Below, piece after piece: positions 1 through 64,000 of a stretch of DNA of 64,000 bases. The DNA comes from Pontibacillus marinus BH030004 = DSM 16465. Lineage in GTDB: Bacteria > Bacillota > Bacilli > Bacillales > BH030062. The position numbers and the translations under genes are program-made. The notes under the pieces are model-generated. The model did no database searches and was not told the DNA's origin. It saw only the letters and a list, made by a program, of their open reading frames with translations. The stretch is from assembly GCF_000425225.1 (NCBI RefSeq), contig NZ_AULJ01000031.1, forward strand, positions 1 through 64,000, in the 5' to 3' direction. The number at the start of each line of letters is the position of its first letter. The first letter of the stretch is position 1.

Positions 1-46
1 GATGTCTCTTATCTAGTTTTGAAGGTATATCCTTCAACTACATAGG

Positions 47-162
47 TTTGGTGGCTTTGGCGAAGAGGTCACACCTGTTCCCATGCCGAACACAGAAGTT
101 AAGCTCTTCAGCGCCAATGGTAGTCGGGGTTTCGCCCCCGCAAGAGTAGGACGCCGCCAAGC
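47..162 (+). rRNA. rrf: 5S ribosomal RNA
   Basis: A 116-nt 5S rRNA beginning TTTGGTGGC and ending CGCCGCCAAGC; these ends pair to form helix I. The conserved blocks GAAGAGGTCACACC, CCGAACACAGAAGTTAAGC and GTAGTCGGGG are all present, as in Bacillaceae 5S genes. Bases 1-46 would be the 23S-5S spacer, so the window starts inside the end of an rRNA operon. No tRNA follows; an intrinsic terminator comes directly after. Confidence 0.97.
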
Positions 163-172
163 ACACATAAGA

Positions 173-206
173 AACCCAGAAGAATTCGTTCTTCTGGGTT
201 TTTTTG
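173..206 (+). terminator. rRNA operon terminator
   Basis: An 11-bp perfect stem (ACCCAGAAGAA / TTCTTCTGGGT) closed by a TTCG tetraloop and followed by a run of T, eleven bases after the 5S gene. It ends the rRNA transcript. Confidence 0.93.
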
Positions 207-366
207 TTCTTTTTGGGAATAAACATGATAGCCATCCTTATGCTCCCTACAGAAATAGCACATATTAAGGAATTTTTATACTGGAACAGTTACATGTGTT
301 AGATATTCGGTTAGGAAAAGGTGTTAAATCAACGAAAACAACCATTTCTCTTCCTAAGAAGGGGCG

Positions 367-642
367 TTGTATGTCGAATTTTTTCTCTTCGATCAAGGGG
401 GCTTCTCACGCCTTGTGTACTGGCATGCGTTGACTCAAAATGGTGCGAAAGCAGAAGCCGTTGTCTTGCCAGAATATCTAGGGCTTGAATTGGTGAAAGG
501 CGTCACGTATCAGCTTTCATTTGATGCGAGATCTTCTGTGGCAAGTGAAATCGAGGTGACAATGGAAAATGCGAACTATCAACGTTTTCTTAGCGAAAAA
601 CTTAAGCTGACAAACTGGATAACATTAAATTGGAAGTCGTAA
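367..642 (+). pseudogene. Remnant of a carbohydrate-binding module protein
   Basis: An open frame of 91 codons with no ribosome binding site at its start. The translated stretch GVTYQLSFDARS, followed about 12 residues later by ENANYQRFLSEKLKLT, has the pattern of the beta-sandwich carbohydrate-binding modules (CBM4/9 type) attached to secreted glycoside hydrolases. There is no signal peptide, no catalytic domain, and the frame stops just before a palindromic repeat. I read it as a decayed fragment of a larger secreted hydrolase left beside the rRNA operon. The family call is by motif resemblance only. Confidence 0.4.
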
Positions 643-660
643 AAGAATAGGTGTTTTTGG

Positions 661-702
661 GTGCCTGACCCCCGGTGCTTTAAAGCGATGGGGGTCAGGC
701 AC
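661..702. repeat. 42-bp palindromic element, copy 1
   Basis: Arms GTGCCTGACCCCC and GGGGGTCAGGCAC with centre GGTGCTTTAAAGCGAT. It lies just after the CBM remnant and is followed by a T run, so its RNA hairpin could also act as a terminator. Confidence 0.93.
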
Positions 703-808
703 CTTTTTGTCAGAATAAAGTCAATTCACACACATTTTTTATAATCATTGACCGGTTGCTTTCTTGGTTGTTATGATTCTCTTTATTAAAGTAAATAAAA
801 GATTCAGC

Positions 809-878
809 ACCTTGTATAAGTTCAGGAATAGGGCCTGAACGTTTCTACCAGCTACCGGAAATAGCTCGTCTACAAGGG
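809..878 (+). promoter_or_regulatory. Purine riboswitch, guanine class
   Basis: Matches the purine riboswitch fold. P1 is CCTTGTA (810-816) with TACAAGG (871-877). P2 is GTTCAGG/CCTGAAC around the loop AATAGGG. J2/3 is GTTTCTACC, P3 is AGCTA/TAGCT with loop CCGGAAA, and J3/1 reads TCTA. The base that pairs with the ligand (position 74 in xpt numbering) is C, which specifies guanine/hypoxanthine rather than adenine. It lies upstream of a purine permease and would turn it off when guanine is plentiful. Confidence 0.92.
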
Positions 879-911
879 GAGAACATCTATGTTTCTTTCC
901 CTTTGTATAAG

Positions 912-940
912 CAGCGGTAGTGTACCGGTGTTTTTTTTTT
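912..940 (+). terminator. Riboswitch expression-platform terminator
   Basis: A short imperfect hairpin (CGGTA-GTG-TACCG core) followed by ten T residues, directly before the pbuG ribosome binding site. CCCTTTGTA at 899-907 can pair with the 3' strand of riboswitch P1 (TACAAGGG) as an antiterminator, giving transcriptional control by ligand. Confidence 0.75.
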
Positions 941-958
941 GCAACCAGGAGGGACTTC

Positions 959-2251
959 ATGAGACATTTTTTTAAGTTTAAGGAACGTGAAACGAATTAT
1001 AAACAAGAGACGTTGGCGGGAATCACCACGTTTCTTTCTATGGCTTATATATTAGTCGTTAACCCAATTATATTGAGTCAGGCTGGCATTGATAAAGGGG
1101 CACTCTTTACGGCTACTGCTTTATCTGCCATTGTTGGGTCGCTTTTAATCGGGCTTATGGCAAACTTTCCTGTTGGTATTGCGCCAAGTATGGGGCTGAA
1201 TTCATTCTTTACCTTTTCTGTCGTGATCGGTATGGGAATTGAATGGCAGGTGGCCTTAACGGGAGTTTTTATTGCGGGCATTATCTTTATGATATTGAGT
1301 CTTCTTAAGATACGAGAGAAAATCATTAATGTTATTCCGAAAGATTTAAAACATGCGATTGCAGGAGGCATCGGCTTTTTCATTGCCTTTATCGGTTTAA
1401 AAAATGCAGGAATTGTTGTGGGTAACGAGGAAACGTTGGTATCAATTGGTCAGTTGACCTCTCCAGGGACTGCGCTGGCCGTGTTCGGTTTTATTATTAC
1501 CTTGATGATGCTTGTGCGCGGGATTCGTGGAGGTATTTTCTATGGGATTGTGCTCACTAGTATTCTAGGTATGAGTATTGGATTAGTAGATGTGCCTGAT
1601 TCCGTAGTTGGAGAGGTACCTAGCCTTGAGCCAACATTTGGGGTTGTTTTTCAGCACTTAGGGGATATCTTTACTCCTGAAATCCTTGCTGTTATTTTTA
1701 CATTTTTATTTGTCGCGTTTTTCGATACGGCTGGTGCACTCATTGCTGTGGCCAGTCAGGCGGGTATTATGAAGGACAACCAAATTCCAAATGCAGGTCG
1801 TGCTCTATTAGCGGATTCTACCTCTGGAGTGGCAGGGGCCATTTTTGGTACCTCAACAACTGCTTCGTTTGTTGAATCCTCTGCCGGAGTTGCGGTTGGT
1901 GGCCGTACAGGCTTTACGAGTGTAGTCATTTCGATTTGCTTCTTTTTTGCTTTGTTCTTTTCACCTGTACTTGGCGTCATTACAACTGAAGTAACAGCAC
2001 CCGCTCTAATCATTGTTGGCGGTCTTATGGCGACAGAGGTAAAAGAAATTGACTGGAGCAGGATGGAAATCATGATTCCAGCGTTTGTCACGATTATCAC
2101 AATGCCCCTCACTTTCAGTATAGCAACGGGAATTGCCCTTGGCTTCATTCTTTATCCATTTGCGATGTTAGCGAAAAAAGATTGGAAGCAAGTTCACCCG
2201 ATTATGTACGCTCTTGCTGGAATGTTTATGATGTATTTTGTGTTTTTATAA
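959..2251 (+). CDS. pbuG: NCS2/AzgA-family guanine/hypoxanthine permease
   Basis: A 430-residue polytopic membrane protein. The N-terminal RETNYKQETLAGITTFLSMA, the MGLNSFF segment near residue 80 and the FFDTAGALIAVASQAG segment near residue 260 are signatures of the AzgA-like NCS2 purine permeases (PbuG/PbuO type). The ATG at 959 follows AGGAGGGA by a normal distance; an upstream in-frame ATG lies inside the riboswitch platform and is not used. The guanine riboswitch just upstream strongly supports import of hypoxanthine/guanine by proton symport. It is monocistronic; a palindromic repeat with a T run closes the transcript. Confidence 0.9.
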   Translation: MRHFFKFKERETNYKQETLAGITTFLSMAYILVVNPIILSQAGIDKGALFTATALSAIVGSLLIGLMANFPVGIAPSMGLNSFFTFSVVIGMGIEWQVALTGVFIAGIIFMILSLLKIREKIINVIPKDLKHAIAGGIGFFIAFIGLKNAGIVVGNEETLVSIGQLTSPGTALAVFGFIITLMMLVRGIRGGIFYGIVLTSILGMSIGLVDVPDSVVGEVPSLEPTFGVVFQHLGDIFTPEILAVIFTFLFVAFFDTAGALIAVASQAGIMKDNQIPNAGRALLADSTSGVAGAIFGTSTTASFVESSAGVAVGGRTGFTSVVISICFFFALFFSPVLGVITTEVTAPALIIVGGLMATEVKEIDWSRMEIMIPAFVTIITMPLTFSIATGIALGFILYPFAMLAKKDWKQVHPIMYALAGMFMMYFVFL

Positions 2252-2271
2252 GTTGAAAGGTGCCTTGAAAG

Positions 2272-2313
2272 GTGCCTGACCCCCAGTGCTTTAAAGCGGT
2301 GGGGGTCAGGCAC
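2272..2313. repeat. 42-bp palindromic element, copy 2, with flanking tandem duplications
   Basis: Same arms, centre AGTGCTTTAAAGCGGT. On the left, TGAAAGGTGCCT occurs twice in tandem (2254-2265, 2266-2277). On the right, GGCACTTTTTTT is repeated (2309-2320, 2322-2333). The hairpin plus T run sits between convergent pbuG and the CBS gene and can serve both as terminator. Confidence 0.93.
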
Positions 2314-2342
2314 TTTTTTTTGGCACTTTTTTTGCGCCTTTC

Positions 2343-2771
2343 TTAATTGTTTCCATATCCTTTTGAAATTTCACCCATGATATTACCAGCTAGGGATCTT
2401 TCGCCGTCTGCGCTTAAATCACCTAGACTGACGACACCTTTTACATGCTCGTTTTCAATGACTAATAACCGTCTGATTTGGTTCTCTTGCATTAAGCTTG
2501 CTGCATCTTCCACGTTCATATCAGGATTACCCGTTACAACATCTTCTGTTAAAATATCAGAAGCAGTGACATTCTCTGCAGATTCTTTCGCAAGACCTTT
2601 AACTACAATATCCCGATCCGTTACCACTCCTGTGTACTTACTTTTATCATTTTCTACAACGGGTAGAAATCCAATATCGTATTCCTTCATTTGCTTAGCT
2701 AGTGTGTATAGATCAGCAGAAGAAGGAACAGTAGCTAAACTAGTGGTCATGTACTCTCTCAATGTAGGCAT
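2343..2771 (-). CDS. Two-CBS-domain regulatory protein
   Basis: A 142-residue soluble protein made of two tandem CBS motifs: residues about 5-60 (VPSSADLYTLAKQM, then GVVTDRDIVV) and 70-130 (MNVEDAASLMQENQIRRLLV, then GVVSLGDLS). Such stand-alone CBS pairs (YhcV/YkuL type) form a Bateman module that binds adenine nucleotides; no catalytic domain is attached. ATG at 2771 is preferred because AAAGGGTGA lies eight bases upstream, whereas the GTG nine bases earlier overlaps that Shine-Dalgarno. It is transcribed alone, convergent with the purine permease. The target is unknown. Confidence 0.85.
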   Translation of the reverse strand: MPTLREYMTTSLATVPSSADLYTLAKQMKEYDIGFLPVVENDKSKYTGVVTDRDIVVKGLAKESAENVTASDILTEDVVTGNPDMNVEDAASLMQENQIRRLLVIENEHVKGVVSLGDLSADGERSLAGNIMGEISKGYGNN

Positions 2772-3027
2772 AGAAGTCACCCTTTCTTAAATTTTATTAT
2801 AATCTTTCACATATTGTTTTCCTTGCGTTCATTGAAACTAAACAGATTGTTATTAAAATATGATGATTGACTCATGGAATTAATTGGAGGCGTGTAGAAA
2901 GTCTTATGGAACATAGACGTTTAGCTCTATAGCTCAAAACGGAATTTTGACCTTCTATGGGGGATGTTTTCAAGTGACAGGTAGGATTATTTGAGTATAT
3001 GATTAGAAGATAAGGAGTTGAGAACGT

Positions 3028-3969
3028 ATGCAGATTGAGAATATTTTAGTAACCGGGAAGATTTATAAAAAGCTTGAAGCTTTGATTAGTGGAAGATCTT
3101 TAAACAAGCAATTTCGATACTTAAGTGAAGAGGACGTAACAAGTGATGATTTAAATTGGGCTGATGCACTAGTCTGTGTTCATCCTTTTCCTTCTTTTCA
3201 TTTTGGCAATCTAAAATGGATTCATTCCTTAAATGCCGGTGTCGATCGCTTTATGTCTGAAGTCGAGTGGAAGGATGATGTTCTGTTTACAAGAACGATT
3301 AGTTCCTTTGGTGAGCGGATGGGTGAGTTTTGCTTAAGTTACATATTGCAAGATCTACAAATGCACGAACATTTTTCGGAAAAGCAAAAAGAGGAATCAT
3401 GGGAACCTGCGACACCTGGTCAATTGAAGGATCAATCCATCGTTATATTTGGGACAGGAGCAATTGGCCAAAAAATAGCTGAAGTATTTTCTACGTTCGG
3501 TTCAAAAGTGAGTGGTGTTTCTTTAAGTGGGAAATCTAAGGACCCTTTTCAACAGGTGGTATCGATTGATAATCGAGATCAATTGAATAATGTATTACAA
3601 AATGCTGATTGGGTGATTAGTACGCTACCTAATACAGCAGAAACTGAAAATTTGTTTGATAAGTCGATATTCTCTAATTTTGATGATGTTGGTTTTATGA
3701 ACACAGGCAGAGGGGCAACGGTTGATGAAGGTGCTCTGTTAAAAGCAATCGATCAAAATCATGTTAGAAAGGCCATCTTAGATGTATTTAGAGAAGAACC
3801 ATTACCAAAGGATTCTCCATTTTGGAATCATGAAAAGGTCATCGTGACCCCGCATATTTCAGCAGTAACAACCGCAGAGGATGCAGTGGAATGTTTTGTA
3901 GACACGTTAGATAATATTGAAAACGATCGCCCATTAGAGAATCAAGTGGATATGGTGAAAGGATATTAA
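3028..3969 (+). CDS. D-isomer-specific 2-hydroxyacid dehydrogenase
   Basis: A 313-residue NAD(P)-dependent oxidoreductase of the D-2-hydroxyacid dehydrogenase family, reducing 2-keto acids to D-2-hydroxy acids. The Rossmann loop IVIFGTGAIGQKIA is near residue 138. The catalytic set is complete: Arg in MNTGRGATVDEGAL, Glu in DVFREEPLP and His in TPHISAVT. The N-terminal substrate-binding half is divergent, so the substrate (glyoxylate, hydroxypyruvate or other) cannot be told. ATG follows AAGGAG. It is a single gene, followed by a palindromic repeat hairpin. Confidence 0.88.
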   Translation: MQIENILVTGKIYKKLEALISGRSLNKQFRYLSEEDVTSDDLNWADALVCVHPFPSFHFGNLKWIHSLNAGVDRFMSEVEWKDDVLFTRTISSFGERMGEFCLSYILQDLQMHEHFSEKQKEESWEPATPGQLKDQSIVIFGTGAIGQKIAEVFSTFGSKVSGVSLSGKSKDPFQQVVSIDNRDQLNNVLQNADWVISTLPNTAETENLFDKSIFSNFDDVGFMNTGRGATVDEGALLKAIDQNHVRKAILDVFREEPLPKDSPFWNHEKVIVTPHISAVTTAEDAVECFVDTLDNIENDRPLENQVDMVKGY

Positions 3970-3989
3970 AAAAAGGTGCCTAAAAAAAG

Positions 3990-4031
3990 GTGCCTGACCC
4001 CCAGTGCTTTAAAGCGGTGGGGGTCAGGCAC
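3990..4031. repeat. 42-bp palindromic element, copy 3, with left tandem duplication
   Basis: Standard arms with centre AGTGCTTTAAAGCGGT. On the left TAAAAAAAGGTGCC is present twice in perfect tandem (3967-3980, 3981-3994), so the element tip plus its flank is duplicated. A T run follows on the right. Confidence 0.93.
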
Positions 4032-4125
4032 TTTTTTTAGCACCTGTCGAAGAAGAAAGAAGGATATAGGTCCAGTTCGCAGAATACCATTAGTATAACG
4101 ATAATGTTCCATAGGAGTAATGTCG

Positions 4126-4992
4126 ATGAATAAATCCTTTTTCGGGTTTTTAGTTGTGTTAACGACTGGCTTAATGGGCTCATCTTTTGCTATTGGGAAA
4201 ATGGGGCTCGTGTATATGTCCCCATTGTTATTGGTCGGGGTTCGATTTACGTTAGCTGGGGTCATCATGTCTCTCGTTGTGCTTGCTTTGAAGCGGAAGC
4301 ATCCTGTAAAGCTGGTGGAGTGGTTTCAGTTTGCGGTAATTGGCTTTTTTCAAACAGCTGGCGTCATGGGAGCTGTGTTTCTTAGTATGCGAACGATAAC
4401 GGCGGGGGAGGCTTCTATTTTGGTGTTTACCAGTCCCATGCTGGTTGTGATTGTTGGTACTGTTTTCTTAAAGGCAAAGTATCGGTTAGCGCAGTGGATA
4501 GGTGTTGGGGTTGGATTTCTCGGAGTGTTTATTACATTAGGAGCAAGCTTAGATCTTATGGAAGCGGGAACGTTATTAGGATTTTATGCAGCTATTTCAT
4601 GGACGGTTGCTACGTTTTTGTTGAAAAAATGGGGGCCAAGCTTTGATACATGGGTGATGACAGCTTATCAAATGTTGTTTGGAGGGCTCTTGATTTTGGT
4701 GTGTAGTATGTTTATAGAGTCCATAAAATTTATAGCTACCCCGTCTTCGATGTTCATTATCCTCTGGCTTGCGATCATGGCATCGATCGTTCAGTTCGCC
4801 ATTTGGTTTTATCTATTAGAAAGGGAGGAGCCAGGAAAAGTGAGTGCTTTTTTGTTTTTGGTTCCGCTTTTTGGTGTATTATCAGGATGGGCTTTGTTAC
4901 AAGAGAAACCTCATATTTCCTCACTTATCGGGGGAAGTTTGATATTGGTTGGTATCTTCCTTGTGAATAAGCCTAGACATAAAAGTGCCTGA
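4126..4992 (+). CDS. EamA/DMT-family transporter, stop codon supplied by a repeat
   Basis: A 288-residue membrane protein with about ten hydrophobic segments in two homologous EamA halves (SSFAIGKMGLVYMSP in the first, WTVATFLLKKWGP in the second), the drug/metabolite transporter superfamily. ATG at 4126 is eight bases after AGGAG; the ATG at 4120 is too close to it. The substrate is unknown. The last codons read AAA AGT GCC TGA: the final Ser-Ala and the stop lie inside the palindromic element that begins at 4985, so the element has replaced the original 3' end. Confidence 0.87.
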   Translation: MNKSFFGFLVVLTTGLMGSSFAIGKMGLVYMSPLLLVGVRFTLAGVIMSLVVLALKRKHPVKLVEWFQFAVIGFFQTAGVMGAVFLSMRTITAGEASILVFTSPMLVVIVGTVFLKAKYRLAQWIGVGVGFLGVFITLGASLDLMEAGTLLGFYAAISWTVATFLLKKWGPSFDTWVMTAYQMLFGGLLILVCSMFIESIKFIATPSSMFIILWLAIMASIVQFAIWFYLLEREEPGKVSAFLFLVPLFGVLSGWALLQEKPHISSLIGGSLILVGIFLVNKPRHKSA

Positions 4993-5026
4993 CCCCCAGT
5001 GCTTTAAAGCGATGGGGGTCAGGCAC
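4985..5026. repeat. 42-bp palindromic element, copy 4, overlapping a gene end
   Basis: Standard arms, centre AGTGCTTTAAAGCGAT. Bases GTGCCTGA contribute the last codons and stop of the DMT transporter. On the right AGGCACTTTTTGT is repeated in perfect tandem (5021-5033, 5034-5046). The 260 bases that follow, to the next gene, hold no other structure I can identify. Confidence 0.93.
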
Positions 5027-5304
5027 TTTTTGTAGGCACTTTTTGTAAGAATATTATTCGATAAAGTTGCACAAGTAGCGTAATAAATACCTGATTAAAG
5101 CTATTATTCAACCTCACTTTCCCAATATAACAGAAAGGTAAACACATGATATATTGAAAATAGTTAAACTTCACAAAAAATGGTACTTAATAAATGCTAG
5201 TGATCTGAGTAAATGAATAAATAATTCTCGGACTTAAGCTTTGTGAAATAGATTAGCAGAATTTAATGGTCAAGCAGGTTAATCCAAGATCAGGAGGTTT
5301 TATA

Positions 5305-6276
5305 ATGAAAGCGATTGTGGTAGAAAGTTTTGGTGGTCCAGAAGTATTGGAGATTAAGGAGGTACCAAAACCATCTTTTAACGAAAATGAAGTCCTAATT
5401 GAAACAAGAAAAACGAGTGTAAACTTTGCAGACATTAAGAAGCGTAGAGGGAAAAAAGGTGGAGGAGACTCATCCTTTATCCCAGGGTTAGATGCAGTAG
5501 GTGTCGTAGTAGGTGTTGGAACAAACGTGACGGATATAAAAGAAGGGGATCGAGTAGTTGCCTTTCCATCTTCCGGATCCTATGCTGAATTTGTAGTTGC
5601 TAGCAAAGACTTAACCTATGTACTTCCTGATAAGATTGATTGGAATACGGCAGCTGCCAGTCCAATCGTATCGTTCCTTTCTTATGTTCTTCTTAACGAC
5701 CTGGCTAACCTACAAGAGGGTGAAAATGTTTTAATACATTCTGCAGCTGGTGGGGTTGGCACGACAGCGGTACAGCTTGCTAAACTCCTAGGTGCTGATA
5801 AGGTAATTGGTACGGTTAGTTCTGAAAATAAGATGTCTACAGTTTTAGAAGCAGGTGCAGATCATTGCCTGTTGTATGAAGACTTTTCTAATCAAGTAAA
5901 TAAACTAACAAACGATATAGGAGTCGATATCATATTAGACTCTGTATCAGGAACAGTTTCAGAAGAGAGTTTGGAGTGTCTAGCTGAATATGGTAGGTTA
6001 GTGCACTTTGGAAACTCTAGTGGAGAAGTTGGTCAATTTAAAACAAAAGATTTACATTCAAGTTGTAGATCGATTCTAGGGTTTAGTTTAGGGAATACAC
6101 GAAAGAAACGACCGAAGTCACTTAAGCGTGTAGCTAATGAAGTATTTAAACTATTGGAAGAAGAAAAACTATCAATCATGGTTGGGGAAGAGTTCAATTT
6201 AGAAGAAGCCAACAAAGCTCATGAATTTATTGAAAGCCGAAAGAGTACAGGTAAAATACTACTTCATGTAAAGTAA
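5305..6276 (+). CDS. Zinc-independent MDR quinone oxidoreductase
   Basis: A 323-residue medium-chain dehydrogenase/reductase of the NADPH:quinone reductase branch. The N-terminal GroES-like half begins MKAIVVESFGGPEVLEI. The Rossmann half carries HSAAGGVGTTAVQLAKLLGA near residue 140. The cysteine ligands of zinc alcohol dehydrogenases are absent, as expected for this branch. It reduces quinones or enones with NADPH in the cytosol. ATG at 5305 sits seven bases after CAGGAGGT, so the 13 upstream in-frame codons are not translated. A strong terminator follows the gene. Confidence 0.87.
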   Translation: MKAIVVESFGGPEVLEIKEVPKPSFNENEVLIETRKTSVNFADIKKRRGKKGGGDSSFIPGLDAVGVVVGVGTNVTDIKEGDRVVAFPSSGSYAEFVVASKDLTYVLPDKIDWNTAAASPIVSFLSYVLLNDLANLQEGENVLIHSAAGGVGTTAVQLAKLLGADKVIGTVSSENKMSTVLEAGADHCLLYEDFSNQVNKLTNDIGVDIILDSVSGTVSEESLECLAEYGRLVHFGNSSGEVGQFKTKDLHSSCRSILGFSLGNTRKKRPKSLKRVANEVFKLLEEEKLSIMVGEEFNLEEANKAHEFIESRKSTGKILLHVK

Positions 6277-6280
6277 ATAA

Positions 6281-6323
6281 AGAGCCTTCTACATCATCAC
6301 TTGTATTGTAGAAGGCTCTTTTA
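6281..6323 (+). terminator. Intrinsic terminator after the quinone reductase
   Basis: A 12-bp perfect stem AGAGCCTTCTAC / GTAGAAGGCTCT with a 15-nt loop, followed by TTTTATTT. Confidence 0.92.
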
Positions 6324-6340
6324 TTTGCGTGTGTACAATG

Positions 6341-6382
6341 GTGCCTGACCCCCAGTGCTTTAAAGCGATGGGGGTCAGGCAC
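6341..6382. repeat. 42-bp palindromic element, copy 5
   Basis: Standard arms, centre AGTGCTTTAAAGCGAT. On the right GGCACCTACAA occurs twice, imperfectly in tandem. This is the last copy before the biosynthetic cluster; the next is 14 kb away. Confidence 0.93.
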
Positions 6383-6530
6383 CTACAAGTAAGGCACCTA
6401 CAATAATCTACTTTTCTCTATACTAATTCTAAAAACCTGTGCAAGTTCTCATAATTTCTTTAGTTTTTAAGGCTAAATCAGTGGTTCTTTCCCAAGCTCA
6501 ACCCCCTAGAAATCAAGGATTTTATAGTGG

Positions 6531-6536
6531 TATGAT
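6531..6536 (+). promoter_or_regulatory. Candidate -10 box of the biosynthetic operon
   Basis: TATGAT about 85 bases upstream of the precursor-peptide start. No good TTGACA lies 17 bases before it, which would fit an activator-dependent promoter driven by the NprR-like regulator of the cluster. Position is inferred; no operator could be assigned with confidence. Confidence 0.3.
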
Positions 6537-6621
6537 TTAAATAGTTAGAAAGATTGAGAATATTTCATTATCTTTCTTGCTTGAAACCCATGGGTATTAT
6601 TACTTAACAAAGGAGGAGTTT

Positions 6622-6741
6622 ATGATGAAAGAACTACCAAAGGACATTGTAGAATCTTTAGAAGATCTTCAAATTGAAGTTTCTAAATCAGAAGCTACTG
6701 AAGAAGATGTTGAAACTGCTCTTATGATTAAAGCTTGGTAA
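6622..6741 (+). CDS. Putative RiPP precursor peptide ending in Ala-Trp
   Basis: A 39-residue ORF with a near-perfect ribosome binding site (AAAGGAGGAG, four bases before the first of two ATGs). The peptide starts MMKELPKDIVESLEDLQ and ends TALMIKAW. It has 11 acidic and 4 basic residues, no Cys, and a single Trp that is the last residue. An acidic, probably helical N-terminal leader plus a short distinct C-terminus, encoded first in an operon of modifying enzymes and a peptidase, is the layout of ribosomally made, modified peptides (PQQ, mycofactocin and pearlin types). I know of no described precursor with this sequence. It has no secretion signal, so maturation should be cytosolic. Confidence 0.7.
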   Translation: MMKELPKDIVESLEDLQIEVSKSEATEEDVETALMIKAW

Positions 6742-6750
6742 TACCTAATG

Positions 6751-6773
6751 AGGGAGAAATATTATTTCTCCCT
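6751..6773 (+). terminator. Hairpin between precursor and biosynthetic genes
   Basis: A perfect 10-bp stem AGGGAGAAAT / ATTTCTCCCT with a 3-nt loop, starting nine bases after the precursor stop. It is followed by CTCTTAAATT rather than a true T run, so it is more likely a partial terminator or 3' stability hairpin that lets the precursor mRNA exceed that of the enzymes. Confidence 0.6.
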
Positions 6774-6802
6774 CTCTTAAATTCAAGAAGGGGTGTTAAG
6801 TG

Positions 6803-8611
6803 ATGAGCCAGCAATCTACATATACCGCATCAACCAATATTACCTCTAGAAATATGGTGTGGACTAGTAACTTACATGTTCAAGATCTTAGAGACGAATT
6901 TAGTACACATAAGATAAACATTCATGTGAAGGACCGCTCTTTTTACCCTTACCATGGGATCAACCTCATCGTAGAAGAGTTGGATAAAGCCAAAATACTA
7001 AGCTCAGATTGTAAGAGTGCTTATAAAAAGCTCATGAATGAATGGAAGAATACTCAATTCTCTTCAGATTCTATTCTATATAGCATTATTCGTAGAATTA
7101 GCAGAGAATCCATGTCTTCCATCAATCTAATTGACAATTTCACTCAACTATTGAAAAGAGATATGGTTAGTTATTTCAATCAAATGAATCAAAAGTTATA
7201 TCTTTTTATTCAAGATTCAGAATGGCTTGATAGGCCCACTTTAAGGATTTTGTATCATATTGCAAAAATTGTACCAGGTAACATCCTTACACAAGCATGG
7301 GGGTTTAGTGGGAGAACTCATTTCGAAGACTTTGAGACATCATTTGATGACATAACTAACAATATCATCAGGGCAAGGTACATGATTTTTAACAAAATTT
7401 CTGCCGATCTTCAGTTAACGGATATCAACGAAAATGCTTCAGATATTAGATGGGAAGAAATGAAGTATAAAAGTATTGCTGAAAATCCCTTAAGTAATGC
7501 AGCGTTAGCACTTGTAACGTTGAATTATGAGTATGGATTGCTTACTTGTAAGAGTCTTGCTGAGAGTGATGATGCCAATGAAGAGCTTTACAGAATTCTT
7601 GGTCTCATTCATGTGAATTTAAACCACCCAGAACTAGCCTATGATTCATTGATGACTGCTTTAAATATAACGGAAAGTGTATCAAAGAAAGCACATTTAA
7701 AATACTTATGTGGCTTGCTCGCAACAAAGAGATTTTATGACTTTGATTTAGCTGAAAAGCTTTATGACGAAGGCCTTGAGTTATTACGTGATGAAACAGA
7801 GGACGAAGAGGTACGCCTTGAAAAAGCTTGGTTATTTAATGGGATTAGTTTCTTGGATGCAACGAAAGGGATGCAAGAAACCCAGCAAAGAAGACAGGAA
7901 TTGTTTGAGAGCACGCTCAGAAGAGAACTTGAGGCATTACAAATTATTAAGAACGATCATGGGAAAGGGCCCCTTTATTTAAAGTTTAACTTGTACAGTA
8001 ACATAGCCTTTTTATTGGAAATCAAAAAAGACTATAGTAAGGCTTTAGAATTTTGGGAAAACATGTTTGCTAAGTATTCTTATATTGAGAGTGACGGTGT
8101 CAAAAAGGCAGACTCCCTCTATCTATTCAGAACCGGAATGTTGCATTGGAAGAAAGAAGAATATGATACAGCTCTTGATTATCTTCAACAATCTTCGTCC
8201 GAAGCAGAATTCATGAAAGAAAGAATCTTTTATCAACTCATTAATTATTCTATTGGTTATATTTCGTTGCAAAAAGAAGACTATAGTCAGGCTCTACATG
8301 CGTTTGCGAATGGATTAAAACTAGCTAAATCATTAAATGATTTAGAAATGATCGATAAGTTGTCTAAAGGTTATTTGAAGGTTGCGATTCACAATCATTC
8401 ATTTGAGGAAGCTGTTGCCTATTTAAAGCAACTATTTATTGCAGAAAATTATCAAATTGAACTGCTTAACAAAAATAGTACAGATCTATATGACATTATT
8501 CAAGACTGTGACCTTCCTTCACCTAAGACGAAGTTACCTTCCTATTATCCACTGTTTGATTTGGAAGCGAAGCCAAAAATCGATATGAATAGCTATTTAA
8601 TTCATAATTAA
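6803..8611 (+). CDS. TPR-repeat protein of the cluster, function unknown
   Basis: A soluble protein of about 602 residues (GTG 6800 or ATG 6803, both near AAGGGG). The first about 230 residues match no domain I recognise. From about 250 to 560 the sequence falls into helical tetratricopeptide-like pairs (for example ELYRILGLIHVNLNHPELAY, SALEFWENMF-like and QALHAFANGLKLAKSL segments). No nucleotide-binding or catalytic motif is visible, and it has no HTH. Placed directly after the precursor, it may bind the leader and present it to the enzymes, or may be a divergent enzyme. It is not a recognisable LanB, YcaO or radical SAM protein. Confidence 0.6.
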   Translation: MSQQSTYTASTNITSRNMVWTSNLHVQDLRDEFSTHKINIHVKDRSFYPYHGINLIVEELDKAKILSSDCKSAYKKLMNEWKNTQFSSDSILYSIIRRISRESMSSINLIDNFTQLLKRDMVSYFNQMNQKLYLFIQDSEWLDRPTLRILYHIAKIVPGNILTQAWGFSGRTHFEDFETSFDDITNNIIRARYMIFNKISADLQLTDINENASDIRWEEMKYKSIAENPLSNAALALVTLNYEYGLLTCKSLAESDDANEELYRILGLIHVNLNHPELAYDSLMTALNITESVSKKAHLKYLCGLLATKRFYDFDLAEKLYDEGLELLRDETEDEEVRLEKAWLFNGISFLDATKGMQETQQRRQELFESTLRRELEALQIIKNDHGKGPLYLKFNLYSNIAFLLEIKKDYSKALEFWENMFAKYSYIESDGVKKADSLYLFRTGMLHWKKEEYDTALDYLQQSSSEAEFMKERIFYQLINYSIGYISLQKEDYSQALHAFANGLKLAKSLNDLEMIDKLSKGYLKVAIHNHSFEEAVAYLKQLFIAENYQIELLNKNSTDLYDIIQDCDLPSPKTKLPSYYPLFDLEAKPKIDMNSYLIHN

Positions 8612-8650
8612 ACACTACTATTTAAAAAATACGATATTAGGAGTTTTTAA

Positions 8651-9235
8651 ATGAATAAAAATGTAGTTATTTGCGGCAGTATTAAACCTCCAAAAGGGCA
8701 AGATTCCCAATCAGCTGCAAGGGAAATTGCAAAGCTCTTCATACGAGGAATGGAAGATGGAGGATTAAGTGAATATTCCTATTTTGATCTAAGAGATATG
8801 GACGTTCCTTTTTATGATGGGAGATCGCTGGAAGAATACGAAGATGATAATTTAAATCATTTTAAAGAGTGTCTGTTACAAGCGGAAAACATTATTGTAT
8901 CTGTTCCATGTTATTGGAGGTCTGCTGCAGGACCATTTGTGAACATGATCAATGTGTTTGGTGGACCGTTATATGATGATCCTGAAAAAAGAAATATCCT
9001 TTCTGGGAAGAAGATTCAGGTTATCACTGTCGGTGCTAGTAACACAGATGCTGTGTATGGGACTCAGCATGTTAATCATCTGTTCACATCACTCGGTGCT
9101 ATCGTTTTGCCAGATGAAATTATGGTAGGAAACCTTAGAGGGTCAAGTGAGGAAGAAAGAAAAGAAATTAGTAAGAATATCTATTTATCTGGTAAGAATC
9201 TTGCAATAGAGCAAATGGGGGTAGCAGTAGAGTGA
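8651..9235 (+). CDS. NAD(P)H-dependent flavin reductase-like protein
   Basis: A 194-residue protein with the flavodoxin-like fold of NADPH-dependent FMN reductases. It shows the N-terminal strand and phosphate loop VVICGSIKPPKGQDSQSAA (residues 5-23), a YFDLRDMDVPFYDG segment near residue 40, and SVPCYWRSAAGPFVNMINVFGG near residue 85, where the family binds the flavin ring. It likely uses FMN for a redox step on the cluster substrate. Its stop overlaps the GTG start of the next gene (GTGA), implying translational coupling. The second flavin reductase of the cluster (15263-15811) is only distantly similar. Confidence 0.75.
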   Translation: MNKNVVICGSIKPPKGQDSQSAAREIAKLFIRGMEDGGLSEYSYFDLRDMDVPFYDGRSLEEYEDDNLNHFKECLLQAENIIVSVPCYWRSAAGPFVNMINVFGGPLYDDPEKRNILSGKKIQVITVGASNTDAVYGTQHVNHLFTSLGAIVLPDEIMVGNLRGSSEEERKEISKNIYLSGKNLAIEQMGVAVE

Positions 9236-9915
9236 AAACGAGTACAGCTGAAGAAGTCAAAATTAAAAAGATCTTTGATTGGTTGACTGAAAATCATTTT
9301 GTTCCCGAAGATTGCAAGTTTAGTAATGATCAATATAGGTATATCAGAAAACAGGTTTTAAACAATATATCCTTACCAGGTACAACCATCACACCGATTA
9401 TGGAGAGATTCTTATACACCATAAGCAGTAGTAACCGTATTAAAAATATTGTCGTATTTGGAAGCTATTATGGGTATGCCCTTAGCTGGCTATTAAGTGG
9501 TGGGATAGATAATCAAGACCGAAATGTTGTTGGTATTGATATTGATAGTGAGGCTTGCGTTGGAGCCAATCAAAACCTTATGAGAATTAAGAATACATTA
9601 AATGGAAATGCAACATTCTCTATTGAAAATCAAGATGCATTAAAGGAAATGGATTGTATTGATGATCATTCCATAGATTTATGCTTTTTAGACATTGATG
9701 TAAATGGGTCCAAGAAAGAGTATATCGACTTGCTTGAAATTTGGGAGGATAAGATGAGCCAAGGTGGGATTATTTTAGCTCACGATCCACTAGTTGATAA
9801 ATTTCAAGAGGATTTCTCTGCTTTTCATGAATTTATTAAAACCAATGATTCTTTTAGTCATTATGTAACGCTACCTTTAGATTTTTGTGGGATTGATCTA
9901 TTTAAAAGAACGTAA
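9232..9915 (+). CDS. Class I SAM-dependent methyltransferase-like protein
   Basis: A 227-residue protein. IKNIVVFGSYYGYALSWLL (near residue 75) fits motif I, VVGIDIDSEA fits the acidic strand-2 end that binds the SAM ribose, and IDLCFLDIDVNG with GGIILAHDP fit motifs IV-VI of O-methyltransferase-type Rossmann enzymes. The substrate is unknown; the context suggests a precursor-derived amino acid or its keto form. GTG start overlaps the preceding stop by four bases. Binding of SAM for a non-methyl-transfer reaction cannot be excluded. Confidence 0.65.
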   Translation: MKTSTAEEVKIKKIFDWLTENHFVPEDCKFSNDQYRYIRKQVLNNISLPGTTITPIMERFLYTISSSNRIKNIVVFGSYYGYALSWLLSGGIDNQDRNVVGIDIDSEACVGANQNLMRIKNTLNGNATFSIENQDALKEMDCIDDHSIDLCFLDIDVNGSKKEYIDLLEIWEDKMSQGGIILAHDPLVDKFQEDFSAFHEFIKTNDSFSHYVTLPLDFCGIDLFKRT

Positions 9916-9930
9916 ACGGAGATGTTTTTA

Positions 9931-11013
9931 TTGGAACAGATTATTGATTTATCAATAGGAAGTGTAGCAATTGAACCGAGTGAAAACATGAGAAAGTATT
10001 CTGCTGCCGTTTGTCTTGAGAAATGGGGAGGTTATACGAGCCCATTTGGACTAACACAGTTAAGGAAGGATATCCTAACGAATTTCTCTCATAACTTTTC
10101 TAGTATTGAATTAGATAATGTCCTTATCACTCAGGGGGCTACGATGGGGCTAAATCTTATTTATCAAATGTTTAAAGGTGAATCCATTCTAATTCCTGAC
10201 CCTGGTTTTCCCTTATATAGTGAGAGTGCAGAATTATATGACATGAACGTTTATAGGTACAGACTAGGCTGGGGTAGTGATTGGGAGCAAACCATCTCTG
10301 ATATAAAAGTAGGATTGGAACAGGGCGTTAAGCTCGTTATCGTGAATAATCCCAATAACCCAAATGGATTTTTATTTAACAGAGAGCAAATTGAAATTAT
10401 CGCTAACCTCTGCAGTGAATACAATGTCCATTGCATATCAGATGAAGTATATCGAGATTTTTCTTTTAAAGATGATCCTGTCCCAAGTTTAGTCGATTAT
10501 ATTCCGGAGAGAACGTTTCTTTTATATAGCTTCTCTAAATCTTATGCGATGGCAGGCTTTAGAGTAGGTTTCCTAATACATATGAATAAAGCGTATATAA
10601 AAACATTATCTTTATATCACTGGAGAACCATGATGTCCGTATCGTGGCAAGGTCAGAAGATTGCTTCTTATGTACTAAAACATGAACAAGATTTTCCAAA
10701 TCATGTGAAAGAGCAAATAAAAGATAATATTACTTATATTGTAGACCGTTTACATGAACATGATATTTCATTTTTTGTACCAGAAGGCGGAATTTTTCTT
10801 TGCCTAGACATTTCGAAGCTCCATATGAATTCCATTGAATTTGAGCAAAAAATATTTAAGGAAAAGAGAGTCTTAATATCACCTTGTGCTCCTTTTGGCA
10901 CTACAGGTGAACAGGTTATAAGGATAAATGTAGCGCTAGAACATGAGAAATTTCAATATGCGATAGAAGAAGTTATAGATTTTATACAAAGTGAGCGAGT
11001 GGTAGCTAAATGA
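9931..11013 (+). CDS. PLP-dependent class I/II aminotransferase
   Basis: A fold-type I PLP enzyme of 360 residues. ITQGATMGLNL near residue 70 binds the phosphate, NNPNNPNG near 140 holds the cofactor ring, ISDEVYRDF carries the Asp, and LLYSFSKSYAMAGFRVGF carries the Schiff-base Lys (SFSK). This is the aspartate/aromatic aminotransferase pattern. TTG at 9931 is nine bases from GGAG; the ATG at 9922 abuts the Shine-Dalgarno and is unlikely. It shares ATGA with the next gene. In an operon with a Trp-ending precursor it could transaminate a released aromatic amino acid, but this is inference. Confidence 0.82.
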   Translation: MEQIIDLSIGSVAIEPSENMRKYSAAVCLEKWGGYTSPFGLTQLRKDILTNFSHNFSSIELDNVLITQGATMGLNLIYQMFKGESILIPDPGFPLYSESAELYDMNVYRYRLGWGSDWEQTISDIKVGLEQGVKLVIVNNPNNPNGFLFNREQIEIIANLCSEYNVHCISDEVYRDFSFKDDPVPSLVDYIPERTFLLYSFSKSYAMAGFRVGFLIHMNKAYIKTLSLYHWRTMMSVSWQGQKIASYVLKHEQDFPNHVKEQIKDNITYIVDRLHEHDISFFVPEGGIFLCLDISKLHMNSIEFEQKIFKEKRVLISPCAPFGTTGEQVIRINVALEHEKFQYAIEEVIDFIQSERVVAK

Positions 11014-11909
11014 CTACGTTAATTATTGGAGCGGGAATGATTGGCTCCTTTGTTGCAAAGGAATTTAGTGCATCTGGTGAAAAAGTTATCCTTTTGGGTG
11101 GTAAACCTGACAGATCCTATATTCAAAAAGTGAGCAACATGAACAGGGACATGATAGTAGACAAAATGATTTTAAATGAGGAAGACTTATTAACCGTCAT
11201 CGATCATGATCATGTAAAGAATGTAATTGTCTGTGCGGGTATGATGAAAAACCATTTGGAAAAAGATTCTCATATGTCTATTTACAATGAATCTCAGTTA
11301 AATTTATCGATCTTATATGCTCTATCCAGTTCAAAACGTGTCCAAAGCGTAACCTATATTAGCTCTTTGGGAGTCTATGGGGATCACATGCCTGAGGATA
11401 AAGTGAAACCAAAACCCAATTCAATGTATGGGACAGTCAAGCTATACAATGAACATGTATATAAGAAATTACATGATCTGAACCCGACCATTGATGTAAA
11501 TATCATTAGACCTATAGGAGTATTAGGTCCCTGTCCTAAGGTGAGTGGGAATTGGATGAGTCAGTTAGTTCGGAATATATACTTTTCTAATAAACCCATA
11601 AAAGTTGAAAGTAACCAAGATTCTTTAGAAATCTTAGATGTAAGAGACTTAAGTAGAGTCATTTATCAAACTTATAAGAATCACAATGGTCTTTGTGAAA
11701 AGAATGTAAGAAGTCATCAATTTTATGAAGTAAATACCTTATTAGAACATTTATGTGAAGCATATGAAAAAGAGATCCGTATAACCTATAACGACAAAAG
11801 TCATAACCATGTAACTAACAATCTGAGTAAACAAATTCAGCCCAAGGGTTTTTTTGATTTAAGAAGTACTTTGGAAATGATAGGGGATTTCTATAATGAT
11901 GAAGGTTAA
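11010..11909 (+). CDS. NAD-dependent epimerase/reductase (extended SDR)
   Basis: A 299-residue Rossmann protein. The N-terminus TLIIGAGMIGSFVAKEF supplies the GxGxxG-type dinucleotide loop. TYISSLGVYGD supplies the active-site Ser region, and SMYGTVKLYNE supplies the Tyr-x-x-x-Lys pair of the extended short-chain dehydrogenase family. It is likely a reductase or epimerase acting on a small carbonyl substrate made by the aminotransferase. The gene starts inside the previous stop (ATGA) and overlaps the following start, so it belongs to the same coupled operon. Confidence 0.78.
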   Translation: MTTLIIGAGMIGSFVAKEFSASGEKVILLGGKPDRSYIQKVSNMNRDMIVDKMILNEEDLLTVIDHDHVKNVIVCAGMMKNHLEKDSHMSIYNESQLNLSILYALSSSKRVQSVTYISSLGVYGDHMPEDKVKPKPNSMYGTVKLYNEHVYKKLHDLNPTIDVNIIRPIGVLGPCPKVSGNWMSQLVRNIYFSNKPIKVESNQDSLEILDVRDLSRVIYQTYKNHNGLCEKNVRSHQFYEVNTLLEHLCEAYEKEIRITYNDKSHNHVTNNLSKQIQPKGFFDLRSTLEMIGDFYNDEG

Positions 11910-13989
11910 GGATATATTTCACCAATACCTCCCTAGTATGGAGGAGGGAGTAGTGGGGATTGAATATGAAGTAGGAAGTTCTACGACAGGTTTAAAGAAT
12001 GGAGTGGCGCATTTCATCGAACACCTGATACATCGTGAACATAGTGGTAAGTTCTATAATCAATTGACTGCTAAAACATCTAAAGATCAAACCAAATTTC
12101 AAACGAAGGTTCATCAAGATGAGTTGAAGCAATCAGGCGAAAGGTTATTCCATTTGCCTTATATTTCATTCAATAACGCCCATATCGAAGAAGAACGAGA
12201 AATCATAAAAAATGAAGAAAAAGAAAAGCACGAAAGTAGGGCATATACCATTATTAATGAAGGGAACTCATCTTTATTTCATGATGAGAGCTATGGTTCA
12301 CCTGTAATTGGAAGTCAATCCAATATTCTATCGATCACGAAACAAGACTTAATGGAAGGAATTGATATATATGTACACGCGCCTGTGAATCTATACATTA
12401 TAGGACCTTGGTCAGAACAAGAGATTCGTAATGTAATAGAGGCGAAGGGGCAATTCAATACTACAGAGAGTTTCAACACATCAATATCTCAAAATGAACT
12501 CGCTGAAGCTCGTACATATACATATCTCCATAATGAGAAGGTTTATATCAATTCTTATAGATTACCTGGAACTGAGAGTTTTGATGAGATTAATTTTGCG
12601 TTACTTAAGAAGGTATGGGAAAAGAGAATCTCTTCAATTGACGAAGTACACATGCACATCACCCTATACCATTCGGATGGAGCTATTATTCTGGATAACA
12701 AGAGGGGTTTTGATCTGAATGAACAAGCAAAAGAGATGCTCTTTAAAGAGGTGTCTTATAAAGAGTATCGTTTAGCCCAAGCATTACTTCAACTCGAGAT
12801 TGATAATCTTCATGAGAATTTAGAGTCCAGATTGAATCCATTATATAAAACTTTTATACGTAATGGCTTTCCAAGTTATAAAGAGTTGAATCGAAATCAT
12901 AACCTTTTATCGAACCGTTTTAGTTTCTCTATTACATCTCACATTGCAGCAAGAGATATTGGAAATGAAAAAGATCATAAACACGTAGTACCAGAGTTAG
13001 TGTATAACAAAGAAATGAATGGTAGGTATTTAACCGTTTCTTCAAGCCCTTTAACAGATCGTATTCATCTTATGTTAAGAGTGAATAGCCTTTCATTAGG
13101 TAGGTTGCTCGTAAAGGAAGATATTAAAAAAATAAAAAGGCTCACGAAGGTTGGCTTTTTAACAAGTGTTAGATATGAAGGGGTTCATACACTTTTAACG
13201 TTTACCTTTTATAACAATGATGGATTACGAGCTTTTATTAACAATTTGGATTTTGTAAATGAAAAATTTGTTTGGAATACAGACAACAAGGAAGTTTTCT
13301 ATTCTAGTTTTGAAAATCGAATAAAGTATAAGATGTTTGAGTTGTTTGTTGGAGAAACAGAAAAAGTGGATTCCTTTATTATAGAAGGGATCAGTGTAGT
13401 TGGTAACAAGGTTGATGTCAGTTCTATTGAAAAGTTTTTATTCAATCAGGGATCAAAACCAACTCCACAACTATCAGATCCGTTCCAAAAGGGTAGCAGA
13501 TTGAATTCCATTGAAAATGGTGCGGCTGTTCTTTATAAATTACCTAACCCAGTATTTGAATCTTTAAAGATCCAGGAAGCTGCATTTGCGCTTAATGGGC
13601 CAATTCCTTCTTTAGTTGAGCGTGTCAGAGAAGCTGGCCTTGCTTATAGTATTACACAAAGCATATGTAAAGGTTTTGAAGGCTCTTATATTTACTGGGC
13701 TATACCCTGCGAAACTGATTCACAAGAACAGTTCTATCATATAGTGAGAACATGGTTAAGAACATTATCAGAAGAGTACACAGCTGTGGAGAGTTGGTTC
13801 AATAACATTTGGATACCATGGAATGTTTCTGCTCACAAATCTGTATTCCATTTATTACGGGACGTTGATCGAAATCAATATTTTAAATCTAATCAAAACG
13901 CTCCTAGTTTACAAGATTATATAAATACCTTAATCGATCAAAAGAGTATGAACATTTCAATCAATAAGGAGGTTGCCCTCATTGAATAA
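11896..13989 (+). CDS. M16-family zinc metallopeptidase
   Basis: A 697-residue cytosolic peptidase. The inverted zinc motif HFIEH is at residues 39-43, with the distal Glu cluster EEEREIIKNEE about 60 residues on, so the catalytic site is intact. A second M16 half in the C-terminus has LVERVREAGLAYSI, the conserved Arg/Tyr element that closes over substrate. M16 enzymes cut short peptides held inside a clamshell, and relatives trim RiPPs (PqqF; AlbE/AlbF in subtilosin). Here it probably removes the leader or frees the modified C-terminus. It overlaps the preceding gene by 14 bases. Confidence 0.85.
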   Translation: MMKVKDIFHQYLPSMEEGVVGIEYEVGSSTTGLKNGVAHFIEHLIHREHSGKFYNQLTAKTSKDQTKFQTKVHQDELKQSGERLFHLPYISFNNAHIEEEREIIKNEEKEKHESRAYTIINEGNSSLFHDESYGSPVIGSQSNILSITKQDLMEGIDIYVHAPVNLYIIGPWSEQEIRNVIEAKGQFNTTESFNTSISQNELAEARTYTYLHNEKVYINSYRLPGTESFDEINFALLKKVWEKRISSIDEVHMHITLYHSDGAIILDNKRGFDLNEQAKEMLFKEVSYKEYRLAQALLQLEIDNLHENLESRLNPLYKTFIRNGFPSYKELNRNHNLLSNRFSFSITSHIAARDIGNEKDHKHVVPELVYNKEMNGRYLTVSSSPLTDRIHLMLRVNSLSLGRLLVKEDIKKIKRLTKVGFLTSVRYEGVHTLLTFTFYNNDGLRAFINNLDFVNEKFVWNTDNKEVFYSSFENRIKYKMFELFVGETEKVDSFIIEGISVVGNKVDVSSIEKFLFNQGSKPTPQLSDPFQKGSRLNSIENGAAVLYKLPNPVFESLKIQEAAFALNGPIPSLVERVREAGLAYSITQSICKGFEGSYIYWAIPCETDSQEQFYHIVRTWLRTLSEEYTAVESWFNNIWIPWNVSAHKSVFHLLRDVDRNQYFKSNQNAPSLQDYINTLIDQKSMNISINKEVALIE

Positions 13990-15247
13990 AAATCTTTATT
14001 TATTATGGGCCGCAGATTCAACTTCAGTTTTTGGTTCTGCCATATATACGCTCACTTTAACTTTACTAGCCATTAATTATAGTGAAAGCGCATTAGCTGC
14101 TGGGTCTGTACTGTTTGTTTCTACATTCCCTTATTTGTTTTTAGGCGTTCTGGGTGGAGTGATTGTAGATCGTGTTGACAGAAAAAAACTAATGCTAATC
14201 TGTGATATAGCAAGATCTGCATTAGTGTTGAGTGTTCCTTTATATCAACTTGTTTTTAATCATTTACCCATTGTATATATCATGATTGTCGGATTTTTAG
14301 TTACTTGTTTTCGAGCATTCTTTTTTCCGGCTAATCAAGCTAGTGTGCCTATTTTAATAAAAGATAAAGATGAGCTTACGAAGGTAAACTCTTATATTAA
14401 TTCAACCAATAATTTAAGTGTTGTTTTAGGGCCATCTTTAGGTGGGGCAGCCTTGATTTTTACGGATAATGTGCCTGTTTTACTTTATGTAACGAGTGCA
14501 ACATTTTTAATTTCAGCAATTTGTATCTTTTTCATTAACTTTCCTGAATCAGTAGCGGCTAATCACCAAGAAGAAAACCAGAATAAATCAACAATTCTTC
14601 AAGATGCTTATTCCGGCATTAAGTATATTTTTAGAGGTGACATCTTTGTAACGATCATGATCATTGCCTTTACGGTTCAGTTAATTATTGGTGATGGAAT
14701 TGTTCAGTTAGTATTTCCGAATTTAATAGAATCACTGAACTTTGATAAAGAACAATATTTTGGTTATTTGCTATCAACTATAGCCCTTTCAGCTTCTATA
14801 TGCTCCTTAATAATGGGGAAATTAAATATACAAAACCCAGACAGATGGATCTTCTCAGGGTATTTTTTGAGGGGGGGATGCTACTTATTACTCATGATTT
14901 CATTAAGTTATGGATGGTATCTAGTGATTTTTTCAGGAATTCTTTTAGGGCTTTCTTTTGCGATAAGTGGTCCAACATTAACGACAATCTTACAAGCGAG
15001 AACGCCTGATGATCTAATGGGAAAAGTTATGGCAGTTCGATCTACAATTGGAAATATCACGGATTCCGTATCTTACGTCTTTATAGGAGGTTTGATATCT
15101 CTAACAGGTCTTGGTTCTACGCTTTCTATATCAGCTGGATTAACACTCGTTGCAACACTTGGATTATTACTTTGGTGGAATTACAAAAACAAACAAACTC
15201 AAAACCAACATTCAGTTGAGAACTTAAAACAAACCATAGAATCCTAA
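13982..15247 (+). CDS. MFS efflux transporter of the cluster
   Basis: A membrane protein of about 421 residues with 12 predicted hydrophobic segments. GGVIVDRVDRKKLM near residue 65 is the major facilitator loop-2/3 motif (G-x-x-x-D-R-x-x-R-K). It resembles the MFS_3/enterobactin-exporter type used for secondary-metabolite export and self-protection. The TTG at 13982 is nine bases from AAGGAGG; the TTG at 13973 abuts the Shine-Dalgarno. Translation begins within the last codons of the peptidase gene. It presumably exports the mature product. Confidence 0.82.
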   Translation: MNKNLYLLWAADSTSVFGSAIYTLTLTLLAINYSESALAAGSVLFVSTFPYLFLGVLGGVIVDRVDRKKLMLICDIARSALVLSVPLYQLVFNHLPIVYIMIVGFLVTCFRAFFFPANQASVPILIKDKDELTKVNSYINSTNNLSVVLGPSLGGAALIFTDNVPVLLYVTSATFLISAICIFFINFPESVAANHQEENQNKSTILQDAYSGIKYIFRGDIFVTIMIIAFTVQLIIGDGIVQLVFPNLIESLNFDKEQYFGYLLSTIALSASICSLIMGKLNIQNPDRWIFSGYFLRGGCYLLLMISLSYGWYLVIFSGILLGLSFAISGPTLTTILQARTPDDLMGKVMAVRSTIGNITDSVSYVFIGGLISLTGLGSTLSISAGLTLVATLGLLLWWNYKNKQTQNQHSVENLKQTIES

Positions 15248-15262
15248 TGGAGGGAATTGATC

Positions 15263-15811
15263 ATGAAAGTTTTATTATTAGCAGGTAGTGCAGGAAAGCC
15301 TTCACATACTTTGGGAGGACTAAAGAAAGTAGCAGAGGAATTAAACAAGTTATCTGTAGAAACAGAAATTTGGGACTTGAAAAAAGAAAATCTGCCAATG
15401 GCCGATGCAGATTATCATAAAAATCCTGAAGACCATCCAGATGAAAAAGTTAAAAGACTTGTTGCTAGTGCCAATGAAGCGGATGCCATTATACTAGGTT
15501 CTCCTAATTACCATAATTCATTTTCTGGATTATTGAAAAACGCATTAGATCACCTTAATATTCAAAACTTTTACTTAAAACCTGTTGGATTATTCACTCA
15601 TAGTGGGGGGATTCGAAGCACAGAACCATTAGGGCAGTTACGCCTAGTTGCAAGAGGATTGTTAGGTGTAGCCATTCCTATGCAAGTCGCTACATGCAAT
15701 GAGGATTATGATTTAATTGACAATGAATACGAAATCACCCATGAAGCCATGAGAGAAAGAATCCAAGCTTTTAGTGAACAATTGGTTCAATTTGCAAATA
15801 ACTTGAGATAA
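15263..15811 (+). CDS. NADPH-dependent FMN reductase family protein
   Basis: A 182-residue flavodoxin-fold protein. KVLLLAGSAGKPSHTLGGL is the phosphate-binding start, EADAIILGSPNYHNSFSGLL (near residue 75) is the flavin-ring loop with the usual GSP-x-Y, and PVGLFTHSGGIRST is the third loop. This is the SsuE/azobenzene-reductase type (NAD(P)H:FMN oxidoreductase). ATG at 15263 lies eight bases after GGAGGG; the upstream TTG is too close. It is the second flavoprotein of the cluster, so at least two redox steps or an FMNH2 supply are implied. Confidence 0.8.
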   Translation: MKVLLLAGSAGKPSHTLGGLKKVAEELNKLSVETEIWDLKKENLPMADADYHKNPEDHPDEKVKRLVASANEADAIILGSPNYHNSFSGLLKNALDHLNIQNFYLKPVGLFTHSGGIRSTEPLGQLRLVARGLLGVAIPMQVATCNEDYDLIDNEYEITHEAMRERIQAFSEQLVQFANNLR

Positions 15812-15831
15812 CCCATTTAGGAGGTAACAAC

Positions 15832-16743
15832 ATGTTAAAGTTGAAGGTCACTATAGACAGTACATGGGTGGATCTTTTGGTCAATCAAGGAAAAGAACAC
15901 TATGTTGAGAAGTGGAATGAGTATGTAGAAGCTAAAGGCCTCCATAAAAGCTTTTATCAAGCATTGAGTGTTCCAGATGGAGATATCGAAAACGATACTG
16001 AGCAATTTAATAAGATTAAAAGCTATATCGTAGATCAAAAGCTTCATTCTATCAGGAATATTGAAAAGTTCTTTCCTGAAATAGAGGATCCTATAGAACA
16101 TGATTTAAATGTGGTTTTACTTCCTTATGGCAAAATTAATTTTGGTATCGAAGAAGGTACTCAAATATTTTCGTTATCTCCAGAGGCACATGAGGTTGAA
16201 ACAAATCTCTTTTTAACACATGTTTTTTATCATGAAATATCATCGATCAATAATACAGATTGGGCGAATGAAGCTGAAAGGGATTTTGAAAACCTATCAA
16301 ATTATAAATACTTGATCCAATTGTTAATTCGAAATGAAGGTATAGGGAATTATGCGATTCTTAAGGATTTAATGAATTTCAATGATGAGCATCCAACCTA
16401 CAACTTTAACTATTTTACTTATGCCAATAAAATTAATGATGACTTTTATATTAAAAAGTCCTTTGAACTATTATATAAGTTGTTTAGTTTTGTAGATGAG
16501 GAAAACTTTAATCAATTGCTACCTACATTAAATCATTCTCTTAAGGATAAAGGAATGCCATTAATCAATGTAATTGGTATTTATATGGCACGAAGAATTG
16601 CAGAGTATTATGGGGAAGACGTTTTGAAAAATATATATAAAGTTGAAAGTACCAAGTTTTTTGAATTATTCATATCTACAAATGATAAATATGTAGAATT
16701 TGTAAAAACATTAGGTCGTGAGGATGGCATATACGTCAAATGA
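15832..16743 (+). CDS. Zincin-like protein with catalytic Glu replaced
   Basis: A 303-residue protein. Residues 130-134 read HVFYH and residues 169-174 read EGIGNY. This is the layout of gluzincin-like peptidases (HExxH, then E-G-x-x-x-Y about 35 residues on), but the catalytic Glu of HExxH is Val131. The three metal ligands (His130, His134, Glu169) are kept. LLPYGKINFG near residue 96 matches the strand before the active-site helix in such families. It may bind metal without cutting, chaperone the precursor, or use the neighbouring Glu135. It is the last gene of the operon before the regulator. Confidence 0.5.
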   Translation: MLKLKVTIDSTWVDLLVNQGKEHYVEKWNEYVEAKGLHKSFYQALSVPDGDIENDTEQFNKIKSYIVDQKLHSIRNIEKFFPEIEDPIEHDLNVVLLPYGKINFGIEEGTQIFSLSPEAHEVETNLFLTHVFYHEISSINNTDWANEAERDFENLSNYKYLIQLLIRNEGIGNYAILKDLMNFNDEHPTYNFNYFTYANKINDDFYIKKSFELLYKLFSFVDEENFNQLLPTLNHSLKDKGMPLINVIGIYMARRIAEYYGEDVLKNIYKVESTKFFELFISTNDKYVEFVKTLGREDGIYVK

Positions 16744-16776
16744 CGTAGGTAAATAGATGTTATCAGCTTCCTGTTC

Positions 16777-16811
16777 ACTCCAATATCAGAAGGTTATGAT
16801 AAAATTGGAGT
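16777..16811 (+). promoter_or_regulatory. Promoter and inverted repeat before the regulator gene
   Basis: Eight-base arms ACTCCAAT (16777-16784) and ATTGGAGT (16804-16811) flank a TATGAT -10 box (16795-16800), 34 bases before the GTG start. A symmetric site around a promoter would suit autoregulation by the downstream HTH protein; it could instead be a weak hairpin ending the upstream operon, though no T run follows. Confidence 0.45.
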
Positions 16812-16833
16812 AGATAAACAGGGGGTTGATCGT

Positions 16834-18120
16834 GTGGATAATATAGGAGATATTGTTAAATATTATCGAGTTTTGGAAGGAATGACCCAAGAGGAACTCG
16901 CTAAGGGGATCATATCCTCATCCTATTTATCTAAAATTGAAAATAATTTAGATAAGCCTAGTACTGAAGTTTTATCACTCCTTAAAGAAAGACTAAATAT
17001 AAAGGATGAAATGTTCATAAGTAATCAGACCTTGGTAGGTGAACTTATGGACTGGTATAAAGACATTACTACTAAAAATTTCGCAGATGCTGAAGCATTC
17101 TATGATAACAATAAACAAAGGTTTAATGTTACTACTGATTTGACAACGTTATTTTATTTTAAAATTTTTGAAGCTTACTATTTTTTGTTAAACAGTAGGA
17201 CAGAAGATGGCATTCAGTATTTTGAAGAATTGCAGTATGACATTGATTCATTAAATGATAAGCAAAGTTATTTCTATTATAGAATAAGTGGGTATTATTA
17301 TTTCTTTCATTCATATTTTAGTTTTGCTTTAGATTCTTTTAAAAAAGCAGAGCGAGTATTGAATGAGACAATAAACGTAGAAGAATGGGATGTTGCTGAA
17401 TTATATTATATGCTGGGCATGACTTCCTCAAGATTACGTTTAGAGCAACAAGCCATTTATTTTACAACGAAAGCTTTAGAGGTTTATAAAAACATCTATA
17501 ACCTAAGTAGGTTAGCTGAATGTCACCTATTGTTAGGTATTTCATATGGGAGAACGGACTTCTTCGATTTTGCTGAGAATAATTATTTAAAAGCTAAGAA
17601 AATTGCTGATTCTTTAGATTACAAGATATTACTAAGTAAAGTCCATCATAATATGGCTTATTTAAATATTAAAAAAGGCGAATCTGAGGAAGCCATCAGA
17701 GGTTTGAAAAGTAGTTATTACTATAAGTTAGACTGTAACGTGCAAGAACAAGAATTTCTACCAACTATATTTAGCCTGATTAATGAGTATCTACGTATAT
17801 CAGATATCGAGAATTGTAGAATTTGGATTAACGAAGGTATGAAAATTAATGAGAATAATTCTGTTGTATTATCTTTAGATTATGATATTCATTTTAATAC
17901 GATTAATAAATATATTAATCAATCTGATGATTTTGAAGAGTATTGTTTAACGACAACAATACCTCATTTTAAAGAAAAGAATAAAGATGAATACACCGCA
18001 AGATATTCACATTTGTTAGGCGTTTTTTATGAAAATATCAACAAGTATAAGCAAGCATCTATGAAATATAAGGAAAGTTTATTTTTATTAAATAAAAATT
18101 TAGGAGGCTTTTTATTATGA
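16834..18120 (+). CDS. NprR-like HTH-TPR quorum-sensing regulator (RNPP family)
   Basis: A 428-residue regulator. Residues about 4-60 form an XRE-type helix-turn-helix (GDIVKYYRVLEGMTQEELAK, then SSSYLSKIEN). The rest is a chain of TPR helices, typical of Rgg/NprR/PlcR/PrgX proteins that bind re-imported signalling peptides. The length matches NprR (about 420) rather than PlcR (about 285). Its TGA overlaps the ATG of a small exported-peptide gene (ATGA), the same arrangement as nprR-nprX. It probably senses that peptide and activates the biosynthetic operon upstream. The GTG start is preceded by AGGGGG. Confidence 0.85.
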   Translation: MDNIGDIVKYYRVLEGMTQEELAKGIISSSYLSKIENNLDKPSTEVLSLLKERLNIKDEMFISNQTLVGELMDWYKDITTKNFADAEAFYDNNKQRFNVTTDLTTLFYFKIFEAYYFLLNSRTEDGIQYFEELQYDIDSLNDKQSYFYYRISGYYYFFHSYFSFALDSFKKAERVLNETINVEEWDVAELYYMLGMTSSRLRLEQQAIYFTTKALEVYKNIYNLSRLAECHLLLGISYGRTDFFDFAENNYLKAKKIADSLDYKILLSKVHHNMAYLNIKKGESEEAIRGLKSSYYYKLDCNVQEQEFLPTIFSLINEYLRISDIENCRIWINEGMKINENNSVVLSLDYDIHFNTINKYINQSDDFEEYCLTTTIPHFKEKNKDEYTARYSHLLGVFYENINKYKQASMKYKESLFLLNKNLGGFLL

Positions 18121-18266
18121 AAAAAGTATTAGTTAGCATTTTGGTGATTTTATTATTAGCTGGAGGATCTAGTTTCTTAGTTAACGGGAATAACTCAAAT
18201 TTATACCAAGCAGGAGATATGGTTGTTGAGCCGAACTCTGATGAAGAAGACTATCCGAGAGTTTAA
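18117..18266 (+). CDS. Putative signalling pro-peptide (NprX/PapR-like)
   Basis: A 49-residue peptide. The N-terminus (MKKVLVSILVILLLAGGSSF) is a Sec signal peptide, followed by a short hydrophilic tail that ends NSDEEDYPRV. It starts inside the regulator's stop codon, with TAGGAGG 13 bases upstream. Size, topology and position match the cognate pro-peptides of RNPP regulators, which are exported, cut to 5-8 C-terminal residues and re-imported by an oligopeptide permease. The active form is probably within the last ten residues; the exact cut is not visible. A terminator follows 25 bases downstream. Confidence 0.78.
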   Translation: MKKVLVSILVILLLAGGSSFLVNGNNSNLYQAGDMVVEPNSDEEDYPRV

Positions 18267-18290
18267 TATCGTAAGTTACATTCAATTGAT

Positions 18291-18318
18291 AAAAAAGCTA
18301 CCAAAGGGTAGCTTTTTT
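18291..18318 (+). terminator. Terminator after the signalling peptide
   Basis: Stem AAAAAAGCTACC / GGTAGCTTTTTT with a 4-nt loop. It is symmetric A/T-flanked, so it can also end metA transcription from the other strand. Confidence 0.93.
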
Positions 18319-18339
18319 ATTTTGTCATTCATGGTTAGC

Positions 18340-19269
18340 TTATATACTCCACAAACTCTCAGATCCCCATTCATAAGGTGTTTCTTGGTATACATAATAG
18401 TTCAACCAGTTAGAAAACAAGAGGTAAGCCTGTGAGCGCCAACGGTTTAATGGGGGTTGGTCTGGGTCGTCTTCTGGGAAGTAGCCCGTTGGAATTTCAA
18501 CGTTTAATCCTTTTGCTACATCCCGTTCATATTCTTCTGCTAGTGTCGTAGATTCATATTCAATGTGACCTGTTATCATCACATGCTTTTCATCATTCGA
18601 TATAACCATTAATGGGCCAGCGTTCTTAGATGAAGATAATAACGTTAACTGATCATGGTTTTCGATTTCTTCCTCTGATACACCGGTGTAGCGGGAATGA
18701 GGCGCTAAGAATACATCATCCATTCCACGAACTAATTTGACAGTCGGGTGCATCATGCGGTGTTGAAATACACCTGATAGTTTTTCGTGCAGGGGATGTT
18801 TGTTAATCCCATAATGGTGATAGAGTGCTGCCTGGGCTCCCCAACAAATGTGTAGGACGGAAGTGACGTTCGTTTTGGTCCAGTCCATAATTTCTTTCAG
18901 CTCTTCCCAATAGGCTACATCTTCAAAATCTAGTTGCTCGATAGGGGCGCCTGTAATGATCATGCCATCGTAGCGTTTGTCTTTGATTTCATGGAACGTT
19001 TTGTAGAACTGGCTTAAATGGGATTTGCTTATGTTTTTGGATTCGTATGTAGAGGTGTGTAAAAACTCTACATTCACTTGTAGTGGGGAATTACTGAGCA
19101 AGCGCAGCAATTGTCTCTCTGTTTTTTCTTTTTCTGGCATTAGGTTTAGAATAAGGATATTTAATGGTCGAATATCCTGTGTAACGGCTCGTTCATCCTC
19201 CATGAGAAAGATATTTTCTTTTTCAAGGATATGTCTTGCAGGTAATTGTTCAGGAATATTGATTGGCAT
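18340..19269 (-). CDS. metA: Homoserine O-acetyltransferase (MetA)
   Basis: A 309-residue enzyme acylating L-homoserine in methionine synthesis. The nucleophile is the Cys in [15 protein letters not shown], with the usual His and Glu in SRYTGV/GHIEYES segments. The acyl-CoA-selecting residue in [16 protein letters not shown] is Glu, where the succinyl-specific enzymes have Gly, so acetyl-CoA use is predicted despite the historical 'succinyltransferase' name. The second ATG (MPINIPEQ) is chosen because AAAGG is ten bases upstream and MetA proteins begin MPI. No SAM riboswitch or T-box is seen upstream. Confidence 0.95.
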
Positions 19270-19505
19270 ATGCATTCATCCTTTTAATAATGTACGAAAT
19301 ATTTTGTCTATTATAACAAAAGTTAAGAGGTTCGCCATCAAAAAATTTTATTGAATCTGTTGTGGGTCTCGTTACCTCTGTTTACAATAGAAAGAGCTGA
19401 ACGTATGTAAGAGGATCTAATGATATTGAAATGTTTTTTGTAACCAGTCTTTGGGGGCTGGTTCTTGTTCGTAATGAGGATTGTTTTATCGAGAGGAGGG
19501 CTCAT

Positions 19506-19901
19506 ATGAATGTTTTAAAAGTAATGGGCCATATCGCTGTGTTAATTCTATTTTATTTGATCGGAAGTTGGATCCAGGAGTTATTCCATTTATTTATTCC
19601 AGGGAGTATTATCGGCATGTTGCTACTCTTTGTTACGTTATTAACGAAGAAAGTCAATGTGAACTGGGTGAACGAGGGAGCTGATTTACTCATTCGGCAT
19701 TTAGCGTTGTTATTTGTACCGGTTACAGTTGGCATTATTCAATATTTAGAGTTATTTGCTGGGAAGAGTTTTTTCCTCATTCCGATCGCATTGTGTAGTA
19801 CGTTGCTTGTGATGGTGTGTTCCGGAATGGTGAGTCAGTATATCGTCAGACAGAAGGAGCGGGAGTATGAGCATTTTAATCGGGATCATCACGTTCATTA
19901 G
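19506..19901 (+). CDS. lrgA: CidA/LrgA-family holin-like protein
   Basis: A 131-residue membrane protein with four hydrophobic helices and the family signature LFHLFIPGSIIGMLLLF. ATG at 19506 follows GAGAGGAGGG; the in-frame region before it is not translated. It overlaps lrgB by 35 bases. LrgA/LrgB pairs were first described as anti-holin systems, and the close Bacillus pair PftAB (YsbAB) imports pyruvate. No LytST genes lie in the window, so which role applies cannot be decided here. Confidence 0.88.
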   Translation: MNVLKVMGHIAVLILFYLIGSWIQELFHLFIPGSIIGMLLLFVTLLTKKVNVNWVNEGADLLIRHLALLFVPVTVGIIQYLELFAGKSFFLIPIALCSTLLVMVCSGMVSQYIVRQKEREYEHFNRDHHVH

Positions 19902-20553
19902 TACGATCCTTATCTATTTTGCATCACGAAAATTGTATCAAAAGTTTCCGAATCCTTTTCTGTTACCCGTTTTGCCTTCCACTGCATTTCTGGTTACGAT
20001 TCTACTTGTCTTCCATATCCCCTATGAAACTTATATGGTAGGGGGAAAGTGGATTGATTGGTTTCTTGGGCCTGGTGTTGTGGCTTTAGCATATCCATTA
20101 TATAAAAATTGGGAGATTCTTAAGAAATATAGTGTGAGCATTTTGGTAGGTGTTTTTGTTGGGGCCGTTATAGGGGTGTCTACGGGTTTATTACTCGCAA
20201 AATGGATTTCGTTTGATGAAGCTATTATTTATTCGATTATTCCTAAAAACACTACAACACCCATAGCGATGGAAGTTTCCCAATCATTGGGTGGGATCGC
20301 TTCCATGGCGGCTGTTTTTGTTATGGTGGCTGGAATAAGTGGGGCTATATTAGGGCCATTCGTTTTAAAATGGAGTGGGGTTCACCACTTCCTAGGTAGA
20401 GGGGTCGGTTTTGGAAGTGCTTCTCATGCGATTGGTACCACAAAAGCCATGGAGAACAGTGAACAAGAAGGGGCGATCAGTACAGTAGCTATGACAGTTA
20501 GTGCAATTATGGTTACGATTGTTAGCCCGATTTTGGTTTATTTGTTGTATTAG
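19867..20553 (+). CDS. lrgB: LrgB/PftB-family membrane protein
   Basis: A 228-residue polytopic protein. FLGPGVVALAYPLYKNW, IPKNTTTPIAMEVSQSLGG and FGSASHAIGTTKAMENSEQEGAIS are hallmarks of the LrgB family. It is translated from an ATG within the end of lrgA and forms the larger partner of that complex. With LrgA it either modulates murein hydrolase export or forms a facilitated pyruvate transporter, as shown for Bacillus subtilis PftAB. Transcription probably ends at the palindromic repeat 18 bases later. Confidence 0.9.
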   Translation: MSILIGIITFISTILIYFASRKLYQKFPNPFLLPVLPSTAFLVTILLVFHIPYETYMVGGKWIDWFLGPGVVALAYPLYKNWEILKKYSVSILVGVFVGAVIGVSTGLLLAKWISFDEAIIYSIIPKNTTTPIAMEVSQSLGGIASMAAVFVMVAGISGAILGPFVLKWSGVHHFLGRGVGFGSASHAIGTTKAMENSEQEGAISTVAMTVSAIMVTIVSPILVYLLY

Positions 20554-20570
20554 TGTAGAGTTCCTTGCGG

Positions 20571-20612
20571 GTGCCTGACCCCCAGTGCTTTAAAGCGGTG
20601 GGGGTCAGGCAC
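20571..20612. repeat. 42-bp palindromic element, copy 6
   Basis: Standard arms, centre AGTGCTTTAAAGCGGT, between lrgB and a small gene. First copy after the 14-kb gap over the biosynthetic cluster. Confidence 0.93.
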
Positions 20613-20637
20613 CAATAAATAAAAGGGGGAGAACAAT

Positions 20638-20919
20638 ATGCATCACGGTGATGAAGTCTTTATAACGAAGTCAGGGAAGTATTATCATTATTTTGATGAT
20701 GATTGTCCGACATCTTCTAGTATTCTTAAAGGGAAGAAGGATGCGCAGAAGGTGAAGGAAGAAGAGGCGAAGGAAATGGGGCTTACGCTTTGTAAGCATT
20801 GTGCAAAAGAGTATGAAGAGGATATGAAGGAAAGACAAGGTTGTGCAGGGGCTTCGGTATTATTTATTGGAGCGGCTGTAGCATCGGTTGAGTTTTTTGC
20901 ATATGTGATTGGATTATAG
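20638..20919 (+). CDS. Small protein with Cys-rich segment and C-terminal TM helix
   Basis: A 93-residue protein, well started (AAAGGGGGAG before ATG). Residues 10-60 are highly charged and carry YYHYFDDDCP and LCKHCAKEYEED, a possible metal-binding Cys/His set. The last 20 residues (VLFIGAAVASVEFFAYVIGL) form one membrane helix. I do not recognise a family. It is a single gene bounded by a repeat upstream and a terminator downstream. Confidence 0.6.
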   Translation: MHHGDEVFITKSGKYYHYFDDDCPTSSSILKGKKDAQKVKEEEAKEMGLTLCKHCAKEYEEDMKERQGCAGASVLFIGAAVASVEFFAYVIGL

Positions 20920-20924
20920 AGTAG

Positions 20925-20951
20925 AAAAACACCCAGAATCGGGTGTTTTTT
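20925..20951. terminator. Bidirectional terminator
   Basis: A 10-bp stem AAAAACACCC / GGGTGTTTTT with a 6-nt loop, between convergent genes ending at 20919 and 20950. A and T runs on both sides allow use in both directions. Confidence 0.92.
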
Positions 20952-21252
20952 AATTGACTTTTGCTTTGTTTCTTTCTATTTTTCCGAGTATGAAGAAGGT
21001 TATAGCGATCGGGACTAGTAGGTATTGGATGATTTGAAAAACCGTTAAGTGGAACATATAGATATATAGTTGGTTCCCAAAGATTTCATGAAGAAACATA
21101 AATATATAGTAGGATATAAAAGCGCCCCATCCGAAGAACATCTTTTTTCGACCTGGTCCTTCAGGGGTGTTGGCTAATGCAATAGCATAAAGGGCTCCTA
21201 AAAAGATATATAGTACGACGAGGATGAGTAAGGATTTCCAGAGTACGTCCAT
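20950..21252 (-). CDS. Small membrane protein of unknown function
   Basis: A 100-residue protein with three hydrophobic helices (LLILVVLYIFLGALYAIAL; WGAFISYYIFMFL; IIQYLLVPIAITFFILG). The ATG is preceded by AAGGAGGGG. A basic loop PEGPGRKKM lies between helices one and two. No family recognised and no operon partner. Confidence 0.65.
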   Translation of the reverse strand: MDVLWKSLLILVVLYIFLGALYAIALANTPEGPGRKKMFFGWGAFISYYIFMFLHEIFGNQLYIYMFHLTVFQIIQYLLVPIAITFFILGKIERNKAKVN

Positions 21253-21345
21253 CTGTAAAGCCCCTCCTTTTTCAATATCGATGGAATATATTTACATCAA
21301 TTAGTTTAACATATGGTGAAGAGCATGAGTACATGAGCATAAAAA

Positions 21346-21387
21346 GTGCCTGACCCCCACCGCTTTAAAGTAGTGGGGGTCAGGCAC
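21346..21387. repeat. 42-bp palindromic element, copy 7
   Basis: Standard arms, centre ACCGCTTTAAAGTAGT. It lies between divergent small genes, one of the few copies upstream rather than at the end of a gene. Confidence 0.93.
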
Positions 21388-21465
21388 TCTATTTAATAAA
21401 TTTTTTCTTTTCTAGGCAGGTCAAAAACTTCATGCTAAAGAAAAGGCATATATGTCATTTATAGA

Positions 21466-21494
21466 AACCTTCTTGTACAAGAGACAAGAAGGTT
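21466..21494 (+). promoter_or_regulatory. Inverted repeat upstream of the second DMT transporter
   Basis: Perfect 11-bp arms AACCTTCTTGT (21466-21476) and ACAAGAAGGTT (21484-21494) with a 7-base centre, 34 bases before the transporter start. No T run follows, so an operator or leader hairpin is more likely than a terminator. No known RNA class was recognised. Confidence 0.55.
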
Positions 21495-21528
21495 CAACAG
21501 TCGAGCTTAATTGATCGGAGTGAACACA

Positions 21529-22395
21529 ATGAAAGGGAAATTCTCAACATTTCTAGTATTATTAGCAGCTATACTCTGGGGGACAAAGGGCTCGGCACAA
21601 ACCTTTACTCCAGAAAATGCTCACCCTATTGCAGTTGGAACGATGCGACTAGCGGTAGGTGGGGGCTCATTATTGTTTGTGGCATTGTTATTAGGACAGG
21701 TAAATTTAAAGAATTGGCCGATTAAAGCTACAATATTGGCTTCTTTAAGTATGGCATTCTATCAACCCATGTTTTTCTCTGCGGTACATATTACGGGGGT
21801 AGCTATTGGGACGGTCATCGCGATTGGAAGTGCTCCGATATTAGCGGGCGTACTGGAAAGGGTGTTTTTGAAAAGAAGACTGTCTAAAGTTTGGTGGTAT
21901 TCTACCTTTCTATCGATCCTTGGTTGTACGCTTCTTTTTATCAATACGGGCTCCGTTCAGGTTAACCCATATGGCATCTTGATGGCTCTTGGGGCTGGTT
22001 TATCATTTGCAAGTTATGCAATGGTAAGTGAAAAGCTGGTAAAGGAGCATTCGTCTTTATCGGTCATTGCAATTGTGTTTACACTTAGTGCGTTTTTGTT
22101 GCTCCCATTTCTTTTTGTGTATGATATGTCTTGGGTAACGGAGGCTAGAGGTTTAATGGTTAGTCTGCATCTTGGGATAATAGCTACTGGGCTTGCTTAT
22201 TTTCTGTTTGCAAGAGGATTGATTCATACACCTTCATCAACTGCGGTTACACTTTCATTGGCAGAACCGTTAACCGCCGCATTATTAGGCGTGTTTTTAG
22301 TTGGAGAAAGATTAGAATTACTATCTTGGATGGGCATCTCCTTGTTACTTGTAGGAATTACGATGTTGATCGTATCACCAAAAAGAAGTGCCTGA
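21529..22395 (+). CDS. EamA/DMT-family transporter, stop codon supplied by a repeat
   Basis: A 288-residue protein with ten hydrophobic segments, starting MKGKFSTFLVLLAAILWG, with ILWGTKGSAQTF and ALGAGLSFASYAMVSEKLV marking the two EamA halves. ATG at 21529 follows CGGAG by eight bases. The substrate is unknown. The gene ends AGA AGT GCC TGA, where AGT GCC TGA comes from the palindromic element starting at 22388, exactly as in the other DMT gene at 4126-4992. The inverted repeat upstream may regulate it. Confidence 0.87.
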   Translation: MKGKFSTFLVLLAAILWGTKGSAQTFTPENAHPIAVGTMRLAVGGGSLLFVALLLGQVNLKNWPIKATILASLSMAFYQPMFFSAVHITGVAIGTVIAIGSAPILAGVLERVFLKRRLSKVWWYSTFLSILGCTLLFINTGSVQVNPYGILMALGAGLSFASYAMVSEKLVKEHSSLSVIAIVFTLSAFLLLPFLFVYDMSWVTEARGLMVSLHLGIIATGLAYFLFARGLIHTPSSTAVTLSLAEPLTAALLGVFLVGERLELLSWMGISLLLVGITMLIVSPKRSA

Positions 22396-22429
22396 CCCCC
22401 AGTGCTTTAAAGCGGTGGGGGTCAGGCAC
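22388..22429. repeat. 42-bp palindromic element, copy 8, overlapping a gene end
   Basis: Standard arms, centre AGTGCTTTAAAGCGGT. It provides the stop codon of the DMT transporter. On the right AGGCACCAATAT is duplicated in perfect tandem (22424-22435, 22436-22447), reaching to within four bases of the protease gene's stop. Confidence 0.93.
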
Positions 22430-22450
22430 CAATATAGGCACCAATATGAT

Positions 22451-24169
22451 TTACTTCAATATCCTTTCAATTGTGTATGTTCCAGTGTACTGTTCTGTTG
22501 TATTTAAGTAGCCTATCACATCTACTGTGTAGTCGCCTTCTACTACGTTAGGAATAAAGGTTTCTTCTACTGTGGTCAAAGCGTTTCCAGAAGATCCTGC
22601 TAAATCACCATTTGGGTCTCTAACTTCTAAATCTAAATCATTGGTTGGAGATACCCATTCAATTTTAACGTTAAGACTTACAGCATCTTTACCTAGGTTA
22701 ATCGTGTAATAATCATGAGACGCTGCATCCGCATCAGCGGCGCCAGGTCCAATAGAGCTATCCCATGAATTCGTAACAAAATAGGTCTCGTATGTTTTTC
22801 CGGTTTCTTTATCCTTATACTTTCCAGTAGTAGCCTTAGTTTTTGACGCTTGTTCCACTGCCGCATAAGCATCTACATAACCTTTTCCTACTTCATGGAG
22901 TTCATAGCCACTCATAGGTTCTGCTGTCTTTTCCATAATATCTAATACTGCATCCGGATGAAGATCTGGCTGCGCTTCTCTCATCAATGCCACAATTCCA
23001 GAGATATGAGGTGTTGCCATACTTGTTCCACTTGCTGTTGTGTAATATGGGAGATATTGCTCCTCAATATAATTAACATCCGTAGTCGTACCTAAAGTAT
23101 TCATCACTAGTCCCGTGGAAGACTTTGTTGAAACAATATCAACACCTGGTGCAGTTATATCTGGGTGAACAAACTCATCACCTGGAATACCTCTTGAGGA
23201 GAAGTCTGCTAGCTGCTTATCCTTTGTTCCTGCAGCAACGGATATCACCCATGGGGCCGCTGAATAAGGGTTTAATGTGTTATTTTCAGGTCCTTCGTTC
23301 CCTGCAGCAAACGTGACAACCATACCAGCATCATGTAGTTTTTTGGAAGCTACATTAATAGGATTGTTTGGCGAATAATCCCCAGTTGTTCCCCAACTAT
23401 TGCTAACCACATCAATCTCATATTCCTCATGATGTTCTAACACATAATTAAAAGCTTCAAGAGACCAAAGAATATTAATTCCTTCTCCAGTGCCAAGTCC
23501 AACTAACTTCGCATCTGGTGCAATACCAGCATACAACCCGTCACTAGCAGTTCCATTTCCAGCAATGGTACCAGCTACATGTGTACCATGACCTGAAGAT
23601 GTATCTGTATTCAAGACATCCTCTAAATAAAGACTTTCCTCACCAAAAATGCTTTCACCGACTAAAAATTTCACATTTTGAATAACCTTATCTCCATACG
23701 GAAGGTCCTGATGGGTTGCATCAATTCCACTGTCTACCACTGCAACTGTTGTTCCTTTTCCAGTGTAGCCAAGATCATTCCAAACACGCTCAGCTCCTAC
23801 CAGCTTACGGCTATCTTTCATAAAGTAATCTAATTTCTTATTGTAATAGATTGAAAGGGCGTTTAAGTTGCCGTCTAGTAGATCCTTTACTTGACTGTTT
23901 GTTCCTGTTATAGCCACCATTGGAAGTTTGCTGTAAGTTTTAGTAGTTAATCCTAAATTTTTCAGATGGTCTAAATCTGATTCTGCTGGCATTTCCTGAT
24001 AAGTAATGACTGCCTCAACGATATAACTACTAGCTTCTGTGCTTAATACCTCTTTAAGCTTACTTCCTACTTCTAATGTAGCTGCATTGATTTTTGATGT
24101 ATGAAGAAAACTAGAGCCCAAACTAAATAAAATCAACAATGCTACACAAAATTTTACTACTGATTTCAA
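22451..24169 (-). CDS. Secreted subtilisin-family serine protease
   Basis: A 572-residue secreted S8 protease. It starts at TTG 24169, seven bases from GGAGGG; the longer frame reads through the Shine-Dalgarno. Residues 1-29 are a signal peptide (MKSVVKFCVALLILFSLG). Residues about 30-120 are an I9-like propeptide. The catalytic triad is Asp146 (VAVVDSGID), His194 (GHGTHVAG) and Ser383 (ASGTSMATPH), with oxyanion Asn291 (AAGNEGP). Residues about 460-572 form a PPC-type beta domain (NDLDLEVRDPNGD). It is convergent with the DMT transporter, with the repeat between. Confidence 0.95.
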   Translation of the reverse strand: MKSVVKFCVALLILFSLGSSFLHTSKINAATLEVGSKLKEVLSTEASSYIVEAVITYQEMPAESDLDHLKNLGLTTKTYSKLPMVAITGTNSQVKDLLDGNLNALSIYYNKKLDYFMKDSRKLVGAERVWNDLGYTGKGTTVAVVDSGIDATHQDLPYGDKVIQNVKFLVGESIFGEESLYLEDVLNTDTSSGHGTHVAGTIAGNGTASDGLYAGIAPDAKLVGLGTGEGINILWSLEAFNYVLEHHEEYEIDVVSNSWGTTGDYSPNNPINVASKKLHDAGMVVTFAAGNEGPENNTLNPYSAAPWVISVAAGTKDKQLADFSSRGIPGDEFVHPDITAPGVDIVSTKSSTGLVMNTLGTTTDVNYIEEQYLPYYTTASGTSMATPHISGIVALMREAQPDLHPDAVLDIMEKTAEPMSGYELHEVGKGYVDAYAAVEQASKTKATTGKYKDKETGKTYETYFVTNSWDSSIGPGAADADAASHDYYTINLGKDAVSLNVKIEWVSPTNDLDLEVRDPNGDLAGSSGNALTTVEETFIPNVVEGDYTVDVIGYLNTTEQYTGTYTIERILK

Positions 24170-24309
24170 AACTTTTCCCTCCAATTCAATATTTGGTTTA
24201 TATAGTGAGGTAAATGTTTCATAATTTCAATTATAATGCATGAATTTTCTGAAAATAGAACTATTAACCCGACTTCAGTATGGTAGTATTGACCTATTTG
24301 AACAGAAAA

Positions 24310-24351
24310 GTGCCTGACCCCCACTGCTTTAAAGCGGTGGGGGTCAGGCAC
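24310..24351. repeat. 42-bp palindromic element, copy 9
   Basis: Standard arms, centre ACTGCTTTAAAGCGGT. It sits three bases beyond the stop of the 52-residue minus-strand gene and can act as its terminator. Confidence 0.93.
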
Positions 24352-24353
24352 TT

Positions 24354-24512
24354 TTAAAATAAGATCTCATCTGCCTTATCTTCTGCTTCTTTTTCTTCAT
24401 ATTGTTCAAGGACTTCGAGCATTTTGTTTGTGATGCTTTCAATTTCTCGGCGGCTGTAACCTAATTCGTTCATGGCGATCGTGGTGTAGGCGAGTGCGTC
24501 ATTTTTCTCCAC
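24354..24512 (-). CDS. Small acidic helical protein, 52 residues
   Basis: A short gene below usual ORF length cut-offs. GTG start preceded by AGGAGGT, six bases away. The peptide (VEKNDALAYTTIAMNELGY at the start, EAEDKADEILF at the end) is charged and predicted helical throughout, with a likely helix-turn around LGYSRREIE. Such a pattern resembles a small UBA- or HTH-like bundle, but no family is recognised. Its own ribosome site and the hairpin right after its stop argue that it is real. Confidence 0.6.
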   Translation of the reverse strand: MEKNDALAYTTIAMNELGYSRREIESITNKMLEVLEQYEEKEAEDKADEILF

Positions 24513-24649
24513 TGGTGCACCTCCTATGGATCAATTTTTTCTTAGTGTGTACCAATTTAGGGATATCAATCACCTCTCTTTGGGGTTAAACGTCTAATCC
24601 TTTATAATAAGACGCAATCATATTTTTACGGAGCAAGGAGATGACTTGC

Positions 24650-25399
24650 ATGTGTTTAATTAATTTTGCCTATGGGATAGATGATACGTACGATTTGGTT
24701 GTAGCTGCTAACCGTGATGAGTTTTACGAACGTCCCACGGCTCAAGCTCATTTTTGGGAGGATGCGCCTCACATTTTGGCAGGGCGTGATTTAGAAAAGA
24801 TGGGGACGTGGATGGGTGTGACAAAAGAAGGGCGTTTTGCTGCGCTAACGAATTATCGAGATCCTGGGGAAGAAACCAAAGGGAAGCGGTCGCGTGGAGA
24901 GCTCGTGAGTGGATTTTTAATGGATGATAAGGATCCGCATAGCTATTTGAAGGCTATACAAAATAAACAAGATCAGTATCCTGGTTTTAACTTGATCGTT
25001 TATGATGGTCAGTCGCTTCTCTATTTTTCCAACAGAGAAGATAAGATTCGAGTGCTCGAACCTGGTGTGTATGGGCTGAGTAATCATTTGCTGGACACGC
25101 CTTGGCCAAAAGTTACGAAAGGGAAAGAAGGGTTGAAGCAATGCCTGAACGGGTCAGGTGAAAACTTGAAGGAATGTATCTTTTCTAGCTTACAACTTGC
25201 AGAGCCTGCATCTGATGAAGATTTACCTGATACAGGAATTCCGCTTGAATGGGAGCGTAATCTTTCTCCACTATTTATTCAGACACCTCAATACGGCACA
25301 AGAGCTTCCACAATTGTATTTTTAAATAGAGAAGAGGGTCACTTTGTAGAACGTGTATATGAAGGGAATTCTCAACAAGAAAAGGAGTTTACTATATAA
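24650..25399 (+). CDS. NRDE/TANGO2-family protein
   Basis: A 249-residue protein of the NRDE family, named for the motif seen here as VVAANRDEFYERPT. GRDLEKMGTWMGVTKEGRFAALTNYRDP also matches the family core. ATG at 24650 is chosen because AAGGAG is nine bases upstream and the protein then begins Met-Cys-Leu; members conserve Cys at position 2 and resemble N-terminal-nucleophile hydrolases. The ATG at 24641 is too close to the Shine-Dalgarno. The human relative TANGO2 is linked to lipid/haem metabolism; the bacterial role is unknown. Confidence 0.85.
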   Translation: MCLINFAYGIDDTYDLVVAANRDEFYERPTAQAHFWEDAPHILAGRDLEKMGTWMGVTKEGRFAALTNYRDPGEETKGKRSRGELVSGFLMDDKDPHSYLKAIQNKQDQYPGFNLIVYDGQSLLYFSNREDKIRVLEPGVYGLSNHLLDTPWPKVTKGKEGLKQCLNGSGENLKECIFSSLQLAEPASDEDLPDTGIPLEWERNLSPLFIQTPQYGTRASTIVFLNREEGHFVERVYEGNSQQEKEFTI

Positions 25400-25402
25400 A
25401 AA

Positions 25403-25444
25403 GTGCCTGACCCCCACTGCTTTAAAGCGATGGGGGTCAGGCAC
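25403..25444. repeat. 42-bp palindromic element, copy 10
   Basis: Standard arms, centre ACTGCTTTAAAGCGAT. It starts four bases after the NRDE stop and lies between convergent genes. Confidence 0.93.
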
Positions 25445-25476
25445 CTTAAATTACCCGGGCGCCTCCGCTTTTCGGT

Positions 25477-27129
25477 TTATTCATTCATCCAAACTTCTCC
25501 ATCCTTATACGTCATTTGCTCTGGGTAACGCAGGTCCACGATTTCGTCTTGTATTTCTTGAGATGGTGCTTTTGTGGCGAGGGATACAATGACGTTGGCG
25601 AGTATGGCTGATGCTGCGCCAAACACTCCGGCACCTGTGTCGATAATGCCTAGGATCGTAAAGCCTCCGTATTTTGCTGCGAATATATAACCTAATGTCA
25701 CGGTTAAGCCCACGACCATTCCAGCTATAGCTCCTGGGCCATTTGCGCGTTTCCACCAGACACCTAATAAAAGGGCAGGGAAGAAAGATCCTGACGCTAA
25801 GGCGAATGCCCAGGCGACAATTTGTGTGATGGCTCCTGGTGGGTTTAGTGCTGTCAGGCCTGCAATGACAGTTGCAATCACAATCGACCATCTACCTACA
25901 GCTAATCGCTTTTTCTCACTTGCGTTTGGATTGATCGTTCTGAAGTAGATATCATGAGATAACGCTGCTGAGATGGCAATCATAAGTCCACCTGCTGTAG
26001 ATAAAGCAGCAGCCATGGCACCTGCAGCCATTAGTCCAATGACAAAAATACCGAGGTTAGCAATTTCCGGCGTTGCCATAACGACGATATCTTTACTGAT
26101 GACGATTTCGGCCCATTGAAGGACACCGTCACCATTTTTATCGGCTACAGATAACCTTCCTGTGTCGACCCAAGCCGTAGTCCATGCAGGTAAGTCGTTA
26201 ATAGCGCTGCCTGCTACTTTTGTCATTAAAATAAAACGGGAAAATGCTGCATAAGCAGGAGCAGATAAATAAAGTAGGCCAATAAATAATAAGGCCCATG
26301 CTCCACTCCAACGCGCTGCCTTCATAGTTGAAACAGTGTAAAAGCGTACAATAACGTGCGGAAGGCCAGCTGTACCAGCCATCAAAGTAAACATGAGGGC
26401 AAGAAACTGCCATTTGGTTGCTTCAGTAAAAGGAACGAGGTACTCTGATATGCCAAGCTCTCGATCCAATTCACCTAATTCACTTATAATTTCTCCGTAT
26501 GAGATCCACGGTAAAGGATTTTGAGTAAGCTGAAGAGCCATGAAGATTACGGGAATTAAATAAGCGATGATGAGAATGATATATTGCGCAACTTGTGTCC
26601 ATGTAATTCCCTTCATACCACCAAAGGCTGAATAAAAGGCGATTAATACAACACCAATTAATGTCCCGACAGCCGCATCTACTTCTAGTAAACGACCGAT
26701 TACCACTCCAGAGCCAGATAACTGTCCGATGGAATAGGTGAAGCTGATGATAATCGTAGCTACAGCAGCGATTAATCGAGCTGTATCACTTTTGTAACGA
26801 TCACCAATAAATTCAGGTACTGTATAACGCCCGTATTTTCGTAGTTGAGGAGCTAGTAAGAAGGTAAGCAAAAGGTAACCACCTGACCACCCCATAATAT
26901 AGGCGAGACCATCATAGCCAAGGATCATAATGGTACCAGCCATTCCGATAAAGGAAGCGGCACTCATCCAATCCGCGCCAATGGCCATCCCATTAAAAAC
27001 AGGTGGAACTCCTCGGCCTGCTACATAAAAGTCTGAAGTAGCCTTGGCCTTATTATAGATAGCGATCCATATGTATAGACCGAATGTTAATCCAATGAGA
27101 GCTAGTGAGACTAAAAACTGTATATCCAA
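25477..27129 (-). CDS. Sodium/solute symporter, large subunit (acetate/short-chain acid type)
   Basis: A 550-residue SSS-family symporter with about 13 membrane helices. Conserved core segments include GADWMSAASFIGMAGTIM near residue 50 and AAGAMAAALSTAGGLMIAISAAL near 370, which carry the Na+ site. The hydrophilic insert around residue 330 contains DKNGDGVLQW, an EF-hand-like Asp loop seen in the VC_2705 subfamily. It pairs with the DUF4212 small subunit encoded just upstream. TTG start follows AAGGAGGAG. Likely substrates are acetate or other monocarboxylates; the cre site before the operon fits a carbon-source permease. Confidence 0.87.
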   Translation of the reverse strand: MDIQFLVSLALIGLTFGLYIWIAIYNKAKATSDFYVAGRGVPPVFNGMAIGADWMSAASFIGMAGTIMILGYDGLAYIMGWSGGYLLLTFLLAPQLRKYGRYTVPEFIGDRYKSDTARLIAAVATIIISFTYSIGQLSGSGVVIGRLLEVDAAVGTLIGVVLIAFYSAFGGMKGITWTQVAQYIILIIAYLIPVIFMALQLTQNPLPWISYGEIISELGELDRELGISEYLVPFTEATKWQFLALMFTLMAGTAGLPHVIVRFYTVSTMKAARWSGAWALLFIGLLYLSAPAYAAFSRFILMTKVAGSAINDLPAWTTAWVDTGRLSVADKNGDGVLQWAEIVISKDIVVMATPEIANLGIFVIGLMAAGAMAAALSTAGGLMIAISAALSHDIYFRTINPNASEKKRLAVGRWSIVIATVIAGLTALNPPGAITQIVAWAFALASGSFFPALLLGVWWKRANGPGAIAGMVVGLTVTLGYIFAAKYGGFTILGIIDTGAGVFGAASAILANVIVSLATKAPSQEIQDEIVDLRYPEQMTYKDGEVWMNE

Positions 27130-27163
27130 TGTTTCTCCTCCTTCTATATCGAATTAGCAAGAA

Positions 27164-27466
27164 TTAATGATCTACTGTATGACCTGCACTAATGGCTTCA
27201 TTTTGCTTTTCATCGATTCCATATTTTTGATCAATTTTGTCACTGACGATCGCATTGACAAATAAGAGGAGAATAAAGGTTAATACAGAACCCTGAGCAC
27301 CCATGAAATAATGGAATGGAATGCCATTGATCGTATAATTAGATAAAGGTTCGGCAAAAAGGACTACACCATATGAAACGATAAACCAAAAGAATAAATA
27401 AATGACTGTGGCAATGATCCTAGCTCGAAAATATCCATCTGCAACGTGCTTCTCTACTTTTTTCAC
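27164..27466 (-). CDS. DUF4212 symporter small subunit
   Basis: A 100-residue protein with two membrane helices (VIYLFFWFIVSYGVVLFA; VLTFILLLFVNAIV) and the family-typical FHYFMGAQGS between them. These always pair with VC_2705-type sodium/solute symporters, here 34 bases downstream. GTG start at 27466 lies six bases after GGGAGGTG; an overlapping ATG is out of frame. Confidence 0.88.
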   Translation of the reverse strand: MKKVEKHVADGYFRARIIATVIYLFFWFIVSYGVVLFAEPLSNYTINGIPFHYFMGAQGSVLTFILLLFVNAIVSDKIDQKYGIDEKQNEAISAGHTVDH

Positions 27467-27497
27467 ATTTTCACCTCCCTTCAGTGCGAATCTCTAG

Positions 27498-27683
27498 CTA
27501 TCCTCTTAAGTTAAAAATAAAGCGGACGGTTTCCCAAAAGGGAAGAGGAACCAACATAATTTTGATAAGCATAAAAGTAAATATAGCTAGAAAAGGAAGC
27601 CCTAATAGAATGGGTTTCTTTTTATGCAAAGCGAAGAATACTGATAAAATGGTTAGAACCGAAAATAGTAAAACGAGAATCAT
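27498..27683 (-). CDS. Small hydrophobic membrane protein of the symporter operon
   Basis: A 61-residue protein with two membrane helices (LVLLFSVLTILSVFFALH; LPFLAIFTFMLIKIML). ATG is preceded by GGAGGAAAT. It is first in the three-gene symporter operon, 31 bases before the DUF4212 gene, and directly under the cre site. No family recognised; an accessory role in the transporter is inferred from position. Confidence 0.65.
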   Translation of the reverse strand: MILVLLFSVLTILSVFFALHKKKPILLGLPFLAIFTFMLIKIMLVPLPFWETVRFIFNLRG

Positions 27684-27699
27684 CTGATTTCCTCCTTGT

Positions 27700-27713
27700 T
27701 GAAAGCGCTAACA
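27700..27713 (-). promoter_or_regulatory. CcpA cre site of the symporter operon
   Basis: TGAAAGCGCTAACA matches the cre consensus TGWAARCGYTWNCW at every position. It lies 17 bases upstream of the first start codon and next to the ribosome binding site, so bound CcpA-HPr(Ser-P) would repress the operon on preferred sugars. Confidence 0.85.
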
Positions 27714-27990
27714 AAAAAGTTCATACCTCTAAGTTTTAGCTGATTATGTAAGTGGATATAAAAATTTTGAAAATTTAATTAATTGCAATTATTAAGAAAT
27801 TTATCTTTTGTGTCAATAGTTTTATATACTTAATTTGGATAATTCCTATATATTTACCATTGAATTGGGTGTATAAAGATGGAACAAGCAAAGAAAGAGA
27901 TTTTACGTTATAATAGCGTGTGGGATAAAGGCCTAGTCTGTTTGATGATTAGGCTTTTTGTACGTTTGTAAGAAAAGGAGTAAGAGATAC

Positions 27991-30090
27991 ATGAGTGAGT
28001 CAGTTCGTCGTAATGATCCGTGTCCTTGTGGAAGCGGGAAGAAATATAAGAAATGCTGTATGAATAAACAGCAGGTAGTTCAGTTAAAAGAAGTGAAGGA
28101 AGAGCGTTTCCTTCAACAGAAAAATCAACTGACAAGTAAGTTGAGATCCTTTATACATGACAAGGTTTCAGCAGGTGAGACGTATCAACTTGAAACCACA
28201 TTTAATAAGCGAAGCGGCCGTGTGTTGCAGCAGCATAAGCCTTATGCACATTTCTGGATGTATTTTTTCCATCGTTATGAAAATGGGCTTCGTGGGATTG
28301 AATGGTTTGTGAAAGAACAAGGCCATCGTCTCGATCAGGATGAGCGTGAAATGGCTGAGCGTTGGATGCAGCTTCAGCCACAGCTTGTGCAGGCCATTGA
28401 GGACCAAGAGGAGAATGTGATTTTTGAAGATATCGTAACAAAAGATACCTATGCAGCACCTAAGTCCGAGGAGCATATTTCGTATGTAAAACCTTGGTAC
28501 GGAGCGCTGGGGTTACTTGAGCCCAAAGATGACGTTTATTATTTCAACGGCATGCGTGTCATGGTGGGACCTCATGGGTTACGAAATGCGAAGCTAAAGG
28601 CTGAGGAGATCCAGGAGAGTACAGGACTTTCTCTCGATGAGGTTCTCATAGACTATTATCCTGAGGTATTCGCAGCGCTTCATCGATCGATTGAGGATAA
28701 CGTTCCTGAAGGGGAGCAGTATGAAGCGAAGGAGTATAAGTACTTCTTTAGTGTCGAGGATCAAGAGCGTGCTGCGGCGTTTTTCGTGAATGATCATTCC
28801 TTCCAAATCGATGAGTGGACAGAATCGAGTAAGGAACTCACGTGGACAGGGAACTGGAAAGCGTATGAGGATAATGAGATGAATGGTGAGATTTTAATAG
28901 CGGATGTGTATGCAGCGCTGTCCATACAAAATGGAACGCTTACGGTACAAACGTATGGAATCGAAAATATGAATGCGATCTTCAAGAAACTGATGGAGGC
29001 ACGCGGCGTGTTTATCTATCAGGATGAGAAGGTTACATCCATTGGAAACTTACCGATTCAGATCAAGCCAAAGACGGTACGAATTCAGGATGGCATCCCT
29101 TCATATTTTGCCTTGTATGCGCAAAATGAAGAGCTATTAAATGTGGACGCACCGATTCCAAAATATCATTATAAATCGCTACGTGAGCTTGTGAATGAGG
29201 GCCACGAACAAGTTGCTGATGATTGGCTGAAGCAAAATGAGTATATGGTTTATGGAAACGTGGTCCAACAAGTTGGCGAAGTGGATGTCACTGCTGATTT
29301 TAATAAACCACGAAAAGAGCTTGGGTTACCTCTTTCAGCTTTTGTAACAGGTGGAGCGGATCGTGTAACCGAGTTTAGGTCAGTGGATTCACCGATTGAG
29401 CGAGAAGCGTATGTAATGGAAGAAGATATTCCAGAGTATGAGGATTTAGGCATTACGAATGAAACGAAGAATCTGTTTTTTGTACAGGACTTACTGCGTT
29501 TCTATCGTGAAAAAGTCGATGGGAAGTCTGATGGGACGAAGCGGAAGTATCGAGATAGTCTGGCTATTATTCGTGAGCTTCTTGAGGTAAGCGAGATCCA
29601 GAGCTGGGATGAGTGTCAGTTTAACTTCTGGAAAAATGCTTTGGTCAAAGGATTCTTTGAGGAAGCTGGGTATGCCAGCTTAACGTATGCAAAAGATTTC
29701 ATTTCAGTAGTGAAGGCTTTCGCGAAGTGGCTAGACAAGGAAAAAGGCTTGAATGTTGGGAAAGATGTAGCTGCATTTCTTAAAGAGAAGGAAGGTTCGA
29801 TCTTGAATGCAGTGCGAATGAAGAATGCCATTATGGATTCCCCAGAATATCCTAATTATGAGCTTGAGTTTGGAGCTGAAACTGAGCATGATATGGATCT
29901 GTTTTTAGTAGAGGGAATCAATAAGGATAGCCTAGTCCTTCTGAATTCAGATGATCAACATCGTACACTTTCGATCCCAGAAGGTGCTGTGCAATTTGCA
30001 GAGGTTGGTATGATGATCCAAGCAGAAATCGGCAAAGCTCATAGTGAATGGGGTCTTGTTAATCTGGGGGAAGTATATCCTGCGGAGTGA
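27991..30090 (+). CDS. SEC-C zinc-motif protein, large
   Basis: A 699-residue cytosolic protein. Residues 7-23 carry RNDPCPCGSGKKYKKCC, the SEC-C zinc motif found at the SecA C-terminus and in YecA/PXPV proteins. The remaining sequence is acidic, with no recognised enzyme domain. Around residues 500-600 a helical stretch (LLRFYREKVDGKSDGTKRKY, then FISVVKAFAKWLDKEKG) looks like the SAM-like N-terminal domain of phage integrases, without their catalytic domain. ATG at 27991 is ten bases after AAAGGAG; the upstream in-frame ATG has no ribosome site. Confidence 0.75.
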   Translation: MSESVRRNDPCPCGSGKKYKKCCMNKQQVVQLKEVKEERFLQQKNQLTSKLRSFIHDKVSAGETYQLETTFNKRSGRVLQQHKPYAHFWMYFFHRYENGLRGIEWFVKEQGHRLDQDEREMAERWMQLQPQLVQAIEDQEENVIFEDIVTKDTYAAPKSEEHISYVKPWYGALGLLEPKDDVYYFNGMRVMVGPHGLRNAKLKAEEIQESTGLSLDEVLIDYYPEVFAALHRSIEDNVPEGEQYEAKEYKYFFSVEDQERAAAFFVNDHSFQIDEWTESSKELTWTGNWKAYEDNEMNGEILIADVYAALSIQNGTLTVQTYGIENMNAIFKKLMEARGVFIYQDEKVTSIGNLPIQIKPKTVRIQDGIPSYFALYAQNEELLNVDAPIPKYHYKSLRELVNEGHEQVADDWLKQNEYMVYGNVVQQVGEVDVTADFNKPRKELGLPLSAFVTGGADRVTEFRSVDSPIEREAYVMEEDIPEYEDLGITNETKNLFFVQDLLRFYREKVDGKSDGTKRKYRDSLAIIRELLEVSEIQSWDECQFNFWKNALVKGFFEEAGYASLTYAKDFISVVKAFAKWLDKEKGLNVGKDVAAFLKEKEGSILNAVRMKNAIMDSPEYPNYELEFGAETEHDMDLFLVEGINKDSLVLLNSDDQHRTLSIPEGAVQFAEVGMMIQAEIGKAHSEWGLVNLGEVYPAE

Positions 30091-30120
30091 TGGATGTAAG
30101 GATAGCGAGTATGAGGGAAG

Positions 30121-30258
30121 CGCCTGAATATGGGGGAGTTTCGCCTGAAAGTCGAGCGTTCGCGCCTGTACCTGGATCAGGATCGCCTGAACTTTAGGTT
30201 CGATCGCCTGAATTCGGCCAAGGACCGCCTGCATTAAGTTCAGTATCACCTGAATCAG
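30121..30258. repeat. 21-bp-period CGCCTG array
   Basis: CGCCTG (mostly CGCCTGAA) begins at 30121, 30142, 30163, 30184, 30205 and 30226, with a CACCTG variant at 30247: seven units exactly 21 bases apart. The 13-15 bases between are unrelated to each other. The plus frame has no start codon and is stopped at unit six; the minus frame would give a heptapeptide pattern (x-x-x-x-x-Gln-Ala) but has no ribosome site and runs antisense into the SEC-C gene. Twenty-one bases is two DNA turns, putting every CGCCTG on one face. Confidence 0.85.
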
Positions 30259-30263
30259 AAAAA

Positions 30264-30305
30264 GTGCCTGACCCCCACTGCTTTAAAGCGGTGGGGGTCA
30301 GGCAC
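30264..30305. repeat. 42-bp palindromic element, copy 11
   Basis: Standard arms, centre ACTGCTTTAAAGCGGT, directly after the 21-bp-period array. Its tip (TGCCTG) is not in phase with the array. Confidence 0.93.
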
Positions 30306-30370
30306 TTTACATATGAGTGAAGTTGTTTTACTATTTTTATAGAAGCAATTATAACTGCATATACGTTTGA

Positions 30371-30460
30371 GCACTAGGGGAGCTGTTTTTCCAAAACGGC
30401 TGAGAGGATTCGTTCTGACCCTTGGCACCCGAACTAGGTAATACTAGCGTGGGGAAGTGC
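30371..30460 (+). promoter_or_regulatory. TPP (thiamine pyrophosphate) riboswitch
   Basis: THI-element consensus: P1 GCACT/AGTGC, the AGGGGAGC block, CGGCTGAGAGG (pyrimidine-sensing CUGAGA), GACCC, and GGTAATACTAGCGTGGGGAAGTG. It is followed by a terminator hairpin and then ykoFEDC, so TPP binding would switch off thiamine-precursor uptake by premature termination. Confidence 0.96.
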
Positions 30461-30506
30461 AGGTTTCAGTCGATCTTTCATACGAAATGTATTTAATCAA
30501 TTGACG

Positions 30507-30547
30507 AAAACTGCATTCCCCTATCTTGGGTGAATGCAGTTTTTTTA
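30507..30547 (+). terminator. TPP riboswitch terminator
   Basis: Stem CTGCATTC / GAATGCAG extended by AAAA/TTTT and followed by seven T residues, between riboswitch and ykoF. It is the off-state structure of the expression platform. Confidence 0.9.
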
Positions 30548-30582
30548 TGCTTAAATCAAAAATTAGAAAAGGGGTTTTGATT

Positions 30583-31188
30583 ATGAGTAATCAACAAGCA
30601 TGTGGAACAAGTCAAATCGCGGGATGCCGTTTTTCAGTTCATCCCATGACAGATGATTTTGTGAATGTGATTTTAGGTGCATTAGAGGAAGTGGATACAT
30701 CAAAAGTATGGATGGAAACAGATGATGTGAGTACTTGTGTACGTGGAAGAATATCGCATATTTTTGATGTGACGAATGCGATTTTTGTCCATGCAGCGAA
30801 AACGGGTAAACACGTTGCCTTCAGTGGAACATTTTCGATCGGTTGCCCAGGAGATACTGAGGGGGATGTTTACTTAGCTGAGGATGATGTGCGTTTGAAT
30901 GAAGATGTAACGAAAACCATCGAACAGCCGACTGCGTGTCAGTTTGCTCTTTACCCGATGGGAGATGGAGATTATATGGACGTCATCTATCACCAGGTTC
31001 AAGAAATTGCGAAGCTCGGTGTGGATGTATCCAGCGTACATTACGCTACCCGTCTGGATGGAGAAGCGAATGATATTTTCAAAGGGCTTGAGCAAGTGTT
31101 TACAAAAACAAAAGAGAGTGGATGTTCCCACACGGTCATGACGGTATCTCTATCAGCAAATAGTCCATCTCATAAAGGGGGAAAATAA
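30583..31188 (+). CDS. ykoF: Thiamine/HMP-binding protein YkoF
   Basis: A 201-residue cytosolic protein of two tandem ferredoxin-like ACT-type repeats. AGCRFSVHPMTDDFVNVILGA near residue 9 is echoed by ACQFALYPMGDGDYMDVIYH near residue 115. This matches B. subtilis YkoF (about 200 residues), which binds thiamine/HMP. The operon and TPP riboswitch agree. ATG at 30583 follows AAAAGGGG; the frame upstream runs through the terminator and is not translated. It is separated from ykoE by one base. Confidence 0.93.
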   Translation: MSNQQACGTSQIAGCRFSVHPMTDDFVNVILGALEEVDTSKVWMETDDVSTCVRGRISHIFDVTNAIFVHAAKTGKHVAFSGTFSIGCPGDTEGDVYLAEDDVRLNEDVTKTIEQPTACQFALYPMGDGDYMDVIYHQVQEIAKLGVDVSSVHYATRLDGEANDIFKGLEQVFTKTKESGCSHTVMTVSLSANSPSHKGGK

Positions 31189-31189
31189 A

Positions 31190-31783
31190 ATGGCCAACTG
31201 GAAGCTAAAAGAAATTGTTGTGATGTCAGTTCTATCTGTGGTTTTTGCAGTTGTATATCTAGCGTTTCTACCTGTAGGGAAGTTATTAGTAGGGTTCTTT
31301 GGACCAATTGGCTATGACCTTATTTTTGGGATCTGGTTTATTGTTTCAATAATTGCAGCTTATATCATTCGAAAGCCTGGTGCTGCTTTTCTGTCTGAAA
31401 CGATTGCGGCTACGGTTGAAGTCTTGTTAGGAAGTGCAGTCGGACCGATGCTGATTATCTCGGGAATGATTCAAGGTGTTGGTGCCGAGGCTGCTTTTGC
31501 TGCAACACGCTGGAAAAACTACACCACGAAAGTACTTGTTTTAGCAGGTATGGGTTCTGCGGTAACAAGTTTCATTTGGAACTTTTATCTTTCAGGATAT
31601 GCGGCGCTTTCAACAGGGTATGTCACAGCCATGTTTGGCGTACGTCTTGTAAGTGGAGCGTTACTTGCCGGGATCTTAGGAAAAATGATTAGTGATGGTC
31701 TAGCAAAAACAGGTGTCTTATCAGGTTTTGCTTTAGGAAAAGAAGTACGGAGCCAAAACAATGAAGCTCAACAAATCTCCTAA
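31190..31783 (+). CDS. ykoE: ECF transporter S component YkoE (HMP/thiamine)
   Basis: A 197-residue protein with six hydrophobic helices, the substrate-binding S component of an energy-coupling-factor importer. KEIVVMSVLSVVFAVVYLAF at the start and SETIAATVEVLLGSAVGP in the middle are typical of YkoE. It works with the YkoD ATPases and YkoC scaffold to import hydroxymethylpyrimidine or thiamine. Its end overlaps ykoD by 23 bases. Confidence 0.92.
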   Translation: MANWKLKEIVVMSVLSVVFAVVYLAFLPVGKLLVGFFGPIGYDLIFGIWFIVSIIAAYIIRKPGAAFLSETIAATVEVLLGSAVGPMLIISGMIQGVGAEAAFAATRWKNYTTKVLVLAGMGSAVTSFIWNFYLSGYAALSTGYVTAMFGVRLVSGALLAGILGKMISDGLAKTGVLSGFALGKEVRSQNNEAQQIS

Positions 31784-33431
31784 TCTCCTAATTGATGTGC
31801 AAGATCTATCCCTTTATTTTGAAGAAGCTCAGGTACCTGTGTTATCTGAAATCAGCTTTCAGTTACAACAAAGGGAAAATGTACTCTTACTTGGTCCGAG
31901 TGGTTGTGGAAAAAGCACGTTAACGTTTTGTTTGAATGGGATTTATCCAAGTGAACTGGATGGAAGGCTAGAAGGGGAGGTTTCCCTTAACGGGAAACCT
32001 ACTAGTGAATTTTCTCCTGGTGAACTCAGTCAGAAGGTAGGCGTGGTTTTTCAAGACCCTGAAGGTCAATTTTGCATGATGACCGTTGAGGATGAAGTTG
32101 CTTTTGGCTTAGAAAATATCGGTGTACCTGTGGAGGAGATGGAGGAACGAATTGATCAGGTGCTCGATCTTGTTAACCTGCTTCCTTATAAAGAACAATC
32201 GATTCATTCTTTATCCGGAGGTATGAAACAAAAATTAGCACTTGCCTGTGTCTTGGCACTTCAGCCTGATGTACTAATTTTAGATGAGCCTACAGCTAAC
32301 CTCGACCCTCTGGCGAAAAAGGATTTTATTCAAACGATTCAGTTTTTGCAGCAGAAACAGCCTTTTTCAATGATTGTGATTGAACATCAATTGGAAGGAT
32401 GGATCCCTTTAATAGATCGAAGTCTCATAATGAATAAGCAGGGTGAAATCTTTTATGAAGGCCCCCTCCGCAACGGTATTCAACAACATGTTCAATTTAT
32501 GAAAGAGCAAGGGATTTGTCTGCCTAAAGCGACTGAGTTAGCTTTACAAAGTGAAATAGATCGTGCGCATCTTCCTTTGACCGTTGAAGAGTTAAAAAGG
32601 ATGGGCGGCGTTTCAGTCCCACCAAAGAAAAGAACGTATCATGATCAGCCGGTCATACTACAGGCAGAAAACATTGAGTGGTCTAAAGGCAATGAGAGAA
32701 TTATTGATAACATGAACTTCTCTTTGAGAGAGGGCGAGTTTATGGCCATTGTAGGTGCGAATGGAAGCGGGAAGACATCTTTTTCTCGAATTTTGTCCAG
32801 ATTAGAAACACGGCAAAAAGGCTCCATTGATCTTTTCGGAAAAGCTCTTCAAAGTTGGAGAGAGGCTGAATTGAGAAGGAAAATAGGATATGTTTTTCAA
32901 AATCCAGAGCATCAGTTTATTACAGATCAGGTTTATGATGAGATTGCTTATAGTCTGCGTCTTCAAAATAAGTCTGAAGAAGAAATTGCAATGAAAGTTC
33001 AGGAAGTTCTAAGACAATGTCAGCTTGATGGGCTTGAGTATCGTCATCCATTTACATTAAGTCAGGGTCAGAAAAGACGGTTAAGTGTGGCGATTATGGC
33101 TATTGAAGACCCAGCAATTCTAATTTTAGATGAACCTACTTTTGGTCAGGACGGACGTTCTACAGAAGAGATTATGAATCTATTGAGTCGTAAAAATGAG
33201 GAAGATACAGCCATTGTCATGATCACACATGATATGGAATTAGTCCACGACTATGCAGATCGGGTTGTCGTCTTTGAGAGTGGTAAAACCGTTTTTGACG
33301 GAGTACCTCAAGAGTTGTGGAACAAACCTTCTGATGTATTAGAGAGCTGGCATTTAGAGCGCCCGATACAAGCAGTTATAGAAGAGGATGAAGGAAGGAA
33401 AGTGAATCGTCATGCGTCTTCAACAACTTAA
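31761..33431 (+). CDS. ykoD: ECF transporter duplicated ATPase YkoD
   Basis: A 556-residue protein with two fused ABC ATPase domains. The first has Walker A GPSGCGKST near residue 47, signature LSGGMKQK and Walker B VLILDEPT. The second has Walker A GANGSGKTS near residue 330, signature LSQGQKRR and Walker B ILILDEPT. It energises YkoE/YkoC. It is longer than the B. subtilis protein (about 490), mostly from the linker and C-terminal tail. Confidence 0.94.
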   Translation: MKLNKSPNLLIDVQDLSLYFEEAQVPVLSEISFQLQQRENVLLLGPSGCGKSTLTFCLNGIYPSELDGRLEGEVSLNGKPTSEFSPGELSQKVGVVFQDPEGQFCMMTVEDEVAFGLENIGVPVEEMEERIDQVLDLVNLLPYKEQSIHSLSGGMKQKLALACVLALQPDVLILDEPTANLDPLAKKDFIQTIQFLQQKQPFSMIVIEHQLEGWIPLIDRSLIMNKQGEIFYEGPLRNGIQQHVQFMKEQGICLPKATELALQSEIDRAHLPLTVEELKRMGGVSVPPKKRTYHDQPVILQAENIEWSKGNERIIDNMNFSLREGEFMAIVGANGSGKTSFSRILSRLETRQKGSIDLFGKALQSWREAELRRKIGYVFQNPEHQFITDQVYDEIAYSLRLQNKSEEEIAMKVQEVLRQCQLDGLEYRHPFTLSQGQKRRLSVAIMAIEDPAILILDEPTFGQDGRSTEEIMNLLSRKNEEDTAIVMITHDMELVHDYADRVVVFESGKTVFDGVPQELWNKPSDVLESWHLERPIQAVIEEDEGRKVNRHASSTT

Positions 33432-34191
33432 TCCTAGTATGAAAGCACTCACGATTGTCGTTCTCGTTCTCTTATTAGCGCTAGTATTTGATCCCATTAC
33501 CCCGCTTTTATATGGGCTATGGACCATTGCAATTACATTATTATTTGGTCAGGTTAATTTGAAGAAGTATGGACTCTTTCTAATCCCGTTTTTTATTATT
33601 GCGTTCGGGATGTTTTGGACGACGCTCGTATTTGGGGAGAAGCCTGTTAATCCTGATGATATGGTAAAGGTTTTCGGGATGACATTCGCGCGTGAGTCAC
33701 TTTTCACGGCGCTTTCACTTGGGTTGAGGGTTCTAAGTTTTGCCATGTTATCTTTATTATTTATTCTAACAACGGACCCTACGCGATTTATTTTGAGTCT
33801 AATGCAGCAATGTAAGCTATCTCCCAAATTAGCCTACGGGATACTTGCAGGATTTCGATTTTTGCCGATGATGCGAGAAGAACTCAAAAACATACGTGCG
33901 GCTCACAGAATTCGAGGAGTAGGTAGAGCGAACGGCTGGAAGGAATCTTTTGTCCAGTTTAAACGCTATTCGATTCCCTTGCTTGCCGGTGCTATTAGGA
34001 AGGCCGAGCGGACCGCTATAGCTATGGAATCAAAAGGGTTTACGGGTGACCGAAACCGAAGCTTCTATCGGTCCTTTGCAACCGGAAAAAGAGATTGGAT
34101 CTTCTTAGTCGTAATGATTGGAATGTTTGTCCTAATTGCCTTTACATCCTGGAGCCTTGGGTACTTTCAATGGTATAACGGAGAGGTGTAA
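33412..34191 (+). CDS. ykoC: ECF transporter T component YkoC
   Basis: A 259-residue CbiQ-type transmembrane scaffold. The C-terminal cytosolic coupling helix bears AHRIRGVG and, about 45 residues later, ERTAIAMESKGF, equivalent to the paired A-R-G motifs that grip the ATPases. It overlaps ykoD by 20 bases and is the last gene of the TPP-controlled operon. A palindromic repeat hairpin with a T run ends transcription four bases after the stop. Confidence 0.92.
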   Translation: MRLQQLNPSMKALTIVVLVLLLALVFDPITPLLYGLWTIAITLLFGQVNLKKYGLFLIPFFIIAFGMFWTTLVFGEKPVNPDDMVKVFGMTFARESLFTALSLGLRVLSFAMLSLLFILTTDPTRFILSLMQQCKLSPKLAYGILAGFRFLPMMREELKNIRAAHRIRGVGRANGWKESFVQFKRYSIPLLAGAIRKAERTAIAMESKGFTGDRNRSFYRSFATGKRDWIFLVVMIGMFVLIAFTSWSLGYFQWYNGEV

Positions 34192-34194
34192 AAG

Positions 34195-34236
34195 GTGCCT
34201 GACCCCCACTGCTTTAAAGCGGTGGGGGTCAGGCAC
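34195..34236. repeat. 42-bp palindromic element, copy 12, with right tandem duplication
   Basis: Standard arms, centre ACTGCTTTAAAGCGGT. On the right GGCACTTTTTTC is present twice in perfect tandem (34232-34243, 34244-34255). The T runs make it the likely terminator of ykoFEDC. Confidence 0.93.
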
Positions 34237-34299
34237 TTTTTTCGGCACTTTTTTCGTACTGGTACAAAAGTCATCATATCCCTTTAAACAAGCTCATAA

Positions 34300-34316
34300 A
34301 TTGGTAGAGACAACCA
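34300..34316 (+). promoter_or_regulatory. Candidate NagR (GntR-family) operator
   Basis: ATTGGTAGAGACAACCA, with TGGT/ACCA ends, closely resembles the dre sites bound by B. subtilis NagR/YvoA upstream of nagP. It lies about 50 bases before nagP. No nagR gene is in the window, so the regulator is inferred. Confidence 0.55.
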
Positions 34317-34364
34317 GTATAAGCTTTTGGGATAAATACCATTTATGGAAAGGGGATGCGTGTG

Positions 34365-35738
34365 ATGTTAGGATTCTTGCAAAGAATTGGGAAGGCGCTG
34401 ATGCTTCCGATTGCGGTACTTCCTGCGGCGGCGTTGTTACTGCGACTTGGACAACCGGACTTATTAGACATACCTTTTATGGCTGCTGCTGGGGACGCGA
34501 TTTTTGCTAATCTTGCCTTGTTGTTTGCGATTGGGGTGGCTGTTGGGCTATCAAAAGATGGACATGGTGCTGCGGCCTTGGCTGGGGCTGTCGGCTATTT
34601 TGTGTTGACCAAAGGAGCTACAGCGATTAATGAGGATATTAATATGGCTGTGCTTGGAGGTATTATGTCAGGTATTGTGGCCGGGCTGTTGTACAACCGT
34701 TATAGTGAGGTCAAACTGCCTGATTGGCTCGGATTTTTTGGTGGAAAACGATTTGTACCGATTATCACGTCTCTAACGATGCTGATTTTAGCTGGCGTGT
34801 TTGGCTATGTGTGGCCACCGATTCAGGAAGGCATCAATAATGTTGGTCAATGGATTGTCGATGCTGGTGCAGCTGGGGTTGGGGTGTTTGGTTTCTTAAA
34901 TCGCCTGCTTATTCCAGTGGGGTTACACCATGTATTGAATACGCTCGTGTGGTTCGAGTTTGGGGAGTTTACCAACTCAGCAGGTGAAATTGTAAAAGGA
35001 GACTTATCTCGTTTCTTCGCTGGGGATCAGAGTGCAGGAATCTTTATGGCTGGATTCTTCCCAATCATGATGTTCGGTCTTCCTGCTGCAGCACTTGCGA
35101 TGATTGCGGCTGCTAAAAAACATCGTAGAAAAACGGTATCTGGTGCGTTAATTGGTGTGGCTTTTACATCATTCTTAACAGGCATTACAGAGCCGGTGGA
35201 GTTCTTGTTCATGTTCCTATCTCCATTACTTTATGTGGTGCATGCTGTGTTAACGGGGATATCGATGTCTCTGGCTACAGTACTCGATATTCATCATGGA
35301 TTTGGGTTCTCGGCCGGTGCGATTGATTACGTGTTGAATTTTGGGATCGCTCAAAAACCAATCGTATTGTTGATGCTAGGACTGGTGTATGGAGCGCTTT
35401 ATTTTGTCATTTTCTATTTCCTCATCGTCAAACTGGACTTGAAAACACCAGGGCGTGAAGAGGAAGTGGAAGGGGAGTTTACGGAAAGTGGTTCGGGAGG
35501 CGATTATGAACAAAAGGCGAATCATTATCTCAGAGCATTAGGTGGCAAGGAAAATATTGCTGTGCTTGATAACTGCGTGACACGCCTGCGCCTACAAATG
35601 GTGGACATGGCGAAAGTTGATGAAGTCGGATTGAAAAACGCAGGAGCTAAAGGTGTCTTTAAGCTGAATAGTAAGGACCTTCAGGTGGTCGTAGGGACAG
35701 ATGTTGAGCACCTTGCCAATGCGATGAAACGGAAATAA
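34365..35738 (+). CDS. nagP: PTS N-acetylglucosamine transporter EIICB
   Basis: A 457-residue phosphotransferase permease. The IIC domain (residues about 1-370) begins MLGFLQRIGKALMLPIAVLP and contains GLHHVLNTL and the sugar-site loop TGITEPVEFLFMF. A linker leads to a IIB domain (about 390-457) with the phosphocysteine in LDNCVTRLRL. There is no IIA domain, so a shared glucose-type IIA must phosphorylate it. It imports GlcNAc as GlcNAc-6-phosphate. ATG at 34365 is nine bases from AGGGG; the ATG at 34356 abuts it. Confidence 0.9.
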   Translation: MLGFLQRIGKALMLPIAVLPAAALLLRLGQPDLLDIPFMAAAGDAIFANLALLFAIGVAVGLSKDGHGAAALAGAVGYFVLTKGATAINEDINMAVLGGIMSGIVAGLLYNRYSEVKLPDWLGFFGGKRFVPIITSLTMLILAGVFGYVWPPIQEGINNVGQWIVDAGAAGVGVFGFLNRLLIPVGLHHVLNTLVWFEFGEFTNSAGEIVKGDLSRFFAGDQSAGIFMAGFFPIMMFGLPAAALAMIAAAKKHRRKTVSGALIGVAFTSFLTGITEPVEFLFMFLSPLLYVVHAVLTGISMSLATVLDIHHGFGFSAGAIDYVLNFGIAQKPIVLLMLGLVYGALYFVIFYFLIVKLDLKTPGREEEVEGEFTESGSGGDYEQKANHYLRALGGKENIAVLDNCVTRLRLQMVDMAKVDEVGLKNAGAKGVFKLNSKDLQVVVGTDVEHLANAMKRK

Positions 35739-35743
35739 GGGAG

Positions 35744-35775
35744 AAGCACTTGGGCATTTGTCCAGGTGCTTTTTT
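35744..35775 (+). terminator. Terminator after nagP
   Basis: Stem AAGCACTTGG / CCAGGTGCTT (one G-U pair) followed by six T residues, five bases after the nagP stop. Confidence 0.9.
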
Positions 35776-36009
35776 GATGAATGGGATGTTGCGAAAGATA
35801 CGGACCCTTGGAGTGTTGAGCTTTATATTTAAAGAGGATGATATAAAGTGAATACCATTATTTCTTGAACCCTTAAAAAGTGGATATATATGTTATTATT
35901 GGATATAAAAATGTAACTGAAGCAATGAAGACGGAAATGTTTTTGGTATAAAGAAAGATAGAAAAACTGTATCAAAATCGTTACAAACTATAAAGGGGAA
36001 GAGAGGATT

Positions 36010-36147
36010 ATGATGATTGTAGACATACTCGCTTCAGTGTTAATTGCAGTTATTTTATATTTCCTAATTGAAAGAAAATACAAAGGTAAAGAAAGGTTTT
36101 TAGGTTATTTTTTAATTGCTTTACTTGTGTTTATGTTATCACATTAA
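36010..36147 (+). CDS. Small membrane protein, 45 residues
   Basis: A short gene below usual cut-offs. Two ATGs at 36010/36013 follow GAGAGG and AAAGGGGA. The peptide has two hydrophobic helices (IVDILASVLIAVILYFLIE and LGYFLIALLVFMLSH) separated by a basic loop ERKYKGKERF. It lies 31 bases before another small membrane protein gene and is probably co-transcribed with it. The 230 bases upstream hold nothing recognisable. Confidence 0.6.
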   Translation: MMIVDILASVLIAVILYFLIERKYKGKERFLGYFLIALLVFMLSH

Positions 36148-36178
36148 ACTTGGTTTTAATTGGTTAGGGAGGGCTTTG

Positions 36179-36493
36179 ATGAACCTTGGGGATCTTGTGT
36201 ATTTGTTTTTTATCTATTTATTAATAGTATGTATAGGAAGTTTCCTTGTTGGTTTTTTTATAATGAGAAAGTTTAAGAGCCATACAAATGGTTTTAATAC
36301 ACTTATAGGGATAAGTCTACTATTCCTTATTTTTCTTTTTCGATGGTTCCAATCAAATGCAGCAGATTTATTTATGGGAACTATACCATGGTTATTTAAC
36401 CAGCTATTTGCTATCGGATTGTATATTTTATATCTAATAGTTGCTTGGTTTTTATTAAGGACTTTACATAAGAGAGGACAACGAAATCGGTAA
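36179..36493 (+). CDS. Small membrane protein of unknown function
   Basis: A 104-residue protein with three hydrophobic helices (LVYLFFIYLLIVCIGSFLVG; TLIGISLLFLIFLFRWF; LFAIGLYILYLIVAWFLL). ATG at 36179 is five bases from AGGGAGGG; the longer frame overlaps the preceding small gene. Unknown family; paired with the 45-residue gene upstream. Confidence 0.62.
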   Translation: MNLGDLVYLFFIYLLIVCIGSFLVGFFIMRKFKSHTNGFNTLIGISLLFLIFLFRWFQSNAADLFMGTIPWLFNQLFAIGLYILYLIVAWFLLRTLHKRGQRNR

Positions 36494-36567
36494 TAGACTG
36501 AGAGACAACTTTAGTTTTTATGGTTAGGCAGCATCATATTTCGCTTTGTTCAGAATAGATCTTTTAT

Positions 36568-36598
36568 AAAAAAGAGATGCGAATCTATTTCGCATCTC
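36568..36598 (-). terminator. Terminator of the LysM gene
   Basis: Stem GAGATGCGAA / TTCGCATCTC with a 5-nt loop. On the minus strand it is followed by TTTTTTAT, 26 bases beyond the LysM gene stop. Confidence 0.9.
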
Positions 36599-36623
36599 CT
36601 GTCGATTCTTTGTCTCTCTCAGG

Positions 36624-37187
36624 TTACTTTACTCGAACTTCTGATCCAATAGATAAACTACGTGGATCAATATCAGGATTCAAGTTCATAATTTCATTTA
36701 CTGTAACGCCATCGTACAGCTCAGCAATCCCATATAGTGTGTTTCCTGGTTCTATGGTGTGATACACTTTTCCATCTTCTTTATTCATTTCTCTTACTTG
36801 AACCTCTGTACCAACCTCTAAATTGCCTTCTTCCAGGTCAGGGTTTAATTCCTTTAATTTTTCTAAGGTTAAATCCTTATGAAGGTTTGCAATGCTCTGC
36901 ATCGTTTCCCCAGGCTCTATTGTATGAAAGACTTCTCTTGAATTATTGTTGTCGTTCCCCGTATCTACGCTTATTTGGACTTCTGTTCCGATTTGTAAGT
37001 TACGAGGTTCTAGGTTCGGATTTAATTCGTAGATTTTGTTTAATGATACATCATGTTCATTTGCAATCTCGTAAAGAGTGTCTCCTGCTTCAATGGTTAC
37101 AGAGCTATCTTCTGCTGAAACACTTCCTGCACCAAAGATCATACCCAAAGCTAAAGTAGGTGCAACTACACGAGATAATTTAGTCAT
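36624..37187 (-). CDS. Secreted protein with three LysM domains
   Basis: A 187-residue exported protein. Residues 1-25 form a signal peptide ending in ALA-type VSA. Three LysM repeats follow at about 30-73 (TIEAGDTLYEIANEHDVS), 88-132 (HTIEPGETMQSIANLHK) and 143-187 (HTIEPGNTLYGIAELYDG). No hydrolase domain is attached, so it may simply bind peptidoglycan or bridge other proteins. ATG follows AAAGGAGG. Single gene. Confidence 0.85.
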   Translation of the reverse strand: MTKLSRVVAPTLALGMIFGAGSVSAEDSSVTIEAGDTLYEIANEHDVSLNKIYELNPNLEPRNLQIGTEVQISVDTGNDNNNSREVFHTIEPGETMQSIANLHKDLTLEKLKELNPDLEEGNLEVGTEVQVREMNKEDGKVYHTIEPGNTLYGIAELYDGVTVNEIMNLNPDIDPRSLSIGSEVRVK

Positions 37188-37255
37188 GCAATGCCTCCTT
37201 TAATGATCTTTTATACAATATGTTCCAAGGTGCAGGATATGTTAAACATGAAAAA

Positions 37256-37297
37256 GTGCCTGACCCCCACTGCTTTAAAGCGATGGGGGTCAGGCAC
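37256..37297. repeat. 42-bp palindromic element, copy 13, with four-fold right tip repeat
   Basis: Standard arms, centre ACTGCTTTAAAGCGAT. On the right the tip GGCACTTTTA recurs four times at 11-12 base spacing up to about 37336, the longest such tail in the window, ending at the ilvE stop codon. Confidence 0.93.
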
Positions 37298-37333
37298 TTT
37301 TAGAGGCACTTTTATGGCACTTTTATGGCACTT

Positions 37334-38428
37334 TTATTGTTCTACGACACTGGTTTCGTTCACTTTTGTAATCCAACCGAATGGGTCTTCGACTGTTCCG
37401 TATTGGATGCCGGTTACGTTGTCATATAGTGCTTTTGCAACTTCTCCGGTTTGGCCTTCGTTGATGACCATGTGTTGATCACCCCAAGATAGCTGTCCGA
37501 TAGGGGATACAACGGCAGCAGTTCCGGTTCCGAAAGCTTCTTCCAACTGGCCATCCTGATGCGCTTGATAAACTTCCTGCATGGAAACTCTTCGTTCGGA
37601 TACAGGATAGTTCCAATGTTCTAACAATCGGATCGCTGTACTTCTTGTTACACCTTCCAAAATGCTTCCGTTCAGTTCAGGTGTTACGATTTCTCCATTG
37701 ATTTTGAAAAAGACATTCATGCTGCCGACTTCTTCAATATATTCTTTTTCGACACCGTCTAGCCAAAGAACCTGAGCGTAGCCATTTTTATTCGCTTCTT
37801 CTTGGGCTTTAAGGCTGGATGCGTAGTTCCCGCCTGTTTTCGCTTCACCTGTTCCTCCGGTTACTGCTCGAACGTATTTGTTTTCCACTGCGATTTTTAC
37901 AGGGTTAATGCCTTCTTTATAGTACGCGCCAACAGGTGAAAGGATCACGATAAATTTATAGTTGTGTGATGGCGCTACGCCAAGGAAAGGCTCGGTTGAG
38001 ATAATAAATGGACGAATATAAAGAGAAGTGCCTTCTGCTTCAGGGATCCAATCTTTTTCGAGAGCTACAAGTTCCTTCATAGCGTCAAGCGCAAACTCTT
38101 CATCGATCTTAGGGATACACATTCGTTCATTTGAGTTATTGATACGTTTTAAGTTAATATCCGGTCGAAATAATTGAGCTTCTCCTTCTGGGGAGAGATA
38201 TGCTTTCAATCCTTCAAAAACGGATTGGCCATAGTGGAAGACCATGGCTGAGGGATCAATACTAATATTTTGATATGGTACAATTCGCGCATCATGCCAT
38301 CCTTCATTTGGTGTGTAATCCATGATAAACATGTGATCCGTGAATTCTTTACCGAATTGTAATTGATCTGGTGCAGGTTTTTCTTTTTTGGTGGAAGCGA
38401 GTTCTTGACGAATTCTACGATCTACCAT
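37334..38428 (-). CDS. ilvE: Branched-chain amino-acid aminotransferase
   Basis: A 364-residue fold-type IV PLP enzyme. The Schiff-base Lys is in EAKTGGNYASSLKAQ; YIEEVGSMNVFF, GSILEGVTRSTAIRL and EAFGTGTAAVVSPIG are the BCAT signatures for PLP phosphate and substrate binding. It transaminates leucine, isoleucine and valine or their keto acids. Length matches the YwaA/IlvK type. ATG follows AAAGGGG. No T-box precedes it; a cre-like site lies in the shared divergent region with cstA. Confidence 0.95.
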   Translation of the reverse strand: MVDRRIRQELASTKKEKPAPDQLQFGKEFTDHMFIMDYTPNEGWHDARIVPYQNISIDPSAMVFHYGQSVFEGLKAYLSPEGEAQLFRPDINLKRINNSNERMCIPKIDEEFALDAMKELVALEKDWIPEAEGTSLYIRPFIISTEPFLGVAPSHNYKFIVILSPVGAYYKEGINPVKIAVENKYVRAVTGGTGEAKTGGNYASSLKAQEEANKNGYAQVLWLDGVEKEYIEEVGSMNVFFKINGEIVTPELNGSILEGVTRSTAIRLLEHWNYPVSERRVSMQEVYQAHQDGQLEEAFGTGTAAVVSPIGQLSWGDQHMVINEGQTGEVAKALYDNVTGIQYGTVEDPFGWITKVNETSVVEQ

Positions 38429-38517
38429 ATCTTCAGCCCCTTTTTGTGGAAAATTTTAATAGCCATGATAAAGGATTCTGAAAATTTACGCAATAGGTAT
38501 TTTGGGAAAAGTGAAAA

Positions 38518-38531
38518 TGAAAACGTTTTTA
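38518..38531 (+). promoter_or_regulatory. cre-like CcpA site between ilvE and cstA
   Basis: TGAAAACGTTTTTA differs from the cre consensus TGWAARCGYTWNCW at one position. It lies 110 bases upstream of cstA, a known CcpA-repressed type of gene, and 90 bases upstream of ilvE on the other strand. Confidence 0.6.
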
Positions 38532-38627
38532 TTAAAATTTTCTAAACTTTCTCTCTTAAATAGCTTGTAATTATCTTCTTAGCGCTTTAGAATTCTCGTT
38601 AATATCTTTTTGAAGGGAGGCTCAGCG

Positions 38628-40070
38628 ATGGTTACGTTTTTTGCATCCATCACATTGTTATTATTAGGATTTTTTGTTTATGGAAAGGTGGTAGAACGAA
38701 TTATTGGGGTTGATGACCAGAGACAAACCCCAGCTTACACACAACAAGACGGACTTGATTACATGCCAATGAGTTGGTGGAAAGGGAGTCTGATCCAGTT
38801 ATTGAACATCGCTGGGCTCGGACCGATTTTCGGAGCACTAATGGGAGCTTTATATGGACCTATTGCATTTATCTGGATCGTGGTCGGAACCATTTTTGGT
38901 GGGGCGGTTCATGATTATTTTGCAGGTATGATGTCACTACGACACAACGGAGAACAATATCCTTCTCTTGTAGGAAAATACTTAGGCAAAAGTGCACAAG
39001 CAATCATTAATATTGTATCCATAGTTCTTATGATTCTAGTTGCGGCTGCATTCACAGCGGGTCCAGCACAGCTGATGAGTGAGGTGACCCCTCTAGGATT
39101 TACAACGAGTATCGTTATTGTTTTTGCTTACCTAGCGATCGCGGCTGTATTGCCGATCAATAAAATCATCGGAAAAATTTATCCGGTATTTGGTGCCATC
39201 TTAATTTTTATGGCGGTATCTATCGGTGTGGGAATGTTCTTTTTCGGTAATCCAATTCCGAACCTAACGATTAGCAACTTGCACCCGGACAGCATGCCAG
39301 TATGGCCTTTAATGATGGTGACGATTTCTTGCGGAGCAATCTCAGGTTTCCATTGCACGCAATCCCCAATCCTGGCACGTACGCTTAAAAAGGAAAGTGA
39401 AGGTCGAAAAGTCTTTTACGGTGCTATGGTTGCTGAAGGTGTCATTGCATTGATCTGGGCAGCTGCGGGGATGACGTTCTACGGAAGTACAGGTGGCATC
39501 CAGGAAGCAATCGCTGCTGGTGGACCGGCCGCTGTTGTAAATGAAATCTCGATCACAACGCTAGGATCTTTTGGTGGTGTGTTAGCGATTCTTGGTGTCA
39601 TTATTCTGCCAATCACTACTGGTGATACAGCGCTACGTTCTTCTCGTATGATGCTAGCAGATTTAGTAAGACAAGTGACGAAAAAAGATCTACAAGGCAA
39701 AGGTGCTTTGCTAGGGTTAATGGCTGTTGTAGCCGTACCAGCTTTCTTACTTACGCAAATGGATTATAGCTTCCTATGGCGTTATGTTGGTTGGACGAAT
39801 CAAGTGGTAGCGACGGTTATGCTATGGACCGGCGCGATGTACTTGGTGAAGCAACGCAAATTCCATTGGATCTGTAGTGTACCAGCGCTATTCATGACAG
39901 GCGCTACAAGTGTCTATATCTTTTACGCACCAGAAGGCTTAGATATGGCATACTCAACTTCCATGAAGCTAGGAGCAGTCATTTGGACGATCGTTGCGTT
40001 GAGATTCTTCTGGATGCTGTATGGACATAAGGTTCGAGCGCTATTCCGTAAACCACAGGCGAATGTTTAA
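38628..40070 (+). CDS. cstA: CstA-family peptide/pyruvate transporter
   Basis: A 480-residue membrane protein of the carbon-starvation family, with about 13 helices. TPAYTQQDGLDYMPMSWWKG near residue 35 and GLGPIFGALMGALYGPIAF are hallmark N-terminal segments; HCTQSPILARTL and TTGDTALRSSRM are core motifs. It is shorter than classical CstA (about 600-700), matching the compact Firmicute branch. It imports peptides or pyruvate under carbon limitation. ATG at 38628 follows AAGGGAGG; five upstream in-frame codons overlap the Shine-Dalgarno. Confidence 0.9.
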   Translation: MVTFFASITLLLLGFFVYGKVVERIIGVDDQRQTPAYTQQDGLDYMPMSWWKGSLIQLLNIAGLGPIFGALMGALYGPIAFIWIVVGTIFGGAVHDYFAGMMSLRHNGEQYPSLVGKYLGKSAQAIINIVSIVLMILVAAAFTAGPAQLMSEVTPLGFTTSIVIVFAYLAIAAVLPINKIIGKIYPVFGAILIFMAVSIGVGMFFFGNPIPNLTISNLHPDSMPVWPLMMVTISCGAISGFHCTQSPILARTLKKESEGRKVFYGAMVAEGVIALIWAAAGMTFYGSTGGIQEAIAAGGPAAVVNEISITTLGSFGGVLAILGVIILPITTGDTALRSSRMMLADLVRQVTKKDLQGKGALLGLMAVVAVPAFLLTQMDYSFLWRYVGWTNQVVATVMLWTGAMYLVKQRKFHWICSVPALFMTGATSVYIFYAPEGLDMAYSTSMKLGAVIWTIVALRFFWMLYGHKVRALFRKPQANV

Positions 40071-40110
40071 GAGGAGAACCTGATCTGTTTAAATATAATT
40101 GGTACTGAAA

Positions 40111-40149
40111 AACGCTCAGAAATTTTTAATATCTGAGCGTTTTTTTTTA
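40111..40149 (+). terminator. Terminator after cstA
   Basis: Stem AACGCTCAGA / TCTGAGCGTT with an 11-nt loop, followed by a run of T. Confidence 0.93.
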
Positions 40150-40164
40150 TTGTTTTATTCAATT

Positions 40165-40183
40165 AACGCACCCGTTACTTGAA
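40165..40183. repeat. CACCCGTTA repeat, copy a
   Basis: AACGCACCCGTTACTTGAA. A related core (GCACCCGTTAG or GCCCCGTTAG) recurs at 41027 and 41448, all in the 1.3-kb block of small minus-strand genes. Similar GCACCCGTTAGTT strings are common between genes in Bacillus genomes; function unknown. Confidence 0.45.
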
Positions 40184-40190
40184 GAAGATA

Positions 40191-40481
40191 TTACGTTTTG
40201 TTTATTTCATCAACATATTTTTTTGCCTCTAATAATGAAAAACCAAAAACTTCTCTTGCCTTTTTAACTGCTTCCACTTCTTTTTCACTTTCGACCAAGT
40301 ACCGTAAATCTTTATTCACTGGATTCTCAGGTATATTCGATTTTTCAGCTATCTGGTCTAAAGTATAGTTCATACTTTTAACACGAGCTTCTAGGAGCTT
40401 TACCTTATTAATAACGTTCAATAAGATAGTTAATATACTTAGCAAGAAAATGGCAAGAAGCAAAACGTAACTGAAATCCAT
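40191..40481 (-). CDS. Membrane-anchored protein with L7/L12-like C-terminal segment
   Basis: A 96-residue protein. One N-terminal membrane helix (SYVLLLAIFLLSILTILLNV) is followed by a short coiled segment and a C-terminal VKKAREVFGFSLLEAKKYVDEI. That last part resembles the ribosomal L7/L12 C-terminal fold found in several small Bacillus membrane proteins (x-V-K-x-x-R-x-x-x-x-x-L-x-E-A-K-x-x-V). ATG follows AAGGAGG. Function unknown. Confidence 0.68.
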   Translation of the reverse strand: MDFSYVLLLAIFLLSILTILLNVINKVKLLEARVKSMNYTLDQIAEKSNIPENPVNKDLRYLVESEKEVEAVKKAREVFGFSLLEAKKYVDEINKT

Positions 40482-40595
40482 TAAAATCCTCCTTAAAACA
40501 TTTCGACCAAAATTAAATTCTTCTTTATTATTCTGCTCCGATAATGAAAGATGCGACTGCTCTTGTTCAGCAATCGCACTTATTTGTGAAAAAAA

Positions 40596-40889
40596 TTATT
40601 TTATTTTTAGTCTAACTTTATATTTTGCAAAAAAGGGATAGAGAAGACCGATACTAAGAATTCCCATTACTGATAATATTATATCTAAATAAAGAGAAAT
40701 GTTGATAAAATCAACAATCAAGACTGTCACTCCAGCAAAAAGAGCAATTAAAGTCCTAGTTTTCATGGTGACAGTATGCTTGGTACCGCACTGCTGACAT
40801 TCTATTGGTTTATAACCCCAAAAAATAGCTTTTTGTACTTCTTTCCATAAAAATTGTTTACCGCAATTGAGACACTTTTGTATAGACAT
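40596..40889 (-). CDS. CXXC-20-CXXC zinc protein with two TM helices
   Basis: A 97-residue protein starting MSIQKCLNCGKQF, with a second pair in IECQQCGTKH: two CxxC motifs about 20 residues apart, the signature of the cxxc_20_cxxc family. Two membrane helices follow (LIALFAGVTVLIVDFINISL; IILSVMGILSIGLLYPFFA). ATG at 40889 is nine bases from AAAGG; a TTG three codons earlier abuts it. A membrane-bound zinc ribbon of unknown role. Confidence 0.75.
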   Translation of the reverse strand: MSIQKCLNCGKQFLWKEVQKAIFWGYKPIECQQCGTKHTVTMKTRTLIALFAGVTVLIVDFINISLYLDIILSVMGILSIGLLYPFFAKYKVRLKIK

Positions 40890-41026
40890 AAAATTCAACC
40901 TTTCGAAGGCAATTTTAACATTGTCTATACCTTAATAATTAAAGAAAAATATACCAAATCTTACTTAAGTACACTGCTTCTTTAACACAATAGGAGCTAC
41001 CGCATCGACAACTCCTTGTTTCACTA

Positions 41027-41046
41027 TTGCACCCGTTAGCATAATA
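41027..41046. repeat. CACCCGTTA repeat, copy b
   Basis: TGCACCCGTTAGCATAATAA, ending at the stop region of the lipoprotein gene. The preceding 60 bases contain a short hairpin-capable AGGAG/CTCCT pair. Confidence 0.4.
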
Positions 41047-41053
41047 AAATTAT

Positions 41054-41401
41054 TTAATTTTTATTATCATCAGTATGGTATAATACAGCTTCATCCCAAC
41101 CATAAACAACAATATTGTTATCATTTGGGGCACTACCACTATAAATTGTTATCGGGCTATTTGGGTCATTACTAAGAGAAAAGTTTCCATTTTCACACAC
41201 CATATAACCCAATTTTATAACTGGTTCAACTGAAGTGTTTTCCTGTTCTAAATCATAGTTTTTTCCATCCCACTCTAATTTTTTCGGCGGTGTTTTACAG
41301 TCACTTGTTGTTTTTATTTCATCTTCATTATTTAAAGAACACCCAAACAGAGTGATAGATACTAATGCAATCATTAAACTAACAAAAGAAATTTTTTTCA
41401 T
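41054..41401 (-). CDS. Small lipoprotein
   Basis: A 115-residue exported lipoprotein. The signal (MKKISFVSLMIALVSITLFG) ends in the lipobox LFGC, with Cys21 as lipid site. The mature part has three further Cys and no recognisable domain. ATG is preceded by GGAGGGATAAC on the minus strand. It lies in a minus-strand series with the two small membrane proteins downstream, but spacing over 150 bases suggests separate transcripts. Confidence 0.72.
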   Translation of the reverse strand: MKKISFVSLMIALVSITLFGCSLNNEDEIKTTSDCKTPPKKLEWDGKNYDLEQENTSVEPVIKLGYMVCENGNFSLSNDPNSPITIYSGSAPNDNNIVVYGWDEAVLYHTDDNKN

Positions 41402-41447
41402 TGTTATCCCTCCAATTGTTACATTAACATTTCTTCTTTTACTAAAC

Positions 41448-41470
41448 TGCCCCGTTAGTTGAATAACGCT
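41448..41470. repeat. CACCCGTTA repeat, copy c
   Basis: Core TGCCCCGTTAGTTGAATAA. Upstream of the lipoprotein gene. The rest of the 41.5-41.7 kb interval is AT-rich with nothing else recognised. Confidence 0.4.
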
Positions 41471-41753
41471 CTTTAATTCATTTTACCATATTATTACCAA
41501 AAATCCTCTAAATCACATAATTAGTTATGCAAATTAACATGCAGTTTACCCTACAATTTCGACTATATTTTCACATAAAAAAGTAGTTCAATTAAGGAGT
41601 ACTAATTGCAATATTGTACTCCAAAACTGAACTACTTACCTTTGGGGGGCAGGTTTTTTATGTGGAATGTTGATTTTGGGAATAAACAAAGAGTTGACGA
41701 CTTTGACGCAATCTGACATAATATCAACAAATCAATACTGGTACCTTTAATTC

Positions 41754-41767
41754 AGTCCCGTGAGGCT
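41754..41767 (+). promoter_or_regulatory. PyrR-binding loop of a pyrimidine attenuator
   Basis: AGTCCCGTGAGGCT fits the PyrR RNA site consensus ARUCCNGNGAGGYU exactly and is followed by GGCAAGGACAGCGGAT, as in pyr leaders. A terminator follows at 41847. UMP-loaded PyrR would stabilise the anti-antiterminator and stop transcription into codBA. Confidence 0.9.
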
Positions 41768-41846
41768 GGCAAGGACAGCGGATATGTGTGAAGAGCGTAG
41801 GGTTACGTCTATGGAATGGAATAGGTGTACCTATGTCTCTTTGTGC

Positions 41847-41886
41847 AAAAAGCTTCTTGTCGCTAGACGGCAGGAAGCTTTTTTTG
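41847..41886 (+). terminator. PyrR attenuator terminator
   Basis: Stem AAAAAGCTTC / GAAGCTTTTT with a partly paired loop, followed by more T residues, 55 bases before codB. It is the regulated terminator of the pyrimidine leader. Confidence 0.9.
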
Positions 41887-41941
41887 TGCCAAGAAAACTT
41901 ATGGTACCAGTATCATCAAAAAGATACTGGAGGAATTCGAC

Positions 41942-43210
41942 ATGAAACAAACAGATCAAGACTTTTCATTACAGGCGGTGCCTGGTACTCATCGAAATGG
42001 GTTTTGGAAAATGCTTATGGTGATGATGGGGCTCACGTTTTTCTCAGCGAGCATGTGGTCAGGCGGAACGCTAGGGAATGGATTGACCTTCATGCAGTTT
42101 ATGGCGGTGGTTTTAGCAGGGAATCTTATTCTTGGCTTATATACTGGAGCTTTAGCGTATGTTTCGGCAAAAACAGGGTTATCAACCCATCTGTTAACAC
42201 GTTATGCTTTTGGTGAAAAAGGATCTTATCTCGCATCCTTTCTACTAGGTGGAACACAAGTCGGCTGGTTCGGTGTAGGGGTTGCGATGTTCGCTCTCCC
42301 AGTTCAAAAGGTCACAGGCATTGACGCTTACTGGCTGATTGGCATAGCCGGAATACTGATGACGTTCACAGCATTCTTCGGCATGAAAGCATTAACGATC
42401 TTAAGCTTTGTAGCAGTACCGTTAATCACGGTCTTAGGTAGCTTTTCGGTTTTTGAAGCAACGAAAACACTAAATGGACTTGAAGGGCTTATGCAATATC
42501 AACCAGAAAATACGATGGGCTTTGCTGCAGCATTAACCATCTGCATCGGCTCATTCATCAGTGCAGGGACGCTTACGCCTGACTTTGCGCGCTTTTCTAC
42601 AACAAAACGTTCAGCCGTAACGAGCACGGTAATCGCCTTTTTCATCGGTAACTCTCTCATGTTTGTGTTTGGTGCCATTGGAGCCATCGCAACAGGAAAC
42701 GCAGACATCTCAGAGGTGATGTTCGCTCAAGGATTTATCATCCCAGCGATCCTTGTACTAGGTCTGAACATCTGGACGACAAACGATAACGCTCTGTATG
42801 CATCAGGCTTAGGTTTTTCAAGCATCACGAAGATTTCAAAAGGCAAAATGGTTGTATTCAATGGTGTAGTCGGGACACTAGCGGCAATGTGGTTATACAA
42901 CAACTTTGTCAGCTGGTTAACGCTTCTAGGCTCTGCTTTACCTCCAATCGGAGCGATCATTCTAGCAGACTACTTCCTAATCAAACGTGGGAACTACGGA
43001 GCTTTTGAAAATATGAACTTTAAAAAGGTGAACTGGGTTGCAATCATAGCATGGGCCATTGGCGTAGCATCCGCTAAGCTGCTACCAGGCATCCCACCAT
43101 TAAATGCCCTTGTCGGTTCTGTCGTGATCTACGTTGCAGTCACAAAGGTTATGGAATATGTAAGTGAAAAAGACTTAAACCAAAAGGGTGAGGTTGTTCA
43201 TGATTATTAA
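41942..43210 (+). CDS. codB: Cytosine permease CodB
   Basis: A 422-residue NCS1-family permease with 12 helices. [18 protein letters not shown] near residue 30 and [17 protein letters not shown] near 95 are the helix 1 and 3 substrate/Na+ regions; [16 protein letters not shown] near 275 is typical of CodB. ATG follows ACTGGAGG. It overlaps codA by 11 bases. The PyrR attenuator upstream ties uptake of cytosine to UMP supply. Confidence 0.93.
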
Positions 43211-44435
43211 GCAGGCAACATTACGAGGAAAAGAAGGTCAGTGGAACATTGTCGTGGAAGAAGGAAAGATTCAGAGCATCACAAAGGAAGATGTTCATGA
43301 AAACGGACAAGAAGTGATCGATGTAGAGGGAGCGCTTCTTCTCCCACCTTTTGTTGAACCGCATATTCACTTGGATACGACGTTAACAGCTGGCGATCCA
43401 GATTGGAATCATAGCGGAACTTTATTTGAAGGTATTCAAAGATGGTCTGAGCGAAAAGAAAAGCTTACTTTACAAGACGTTAAGGACCGGGCAAAAAAAG
43501 CTCTGAAATGGCAGATTGAGCAGGGGATCCAACATGTTCGCACACATGTAGATGTCACGGATCCGGAATTAACAGCGTTGAAAGCTTTATTAGAAGTAAA
43601 AGAAGAGATGGCAGCGTACGTCGATGTGCAAATCGTGGCGTTCCCACAAGAAGGAATCCTCTCATTCCCAAATGGGGCGGAGTTGTTAGAGGAAGCACTA
43701 AGATTGGGCGCAGACGGTGTTGGAGGCATCCCGCACTTTGAGTTCACTCGAGAATATGGGGTGGAATCCCTTTCGATCGCGTTTCAACTAGCAGAAAAAT
43801 ACGATGCTTTTGTCGATATTCACTGTGACGAAATTGATGATGAGCAGTCACGATTTGTGGAAGTGGTAGCGACAGAAGCTTACGAGCGAGACATGGGCCA
43901 CAAGGTAACGGCCAGTCATACGACAGCGATGGGCTCCTATAATGATGCCTACACGTCAAAGCTTTTCCGACTGCTAAAGCTATCGAATATTAATTTTGTA
44001 GCGAATCCTTTAGTGAATATTCATCTGCAAGGAAGATTCGATACGTATCCAAAACGTCGAGGACTGACTCGGGTGAAGGAATTGCAAGAGGCTGGATTAA
44101 ATGTGTGCTTCGGCCATGATGACATTTTTGATCCATGGTATCCACTTGGAACAGGGAATATGCTGCAAGTGTTGCATATGGGTATTCATCTCGCACAATT
44201 AATGGGCTATGAGCAAATCGTGAACTCCCTTGATTTTGTCACCAAAAATAGCGCTCGCACGTTGAACCTTGAAGGATATGGGGTAGAAGAGGGCACGTCG
44301 GCCAACTTCATCGTACTAGATGCCGAAAATGAATACGAAGCCGTTCGAACGCAAGCTGCTGTACGTTACTCTGTTCGAAATGGGAACATTATCGCAGAGA
44401 CCAAGCCCAAGGAAACGACAGTATATGTAGATTAA
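43200..44435 (+). CDS. codA: Cytosine deaminase CodA
   Basis: A 411-residue amidohydrolase converting cytosine to uracil. Metal ligands are visible in order: EPHIHLDTT (HxH), [10 protein letters not shown] (His and catalytic Glu), [12 protein letters not shown] and [11 protein letters not shown] (Asp). ATG at 43200 (MIIKQATLR) is used; the longer frame starts inside codB with no ribosome site. It forms a PyrR-controlled salvage operon with codB. A 50-bp palindromic repeat starts five bases after the stop. Confidence 0.93.
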
Positions 44436-44439
44436 AATA

Positions 44440-44489
44440 GTGCCTGACCCCCACCGCGTTAAAGTATTAGCGGAGTGGGGGTCAGGCAC
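44440..44489. repeat. 50-bp palindromic element variant, copy 14
   Basis: Same arms as the 42-bp form but a longer centre, ACCGCGTTAAAGTATTAGCGGAGT. First of three such variants, all between 44.4 and 47.3 kb. Confidence 0.92.
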
Positions 44490-44493
44490 CCGC

Positions 44494-44538
44494 AAAAAGA
44501 TCGCTGAAGAGAGGAAGCTCTCCTTAGCGATCTTTTTT
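44494..44538. terminator. Bidirectional terminator
   Basis: Long stem AAAAAGATCGCT with AGCGATCTTTTTT, continued by GAGAG/CTCTC around a short loop. It overlaps the stop of the minus-strand lipoprotein gene and serves codBA as well. Confidence 0.88.
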
Positions 44539-46002
44539 CATGACTATGAGTTGCTTTGCATTGGGTGTGAAGCCTTGAATATATTCATCTAGTTTTAAGG
44601 TGAATTCTTTTTTCAGTTCTGGATGGTCCATAGAACTTAGGACATAGGAATCCACATCACTGTCTTCCGTATATTCCCTATAAGCATAAGTGTTGCCTTG
44701 AGGAGACCAGTGGACGTCTCCATTTTTTAAAGGTTTGATGAGTTGGTCGTTTTTATAAATGCCTTCATCTCTGATGTAACGATAGCTCCCGTCTGCAGAG
44801 AAATAGAAGTAATGGGCTTGACGTTTACCATCTAGGGCAAGCTCCTTGGTTTCGCCGGTATTTTTGTCATAGAAATAGGACTTGTTAAACGGCTCGCTAT
44901 GGGCAACAAAACCAATATGGTCACCGTAAGAGTAAAATTTGATAGGAGTTTTGTTCCCATTTAAAGCACTTTTGGGCATCCCTGGAATCACGTCTTTATA
45001 TCTATCTTGTTTTTGAGTAGATAAATCATGAACAATAAGGTCAAAATTTTCGTCATTCTTATTATCCCCAACAGCCATTATGAGCGATTTTTGATCAGGC
45101 ATAACCCGTGCACCACCTACAAAACCTTCTGGATTCACACGGTATTGGGTTGCTTGATCATAATGAGGAGAGTTCTCGGATAAAAAGAATCCTCTTGGAT
45201 CAACGATAAGTGGTCCTTCAGTCATTGGGTTCATCTTAATTCCCTCTGGATAAAACACAGGATCTTTGCCCGGCTTATATAAATATGTTAATTCTGGATA
45301 ATTCGCATCACATTCACAATATTCCGTGCGTTGAAAAAGAACAAATGCATCTTCGGCTAGTGGTTCAGCTTTAAAATAATAAGTCTGGAAAGATGAAAGC
45401 TTTTGCTCCTTACTAGCGTTAAGGGAATAGGAATACAGTTGATTGGGCTTCGATAGAAGCATTCTAAACTTATTCTCATCATTAAGACGTTTTCCGGATT
45501 TCGTTACTGCTTTAGTTAAATTAATATATTCAACTCTAGTATGGCGATTTTTTAATGGAATAGAGGGAACGGTTAAGGATAGGTTCTGTGCGTCTTTCCA
45601 TTCAAATGTTGCTTCAGAAGGTAACTCTTCTAATATGCTTTTTTCTACCGTTTCGGTTATCATAGGTTGGTCAAAATGTACGTTAAATTGGTGAGACTTT
45701 TCAGTTGAAAGCATCAGACTATCTGCTTCTCGATTCGTCCCATCCTTAAGCACGAATGTTGTAATATCCTCGTTTAGAACTGGATATTGCTTTTCAGGTT
45801 CTTCCTTCTTGATAGGATTCTTTGTTGATCCTTTATGCTTCTCAGAAGAATCGTCCTTATCATTTGGTGAATTTGATTGATCTTCATTTGTATCTTGTTC
45901 TTCCTTTGGTTGTGTTGGAGCAGGATCCTTTGTTACTTCTTCCTTACACCCGACCAACACGAACAAAAGAATAAATAGAGTAATACCAAATAACCTTTTC
46001 AT
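44524..46002 (-). CDS. Large lipoprotein, beta-propeller-like
   Basis: A 492-residue lipoprotein. The signal MKRLFGITLFILLFVL leads to the lipobox LVGC (Cys19). A low-complexity charged linker (residues about 25-70, rich in Lys, Glu, Asp, Ser, Pro) is followed by an Ig-like region with NVHFDQPM, then repeated beta segments (SLIMAVGDNKND, YFYFSADGSYRYI, DVHWSPQGNTYAY) like WD40/TolB propeller blades. No catalytic motif. It probably senses or binds something at the cell surface. Confidence 0.75.
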   Translation of the reverse strand: MKRLFGITLFILLFVLVGCKEEVTKDPAPTQPKEEQDTNEDQSNSPNDKDDSSEKHKGSTKNPIKKEEPEKQYPVLNEDITTFVLKDGTNREADSLMLSTEKSHQFNVHFDQPMITETVEKSILEELPSEATFEWKDAQNLSLTVPSIPLKNRHTRVEYINLTKAVTKSGKRLNDENKFRMLLSKPNQLYSYSLNASKEQKLSSFQTYYFKAEPLAEDAFVLFQRTEYCECDANYPELTYLYKPGKDPVFYPEGIKMNPMTEGPLIVDPRGFFLSENSPHYDQATQYRVNPEGFVGGARVMPDQKSLIMAVGDNKNDENFDLIVHDLSTQKQDRYKDVIPGMPKSALNGNKTPIKFYSYGDHIGFVAHSEPFNKSYFYDKNTGETKELALDGKRQAHYFYFSADGSYRYIRDEGIYKNDQLIKPLKNGDVHWSPQGNTYAYREYTEDSDVDSYVLSSMDHPELKKEFTLKLDEYIQGFTPNAKQLIVMKKDR

Positions 46003-46086
46003 CGTAACCCCACCTAATGTTATTCATTCAACCATATATTAACAAATTTTGGTTGGAAGGTACATGAAAAATAGTGCCTAAAAATA

Positions 46087-46128
46087 GTGCCTGACCCCCA
46101 CCGCTTTAAAGCGGTGGGGGTCAGGCAC
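46087..46128. repeat. 42-bp palindromic element, copy 15, perfect palindrome
   Basis: Centre ACCGCTTTAAAGCGGT: this copy is a perfect 21+21 palindrome and may be closest to the ancestral form. On the left AAAAATAGTGCCT is in perfect tandem (46067-46079, 46080-46092); on the right GGCACTAATC is followed by GGCACCAATC. Confidence 0.94.
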
Positions 46129-46146
46129 TAATCAGGCACCAATCTA

Positions 46147-46602
46147 TTAACTTTTATAACTCACATTAATCTTGTGAAAACCCTCTAACTCGGATACGAG
46201 CTTGGCTAGGAGATCGTCGCTGTATTCCAATGACCAATACTTATCTTTCTTTTCAATTACTTCACTTCTTAAGTTCTCGTACTTGTCCTTTTCCTTCTTA
46301 AATTTTTTGTGCAATTGCCTCCAGTAAGCATAGAGAAGAGCAAGAACAAGGTAACCGGTCATGTTCACCGTATCGCTGAAATGGTAGAATATCAGACTTA
46401 AAACATCTCCCGTGTAAGAGGACTGAACACCGAACTGAAATAACCAAGCCATAAAGGCAGCCGCCAGTATAACGAAAATGGTCAGAATCCCTTGATGAAG
46501 TGTCTCAGCTTTTTTCTTTTTAATACTGCGCTCAACCAGCTTATCTAGCATAATTCGATCATTCTCTTTAAAACCTTCCACATTCCAAATGGGGACACTC
46601 AA
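46147..46602 (-). CDS. Membrane protein, YpbF/DUF2663-like
   Basis: A 151-residue protein. TTG at 46602 is chosen, six bases from AGGAGGG; the longer frame reads through that site. The N-terminus is charged (DRIMLDKLVERSIKKKKAE), two hydrophobic helices follow (GILTIFVILAAAFMAWLF; GYLVLALLYAYW), and the C-terminus is a charged coiled coil. This layout resembles Bacillus YpbF, but I am not certain. Single gene. Confidence 0.6.
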   Translation of the reverse strand: MSVPIWNVEGFKENDRIMLDKLVERSIKKKKAETLHQGILTIFVILAAAFMAWLFQFGVQSSYTGDVLSLIFYHFSDTVNMTGYLVLALLYAYWRQLHKKFKKEKDKYENLRSEVIEKKDKYWSLEYSDDLLAKLVSELEGFHKINVSYKS

Positions 46603-46667
46603 AACAAGCCCTCCTAAGTACAACCCTTTTTTATTATATATACGAGATTTGCAGAAAAATATAACTA

Positions 46668-46717
46668 GTGCCTGACCCCCATCGCGTTAAAGTATTAGCG
46701 GGGTGGGGGTCAGGCAC
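46668..46717. repeat. 50-bp palindromic element variant, copy 16
   Basis: Same arms, centre ATCGCGTTAAAGTATTAGCGGGGT, between divergent genes. Confidence 0.92.
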
Positions 46718-46783
46718 CTGCAAGTAGATGACAAGGTCCATACATGATAAATTAAGGGAAACAGGAATGGGAGATAATTGATT

Positions 46784-47215
46784 ATGAGGAGAATGATTTT
46801 ACTCAGTATCCTAGCCATCTCTTTCAGCATACTGGTCGCCTGTAGTCCTCAGATCCAAGAAGCCAAAGGAACCGTTGAAAAGGACGGCATCCAATTTGAT
46901 GTGGAAGCTACATATAATAAAATCAGTGGAAAGTTTGATGTAGTGGCGAAGGTTACAAATAATACGAATCAACAATTGGAGCTCATTTATAGCAATAGGC
47001 GAATTATAAATTATGAGGGTCAACCTCAAAAAACTGAGGGAGTTGATGTTTATTCGCAAAGTCATGGTCCTGGAGATGTAACAACGATAGAGAGATCCAT
47101 ACCTAAGGGCGATTTCCTAAGAGGGGAAGAACCGTTTCGGATAAAAATCGTATATTCCCTTGAAAAGGATAATCAGAAAAAAGAAATTGAAATCCCATTA
47201 CATGCAGAGGAATAA
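46784..47215 (+). CDS. Small lipoprotein
   Basis: A 143-residue lipoprotein. The signal MRRMILLSILAISFSILVAC ends in a lipobox with Cys20. The mature domain (FDVEATYNKISGKFDVVAKV, then LELIYSNRRIINYEG) looks like a single immunoglobulin-like beta-sandwich of the BsuPI/intracellular-proteinase-inhibitor type, but is too short to be sure. ATG at 46784 follows GGGAGA. It is convergent with the next small gene, with a 50-bp repeat between. Confidence 0.68.
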   Translation: MRRMILLSILAISFSILVACSPQIQEAKGTVEKDGIQFDVEATYNKISGKFDVVAKVTNNTNQQLELIYSNRRIINYEGQPQKTEGVDVYSQSHGPGDVTTIERSIPKGDFLRGEEPFRIKIVYSLEKDNQKKEIEIPLHAEE

Positions 47216-47220
47216 AAAAA

Positions 47221-47270
47221 GTGCCTGACCCCCACTGCGTTAAAGTATTAGCAGAGTGGGGGTCAGGCAC
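47221..47270. repeat. 50-bp palindromic element variant, copy 17
   Basis: Same arms, centre ACTGCGTTAAAGTATTAGCAGAGT, filling the gap between two convergent genes. It is the last copy in the window. Confidence 0.92.
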
Positions 47271-47274
47271 TTCC

Positions 47275-47487
47275 TTACATTTGTGTACCCGTCATCGCAA
47301 CGAGGAAGCCGATAACAATAGCGATCGCACCTAGGATAAGTGATGCTCTACCATAGTTACGAACGGTTTGGTTTTGGCTACCAAATGCTAAAACGAATAG
47401 TGTAATAATGTTCACGAGAGGGATGGCTAGAAGGACTAAATAAAGCATCCATCTCCACATGGAAACGACGTTGTCTTGTTGTAGCAA
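47275..47487 (-). CDS. Small two-helix membrane protein
   Basis: A 70-residue protein with two hydrophobic helices (MLYLVLLAIPLVNIITLFVL and ASLILGAIAIVIGFLVAM) and a polar loop GSQNQTVRNYGR. TTG start follows AAAGGTG. The pattern resembles small Bacillus proteins in which NxTVRNYGRA lies between helices. Function unknown. Confidence 0.65.
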   Translation of the reverse strand: MLQQDNVVSMWRWMLYLVLLAIPLVNIITLFVLAFGSQNQTVRNYGRASLILGAIAIVIGFLVAMTGTQM

Positions 47488-47627
47488 TTTTATTCACCTT
47501 TCTATGTATGCTATCTATTATGCTAGCATTTCACTTTAGAGATCTTCAATATAGTGGGAGTGGTAGTTTTTAGTAAACTGAATTAAAATGATAATGTTTG
47601 AATAAAAGTAGGAGGGGGGTGTATGAG

Positions 47628-48428
47628 GTGAAGCAAAACTTACATAACCTAAAATGCTCACTAGACCAAGCACAAATAGAGAACAGACTTTCCTATAATC
47701 CCGATATACTAGAGCTACAATTATTCGAAGCGGATATCGATGACCCTAAGCATATACAAAATGTAATTCGTGACCTGAAGCAAAAAGATGTGAAAGTCAT
47801 ATTGCATCATCCAATGAAAGTGAATGGGAAGTTTCTTGATATTTTAAGTGTGGACACAGAGGTTATGGAGTATTATAAAAGGTCTTGTAGGGTTTTGGAT
47901 GAAATCTGTCATTCAGAGGATGTTTATTGTGTGGTTCATCCTCATTATGACGACTGTGAAAGTGGAAGGGTTTATCCAACAAACAAGAAACGGATGCTTC
48001 AAAAATCGAATGAATTAAAAGAGGCCCTTCAAAAACTTCGAGAGAATACAAATGATCGATTTTACTTCGAAAATGCACCTGAAGGGATCTTCTCAAGCAT
48101 GAATCCTTATTGGATATCGCACATCATCGAACCTCTGAATTTACCCGTCTGCTATGATGTCAGTCATTCTTTTATGTCATTTAGAGGAGACAACCAAAAA
48201 TTAAAGCAGGATTTAAAAGAAGCTTATCCTTTTACCAAGCACTATCATGTAGTGGATAGTGAAGGGACAGAGGTTCATGATGCGCTCCCATTAGGAAAAG
48301 GCGACATTGCCTGGTCTAACTTGAAGCCATTTATAAAGCACAAGGATTTTATATTTGAAATTGAATTACCAGATTATAAGGATTGTACACTTATGATCGA
48401 AAGTGCAGCTTATTTTGATTCGATATAG
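47628..48428 (+). CDS. TIM-barrel sugar isomerase/endonuclease-IV-like protein
   Basis: A protein of about 266 residues of the xylose-isomerase-like/AP-endonuclease-2 superfamily. Metal-ligand type segments are present: VILHHPMKV, CVVHPHYDD, FYFENAPEG, VCYDVSHSF (Asp-x-x-His) and YHVVDSEGTEVHDALPLGKGDI near the end. GTG at 47628 is chosen, after GGAGGGGGG; earlier GTG/TTG codons overlap that site. The exact reaction (sugar-phosphate epimerase, inosose-type enzyme or other) cannot be read from sequence. Confidence 0.75.
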   Translation: MKQNLHNLKCSLDQAQIENRLSYNPDILELQLFEADIDDPKHIQNVIRDLKQKDVKVILHHPMKVNGKFLDILSVDTEVMEYYKRSCRVLDEICHSEDVYCVVHPHYDDCESGRVYPTNKKRMLQKSNELKEALQKLRENTNDRFYFENAPEGIFSSMNPYWISHIIEPLNLPVCYDVSHSFMSFRGDNQKLKQDLKEAYPFTKHYHVVDSEGTEVHDALPLGKGDIAWSNLKPFIKHKDFIFEIELPDYKDCTLMIESAAYFDSI

Positions 48429-48472
48429 GTGAACACACAAAAACAGACAACCCCACACATTAGGGTCGCCTG

Positions 48473-48742
48473 CTAAGAAAGAGACAACAATCGATAAGTC
48501 CGTTGCATTTCAATAATTTTGGGCTTAATGATGTTCCATATTGCATTTTTGTACAGTTTATACACCTTCGTGTCCTTATAAGCACGAATGGTAGCCTTGA
48601 TTAATTTCTTAGCCTTTTTCTTGGTTTGTTCATAGTTTCGAAGGTTTTTCTGTTGAATATCTTCTTCAAGCTGCTTAAGGATTGAAAATGCTGTACGAAT
48701 GATAAAGAGGTCATCTTTTCCCACAAATGTCTCCATATTCAT
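48473..48742 (-). CDS. Hypothetical basic helical protein
   Basis: An 89-residue soluble protein, rich in Lys and predicted helical (ILKQLEEDIQQKNLRNYEQ, then KKKAKKLIKATIRAYKD). ATG at 48742 (MNMETFVG) lies seven bases from AGAAAGGA. No family is recognised. Single gene. Confidence 0.55.
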   Translation of the reverse strand: MNMETFVGKDDLFIIRTAFSILKQLEEDIQQKNLRNYEQTKKKAKKLIKATIRAYKDTKVYKLYKNAIWNIIKPKIIEMQRTYRLLSLS

Positions 48743-48946
48743 AACGACCATCCTTTCTAGAGGATCTATCCCACTATTGTATGCAAGAGAAAGAGAAACG
48801 AGAAGAAATCTTAAAAATTATGTACTCTTATTATATACTGAATATTCAGGAAATATAAGCGGGAATATAAACGAATGTGTGGGATAAACCATCTTGTGAT
48901 AAACTAAAACCCGTACATAAATGATTAGAAAAGGGAGTTTGAACTC

Positions 48947-49876
48947 ATGGAAAAGATGTTGATTTTTGGACATAAAAATCCAGACACAGATACGATTTGT
49001 TCTGCGATCGCATATGCCGATTTAAAAACCAAAATTGGTGAGTCGGTAGAGCCTGTAAGATTAGGTGAAGTGAACGGAGAAACGCAATATGCTTTAGATA
49101 CGTTTGAAGCAGAAGCACCTCGTCTTGTTCAAAGTGTTGCAAACGAAACAAGCACGGTTATTCTTGTCGACCACAATGAGCGTCAACAAAGTGCTGATGA
49201 TATTGATCAAGTTCGTATTAAAGAGGTTATTGACCATCACCGTATTGCAAACTTTGAAACGGCTGATCCTTTATACTACCGTGCTGAACCAGTAGGCTGT
49301 ACAGCCACCATCCTGAACAAAATGTATCGAGAAAATGGCGTGAGAATTGAAAAGAATATCGCAGGGCTATTGCTATCTGCTATCATTTCAGACTCTCTAT
49401 TATTCAAATCACCTACGTGCACACAAGAAGATATTGTCGCTGCTCGTGAACTAGCTGATATCGCTGGCGTAGATGTGAATGATTACGGCTTAGATATGCT
49501 TAAAGCAGGTGCTGACTTAAGTGGGAAAACAAGTGAAGAATTGATCTCTCTTGATGCCAAAGAGTTCAACATGGGCGGTAAAAAAGTAGAGGTAGCTCAG
49601 GTGAATGCTGTTGATACAGATGAAGTACTTGCTCGTAAAGAAGAACTAGCAAAAGCGATGAATGAAACCATCGAAACAAAAGACTTAGACTTGTTCTTAC
49701 TTGTCATTACAGATATCTTAAACAGTAATTCCATCGCCGTTGCACTTGGTGATTCCGGACATGCTGTTGGAGAAGCATTTGGCGTTAAATTAGAAGATCA
49801 TACCGCTCTTCTAGAAGGCGTTGTTTCTCGTAAGAAGCAAATTGTGCCGAAATTGACAGAGGCTTTGGAGAAGTAA
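48947..49876 (+). CDS. ppaC: Manganese-dependent inorganic pyrophosphatase
   Basis: A 309-residue DHH-family (class II) pyrophosphatase. Metal ligands are in [14 protein letters not shown] (His and Asp), VILVDHNE and [10 protein letters not shown] (the DHH motif). The C-terminal DHHA2 domain carries [10 protein letters not shown], which binds pyrophosphate. It hydrolyses PPi from biosynthesis in the cytosol. ATG follows AAAGGGAG; a terminator follows directly. Confidence 0.97.
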
Positions 49877-49884
49877 TAGTATCT

Positions 49885-49933
49885 AAAAAGCATGTGGTTT
49901 TTCAGAAATGAAAAGAAAACCACATGCTTTTTA
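49885..49933. terminator. Bidirectional terminator between ppaC and dctB-like gene
   Basis: A stem of about 17 bp, AAAAAGCATGTGGTTTT with its complement, around a 14-nt loop, A/T runs on both sides. It lies between convergent genes. Confidence 0.93.
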
Positions 49934-49947
49934 TAATTAAAAGGTTC

Positions 49948-50979
49948 TCATTCCCCAATAAGTTGATCCATCCATTCTTCCCCGATAGTAGGCTCGAAGT
50001 TATCATATACAGCTTGAAACTTTTCTCTCCATGCATCTTTTTCAGCTACTGACAATGTATGGATTTTAATATCTGAGGATTTCTTTAGTAATTTTAAGGC
50101 TTGCTGGTTTGTTTCCATTGCGTGCTGTTGATTCCAAGCAGTGGTTTCCTTCATTGCTTCTTTAATAGCGGCTTGAATAGGGTTAGGAAGGTTATCCCAA
50201 AATTCCTGGTCCATAACGACAACGTAGCTTAGAAACCCATGATTACTGATCGTCATGTGATCTTGAACTTCATAAAATTTCTTTGAGTATATGTTTGAGA
50301 TGGTGTTCTCTTGTCCATCGATCAAGCCTTGTTCGATGTTTCGATATGTTAAGTTAAAAGAAATCCTACTCGTTTGAGCATTGAGAGATTCAAACTGTTG
50401 TTCAATAACATCACTAGGCATAATTCTGAAACGATGATTGGAAAAGTCATTAGGATTTACTAATGCACGTTTACTACTTGTCATTTGTTTAAAACCATTA
50501 CTCCAGTAAGATAATCCTACTAAATTTTCACGTTCCATTGATTCTAGTAACTCGGTTCCGATTTCTCCATTAAACACTTCATAAATCGCATCATAAGTTG
50601 GAAAAGCATACGGAAGATCGAAAAGTTCTAGCTTAGGGAAAAATGTAGACATCTTTGACGTCGCAGGTGCAATCATTTGAATGGACCCTTGTCTTAAAGC
50701 TTCAATAGCTTCTTTTTCAGAATATAGGCTACCGTTTGGATATACCTCTACCCTTACTTTATTATTGGTTTTCTTTTGAACAAGATTTGCGAATTTCTCT
50801 GCAGCTTGTCCTTTCGGTGTGTTTTTGGCAACGATATGGCTGAATTTAATAACAATTTGTTCATTTAAACCAGCTTGCTCATCATCATATGGATATTTAT
50901 TTTCCTTATTGAAATAAAGATATGTAAACACAATTGCCAGTAATAGTACCATAAAAAACACCAAATATTTCTTTCTCAT
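49948..50979 (-). CDS. Membrane-anchored DctP-type binding protein (DctB/YdbE-like co-sensor)
   Basis: A 343-residue TRAP-type solute-binding protein (DctP family): VIKFSHIVAKNTPKGQAAEKF, the substrate Arg region RFRIMPSDV, and GLIDGQENTISNIYSKKFYEVQ. It keeps an uncleaved-looking N-terminal helix (KKYLVFFMVLLLAIVFTYLYF) with no lipobox Cys, unlike the transporter's own binding protein at 53587. It is divergent from the dctSR pair. In B. subtilis the same family protein DctB works as a co-sensor of DctS, and that role is inferred here. ATG at 50979 follows GAGGTGG. Confidence 0.78.
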   Translation of the reverse strand: MRKKYLVFFMVLLLAIVFTYLYFNKENKYPYDDEQAGLNEQIVIKFSHIVAKNTPKGQAAEKFANLVQKKTNNKVRVEVYPNGSLYSEKEAIEALRQGSIQMIAPATSKMSTFFPKLELFDLPYAFPTYDAIYEVFNGEIGTELLESMERENLVGLSYWSNGFKQMTSSKRALVNPNDFSNHRFRIMPSDVIEQQFESLNAQTSRISFNLTYRNIEQGLIDGQENTISNIYSKKFYEVQDHMTISNHGFLSYVVVMDQEFWDNLPNPIQAAIKEAMKETTAWNQQHAMETNQQALKLLKKSSDIKIHTLSVAEKDAWREKFQAVYDNFEPTIGEEWMDQLIGE

Positions 50980-51068
50980 AAGCCACCTCATAATATTGTT
51001 TTAAAAATTGTAACATATCTGAAAAATCATGCTACAATACCCATATTACCTATGAAAGGATATGCCGT

Positions 51069-52667
51069 ATGACGATGAAGCAGCTTCCTATTCAGGTGAA
51101 AATTACAATTCTTTCTTTCGGGGTTGTTTTATTTACACTTTTAATTTCAAGCATTTTTCTAATAGGAAATGTGGAAAATTTGAAAAAAGAAGAGCTTAGA
51201 AAAAGGTCTATGATCACTGCACGAACAGTTGCTCAACTTCCGGAAATTAAGCAAAATATCACTTTAAAAGATGGGTGGAAAAACATTAATCCAGTCGTTG
51301 ATAAGATTAGAATTATTAATGATGCAGATTACATAGTTGTGTTGAATAATCTAAGAAAACGATATTCTCACCCAAATCACTCAATGATAGGGACTTATTC
51401 TAGTGGGGAGGATGAGAACGAAGCTTTTGCACGTCATTCCTATACGACTTTAGCAAAAGGAGAAGAAGGTCTGGCTGTGCGTGCGCTTGTTCCCATTCTA
51501 AATAATGAATCAGAACAAGTTGGTGTGGTTATTGTCGGAAATCTCTTACCTCGTTTCTCCGCACTACTTCTTGATATGAAAAAAGAGATCCTTATCATGC
51601 TTTTCCTTACATTATTATTTGGAATCAGTGGGTCTGGGCTTCTCGCAAGACACATCAAAAAGCAAATGTATCATCTAGAACCCTATGAATTAAAACGCAT
51701 TTTAGAAGAGCGAACAGCTACCTTTAATGCCATGCATGAAGGGGTGATTGCTATAGATACAGAAAAAAGGATTACTGTATTTAACCATAAAGCAAAAGAA
51801 ATGTTGGGGGTTTCTGGAGATGTGATTGGCCAGCCTATTCAATCAATTCTATATGATACTAGGCTTCCAGAAATATTAGAATTAGAGAGACCTATTTTTA
51901 ATCAAGAATTAACGGTAAATGATACAAACCTTATGAGTAATCGGGTTCCAATCTTGTTTAACCATAACGTGCTTGGAGCGGTTGCGATATTCCAAGATCG
52001 CACTGAAGTTACCAAAATTGCTGAAGAACTAACAGGAGTAAAAGCGTTCGTTGAGGCTCTCCGCGTACAAAATCATGAACATATGAATAAACTACATACC
52101 ATTGCTGGACTTATCCAATTAGGTAACAGGGATAAAGCGTTAAATTATGTGTTCAATATCACTGAAGAACATGAAGATCTCTCAAGCTTTCTTAGTGAGA
52201 ATATTGGTAATGATAGCTTAGCAGGTCTATTGTTGAGCAAAGTGAGTAGGGGAAAGGAACTTGGGGTTCAGGTTCACATCGATCGAAAAAGTCATCTAAA
52301 TACGTTTCCACCTGATTTGGATAAACATGATTTTGTATTGTTATTTGGGAATTTATTTGAGAATGCTTTTACTGCATTGCAGCAAACTGAAGATCCAGAA
52401 AAATATATAGAAGTAAGTATAGAACAAGATGAGGAAGTATGTTCTATTTTAGTCGAAGATAATGGAGTCGGCATTAGTGAAGAGAATCAAAAGGAAATCT
52501 TTAAAGAAGGCTTTACCACGAAGAGCGAAGAGGGGCATGGAATTGGTCTATCCCTTGTGAAAAACATTGTAGATAAAGGGGACGGAACCATACATATTTA
52601 TTCCCAACCCAATCAAGGAACGAGCTTTGTGATTACATTCCCAATGGATCGAAAGGGGAGCACGTAA
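51069..52667 (+). CDS. dctS: DctS-like sensor histidine kinase (CitA family)
   Basis: A 532-residue membrane kinase. An N-terminal helix and a second near residue 175 enclose a periplasmic-type PAS/Cache sensor (residues about 35-170). A cytosolic PAS follows at about 220-325 (FNAMHEGVIAIDTEKRITVF). The phosphoacceptor is His in RVQNHEHMNKLH, the CitA/DcuS pattern. The ATPase has N box LFGNLFENAFTAL and G boxes VEDNGVGIS and GHGIGLSLV. It senses C4-dicarboxylates with the regulator encoded one base downstream. Confidence 0.9.
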   Translation: MTMKQLPIQVKITILSFGVVLFTLLISSIFLIGNVENLKKEELRKRSMITARTVAQLPEIKQNITLKDGWKNINPVVDKIRIINDADYIVVLNNLRKRYSHPNHSMIGTYSSGEDENEAFARHSYTTLAKGEEGLAVRALVPILNNESEQVGVVIVGNLLPRFSALLLDMKKEILIMLFLTLLFGISGSGLLARHIKKQMYHLEPYELKRILEERTATFNAMHEGVIAIDTEKRITVFNHKAKEMLGVSGDVIGQPIQSILYDTRLPEILELERPIFNQELTVNDTNLMSNRVPILFNHNVLGAVAIFQDRTEVTKIAEELTGVKAFVEALRVQNHEHMNKLHTIAGLIQLGNRDKALNYVFNITEEHEDLSSFLSENIGNDSLAGLLLSKVSRGKELGVQVHIDRKSHLNTFPPDLDKHDFVLLFGNLFENAFTALQQTEDPEKYIEVSIEQDEEVCSILVEDNGVGISEENQKEIFKEGFTTKSEEGHGIGLSLVKNIVDKGDGTIHIYSQPNQGTSFVITFPMDRKGST

Positions 52668-52668
52668 C

Positions 52669-53343
52669 ATGATTCGAGTGTTATTAATTGAAGATGATCC
52701 TATGGTACAAGAAGTTAACAAACAGTTTATAGAAAAGGTAGAAGGATTCCAAGTTGTTGAAAAGGCGGGGAATGGTAAGGAAGGGATAGAGAAACTTGAA
52801 AAATATAAAACGGATTTGGTTATCCTTGATGTTTATATGCCAAACCAGGATGGCTTAGAAGTTCTGTATCACATTCGGAAAGAACAATTCCCTGTAGATG
52901 TAATAACGGTAACTGCAGCTAATGATCAAGAGACGATCCGTAAAATGCTTCAAAATGGTGCTGTAGATTACATCATAAAACCATTTAAATTTGAGCGAAT
53001 TCAACAAGCGTTGGAAAACTATAAAAGATATACAAGAAAATTATCTGAAAAGTCCTCTGTTTCACAAGATTATATTGACGAAATTCTTCATAAGAAAGTG
53101 AAAGATTCTTCTGAGGAGGTAGACATTCCTAAAGGACTTAACCAGTTGACTTTAAATCAAATATCTAAATATTTAGATCAACAAAAAGAAGCCAAATCAG
53201 CTGAAGATGTGGCTGAAGGTGTGGGTCTTGCTCGTGTAACAGCAAGAAGGTATTTAGAATACATGAAAAAGATTGGTCATATCAAGCTGGACATGCAGTA
53301 TGGTGGGGTTGGAAGACCCGTGAATCGTTATATAAAAAAGTAA
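52669..53343 (+). CDS. dctR: DctR-like response regulator (CitB family)
   Basis: A 224-residue regulator. The receiver domain (residues 1-120) has the acidic pair EDDP, phosphoacceptor Asp in LVILDVYMPNQDGL and Lys in DYIIKPFKF. The C-terminal part (about 150-224) is a winged helix (AEDVAEGVGLARVTARRYLE) as in DctR/CitB/MalR. It should activate dctPQM downstream, where a 12-base inverted pair and a cre site lie. ATG follows GGGGAG. Confidence 0.92.
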   Translation: MIRVLLIEDDPMVQEVNKQFIEKVEGFQVVEKAGNGKEGIEKLEKYKTDLVILDVYMPNQDGLEVLYHIRKEQFPVDVITVTAANDQETIRKMLQNGAVDYIIKPFKFERIQQALENYKRYTRKLSEKSSVSQDYIDEILHKKVKDSSEEVDIPKGLNQLTLNQISKYLDQQKEAKSAEDVAEGVGLARVTARRYLEYMKKIGHIKLDMQYGGVGRPVNRYIKK

Positions 53344-53353
53344 TCTTTTTTGT

Positions 53354-53484
53354 CTTTTTGGTCTTAACTTTAACAAACCATTTAAATTTTTATAAATGAT
53401 GGCTGAAATTCTTAGCTTCAATTAAACTCCTAGTCCCTAGGAGTTTTTTTCTTTTTTTATGAGAAGAACAAAAAGACCAAAAAG
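53354..53484. promoter_or_regulatory. 12-base inverted pair near dctP, possible DctR sites
   Basis: CTTTTTGGTCTT at 53354-53365 is the exact reverse complement of AAGACCAAAAAG at 53473-53484. The second copy lies about 100 bases before the dctP start, upstream of the cre site, where an activator would bind. A terminator lies between the two copies. Assignment to DctR is inference. Confidence 0.45.
53424..53451 (+). terminator. Terminator after dctR
   Basis: Stem AAACTCCTAG / CTAGGAGTTT with a 3-nt loop and a T run, separating dctSR from dctPQM. Confidence 0.9.
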
Positions 53485-53516
53485 GACAATATGATTACAA
53501 TATTCACCATTGTAAA

Positions 53517-53530
53517 TGTAAGCGTTATCA
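53517..53530 (+). promoter_or_regulatory. CcpA cre site upstream of dctP
   Basis: TGTAAGCGTTATCA fits the cre consensus TGWAARCGYTWNCW at all positions, 57 bases before the dctP start. It predicts repression of dicarboxylate uptake by preferred sugars. Confidence 0.85.
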
Positions 53531-53586
53531 TGGTTTCTAAGTTGAAATATTAAATATTTTCTGACAAATGAAAGGGGTATTTACTT

Positions 53587-54648
53587 ATGCGAAAAAAGCT
53601 AAGCTTATTTTTATCCACAATTATTCTTATTGGGGTTTTAGTAGGATGTGGTGCACGTTCTTCAGAGACGTCAGGTGATGGATCTTCTTCAGATGGAGAA
53701 GGTAATAATCAGGATGGAGAAAAGATTACAATTAAGTTTTCACACGTAGTAGCTGAAAACACTCCTAAAGGAAAAGCGGCAAATATGTTTGAAGAACTTG
53801 CTGAAAAGTACACAGATGGAAAAGTAGATGTGCAAGTTTTCCCAAATTCTCAACTTTATAATGACGATGAAGTGTTATCTGCAGTTCAGCAAAACAATGT
53901 TCAAATGGCAGCTCCAGCAACATCAAAAGTGTCAAAGCTATTCCCAGAATGGCAAATTTTTGACTTCCCATTTGCATTTGAAGATACACAAGCTGTACAA
54001 GAAGCGATGGAAAGTGAAGAAATCGGTGGAAAACTTTTCAAGATGCTGAAAGATCAAAACTTACTTGGCTTATCCATGTGGGATAACGGCTTTAAACAAA
54101 TGACTCTTGATGAACACGCTCTTATTAAACCTGAAGATTTCGAAGGTCAGAAGTTCCGAGTAATGTCCAGTAAAGTACTAGAAGCACAATTCGAAGCGGT
54201 AGGTGCTAACCCTACGCCAATGCCATTTAGTGAAGTATATAGTGCATTAGAGCAAGGGGTTATTGATGGACAAGAAAATACACTTTCTAATATTTACTCT
54301 AAGAAATTCCATGAAGTCCAAAATTATATGACGATTAGTAACCATGGTTATCTTGGATATGCAGTTATTACAAATGATGAATTCTGGACAGGTTTACCTG
54401 ATGATGTTCGCTCTAACCTAGAAAAAGCACTAGATGAAACAACAAAATGGGTTCGTGAAAATGGGGAACGTCTGAATAACGAAAACCTTGAAAAGATTAA
54501 AGAGGACGGTACATTGAAAGAAATTCATAAGCTAACAGACGAAGAGAAACAAGCTTGGATTAAAGCTATGGACCCAGTGTACAAACAATTTGAAGAGGAA
54601 GTAGGGAAGGACTTAATTGATGCTGTAAAAGCCCTTCGTGAGAAGTAA
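53587..54648 (+). CDS. dctP: TRAP transporter C4-dicarboxylate-binding lipoprotein
   Basis: A 353-residue binding protein. The signal peptide ends in the lipobox LVGC (Cys21) followed by a Ser/Gly/Asp-rich linker. The DctP fold shows TIKFSHVVAENTPKGKAANMF, KFRVMSSKV with the carboxylate-binding Arg, and GVIDGQENTLSNIYSKKFHEV. It delivers succinate/malate/fumarate-type acids to the DctQM permease. A strong ribosome site (AAAGGGG) and a hairpin after the gene suggest it is made in excess over the permease. Confidence 0.93.
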   Translation: MRKKLSLFLSTIILIGVLVGCGARSSETSGDGSSSDGEGNNQDGEKITIKFSHVVAENTPKGKAANMFEELAEKYTDGKVDVQVFPNSQLYNDDEVLSAVQQNNVQMAAPATSKVSKLFPEWQIFDFPFAFEDTQAVQEAMESEEIGGKLFKMLKDQNLLGLSMWDNGFKQMTLDEHALIKPEDFEGQKFRVMSSKVLEAQFEAVGANPTPMPFSEVYSALEQGVIDGQENTLSNIYSKKFHEVQNYMTISNHGYLGYAVITNDEFWTGLPDDVRSNLEKALDETTKWVRENGERLNNENLEKIKEDGTLKEIHKLTDEEKQAWIKAMDPVYKQFEEEVGKDLIDAVKALREK

Positions 54649-54651
54649 ACG

Positions 54652-54678
54652 AGAGAGGGCTAGATGCCCTCTCTTTTA
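54652..54678 (+). terminator. Hairpin between dctP and dctQ
   Basis: Perfect 9-bp stem AGAGAGGGC / GCCCTCTCT with loop TAGAT and only four T. It is likely a leaky terminator or mRNA 3' stabiliser. Confidence 0.7.
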
Positions 54679-54736
54679 TACGACTTCATTAAAAACCACT
54701 TCAAGATATTGCTATAGGACAAGGAAGTGATAACTA

Positions 54737-55249
54737 GTGAAAGTATTAAACTCCATCATTAACAAATTTGAAGAGGTTGTTGTGATCATCAGCTTGGCAG
54801 TTGCGACGACTTTAACTTTTATAGAAGTGATTTTACGTAAATTTTTCGGATCAAGCCTTGGATTTACACATGAGTTGGTTGTGTACCTTCTTATAACAGC
54901 TGGTTTAATTGGGGCAGCCATTGGTGTTCGTGAAAAAGTACACCTTGGGGTAGACATTGTCATTCAACAATTTCCATTAGGGCTACAAAAAACGATTGTC
55001 ATTGTTACTCAGATTGCTAGCGTTTTATTTTGTTTGATTATCACAATTTTAGGTGTGCAACAAGTACAAAACATTGCAGAATTTGGACAAGTAACACCAG
55101 AAATGGAAATACCTTTTTTTATACCACTTCTTATTGTCCCAATATCTTTTGGGCTTATGACTCTACGGTTTACTCAACAGCTTATTCAAATTATGAGAAC
55201 GCCAGCTAAAGGGTTGCTTCAAGAGGAGGAAGATGCCGTTCATGAATAA
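54737..55249 (+). CDS. dctQ: TRAP transporter small permease
   Basis: A 170-residue DctQ protein with four membrane helices. RKFFGSSLGFTHELVVYLLI and AAIGVREKVHLGVDIVIQ match the family's conserved E-L and R-E-x-x-H elements. GTG start follows AAGGAAGTGA. It overlaps dctM by 17 bases and forms the membrane complex with it. Confidence 0.92.
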   Translation: MKVLNSIINKFEEVVVIISLAVATTLTFIEVILRKFFGSSLGFTHELVVYLLITAGLIGAAIGVREKVHLGVDIVIQQFPLGLQKTIVIVTQIASVLFCLIITILGVQQVQNIAEFGQVTPEMEIPFFIPLLIVPISFGLMTLRFTQQLIQIMRTPAKGLLQEEEDAVHE

Positions 55250-56657
55250 CGCCCTACAAACGAATGAAACAGAAGTTAGTCAAAATAGTTCAAATCGTTC
55301 TATACCGAAAATGGTGTCATCGAGCCTTGTTCTTTTAGTTTCGTTAACAGGATTACTTTTTTCCATGCAAACGAACAATATGGGCTTAGCATTATTCTCA
55401 CTACTTTTTTTACTTATGTTACTAGGCGTGCCCATTGCCATATCTCTAGGGTTAGCTTCCTTTCTAGTAATCTATTATTTTACAACTGATCCTTTACCTG
55501 ATTTAGCCGGGAAGGTATTCTCAGGCTTAAACCATTTTACGCTTATGGCGATTCCGTTTTTCGTTTTAGCGGGAAATATTTTTACTAGAGGTGGGGTAGC
55601 CAATCGTTTAATTAAACTGACAAATTCTTGGGTGGGACATATACCTGGGGGCTTGTCTATTGCAGGGATTGTGTCTTGTACGTTATTTGCAGCAATTTCA
55701 GGCTCTTCTCCTGCTACTGTTGTAGCTATTGGGGGGATTATGATTCCTGCGATGGTAAATCACGGATACAGCAAAAGTTATGCAGTAGGTTCCATTTCAA
55801 CAGCCGGCTCATTAGGGATTCTAATTCCACCAAGTATCCCTATGATTGTTTATGCTGTCACTGTAGAACAGTCAGTTGGAAAAATGTTCTTAGCTGGAGT
55901 CATACCTGGGATAATGCTGATGATGCTTTTGGCAGCAGTTAGTTTCTTTATTGCGAATCGAAAAAATTATGCTAGAGCTGAAAAAGCTACTTATAAAGAA
56001 AGAATGATCGCTCTTAAAAATGCATTTTGGAGTTTAATGTTGCCGGTTGTTGTTATTGGTGGGATTTATTCAGGCGTGTTTACACCAACAGAGTCCGCAG
56101 CAGTAGCGGTTATACTTGGATTGGTAGTAGGGCTGTGGATTCATAAGGATCTCATGGTCAAAGAGCTACCTAGTATATTAGTAGACTCTGCCAAAACAAC
56201 TGCAATGTTATTCTTTATTATAACCATGGCCATGACCTTTGCTCATATCTTAACTCTGGAACGCATTCCACATACCATTGCTGATGTGATCACTGGGTGG
56301 AATGTTGGTCCTATCATGTTTTTACTTATTGTCAACATTCTGTTATTTATAGCAGGTCAGTTTATGGAACCAACAGCGATTATTACGATTTTAGCTCCTA
56401 TTTTATTCCCGGTTGCAGTAGCACTTGGAATAGACCCAATTCATTTTGGGATTGTAATGGTTGTGAATATGGAAGTTGGTATGATCACACCGCCAGTAGG
56501 ACTCAATTTGTATGTGGCTAGTGGAATTACCAAGATGCCTCTTGTAGATGTTACAAAGTCTGCAGTACCATGGCTGATTGCTGTTGTTATTGGTCTTATT
56601 CTAGTGACCTATGTGCCGGCAATTAGTTTGTGGTTGCCAAATTTACTATACAGGTAG
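55233..56657 (+). CDS. dctM: TRAP transporter large permease
   Basis: A 474-residue DctM protein with about 12 helices, in the ion-transporter superfamily. GVPIAISLGLASFLVIYYF near residue 65, AISGSSPATVVAIGGIMIP near 150 and EVGMITPPVGLNLYVASGI near 415 are the family hairpins that bind Na+ and substrate. The N-terminal about 45 residues are longer than usual and include an extra hydrophobic segment. ATG at 55233 or 55242. A terminator follows. Confidence 0.93.
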   Translation: MPFMNNALQTNETEVSQNSSNRSIPKMVSSSLVLLVSLTGLLFSMQTNNMGLALFSLLFLLMLLGVPIAISLGLASFLVIYYFTTDPLPDLAGKVFSGLNHFTLMAIPFFVLAGNIFTRGGVANRLIKLTNSWVGHIPGGLSIAGIVSCTLFAAISGSSPATVVAIGGIMIPAMVNHGYSKSYAVGSISTAGSLGILIPPSIPMIVYAVTVEQSVGKMFLAGVIPGIMLMMLLAAVSFFIANRKNYARAEKATYKERMIALKNAFWSLMLPVVVIGGIYSGVFTPTESAAVAVILGLVVGLWIHKDLMVKELPSILVDSAKTTAMLFFIITMAMTFAHILTLERIPHTIADVITGWNVGPIMFLLIVNILLFIAGQFMEPTAIITILAPILFPVAVALGIDPIHFGIVMVVNMEVGMITPPVGLNLYVASGITKMPLVDVTKSAVPWLIAVVIGLILVTYVPAISLWLPNLLYR

Positions 56658-56669
56658 TATAAACTACGT

Positions 56670-56695
56670 AAAAACCCTGATGCTACAGGGTTTTT
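56670..56695 (+). terminator. Terminator after dctM
   Basis: Stem AAAAACCCTG / CAGGGTTTTT with a 6-nt loop. Confidence 0.93.
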
Positions 56696-56732
56696 ATGTA
56701 TATTCTACTGATTTAGGGAAGGAGGGGTCTAA

Positions 56733-57959
56733 TTGATTGAAGCACGCACTAGAACATTCTGGACTACAACGATTGCATTGAGCATAGGTTCTTTAGTGAT
56801 TTTTGCTAATGTATATTTTACCCAACCTATACTACCAGTTTTTACAGAGGAATTTGGAGTTACCCCTCTAGAGTCTAGTATGTCAGTATCCCTCGTTATT
56901 TTGGCATTGGGGCTATCTCTATTCTTTTATGGACCTTTATCGGATAGTTACGGCCGAAGAGGAATTATGATCATAACCATGCTTTTAGGAACTCTTCTTA
57001 CATTTACGCTTGTGATAGTACCTTCGTTTAAACTGTTACTGCTCATTCGAATCTTTCAAGGTGTCCTATTAGCTGGTTTGCCTTCACTTGCTTTAGCCTA
57101 TATAGGAGAAGAGTATTCTTCAAATTCTATTGCTATAGCGATAGGACTCTTGATCAGTGGTAACACAATAGGTGGGATGTTCGGTAGGATATTTAGCGGG
57201 ACTATTACCGATCTTTATAGCTGGCGTACAGCATTTCTATTAATGGGATGTATCAATGTCATTCTATCTATTGTGTTTATTCTATTGCTTAGGAAGTCAC
57301 GAAATTTTAAACCGAAACCCTTTAATTGGAAGGAAGCAATGCAAAATTATAAAGGACATATTTTAAATAAAGAGCTTCGATTCGCTTATATTATAGGTGG
57401 GTTACACTTTTTTCTTTTTGTAGGTCACTTTAATTACGTGACGTTTCTACTTAGTAAACCACCCTACAATCTACCTTCAACTTGGTTAGGGCTGCTCTTT
57501 CTTACATATCTTGCTGGGACATTCAGTTCTTCTATTGCAGGTAAAGTGTCGCTTAGGATACAGAAAACTTATTGTATTGCAATTGGTATAGGAATTATGG
57601 TTATAGGTTTCGCCGTAACGTTAATACCAAGTGTTTTTGCCATCATATTAGGGCTTTTATTAAATTGCTTTGGTTTTTTCTTTGCTCATTCTACTGCAAG
57701 TTCATGGGTGAGTAAGAGAGCTTTTTATTCAAAAGCCAGTGCATCTGGACTATACTTAATTTCTTATTATATAGGTGGAAGTCTAGGTCCTTTTTATTTA
57801 GATCCTTTCTGGAATTGGATGGGATGGGGAGGAATTGTCCTCGGATGCTATATCGTATTAGGAATTACACTGTATTGTACAAGAGCCTTGTATAAAATAG
57901 AACGAAATATTGGAGGCGATCGTGTTGAAAAACGTGAGCTTAGCTATCATTCCAGGTGA
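56733..57959 (+). CDS. MFS transporter (YnfM/AraJ type)
   Basis: A 408-residue protein with 12 helices. NVYFTQPILPVFTEEFGV is a strong YnfM-type start, and FFYGPLSDSYGRRGIMI is the major facilitator loop-2/3 motif. TTG start lies nine bases after AAGGAGGGG. Its last 35 bases overlap the following dehydrogenase gene, so the two are co-translated. The substrate is unknown; the neighbours suggest an organic acid or related compound, but drug efflux is equally possible. Confidence 0.85.
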   Translation: MIEARTRTFWTTTIALSIGSLVIFANVYFTQPILPVFTEEFGVTPLESSMSVSLVILALGLSLFFYGPLSDSYGRRGIMIITMLLGTLLTFTLVIVPSFKLLLLIRIFQGVLLAGLPSLALAYIGEEYSSNSIAIAIGLLISGNTIGGMFGRIFSGTITDLYSWRTAFLLMGCINVILSIVFILLLRKSRNFKPKPFNWKEAMQNYKGHILNKELRFAYIIGGLHFFLFVGHFNYVTFLLSKPPYNLPSTWLGLLFLTYLAGTFSSSIAGKVSLRIQKTYCIAIGIGIMVIGFAVTLIPSVFAIILGLLLNCFGFFFAHSTASSWVSKRAFYSKASASGLYLISYYIGGSLGPFYLDPFWNWMGWGGIVLGCYIVLGITLYCTRALYKIERNIGGDRVEKRELSYHSR

Positions 57960-58983
57960 TGGTGTCGGGAGAGAAGTAATGCCTGGAGCGGTGGATGTAT
58001 TAGATACAATAGCAGACATCCATGGTGGCCTATCCTTTCAGAACACCTGGTATCCGTATAGTTGTGATTATTATCTTAAACATGGTCGAATGATGGCAGA
58101 GGACGGGCTGGATCAACTCGGTCAACATGATCATATTTTTCTTGGTGCTGTTGGAAACCCAAAGCTTGTTCCCGACCACACCTCACTTTGGGGATTATTA
58201 ATCGCGATACGAAGAGAGTTTCAACAAGTGATCAATGTGCGACCAGCTAAAAAATTGAGTGGCATTGACTCTCCTTTAAGGCAAAATGAGGACTTTGATT
58301 TTGTTGTGGTACGAGAAAACAGCGAAGGTGAGTATAGCGAAGTTGGAGGTCGAATCCATCAAGGTGATGATGAAGTAGCCATTCAAAATGCTATTTTCAC
58401 AAGAAAAACGACGGAGCGTGTCATGAAATATGCTTTTTCATTGGCAGAGAACCGAAGGAAATATGTAATGAGCGCTACAAAATCAAATGGAATTGTCCAT
58501 TCCATGCCTTTTTGGGATGAAGTGTTCAACGATGTTGGGGATGGTTATCCATCTATAGATCAGGCTTCCAGTCACATTGATGCATTAGCAGCTTCGCTAG
58601 TTTCAAAGCCACATGAACTGGATGTTGTTGTCGCGAGTAATTTATTTGGAGATATACTGACGGATATTGGAGCTGCCATTATGGGAAGTATCGGAGTAGC
58701 ACCAGCAGCTAATCTAAATGTAAATGGAAAGTATCCATCTATGTTTGAACCTGTGCACGGATCAGCACCAGATATAGAAGGGAAAGGGATCGCGAATCCA
58801 ATTGGACAAATTTGGACAGGGAAGATGTTGCTTGACCATATAGGTGAACATGAACTAAGTACGTTTTTACTAAGTACGATTGAAGAGGTATTAGCTGACG
58901 GTTTTAAAACTCAGGATATAGGTGGCAACTCTTCTACAGGAGAAGTAATTTCAGAAATTGTTCGTCGTTTAAAAATTAATTAA
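57925..58983 (+). CDS. Tartrate/D-malate dehydrogenase family protein
   Basis: A 352-residue isocitrate/isopropylmalate-type decarboxylating dehydrogenase of the tartrate dehydrogenase branch. LAIIPGDGVGREVMPGA is the start, RENSEGEYSEVGG holds the substrate loop, ASNLFGDILTDIGAAIMGSIG carries metal Asp residues, and FEPVHGSAPDI is the NAD site. Substrates of this branch are D-malate, tartrate and isopropylmalate. TTG at 57925 is chosen, eight bases from GGAGG. Next to the dct system, it may feed dicarboxylates to pyruvate. Confidence 0.88.
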   Translation: MKNVSLAIIPGDGVGREVMPGAVDVLDTIADIHGGLSFQNTWYPYSCDYYLKHGRMMAEDGLDQLGQHDHIFLGAVGNPKLVPDHTSLWGLLIAIRREFQQVINVRPAKKLSGIDSPLRQNEDFDFVVVRENSEGEYSEVGGRIHQGDDEVAIQNAIFTRKTTERVMKYAFSLAENRRKYVMSATKSNGIVHSMPFWDEVFNDVGDGYPSIDQASSHIDALAASLVSKPHELDVVVASNLFGDILTDIGAAIMGSIGVAPAANLNVNGKYPSMFEPVHGSAPDIEGKGIANPIGQIWTGKMLLDHIGEHELSTFLLSTIEEVLADGFKTQDIGGNSSTGEVISEIVRRLKIN

Positions 58984-58993
58984 TGGAGCAGAT

Positions 58994-59029
58994 AAAGCGC
59001 ATGTAGAGAAGAGTTCTACATGCGCTTTT
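58994..59029. terminator. Bidirectional terminator
   Basis: A 14-bp stem AAAGCGCATGTAGA and its complement TCTACATGCGCTTT with a 7-nt loop, between convergent genes. Confidence 0.92.
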
Positions 59030-59041
59030 GAATATATGATC

Positions 59042-60031
59042 TTACTCCAACAACATATCCACAACCTTCAACGAAGCCAAAGCATCCTCACCTGTAATGA
59101 AAGGCTCTGTATCCTGAATAACCGAATCGACAAAAGAATCAATAACACCTGAGTTAGGATGATGGGGAAGTTCTGGCTTTTGAACCTCTCCATCAGGGGT
59201 CTCAATGGCTAAAGGAACATCTTTTTCTGGATAGATTTTGATGATTCCCTTTTCACAGTAGATTGTGGTGCTGTTGTCTTGTTTCCCATAATACGTCCAT
59301 GAAAATGAAGCTGTACCGATTCGACCTTTTTTCGTTTTTAATGCACAAACGAGGTTATCGCACACTTCGATCGGCTCCCCGTTTTCGTCGACCTTGTCTA
59401 AAGCACCTTTAAATGAATGTCCATCAGTGATTTCATCATCTAATAGGTAATGGATTAGATCAATTTTATGAATACCAAGGTCTCCAACGACACCTGATAC
59501 AGAGCGATCCTTTTTGAAAAACCACGTACTATTCGTTTTGTTATATCCCCAGTGTTCAGGTCCTTTATGGCCGAAGCTCGTTTTAAAAGTGAGGACTTTC
59601 CCTAATTCTTCATTATGTATAATCTCTTTTGCTTTCTGATGAGGGGCATCGAAGCGTTGGTTATGAGCGACCATTAACTTCTTACCTGAATTGTGTTGGA
59701 TTTCAACCATCTTTTCGGCTTCTTCCAAACTAGTAGCTAAAGGTTTTTCACACAATACATGTTTTCCTTTACGCAAAGCTTTTGTGGTGTTAATTGGATG
59801 GTTTTCATTGGAAGAGCAATCACTAATTGCTGAGATCGATGGGTCATCGAGAAGATCTTCAATGGTTTCAGCTACACGACCGTTGAATGTTTCAGCCAGT
59901 GCTTGTGCACGTTCAGGGTTCCGGTCATAAAACACAATCTCTTTAACATTGGGGTTCTCTTGATATTCCGGTGCATGGCGGTTTTTCGTTATGGATCCAC
60001 AGCCAATTATTCCAACATTGATTTGGTTCAT
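59042..60031 (-). CDS. Gfo/Idh/MocA-family oxidoreductase
   Basis: A 329-residue NAD(P)-dependent sugar or inositol dehydrogenase-like protein. The N-terminus NVGIIGCGSITKNRHAPEY is the Rossmann loop; KHVLCEKPLATSLEEAEKM carries the family E-K-P motif (Lys catalytic); GVVGDLGIHKIDLIHYLL carries the G-D-x-x-x-H element. The substrate cannot be inferred. ATG follows AAAGGTGG. Single gene. Confidence 0.9.
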   Translation of the reverse strand: MNQINVGIIGCGSITKNRHAPEYQENPNVKEIVFYDRNPERAQALAETFNGRVAETIEDLLDDPSISAISDCSSNENHPINTTKALRKGKHVLCEKPLATSLEEAEKMVEIQHNSGKKLMVAHNQRFDAPHQKAKEIIHNEELGKVLTFKTSFGHKGPEHWGYNKTNSTWFFKKDRSVSGVVGDLGIHKIDLIHYLLDDEITDGHSFKGALDKVDENGEPIEVCDNLVCALKTKKGRIGTASFSWTYYGKQDNSTTIYCEKGIIKIYPEKDVPLAIETPDGEVQKPELPHHPNSGVIDSFVDSVIQDTEPFITGEDALASLKVVDMLLE

Positions 60032-60217
60032 GTTTCTGTACCACCTTTTTCAATCCGTTTCCTTTATTTTAACAGACACAAATCTATAGATGGATACATC
60101 TTGAAATGTTACCAAAAGGCGGACGAGATTTCGTTCTCTAGTCTGACGAAATTTTATTAAAAATTTTGTAACTTTAAAGAGGGTTGTTCGTAAAGATAAT
60201 AACCTTACTAAAAAGAA

Positions 60218-60289
60218 AAGAGGGAGCAGCCTGTTTCAATTATGACCTCCCCAGGTATAAATTGATCGACGTGCTCCCTCTTGCTTTTT
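60218..60289. terminator. Terminator downstream of azoR
   Basis: An 11-bp stem AAGAGGGAGCA / TGCTCCCTCTT with a 43-nt loop; on the minus strand it is followed by TTCTTTTT and on the plus strand by a T run. The 150 bases to its left, up to the Gfo/Idh gene, hold nothing else recognised. Confidence 0.75.
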
Positions 60290-60316
60290 TTAAGATTTTG
60301 TTGGGGGAATTATCCT

Positions 60317-60943
60317 CTAAAAGGACTGAGCTGTCTGTTCAGTTCTCTCTAACCCATCCGCAATAATTTCTTCTGCTTTATGAGGATATTGATTATGTCC
60401 TTCAACCACCAATGTTGTGATATCCGTAACTCCCCAGAAGTTAAGCATGTTTGTTACATAATTTACAGCCATTTCAGCAGATTGAGCAGGTCCTTCAGAA
60501 TAAACACCACCACGAGCATTTAGAAGAACCACTTTTTTATCTGGTAGTAAACCGACTGGACCCTCTTCTGTATAGCGGAATGTTTTGCCGCTTTGAGCAA
60601 GGTAATCAAAATACGTGTGAAGAACGGCTGGGATTGTGAAATTCCAAAGTGGGAAAGCGAAGACTACTTTATCAGCCTCAAGAAATTGATTGAGATACTT
60701 GCTAACTGTTTTTGTAGCTTCCTGTTCTTCTTCTGTTAACTCCATTTCTTTAGATAGCTTAAACATCCCATTAATTTTATTGGTGTCATAATACCCTAAA
60801 TTTTCTTCGAATAGGTCAAGCTCTGTGACCTGATCTTCAGGATTCTCTTCTTTATATTTATCAAGAAATGTATGGTAAAGCTTAACACTCACTGACTGTT
60901 CGATTGGTCGTGAATTTGCTTTTACAAAAAGTACGTTTGCCAT
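60317..60943 (-). CDS. azoR: FMN-dependent NADH-azoreductase
   Basis: A 208-residue flavodoxin-fold enzyme. VLFVKANSRPIEQSVSVKL is the FMN phosphate site, FAFPLWNFTIPAVLHTYFDYL the ring-binding loop, and LLNARGGVYSEGPAQSAEM the third loop. It reduces quinones and azo compounds by two-electron steps with NADH, protecting from electrophiles. ATG follows CTGGAGG. Three copies of a GTTGTNNNNGCAAC palindrome lie in the 100 bases upstream, beside the MarR regulator gene. Confidence 0.93.
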   Translation of the reverse strand: MANVLFVKANSRPIEQSVSVKLYHTFLDKYKEENPEDQVTELDLFEENLGYYDTNKINGMFKLSKEMELTEEEQEATKTVSKYLNQFLEADKVVFAFPLWNFTIPAVLHTYFDYLAQSGKTFRYTEEGPVGLLPDKKVVLLNARGGVYSEGPAQSAEMAVNYVTNMLNFWGVTDITTLVVEGHNQYPHKAEEIIADGLERTEQTAQSF

Positions 60944-60970
60944 AAAAAATACCTCCAGTTATATACTCTA

Positions 60971-60984
60971 GTTGTTTTTGCAAC
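60971..60984 (-). promoter_or_regulatory. MarR-type operator 1 (azoR promoter)
   Basis: GTTGTTTTTGCAAC, palindromic ends GTTG/CAAC, 28 bases before azoR. Confidence 0.75.
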
Positions 60985-61000
60985 GATTGTGTATCGAGAA

Positions 61001-61014
61001 GTTGTTGTAGCAAC
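61001..61014 (-). promoter_or_regulatory. MarR-type operator 2 (azoR promoter)
   Basis: GTTGTTGTAGCAAC, identical outer halves to operators 1 and 3, 30 bases from operator 1 (start to start). Confidence 0.75.
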
Positions 61015-61032
61015 TAAATTCCGTAAAAAATG

Positions 61033-61046
61033 GTTGTTATAGCAAC
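61033..61046 (-). promoter_or_regulatory. MarR-type operator 3 (azoR promoter)
   Basis: GTTGTTATAGCAAC, 32 bases from operator 2; the three sites cover the azoR promoter region between azoR and marR. Confidence 0.75.
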
Positions 61047-61064
61047 AATTGGATGGAGATGTCC

Positions 61065-61496
61065 TTATTTACCTTGGACATTCTGGTCAATTTTAGAGAG
61101 CAATCTCTCTAGTTCTTGGATTTCCTCATTCGAAATACCCTGTGTGACTACATCATTAAATTCCTCAGCTACAGGAATTACTTTTTCGCCAAGGTCTTTG
61201 CCATTCTCAGTAAGGTATAACATTAACGAACGACGATCTTCCTTAGGGTGTGCTCGCTTAATGAATCCCTTTTTCTCTAAGCTTGAAGCCATACGAGCAA
61301 TATTGGTTTTGTCTTTATTAAGCTTCTCAGCAAGCTGGTTTTGGGTTAGACCGTCTCTTTCCCAAAGGAGCATCATGACCAAATTTTGCTCAGGTGCGAG
61401 ATTAAAATCCTCTAATTTGGATTTAATATATTTGGTTAAGTTTAAGTCTGTTTGATGTATCTTGATACTAATGTAGTCTTGAAATCCTAACTTCAC
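61065..61496 (-). CDS. MarR-family regulator (MhqR-like)
   Basis: A 143-residue winged-helix repressor. The HTH is GLTQNQLAEKLNKDKTNIAR and the wing is RAHPKEDRRSLMLYLTENG (D-x-R signature). It has no Cys, so it cannot work by thiol oxidation like OhrR or YodB and more likely releases DNA on ligand binding, as MhqR-type proteins may. GTG start follows TAGGAGG. Matching palindromes precede its own gene, azoR and the pirin gene, defining a small local regulon. Confidence 0.88.
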   Translation of the reverse strand: MKLGFQDYISIKIHQTDLNLTKYIKSKLEDFNLAPEQNLVMMLLWERDGLTQNQLAEKLNKDKTNIARMASSLEKKGFIKRAHPKEDRRSLMLYLTENGKDLGEKVIPVAEEFNDVVTQGISNEEIQELERLLSKIDQNVQGK

Positions 61497-61513
61497 AAAC
61501 GGTTCCTCCTAAT

Positions 61514-61529
61514 TAGTTGCTACACAAAC
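61514..61529 (-). promoter_or_regulatory. MarR-type operator 4 (marR promoter)
   Basis: AGTTGCTACACAAACT, an imperfect version of the same palindrome (AGTTGC ... GCAACT), 18 bases before the marR start; it suggests autoregulation. Confidence 0.65.
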
Positions 61530-61692
61530 TATTACACTTCAGTTAGTATAAATAGTCCGGCCAAACTTGTCAATTCACATATTGAAAAATGTAAAAGGTT
61601 TGATTTGGAGGGGGTGATATGTTCTAATTTATACAAAACAAGCTATTAAGAATTCAATGAAAATTACAGAAATATTGTTAATCTACACCCTA

Positions 61693-61710
61693 TAGTTGCT
61701 ATGGCGACTA
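61693..61710 (+). promoter_or_regulatory. MarR-type operator 5 (pirin promoter)
   Basis: TAGTTGCTATGGCGACTA, the same palindrome with one arm change, 40 bases before the pirin start. Confidence 0.65.
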
Positions 61711-61749
61711 TTTGATTTGAAGATTATATTTTGAAGGGAGATCGTCAAC

Positions 61750-62625
61750 ATGTCCGAGGATCGTAAAGAACCATTCAAACGAAATGTAAAAGACTCTTGG
61801 TATGTTCAATACGAGGAAATGAACTTTCCTGCTATTCAAAAAGGCTGGGTATTGCCCGTTGACCGTTGGGAGGACTTCGATCCATTTATTTTGATGGCAG
61901 AGGATTGGTTTAAAAAAGGTACCTTCCCTGATCATCCGCATAGAGGGTTCCAAACGGTTACGTATGTAATTGATGGAAGGCTCGAGCATATTGATAACGG
62001 TGGTGGTCGCGATATCCTAGAGCCCGGTGATGTTCAATATATGAATGCAGGCTGGGCTGCTCGTCATGCTGAAGATGGTGTGGAGGATGATATTGCGCAT
62101 ACCCTGCAGTTATGGCTGAATCTGCCTCAGGATAAGAAAGAAACCAAAACCATTTACCAAAACATTTATTCAGAAGATACTCCTGTAGTGAATTTTGATG
62201 GGGGTTCTGTAAAGGTTTATTCTGGTAAGGTTGCTGGTGTTGAGGGGCCTATGGATTCTATTGTGCCGATTACACTATCTGAGGTGAACTTAGCTGAGGG
62301 AAATGAGTACACACTAGACTTACCTGAAGATCATAATGCTTTCTTATATGTTCTTTCAGGTGAGGTAGAAGTTGGGGAAGAAAAACATAACCTAGCAAAA
62401 CATGGTGTAGCTACGTTAACCTACCAAGATCATGGAAATCCTGATGCTTCAAGCGAGCTTACTTTAAAGGCAAATCGGAGACGTACTAGAGTGCTCGTTT
62501 ACTCAGGCAAGCCTATTAAAGAAAACGTTGTACCTTATGGACCTTTTGTAATGAATTCAATGGATGAAATTAAAAAAGCCTTTCAAGATTTCCAGCAAGG
62601 GAAGTTTGGACCCCCTGCGATTTGA
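61750..62625 (+). CDS. Pirin-family cupin protein (quercetinase-like)
   Basis: A 291-residue bicupin. The N-terminal cupin keeps the metal site: DHPHRGFQTVTYVIDGRLEH (His-x-His) and, after about 40 residues, WAARHAEDG. Pirins bind Fe and several open quercetin or similar catechols with O2. AHTLQLWLNLP is a family hallmark. ATG follows AAGGGAG. The shared operators tie it to the quinone-responsive azoreductase and MarR genes. Confidence 0.92.
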   Translation: MSEDRKEPFKRNVKDSWYVQYEEMNFPAIQKGWVLPVDRWEDFDPFILMAEDWFKKGTFPDHPHRGFQTVTYVIDGRLEHIDNGGGRDILEPGDVQYMNAGWAARHAEDGVEDDIAHTLQLWLNLPQDKKETKTIYQNIYSEDTPVVNFDGGSVKVYSGKVAGVEGPMDSIVPITLSEVNLAEGNEYTLDLPEDHNAFLYVLSGEVEVGEEKHNLAKHGVATLTYQDHGNPDASSELTLKANRRRTRVLVYSGKPIKENVVPYGPFVMNSMDEIKKAFQDFQQGKFGPPAI

Positions 62626-62634
62626 GGCTATATG

Positions 62635-62674
62635 AAAAAAGAAGGATCACGGCATAATCGTGATCCTTCTTTTT
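62635..62674. terminator. Bidirectional terminator
   Basis: An 11-bp stem GAAGGATCACG / CGTGATCCTTC with a 7-nt loop, flanked by A and T runs, between convergent genes. Confidence 0.94.
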
Positions 62675-63131
62675 ATTGAGACGACTCCCAAACATTCATA
62701 CTCTGCATCGTTTCTTTTGCCTGAGTCAATGTGGATTCAGCGACATCTTGCCATCTGATAATCTGTTCCACAAAAGGCCTCCATTTATCATTTGCGTTTT
62801 CCTTCATGATTTGAAGACCTTCACGTACACCTTTGTCTTGCCTTTGAGCGTTTTTGATACAAGATACCGCAGTTGTAACGATATATGGATCAGTCTCGCC
62901 AGCGGTTAATCGATAAGCAGACCCTGATGCTGTTACTCTGTGATAAGATGCTGGCACAAGGTGATCGTGCATTTTCGTGTTCCCTTTAAGATCCTCTGTT
63001 TCAGGATTGTAAAGCATTTGCGTACTCATGGAACAAACCATACCTTCTGCATACAAGCTTTGCTGAAGTAATGTGAAAACATCTGCCCAACCATTCTGTC
63101 TATAGTAAGGATAAGGATACATATAATACAT
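62673..63131 (-). CDS. Hypothetical protein, YPYPYYRQ-containing
   Basis: A 152-residue soluble protein beginning MYYMYPYPYYRQNGW. ATG at 63131 is nine bases after GGGAGGAG; the longer frame has no ribosome site. The Tyr/Pro-rich head suggests a spore- or envelope-associated protein, but the rest (GLQIMKENANDKWRPFVEQI) matches nothing I know. Downstream terminator shared with the pirin gene. Confidence 0.65.
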   Translation of the reverse strand: MYYMYPYPYYRQNGWADVFTLLQQSLYAEGMVCSMSTQMLYNPETEDLKGNTKMHDHLVPASYHRVTASGSAYRLTAGETDPYIVTTAVSCIKNAQRQDKGVREGLQIMKENANDKWRPFVEQIIRWQDVAESTLTQAKETMQSMNVWESSQ

Positions 63132-63177
63132 TTCGAGAATCTCCTCCCTTAGGTGATTTCTACATGTATATGTATCG

Positions 63178-63510
63178 TTAAGCATTACCATGATAAGTAG
63201 ACCTGATGATATATAATACAGAACTATAGCATACAGCTCCAGCCAAATAAGCCACTAAGTCCAAAATATCGGAAACATTCCCTGTAACATAAAGAGGAGC
63301 GACGAACTCCCAATAAAGGCTAGCTAGTGCTACGATCAAAAGCTGTATAAACCATTTATTAATCAGTACAGAATGCTTATATTTGCTCAAGCTGATTAAA
63401 ATTTGAATCCATGCAACCATAAACCAACCGGCCATCACATCATTCAAATAACCGTGTATAAATAGGTTTGTCGTAACTTCTTTCAAATAAAAATGATTAA
63501 AAAGGTACAA
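63178..63510 (-). CDS. Membrane protein, VanZ-like, start uncertain
   Basis: A hydrophobic frame of about 110 residues with three to four helices, including GWFMVAWIQILISLSKY and NVSDILDLVAYLAGAVCY (the S-D-x-x-D-x-x-x-Y-x-x-G pattern of VanZ-like proteins). No ATG/GTG with a good ribosome site is seen: TTG at 63510 has only a weak AGG. The open frame continues upstream through the zinc-ribbon gene in another phase, so a 5' truncation, frameshift or unusual start (ATT) is possible. Confidence 0.5.
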   Translation of the reverse strand: MYLFNHFYLKEVTTNLFIHGYLNDVMAGWFMVAWIQILISLSKYKHSVLINKWFIQLLIVALASLYWEFVAPLYVTGNVSDILDLVAYLAGAVCYSSVLYIIRSTYHGNA

Positions 63511-63539
63511 TAAACCTATGAGACAAATCGAGAAGTAGT

Positions 63540-63731
63540 TTAAATGAATGAAAGAATAATAATCGCTACGACGACAGCTCCAACCACGCCCCAAAACCCC
63601 AAACCCTGGCTTTCTTTTGATTGAGGAGGTGGTGTGCTTGGTGTTGGCTTTAAAGGGTGCCCGCATTGAGGACATGATTTTGCCTGCGTGGATACTTGAT
63701 TATCGCAAGCAGGACATTTGATCAAACTCAT
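63540..63731 (-). CDS. Zinc-ribbon protein with C-terminal TM helix
   Basis: A 63-residue protein. Residues 5-26 are a zinc ribbon with two CxxC pairs (IKCPACDNQV and KSCPQCGHPL). A Pro/Ser linker follows, then one membrane helix (VVGAVVVAIIILSFI). ATG at 63731 follows AGAGGTG. Such zinc-ribbon membrane anchors are common in Firmicutes; function unknown. About 270 bases upstream to the window end show no gene, except GGGAGGTGGG at the very end, probably the ribosome site of a gene beyond. Confidence 0.72.
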   Translation of the reverse strand: MSLIKCPACDNQVSTQAKSCPQCGHPLKPTPSTPPPQSKESQGLGFWGVVGAVVVAIIILSFI

Positions 63732-64000
63732 AATTTCACCTCTGAACTTCAAATGGATTATGTATAACTCTCTTCTTAGTACTTTATTATAAAAGTGATT
63801 AAAGATACAATACTTACCAAGAAATATCATCCAAATTATTTTAGTTATGAAAGAACTATAATAAGTGAAAATTCTAGCGGAGTTTTATAGAATTACCTGT
63901 TACCAAGTATGTGAAAATGAAGAATTTCATAATTTGCCTACTATTGCCTGACTATTAAAAGCCTTATATAATAAACATAATTACAAATGTGGGAGGTGGG

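Follow-up and report, generated by a model that had tools for sequence, protein, structure and literature searches.

Organization of the locus

The window analysed here, a stretch of 64,000 nucleotides from Pontibacillus marinus BH030004 (= DSM 16465), harbors a gene cluster whose features all lie on the forward (+) strand. The cluster opens with a short ORF at 6622..6741 (MMKELPKDIVESLEDLQIEVSKSEATEEDVETALMIKAW), preceded by the ribosome-binding site AAAGGAGGAG and encoding an acidic peptide of 39 (or 38) residues with a gene-encoded C-terminal Trp. The gap between this ORF and the first enzyme gene contains an RNA hairpin (6750..6774; minimum free energy -16.2 kcal/mol, z -4.65), possibly an attenuator or a 3' stabiliser, which in the window shows no strong T-run. 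ORF and Pfam checks showed nine enzyme and transporter genes at 6800-16743, in the layout given by the preliminary description. These encode a 603-residue TPR protein (6800..8611); FMN1, a flavodoxin-fold FMN reductase (8651..9235; FMN_red, PF03358, 9e-17); a SAM methyltransferase (9232..9915; Methyltransf_24, PF13578, 3.7e-9); a PLP enzyme of the aminotransferase class I/II fold, with its PLP lysine in an SFSK motif (9922..11013; Aminotran_1_2, PF00155, 4.8e-58); an extended SDR with a YxxxK motif (11010..11909; Epimerase-type, PF01370, 5.2e-19); an M16 (insulinase-family) peptidase with the HxxEH zinc motif HFIEH (11896..13989; Peptidase_M16, PF00675, 8.2e-5, above cut-off); a predicted MFS exporter (13973..15247; PF07690, 6.6e-42); FMN2, an NADPH-dependent FMN/quinone reductase (15257..15811; FMN_red, PF03358, 1.7e-29); and a 303-residue orphan protein (15832..16743). 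The Pfam matches back the earlier TPR, reductase, methyltransferase, aminotransferase, SDR, M16 and MFS calls, the exporter included. For the PLP enzyme, the best NCBIfam match was GntC, below cut-off. Neither a YcaO nor a radical SAM protein was found among the cluster genes with Pfam. The orphan protein, earlier called zincin-like, lacks an HExxH motif and matches no family significantly; no homologue was found in 119 other related genomes. Given that it is also missing from the other clusters, it was rejected as a core part and is treated as accessory.

Downstream of the operon lie a gene for an HTH-TPR regulator of the NprR/PlcR/Rap (RRNPP) type (16834..18120; PDB matches to NprR, 1.9e-9, Rap, 1.2e-10, and PlcR, 0.003) and, in ATGA overlap with it, an ORF for a 49-residue peptide with a signal-sequence-like N-terminus, a putative cognate pheromone precursor (18117..18266). 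An intrinsic terminator (18288..18321) closes the region. A small peptide ORF beside the regulator is the usual arrangement in RRNPP systems, and the HTH and TPR folds together with an adjacent small secreted-peptide ORF were recognised here by sequence, in agreement with the regulator and signal peptide previously placed at the end of the cluster. As in NprR/PlcR with NprX/PapR, the signal-peptide ORF overlaps the end of the regulator gene; the tie to the cluster is positional and was seen only in the window's organism, in which this quorum-sensing pair probably controls the operon.

Related clusters and conservation of the precursor

The order peptide-TPR-FMN1-methyltransferase-aminotransferase-SDR-M16-MFS-FMN2 was found, without the 303-residue orphan gene, in B. 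litorisediminis (G016) and in two further Bacillota genomes (G061 and G440). A contig scan with a three-row TPR profile found B. litorisediminis alone, because just two patterns were usable. In each of the three genomes an acidic 33-residue peptide with Trp directly before the stop codon stands at the head of this nine-gene order, its C-terminus being KW, KW or NW (G016, G061 and G440). The four Bacillota clusters share the precursor body pattern E-D-L...EE-[IV]-E-8 residues-W, a layout like the acidic EEIE...W of BhaA/AmmA. When 74 Shine-Dalgarno-led short ORFs in 320 kb (the window plus related loci) were considered, only 4 were both acidic and Trp-terminated, and all 4 sit immediately upstream of a TPR gene homologous to that of the window. 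The 39-codon ORF is thus a conserved precursor and the cluster is real; a gene-encoded precursor is conserved beside modifying enzymes in 4/4 Bacillota clusters, as in RiPPs in the wide sense. Loss of the short ORF or of its C-terminus from homologous clusters, which the preliminary description had named as decisive against it, was seen in none of the three other Bacillota clusters, and its proposal of a RiPP-like pathway acting on the C-terminal Trp agrees with these four Trp-terminated precursors.

A Trp codon, a hairpin and an operon would also be expected if the short ORF were a Trp-sensing attenuation leader, like trpL or tnaC. A lone C-terminal Trp is indeed followed by a stable hairpin in 4/4 clusters (z -3.9 to -4.6 at the equivalent position in the other three). 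However, the Trp codon is single, the hairpin sequences differ between clusters, the peptide body is conserved beyond the Trp and resembles the BhaA scaffold, and the TPR partner retains the residues that bind the C-terminal carboxylate in BhaC1, which together make a leader function extremely improbable.

Conservation extends to the remaining genes. The methyltransferase shows 37-41% identity in the Bacillota clusters and 37% identity to its counterpart in R. lusitanum, and the MFS exporter is 44-46% identical in the other clusters. FMN1 is conserved in all clusters, including those of Rhizobium, and FMN2, which is 30-32% identical to the BhaH-position proteins of two bha-like clusters (G984 and G436; E 7e-19 to 2e-19), resembles and is predicted to be a BhaH-like quinone reductase. 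The M16 peptidase is kept in 4/4 Bacillota clusters, and its zinc motif was seen in G061 (HFLEH) and G440 (HMLEH) as well as in the window. Its earlier assignment as the release enzyme appears likely. Rhizobium plasmids carry a related core; no M16 gene was found adjoining it, and the M16 role may therefore be specific to Bacillota. The candidate Rhizobium precursor, an ORF of 75 residues, does not have its Trp at the C-terminus (...AVAWAGAAV), and in the Rhizobium TPR proteins Asp replaces the carboxylate-binding Lys.

The TPR protein is related to BhaC1 and AmmC1

BhaC1 (BAB05752.1) and AmmC1 (WP_051437089.1) are TPR-domain FMN enzymes that trihydroxylate the C-terminal Trp of a scaffold peptide in the biosynthesis of pyrroloiminoquinones of the ammosamide type (PMC9850906, PMC11117183). 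The active site of BhaC1 comprises Lys391, Asn472 and Lys654, of which one Lys cross-links to the substrate while the Asn and the second Lys were modelled (PMC9850906, PMC11117183). As stand-ins for BhaC1 itself we used a BhaC1-type group, made up of the counterparts from the bha-like clusters of G984 and G436. The G984 cluster contains PEARLs and a peptide 72% identical to BhaA, two genes from which lies a 679-residue TPR protein whose K395/N476/K658 correspond to K391/N472/K654 of BhaC1 at a constant offset of 4. Against this group, the family of the window's TPR protein gave an hhalign probability of 99.5 (E 4e-22, 457 columns), with pairwise identities of 22-24% and a blastp value of 3e-17 to the 679-residue protein. 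Through the G984 numbering, hhalign aligned K310, N401 and K578 of the window protein with Lys391, Asn472 and Lys654 of BhaC1, and the equivalents of all three are conserved in the window protein and in all three Bacillota homologues. In the tree, the TPR proteins of the Bacillota clusters and those of Rhizobium form one clade (support 100/99). The protein is a BhaC1/AmmC1 homologue, predicted from its sequence to be an FMN-dependent hydroxylase of C-terminal Trp, and the chemistry of the first oxidation, known by homology, is then probably not new; the way the cluster is built, the enzyme that releases the product, the steps that follow and the product itself may be new. The preliminary description was right about the TPR fold and overlooked that this is the key enzyme. 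BhaC1 does not tolerate Lys before Trp (PMC9850906), and as two of the precursors end in KW, specificity must differ here.

TPR repeats may inflate similarity scores. Searched against PDB sequences, the TPR profile matched generic TPR proteins only. Foldseek with the AlphaFold model, predicted from an alignment without Rhizobium rows, was of limited use, giving TPR proteins and, lower, a STAND protein with TPRs (6mfv); the latter match would fit a degenerate NTPase-like N-terminus.

Could the TPR protein merely carry or chaperone the peptide, leaving the Trp to the flavodoxin-fold reductases or to the PLP and SDR enzymes? Peptide binding alone is common among TPR proteins, the cluster contains two FMN_red proteins, and the TPR sequence has no recognisable canonical flavin site. 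We know of no flavodoxin-fold reductase that acts as a Trp oxygenase, and the substrate-cross-linking Lys, the active-site Asn and the second Lys of BhaC1 are all conserved. BhaC1 likewise lacks a canonical flavin site, yet it purifies with FMN and hydroxylates Trp (PMC9850906, PMC11117183). A carrier role is accordingly unlikely.

A BhaC1-type cluster without PEARLs

PEARLs are LanB-like peptide-aminoacyl-tRNA ligases, and to our knowledge a PEARL loads the Trp wherever a pathway with a BhaC1-type enzyme has been characterised. A genome-wide search for PF04738 gave no match in the four Bacillota genomes (G000, G016, G061 and G440), with nine matches in the positive control G984; the absence of LanB/PEARL proteins noted earlier for the cluster thus extends to the whole of these genomes, and a PEARL acting in trans was ruled out for them. 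In pearlins, at least one PEARL (PF04738) extends the scaffold peptide by an amino acid, and no such enzyme occurs here. Consequently, the Trp must be gene-encoded. No description of a BhaC1-type cluster lacking PEARLs turned up in a search of open-licence papers.

Comparison with the bha cluster of Alkalihalobacillus halodurans C-125 (BhaA, BhaC1, BhaH; a pearlin of the pyrroloiminoquinone type) shows the same kind of acidic peptide with a C-terminal Trp as predicted substrate, a predicted TPR/FMN Trp hydroxylase with K391/N472/K654 equivalents and a predicted FMN quinone reductase. In contrast, the cluster described here has neither PEARLs nor the glycine oxidase BhaG, its Trp and all residues before it are gene-encoded, its TPR protein is only about 23% identical to those of the BhaC1 type, and it adds a second flavodoxin-fold reductase along with the M16 peptidase, the PLP enzyme and the extended SDR. 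The amm and lymphostin clusters (Streptomyces/Salinispora), the former responsible for the anticancer ammosamides, would be alike in their peptide-borne, Trp-derived quinone chemistry and in release by proteolysis; they likewise have an AmmC1 homologue, a quinone reductase and a methyltransferase. The four PEARLs, the halogenase, the TldD/E-like protease Amm12/13, the dipeptidase Amm19 and the Asn-synthase-like Amm20 of amm are absent here. A C-terminal Trp is gene-encoded in amm as well and was initially taken as the substrate (PMC9505594); it proved dispensable, because a PEARL adds Trp. PQQ and mycofactocin are comparable in that a C-terminal residue of a gene-encoded peptide, or one close to the C-terminus, is turned into a small redox molecule, and PqqF too is an M16 peptidase, but they depend on radical SAM enzymes and RRE proteins, of which there are none here.

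The preliminary description had proposed that reductases, a transaminase and a methyltransferase act on the Trp by new chemistry. Such an isolated RiPP type, with the Trp transaminated, reduced and methylated by reactions unrelated to known scaffold-peptide pathways, would agree with the lack of PEARL, YcaO and radical SAM proteins in the cluster and with bha and amm not being described with M16, aminotransferase or SDR genes. That scheme lacked a key enzyme of the Trp-hydroxylase type, and we regard it as very unlikely in view of the homology to BhaC1, with its active-site conservation, and of the BhaH-like reductase. Since the TPR protein is homologous to BhaC1/AmmC1, the pathway appears instead to be related to the pyrroloiminoquinone scaffold-peptide routes while doing without PEARLs.

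Proposed pathway

We consider it likely that the cluster, working without PEARLs, uses a ribosomal peptide as the platform for making a small quinone-type metabolite from Trp. We infer the following route, from the reaction and the number and sites of hydroxylation to the methylation site, M16 release, later order and product. The acidic peptide would be translated with its C-terminal Trp already in the gene, and its acidic/hydrophobic stretch would dock in the BhaC1-like protein, in its TPR cleft, so that the Trp is presented at an FMN site. There the indole would be hydroxylated, with a hydroquinone or a quinone as the probable outcome. The quinone/hydroquinone redox state may be set by the FMN reductases, or at least by FMN2, the BhaH-like one, and the Methyltransf_24 enzyme would methylate, most simply a new phenolic oxygen while on the peptide. 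The M16 peptidase would then free the altered Trp, either alone or as part of a very short peptide, the PLP enzyme and SDR could tailor the freed amino acid (for example by transamination followed by ketone reduction, or by PLP-dependent cyclisation), and the MFS protein would export the product.

On a broader scale, we lean slightly towards a class of small RiPP-derived molecules that needs no PEARL and occurs in Bacillota and on Rhizobium plasmids. In this class an encoded Trp would be oxidised by TPR flavoenzymes of the BhaC1 type, set free by M16 (in Bacillota) and converted by the PLP enzyme and SDR to an undescribed quinone scaffold. These flavoenzymes would form a broad RiPP family, present also in LanD-type clusters whose Cys-containing precursors are very small. 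The cluster itself suggests a Trp-derived quinone metabolite that has not been described. Given the genome-wide absence of PEARLs, the pathway must use the encoded Trp, a single one for each peptide, which opens peptide-borne Trp oxidation to a simple two-gene experiment. These distant BhaC1 homologues could help to place the non-canonical FMN site, and the Rhizobium proteins, with a non-terminal Trp and the carboxylate Lys lost, offer a natural contrast for the substrate-binding model.

Gene content and conservation of the precursor ORF

The preliminary description had listed a short ORF, nine crowded genes, and a regulator with a signal peptide, and this arrangement was confirmed by the sequence and by Pfam. 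The precursor ORF MMKELPKDIVESLEDLQIEVSKSEATEEDVETALMIKAW (6622-6741, + strand; ribosome-binding site AAAGGAGGAG) is followed by nine tightly packed or overlapping genes and then by the regulator/peptide pair. The Pfam order over the nine genes is TPR, FMN_red, Methyltransf_24, Aminotran_1_2, Epimerase/SDR, Peptidase_M16, MFS and FMN_red, the ninth gene being devoid of a significant match.

The order peptide-TPR-FMN1-MT-AT-SDR-M16-MFS-FMN2 is common to Bacillus litorisediminis (G016) and G061, both of another family (protein identity 26-51%), and to the more distant genome G440 (21-47%). The preliminary description had made its reading depend on homologous clusters retaining a short ORF with a conserved C-terminus; all three of these other Bacillota clusters (3/3) harbor, immediately 5' of the TPR gene, an acidic SD-led ORF ending in Trp (MNQDLLKFLEDLNEEAEVVTDEEIEAAQLVVKW, MNQDLLKFLEDLSEESEVVTAEEIEAAQLVVKW and MEKELLEFLEDLSIETEEAQTEEIEVASLVANW). 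In all four precursors, eight residues separate an EE-[IV]-E-like stretch from the peptide end. These loci together with related ones, 320 kb in all, contain 74 SD-led ORFs of 25 to 50 codons, of which only four are both acidic and Trp-terminated: exactly the four precursors. A stable hairpin lies between the precursor and TPR genes in each of the four clusters (z -3.9 to -4.65). Such hairpins often occur where a precursor has to exceed its enzymes in amount, and by analogy this one may serve to raise the precursor over the enzymes.

The TPR protein as a probable BhaC1-type enzyme

BhaC1 and AmmC1 are FMN-dependent TPR-domain enzymes, lacking a canonical flavin site, which install three hydroxyl groups on the indole of a Trp at the C-terminus of a scaffold peptide (BhaA-Ala-Trp and AmmA*-Trp); the modelled BhaC1 active site comprises Asn472, Lys391 and Lys654, and the product cross-links to Lys391 (PMC9850906; PMC11117183). 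Counterparts from bha-like clusters stood in for BhaC1 itself as the comparison group. The G984 cluster pairs a 72% identical BhaA homologue with PEARLs and a BhaH-like reductase, and it encodes three TPR proteins. One of these, which occupies the BhaC1 position two genes away from the peptide, carries Lys395, Asn476 and Lys658, the BhaC1 residues shifted by +4 throughout. The second cluster, in G436, encodes a BhaA-like peptide ending IAPLA, PEARLs and a TldD/E pair.

Profile-profile comparison matched the window TPR family to this group (probability 99.5; E 4e-22; 457 columns) and placed Lys310, Asn401 and Lys578, invariant across the four Bacillota clusters, on the Lys/Asn/Lys trio. Pairwise identity to BhaC1-type proteins is just 22-24%, and the AlphaFold model (mean pLDDT 74.9) is confident chiefly over the TPR part. 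When genome samples of the order, class and phylum, plus G440's order, were searched with the TPR profile, every strong match whose neighbourhood was inspected sat in a RiPP-like cluster, which argues against a mere generic TPR likeness. FMN binding and Trp hydroxylation are predicted for the window protein. As BhaC1 rejected Lys preceding Trp (PMC9850906), yet two of these precursors end in KW, recognition must differ.

The N-terminus of the TPR protein (residues 1-230; window 6800-7490) has an alpha/beta fold resembling a STAND/AAA NTPase whose P-loop has been lost, in which LFIQDSEWLDRP looks like a Walker B region (Foldseek match 6mfv). This suggests a STAND-TPR ancestry for BhaC1-type enzymes.

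An encoded Trp without PEARLs, and a proposed route

In known pathways of the BhaC1 type, Trp is appended by a PEARL. The ammosamide gene does encode a C-terminal Trp. This residue was initially put forward as the substrate, yet it can be deleted because AmmB2 adds Trp (PMC9505594). The claim that no LanB/PEARL is present held genome-wide: PF04738 had no match in P. marinus, G016, G061 or G440, while the positive control G984 gave nine. Therefore, in these four genomes the Trp must be gene-derived; each precursor molecule would presumably be usable once. No PEARL-free cluster of the BhaC1 type was found described in the open-licence papers searched.

Judging from homology and from the bha/amm work, the C-terminal Trp would be hydroxylated on the peptide to a (hydro)quinone, with the FMN reductases (FMN2 is BhaH-like, 30-32% identity) controlling the redox state and the Methyltransf_24 enzyme methylating. 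The M16 peptidase, in which the HxxEH motif is present, is predicted to free the modified residue, whereas in amm a TldD/E-like protease performs the release (PMC12424672). The PLP enzyme, which in NCBIfam comes closest (below cut-off) to the cyclodehydratase GntC and not to a plain aminotransferase, and the SDR could then tailor the released product, and the MFS protein would export it. The earlier interpretation stands for the conserved Trp-ended precursor and the lack of a PEARL, but not for wholly new chemistry, as the oxidation step is probably already known through BhaC1; the novelty would lie in the architecture without PEARLs, in the proposed release enzyme and late steps, and in the product.

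Rhizobium plasmid relatives

Plasmids of Rhizobium lusitanum and R. leguminosarum carry a version of the cluster (L030:8162-15392; L031:10072-17284) with a TPR-SDR-FMN1-MT-AT-FMN2 core, to which the M16 role is not extendable. Beside this core are a homologue of pyruvoyl-type histidine decarboxylase and a 75-aa ORF. The ORF is conserved and is a candidate precursor ending ...GAVAWAGAAV or ...GAVAWAGASV, in which Trp is not C-terminal. The Rhizobium TPR proteins group with those of the Bacillota clusters (support 100/99) and keep the Lys310 and Asn401 equivalents, with Asp at the Lys578 position. Since the second Lys holds the terminal-Trp carboxylate in the BhaC1 model, its loss where Trp is non-terminal fits that model, as a correlation in a single lineage.

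Genomic setting and possible regulation

G+C content is 29-35% in the cluster versus about 38-42% in the flanks. Of the genome's 40 pattern matches to a palindromic repeat (GGTGCCTGACCCCCAGTGCTTTAAAGCG...), half (20) fall in the window (660-46129; for example 6340-6383 and 20570-20613). The cluster sits within 14 kb free of this repeat, while elsewhere nearby copies recur every one to two kilobases, as if the cluster had been recently acquired. An initial screen covering 150 relatives gave no full-length match in any of the seven other genomes of the genus. The operon also encodes, outside the conserved core, an orphan 303-aa protein (15832-16743) with zero homologues among 119 other related genomes.

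An NprR/PlcR/Rap-type regulator gene and an overlapping (ATGA) signal-peptide ORF of 49 aa, ending DEEDYPRV, occupy 16834-18266 (+ strand), beside the cluster in this organism only. They probably form a quorum-sensing pair, through which the cluster may respond to cell density.

Related clusters

Another RiPP-like cluster type combines a LanD/CoaC-like flavoprotein, an MFS protein and a BhaC1-superfamily TPR protein of about 625 aa that keeps Lys and Asn and has lost the second Lys (L028:1682-6430, additionally with a methyltransferase; L025:1180-4800; L026; L027:13882-17626). Ahead of it in L025, L026 and L028 comes a tiny SD-led ORF, MRFEERNVYVCAPGTKRK; in L025 the unit NVYVCAPGTKR is repeated in tandem. 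The bha-like clusters of G984 (L042 and L043) and G436 (L024 and L034) are two further examples of the pyrroloiminoquinone pearlin type. Their BhaA homologues have the C-termini APLAL and APLA; along with several PEARLs, the clusters encode two or three TPR proteins, and TldD/E was observed in G436. A 577-aa TPR subfamily next to MFS/PEARL genes (L042:14238-15971; L044:11396-13129), in which the cross-linking Lys is replaced by Asn and the second Lys by Arg, probably has a different function within the same pathways.
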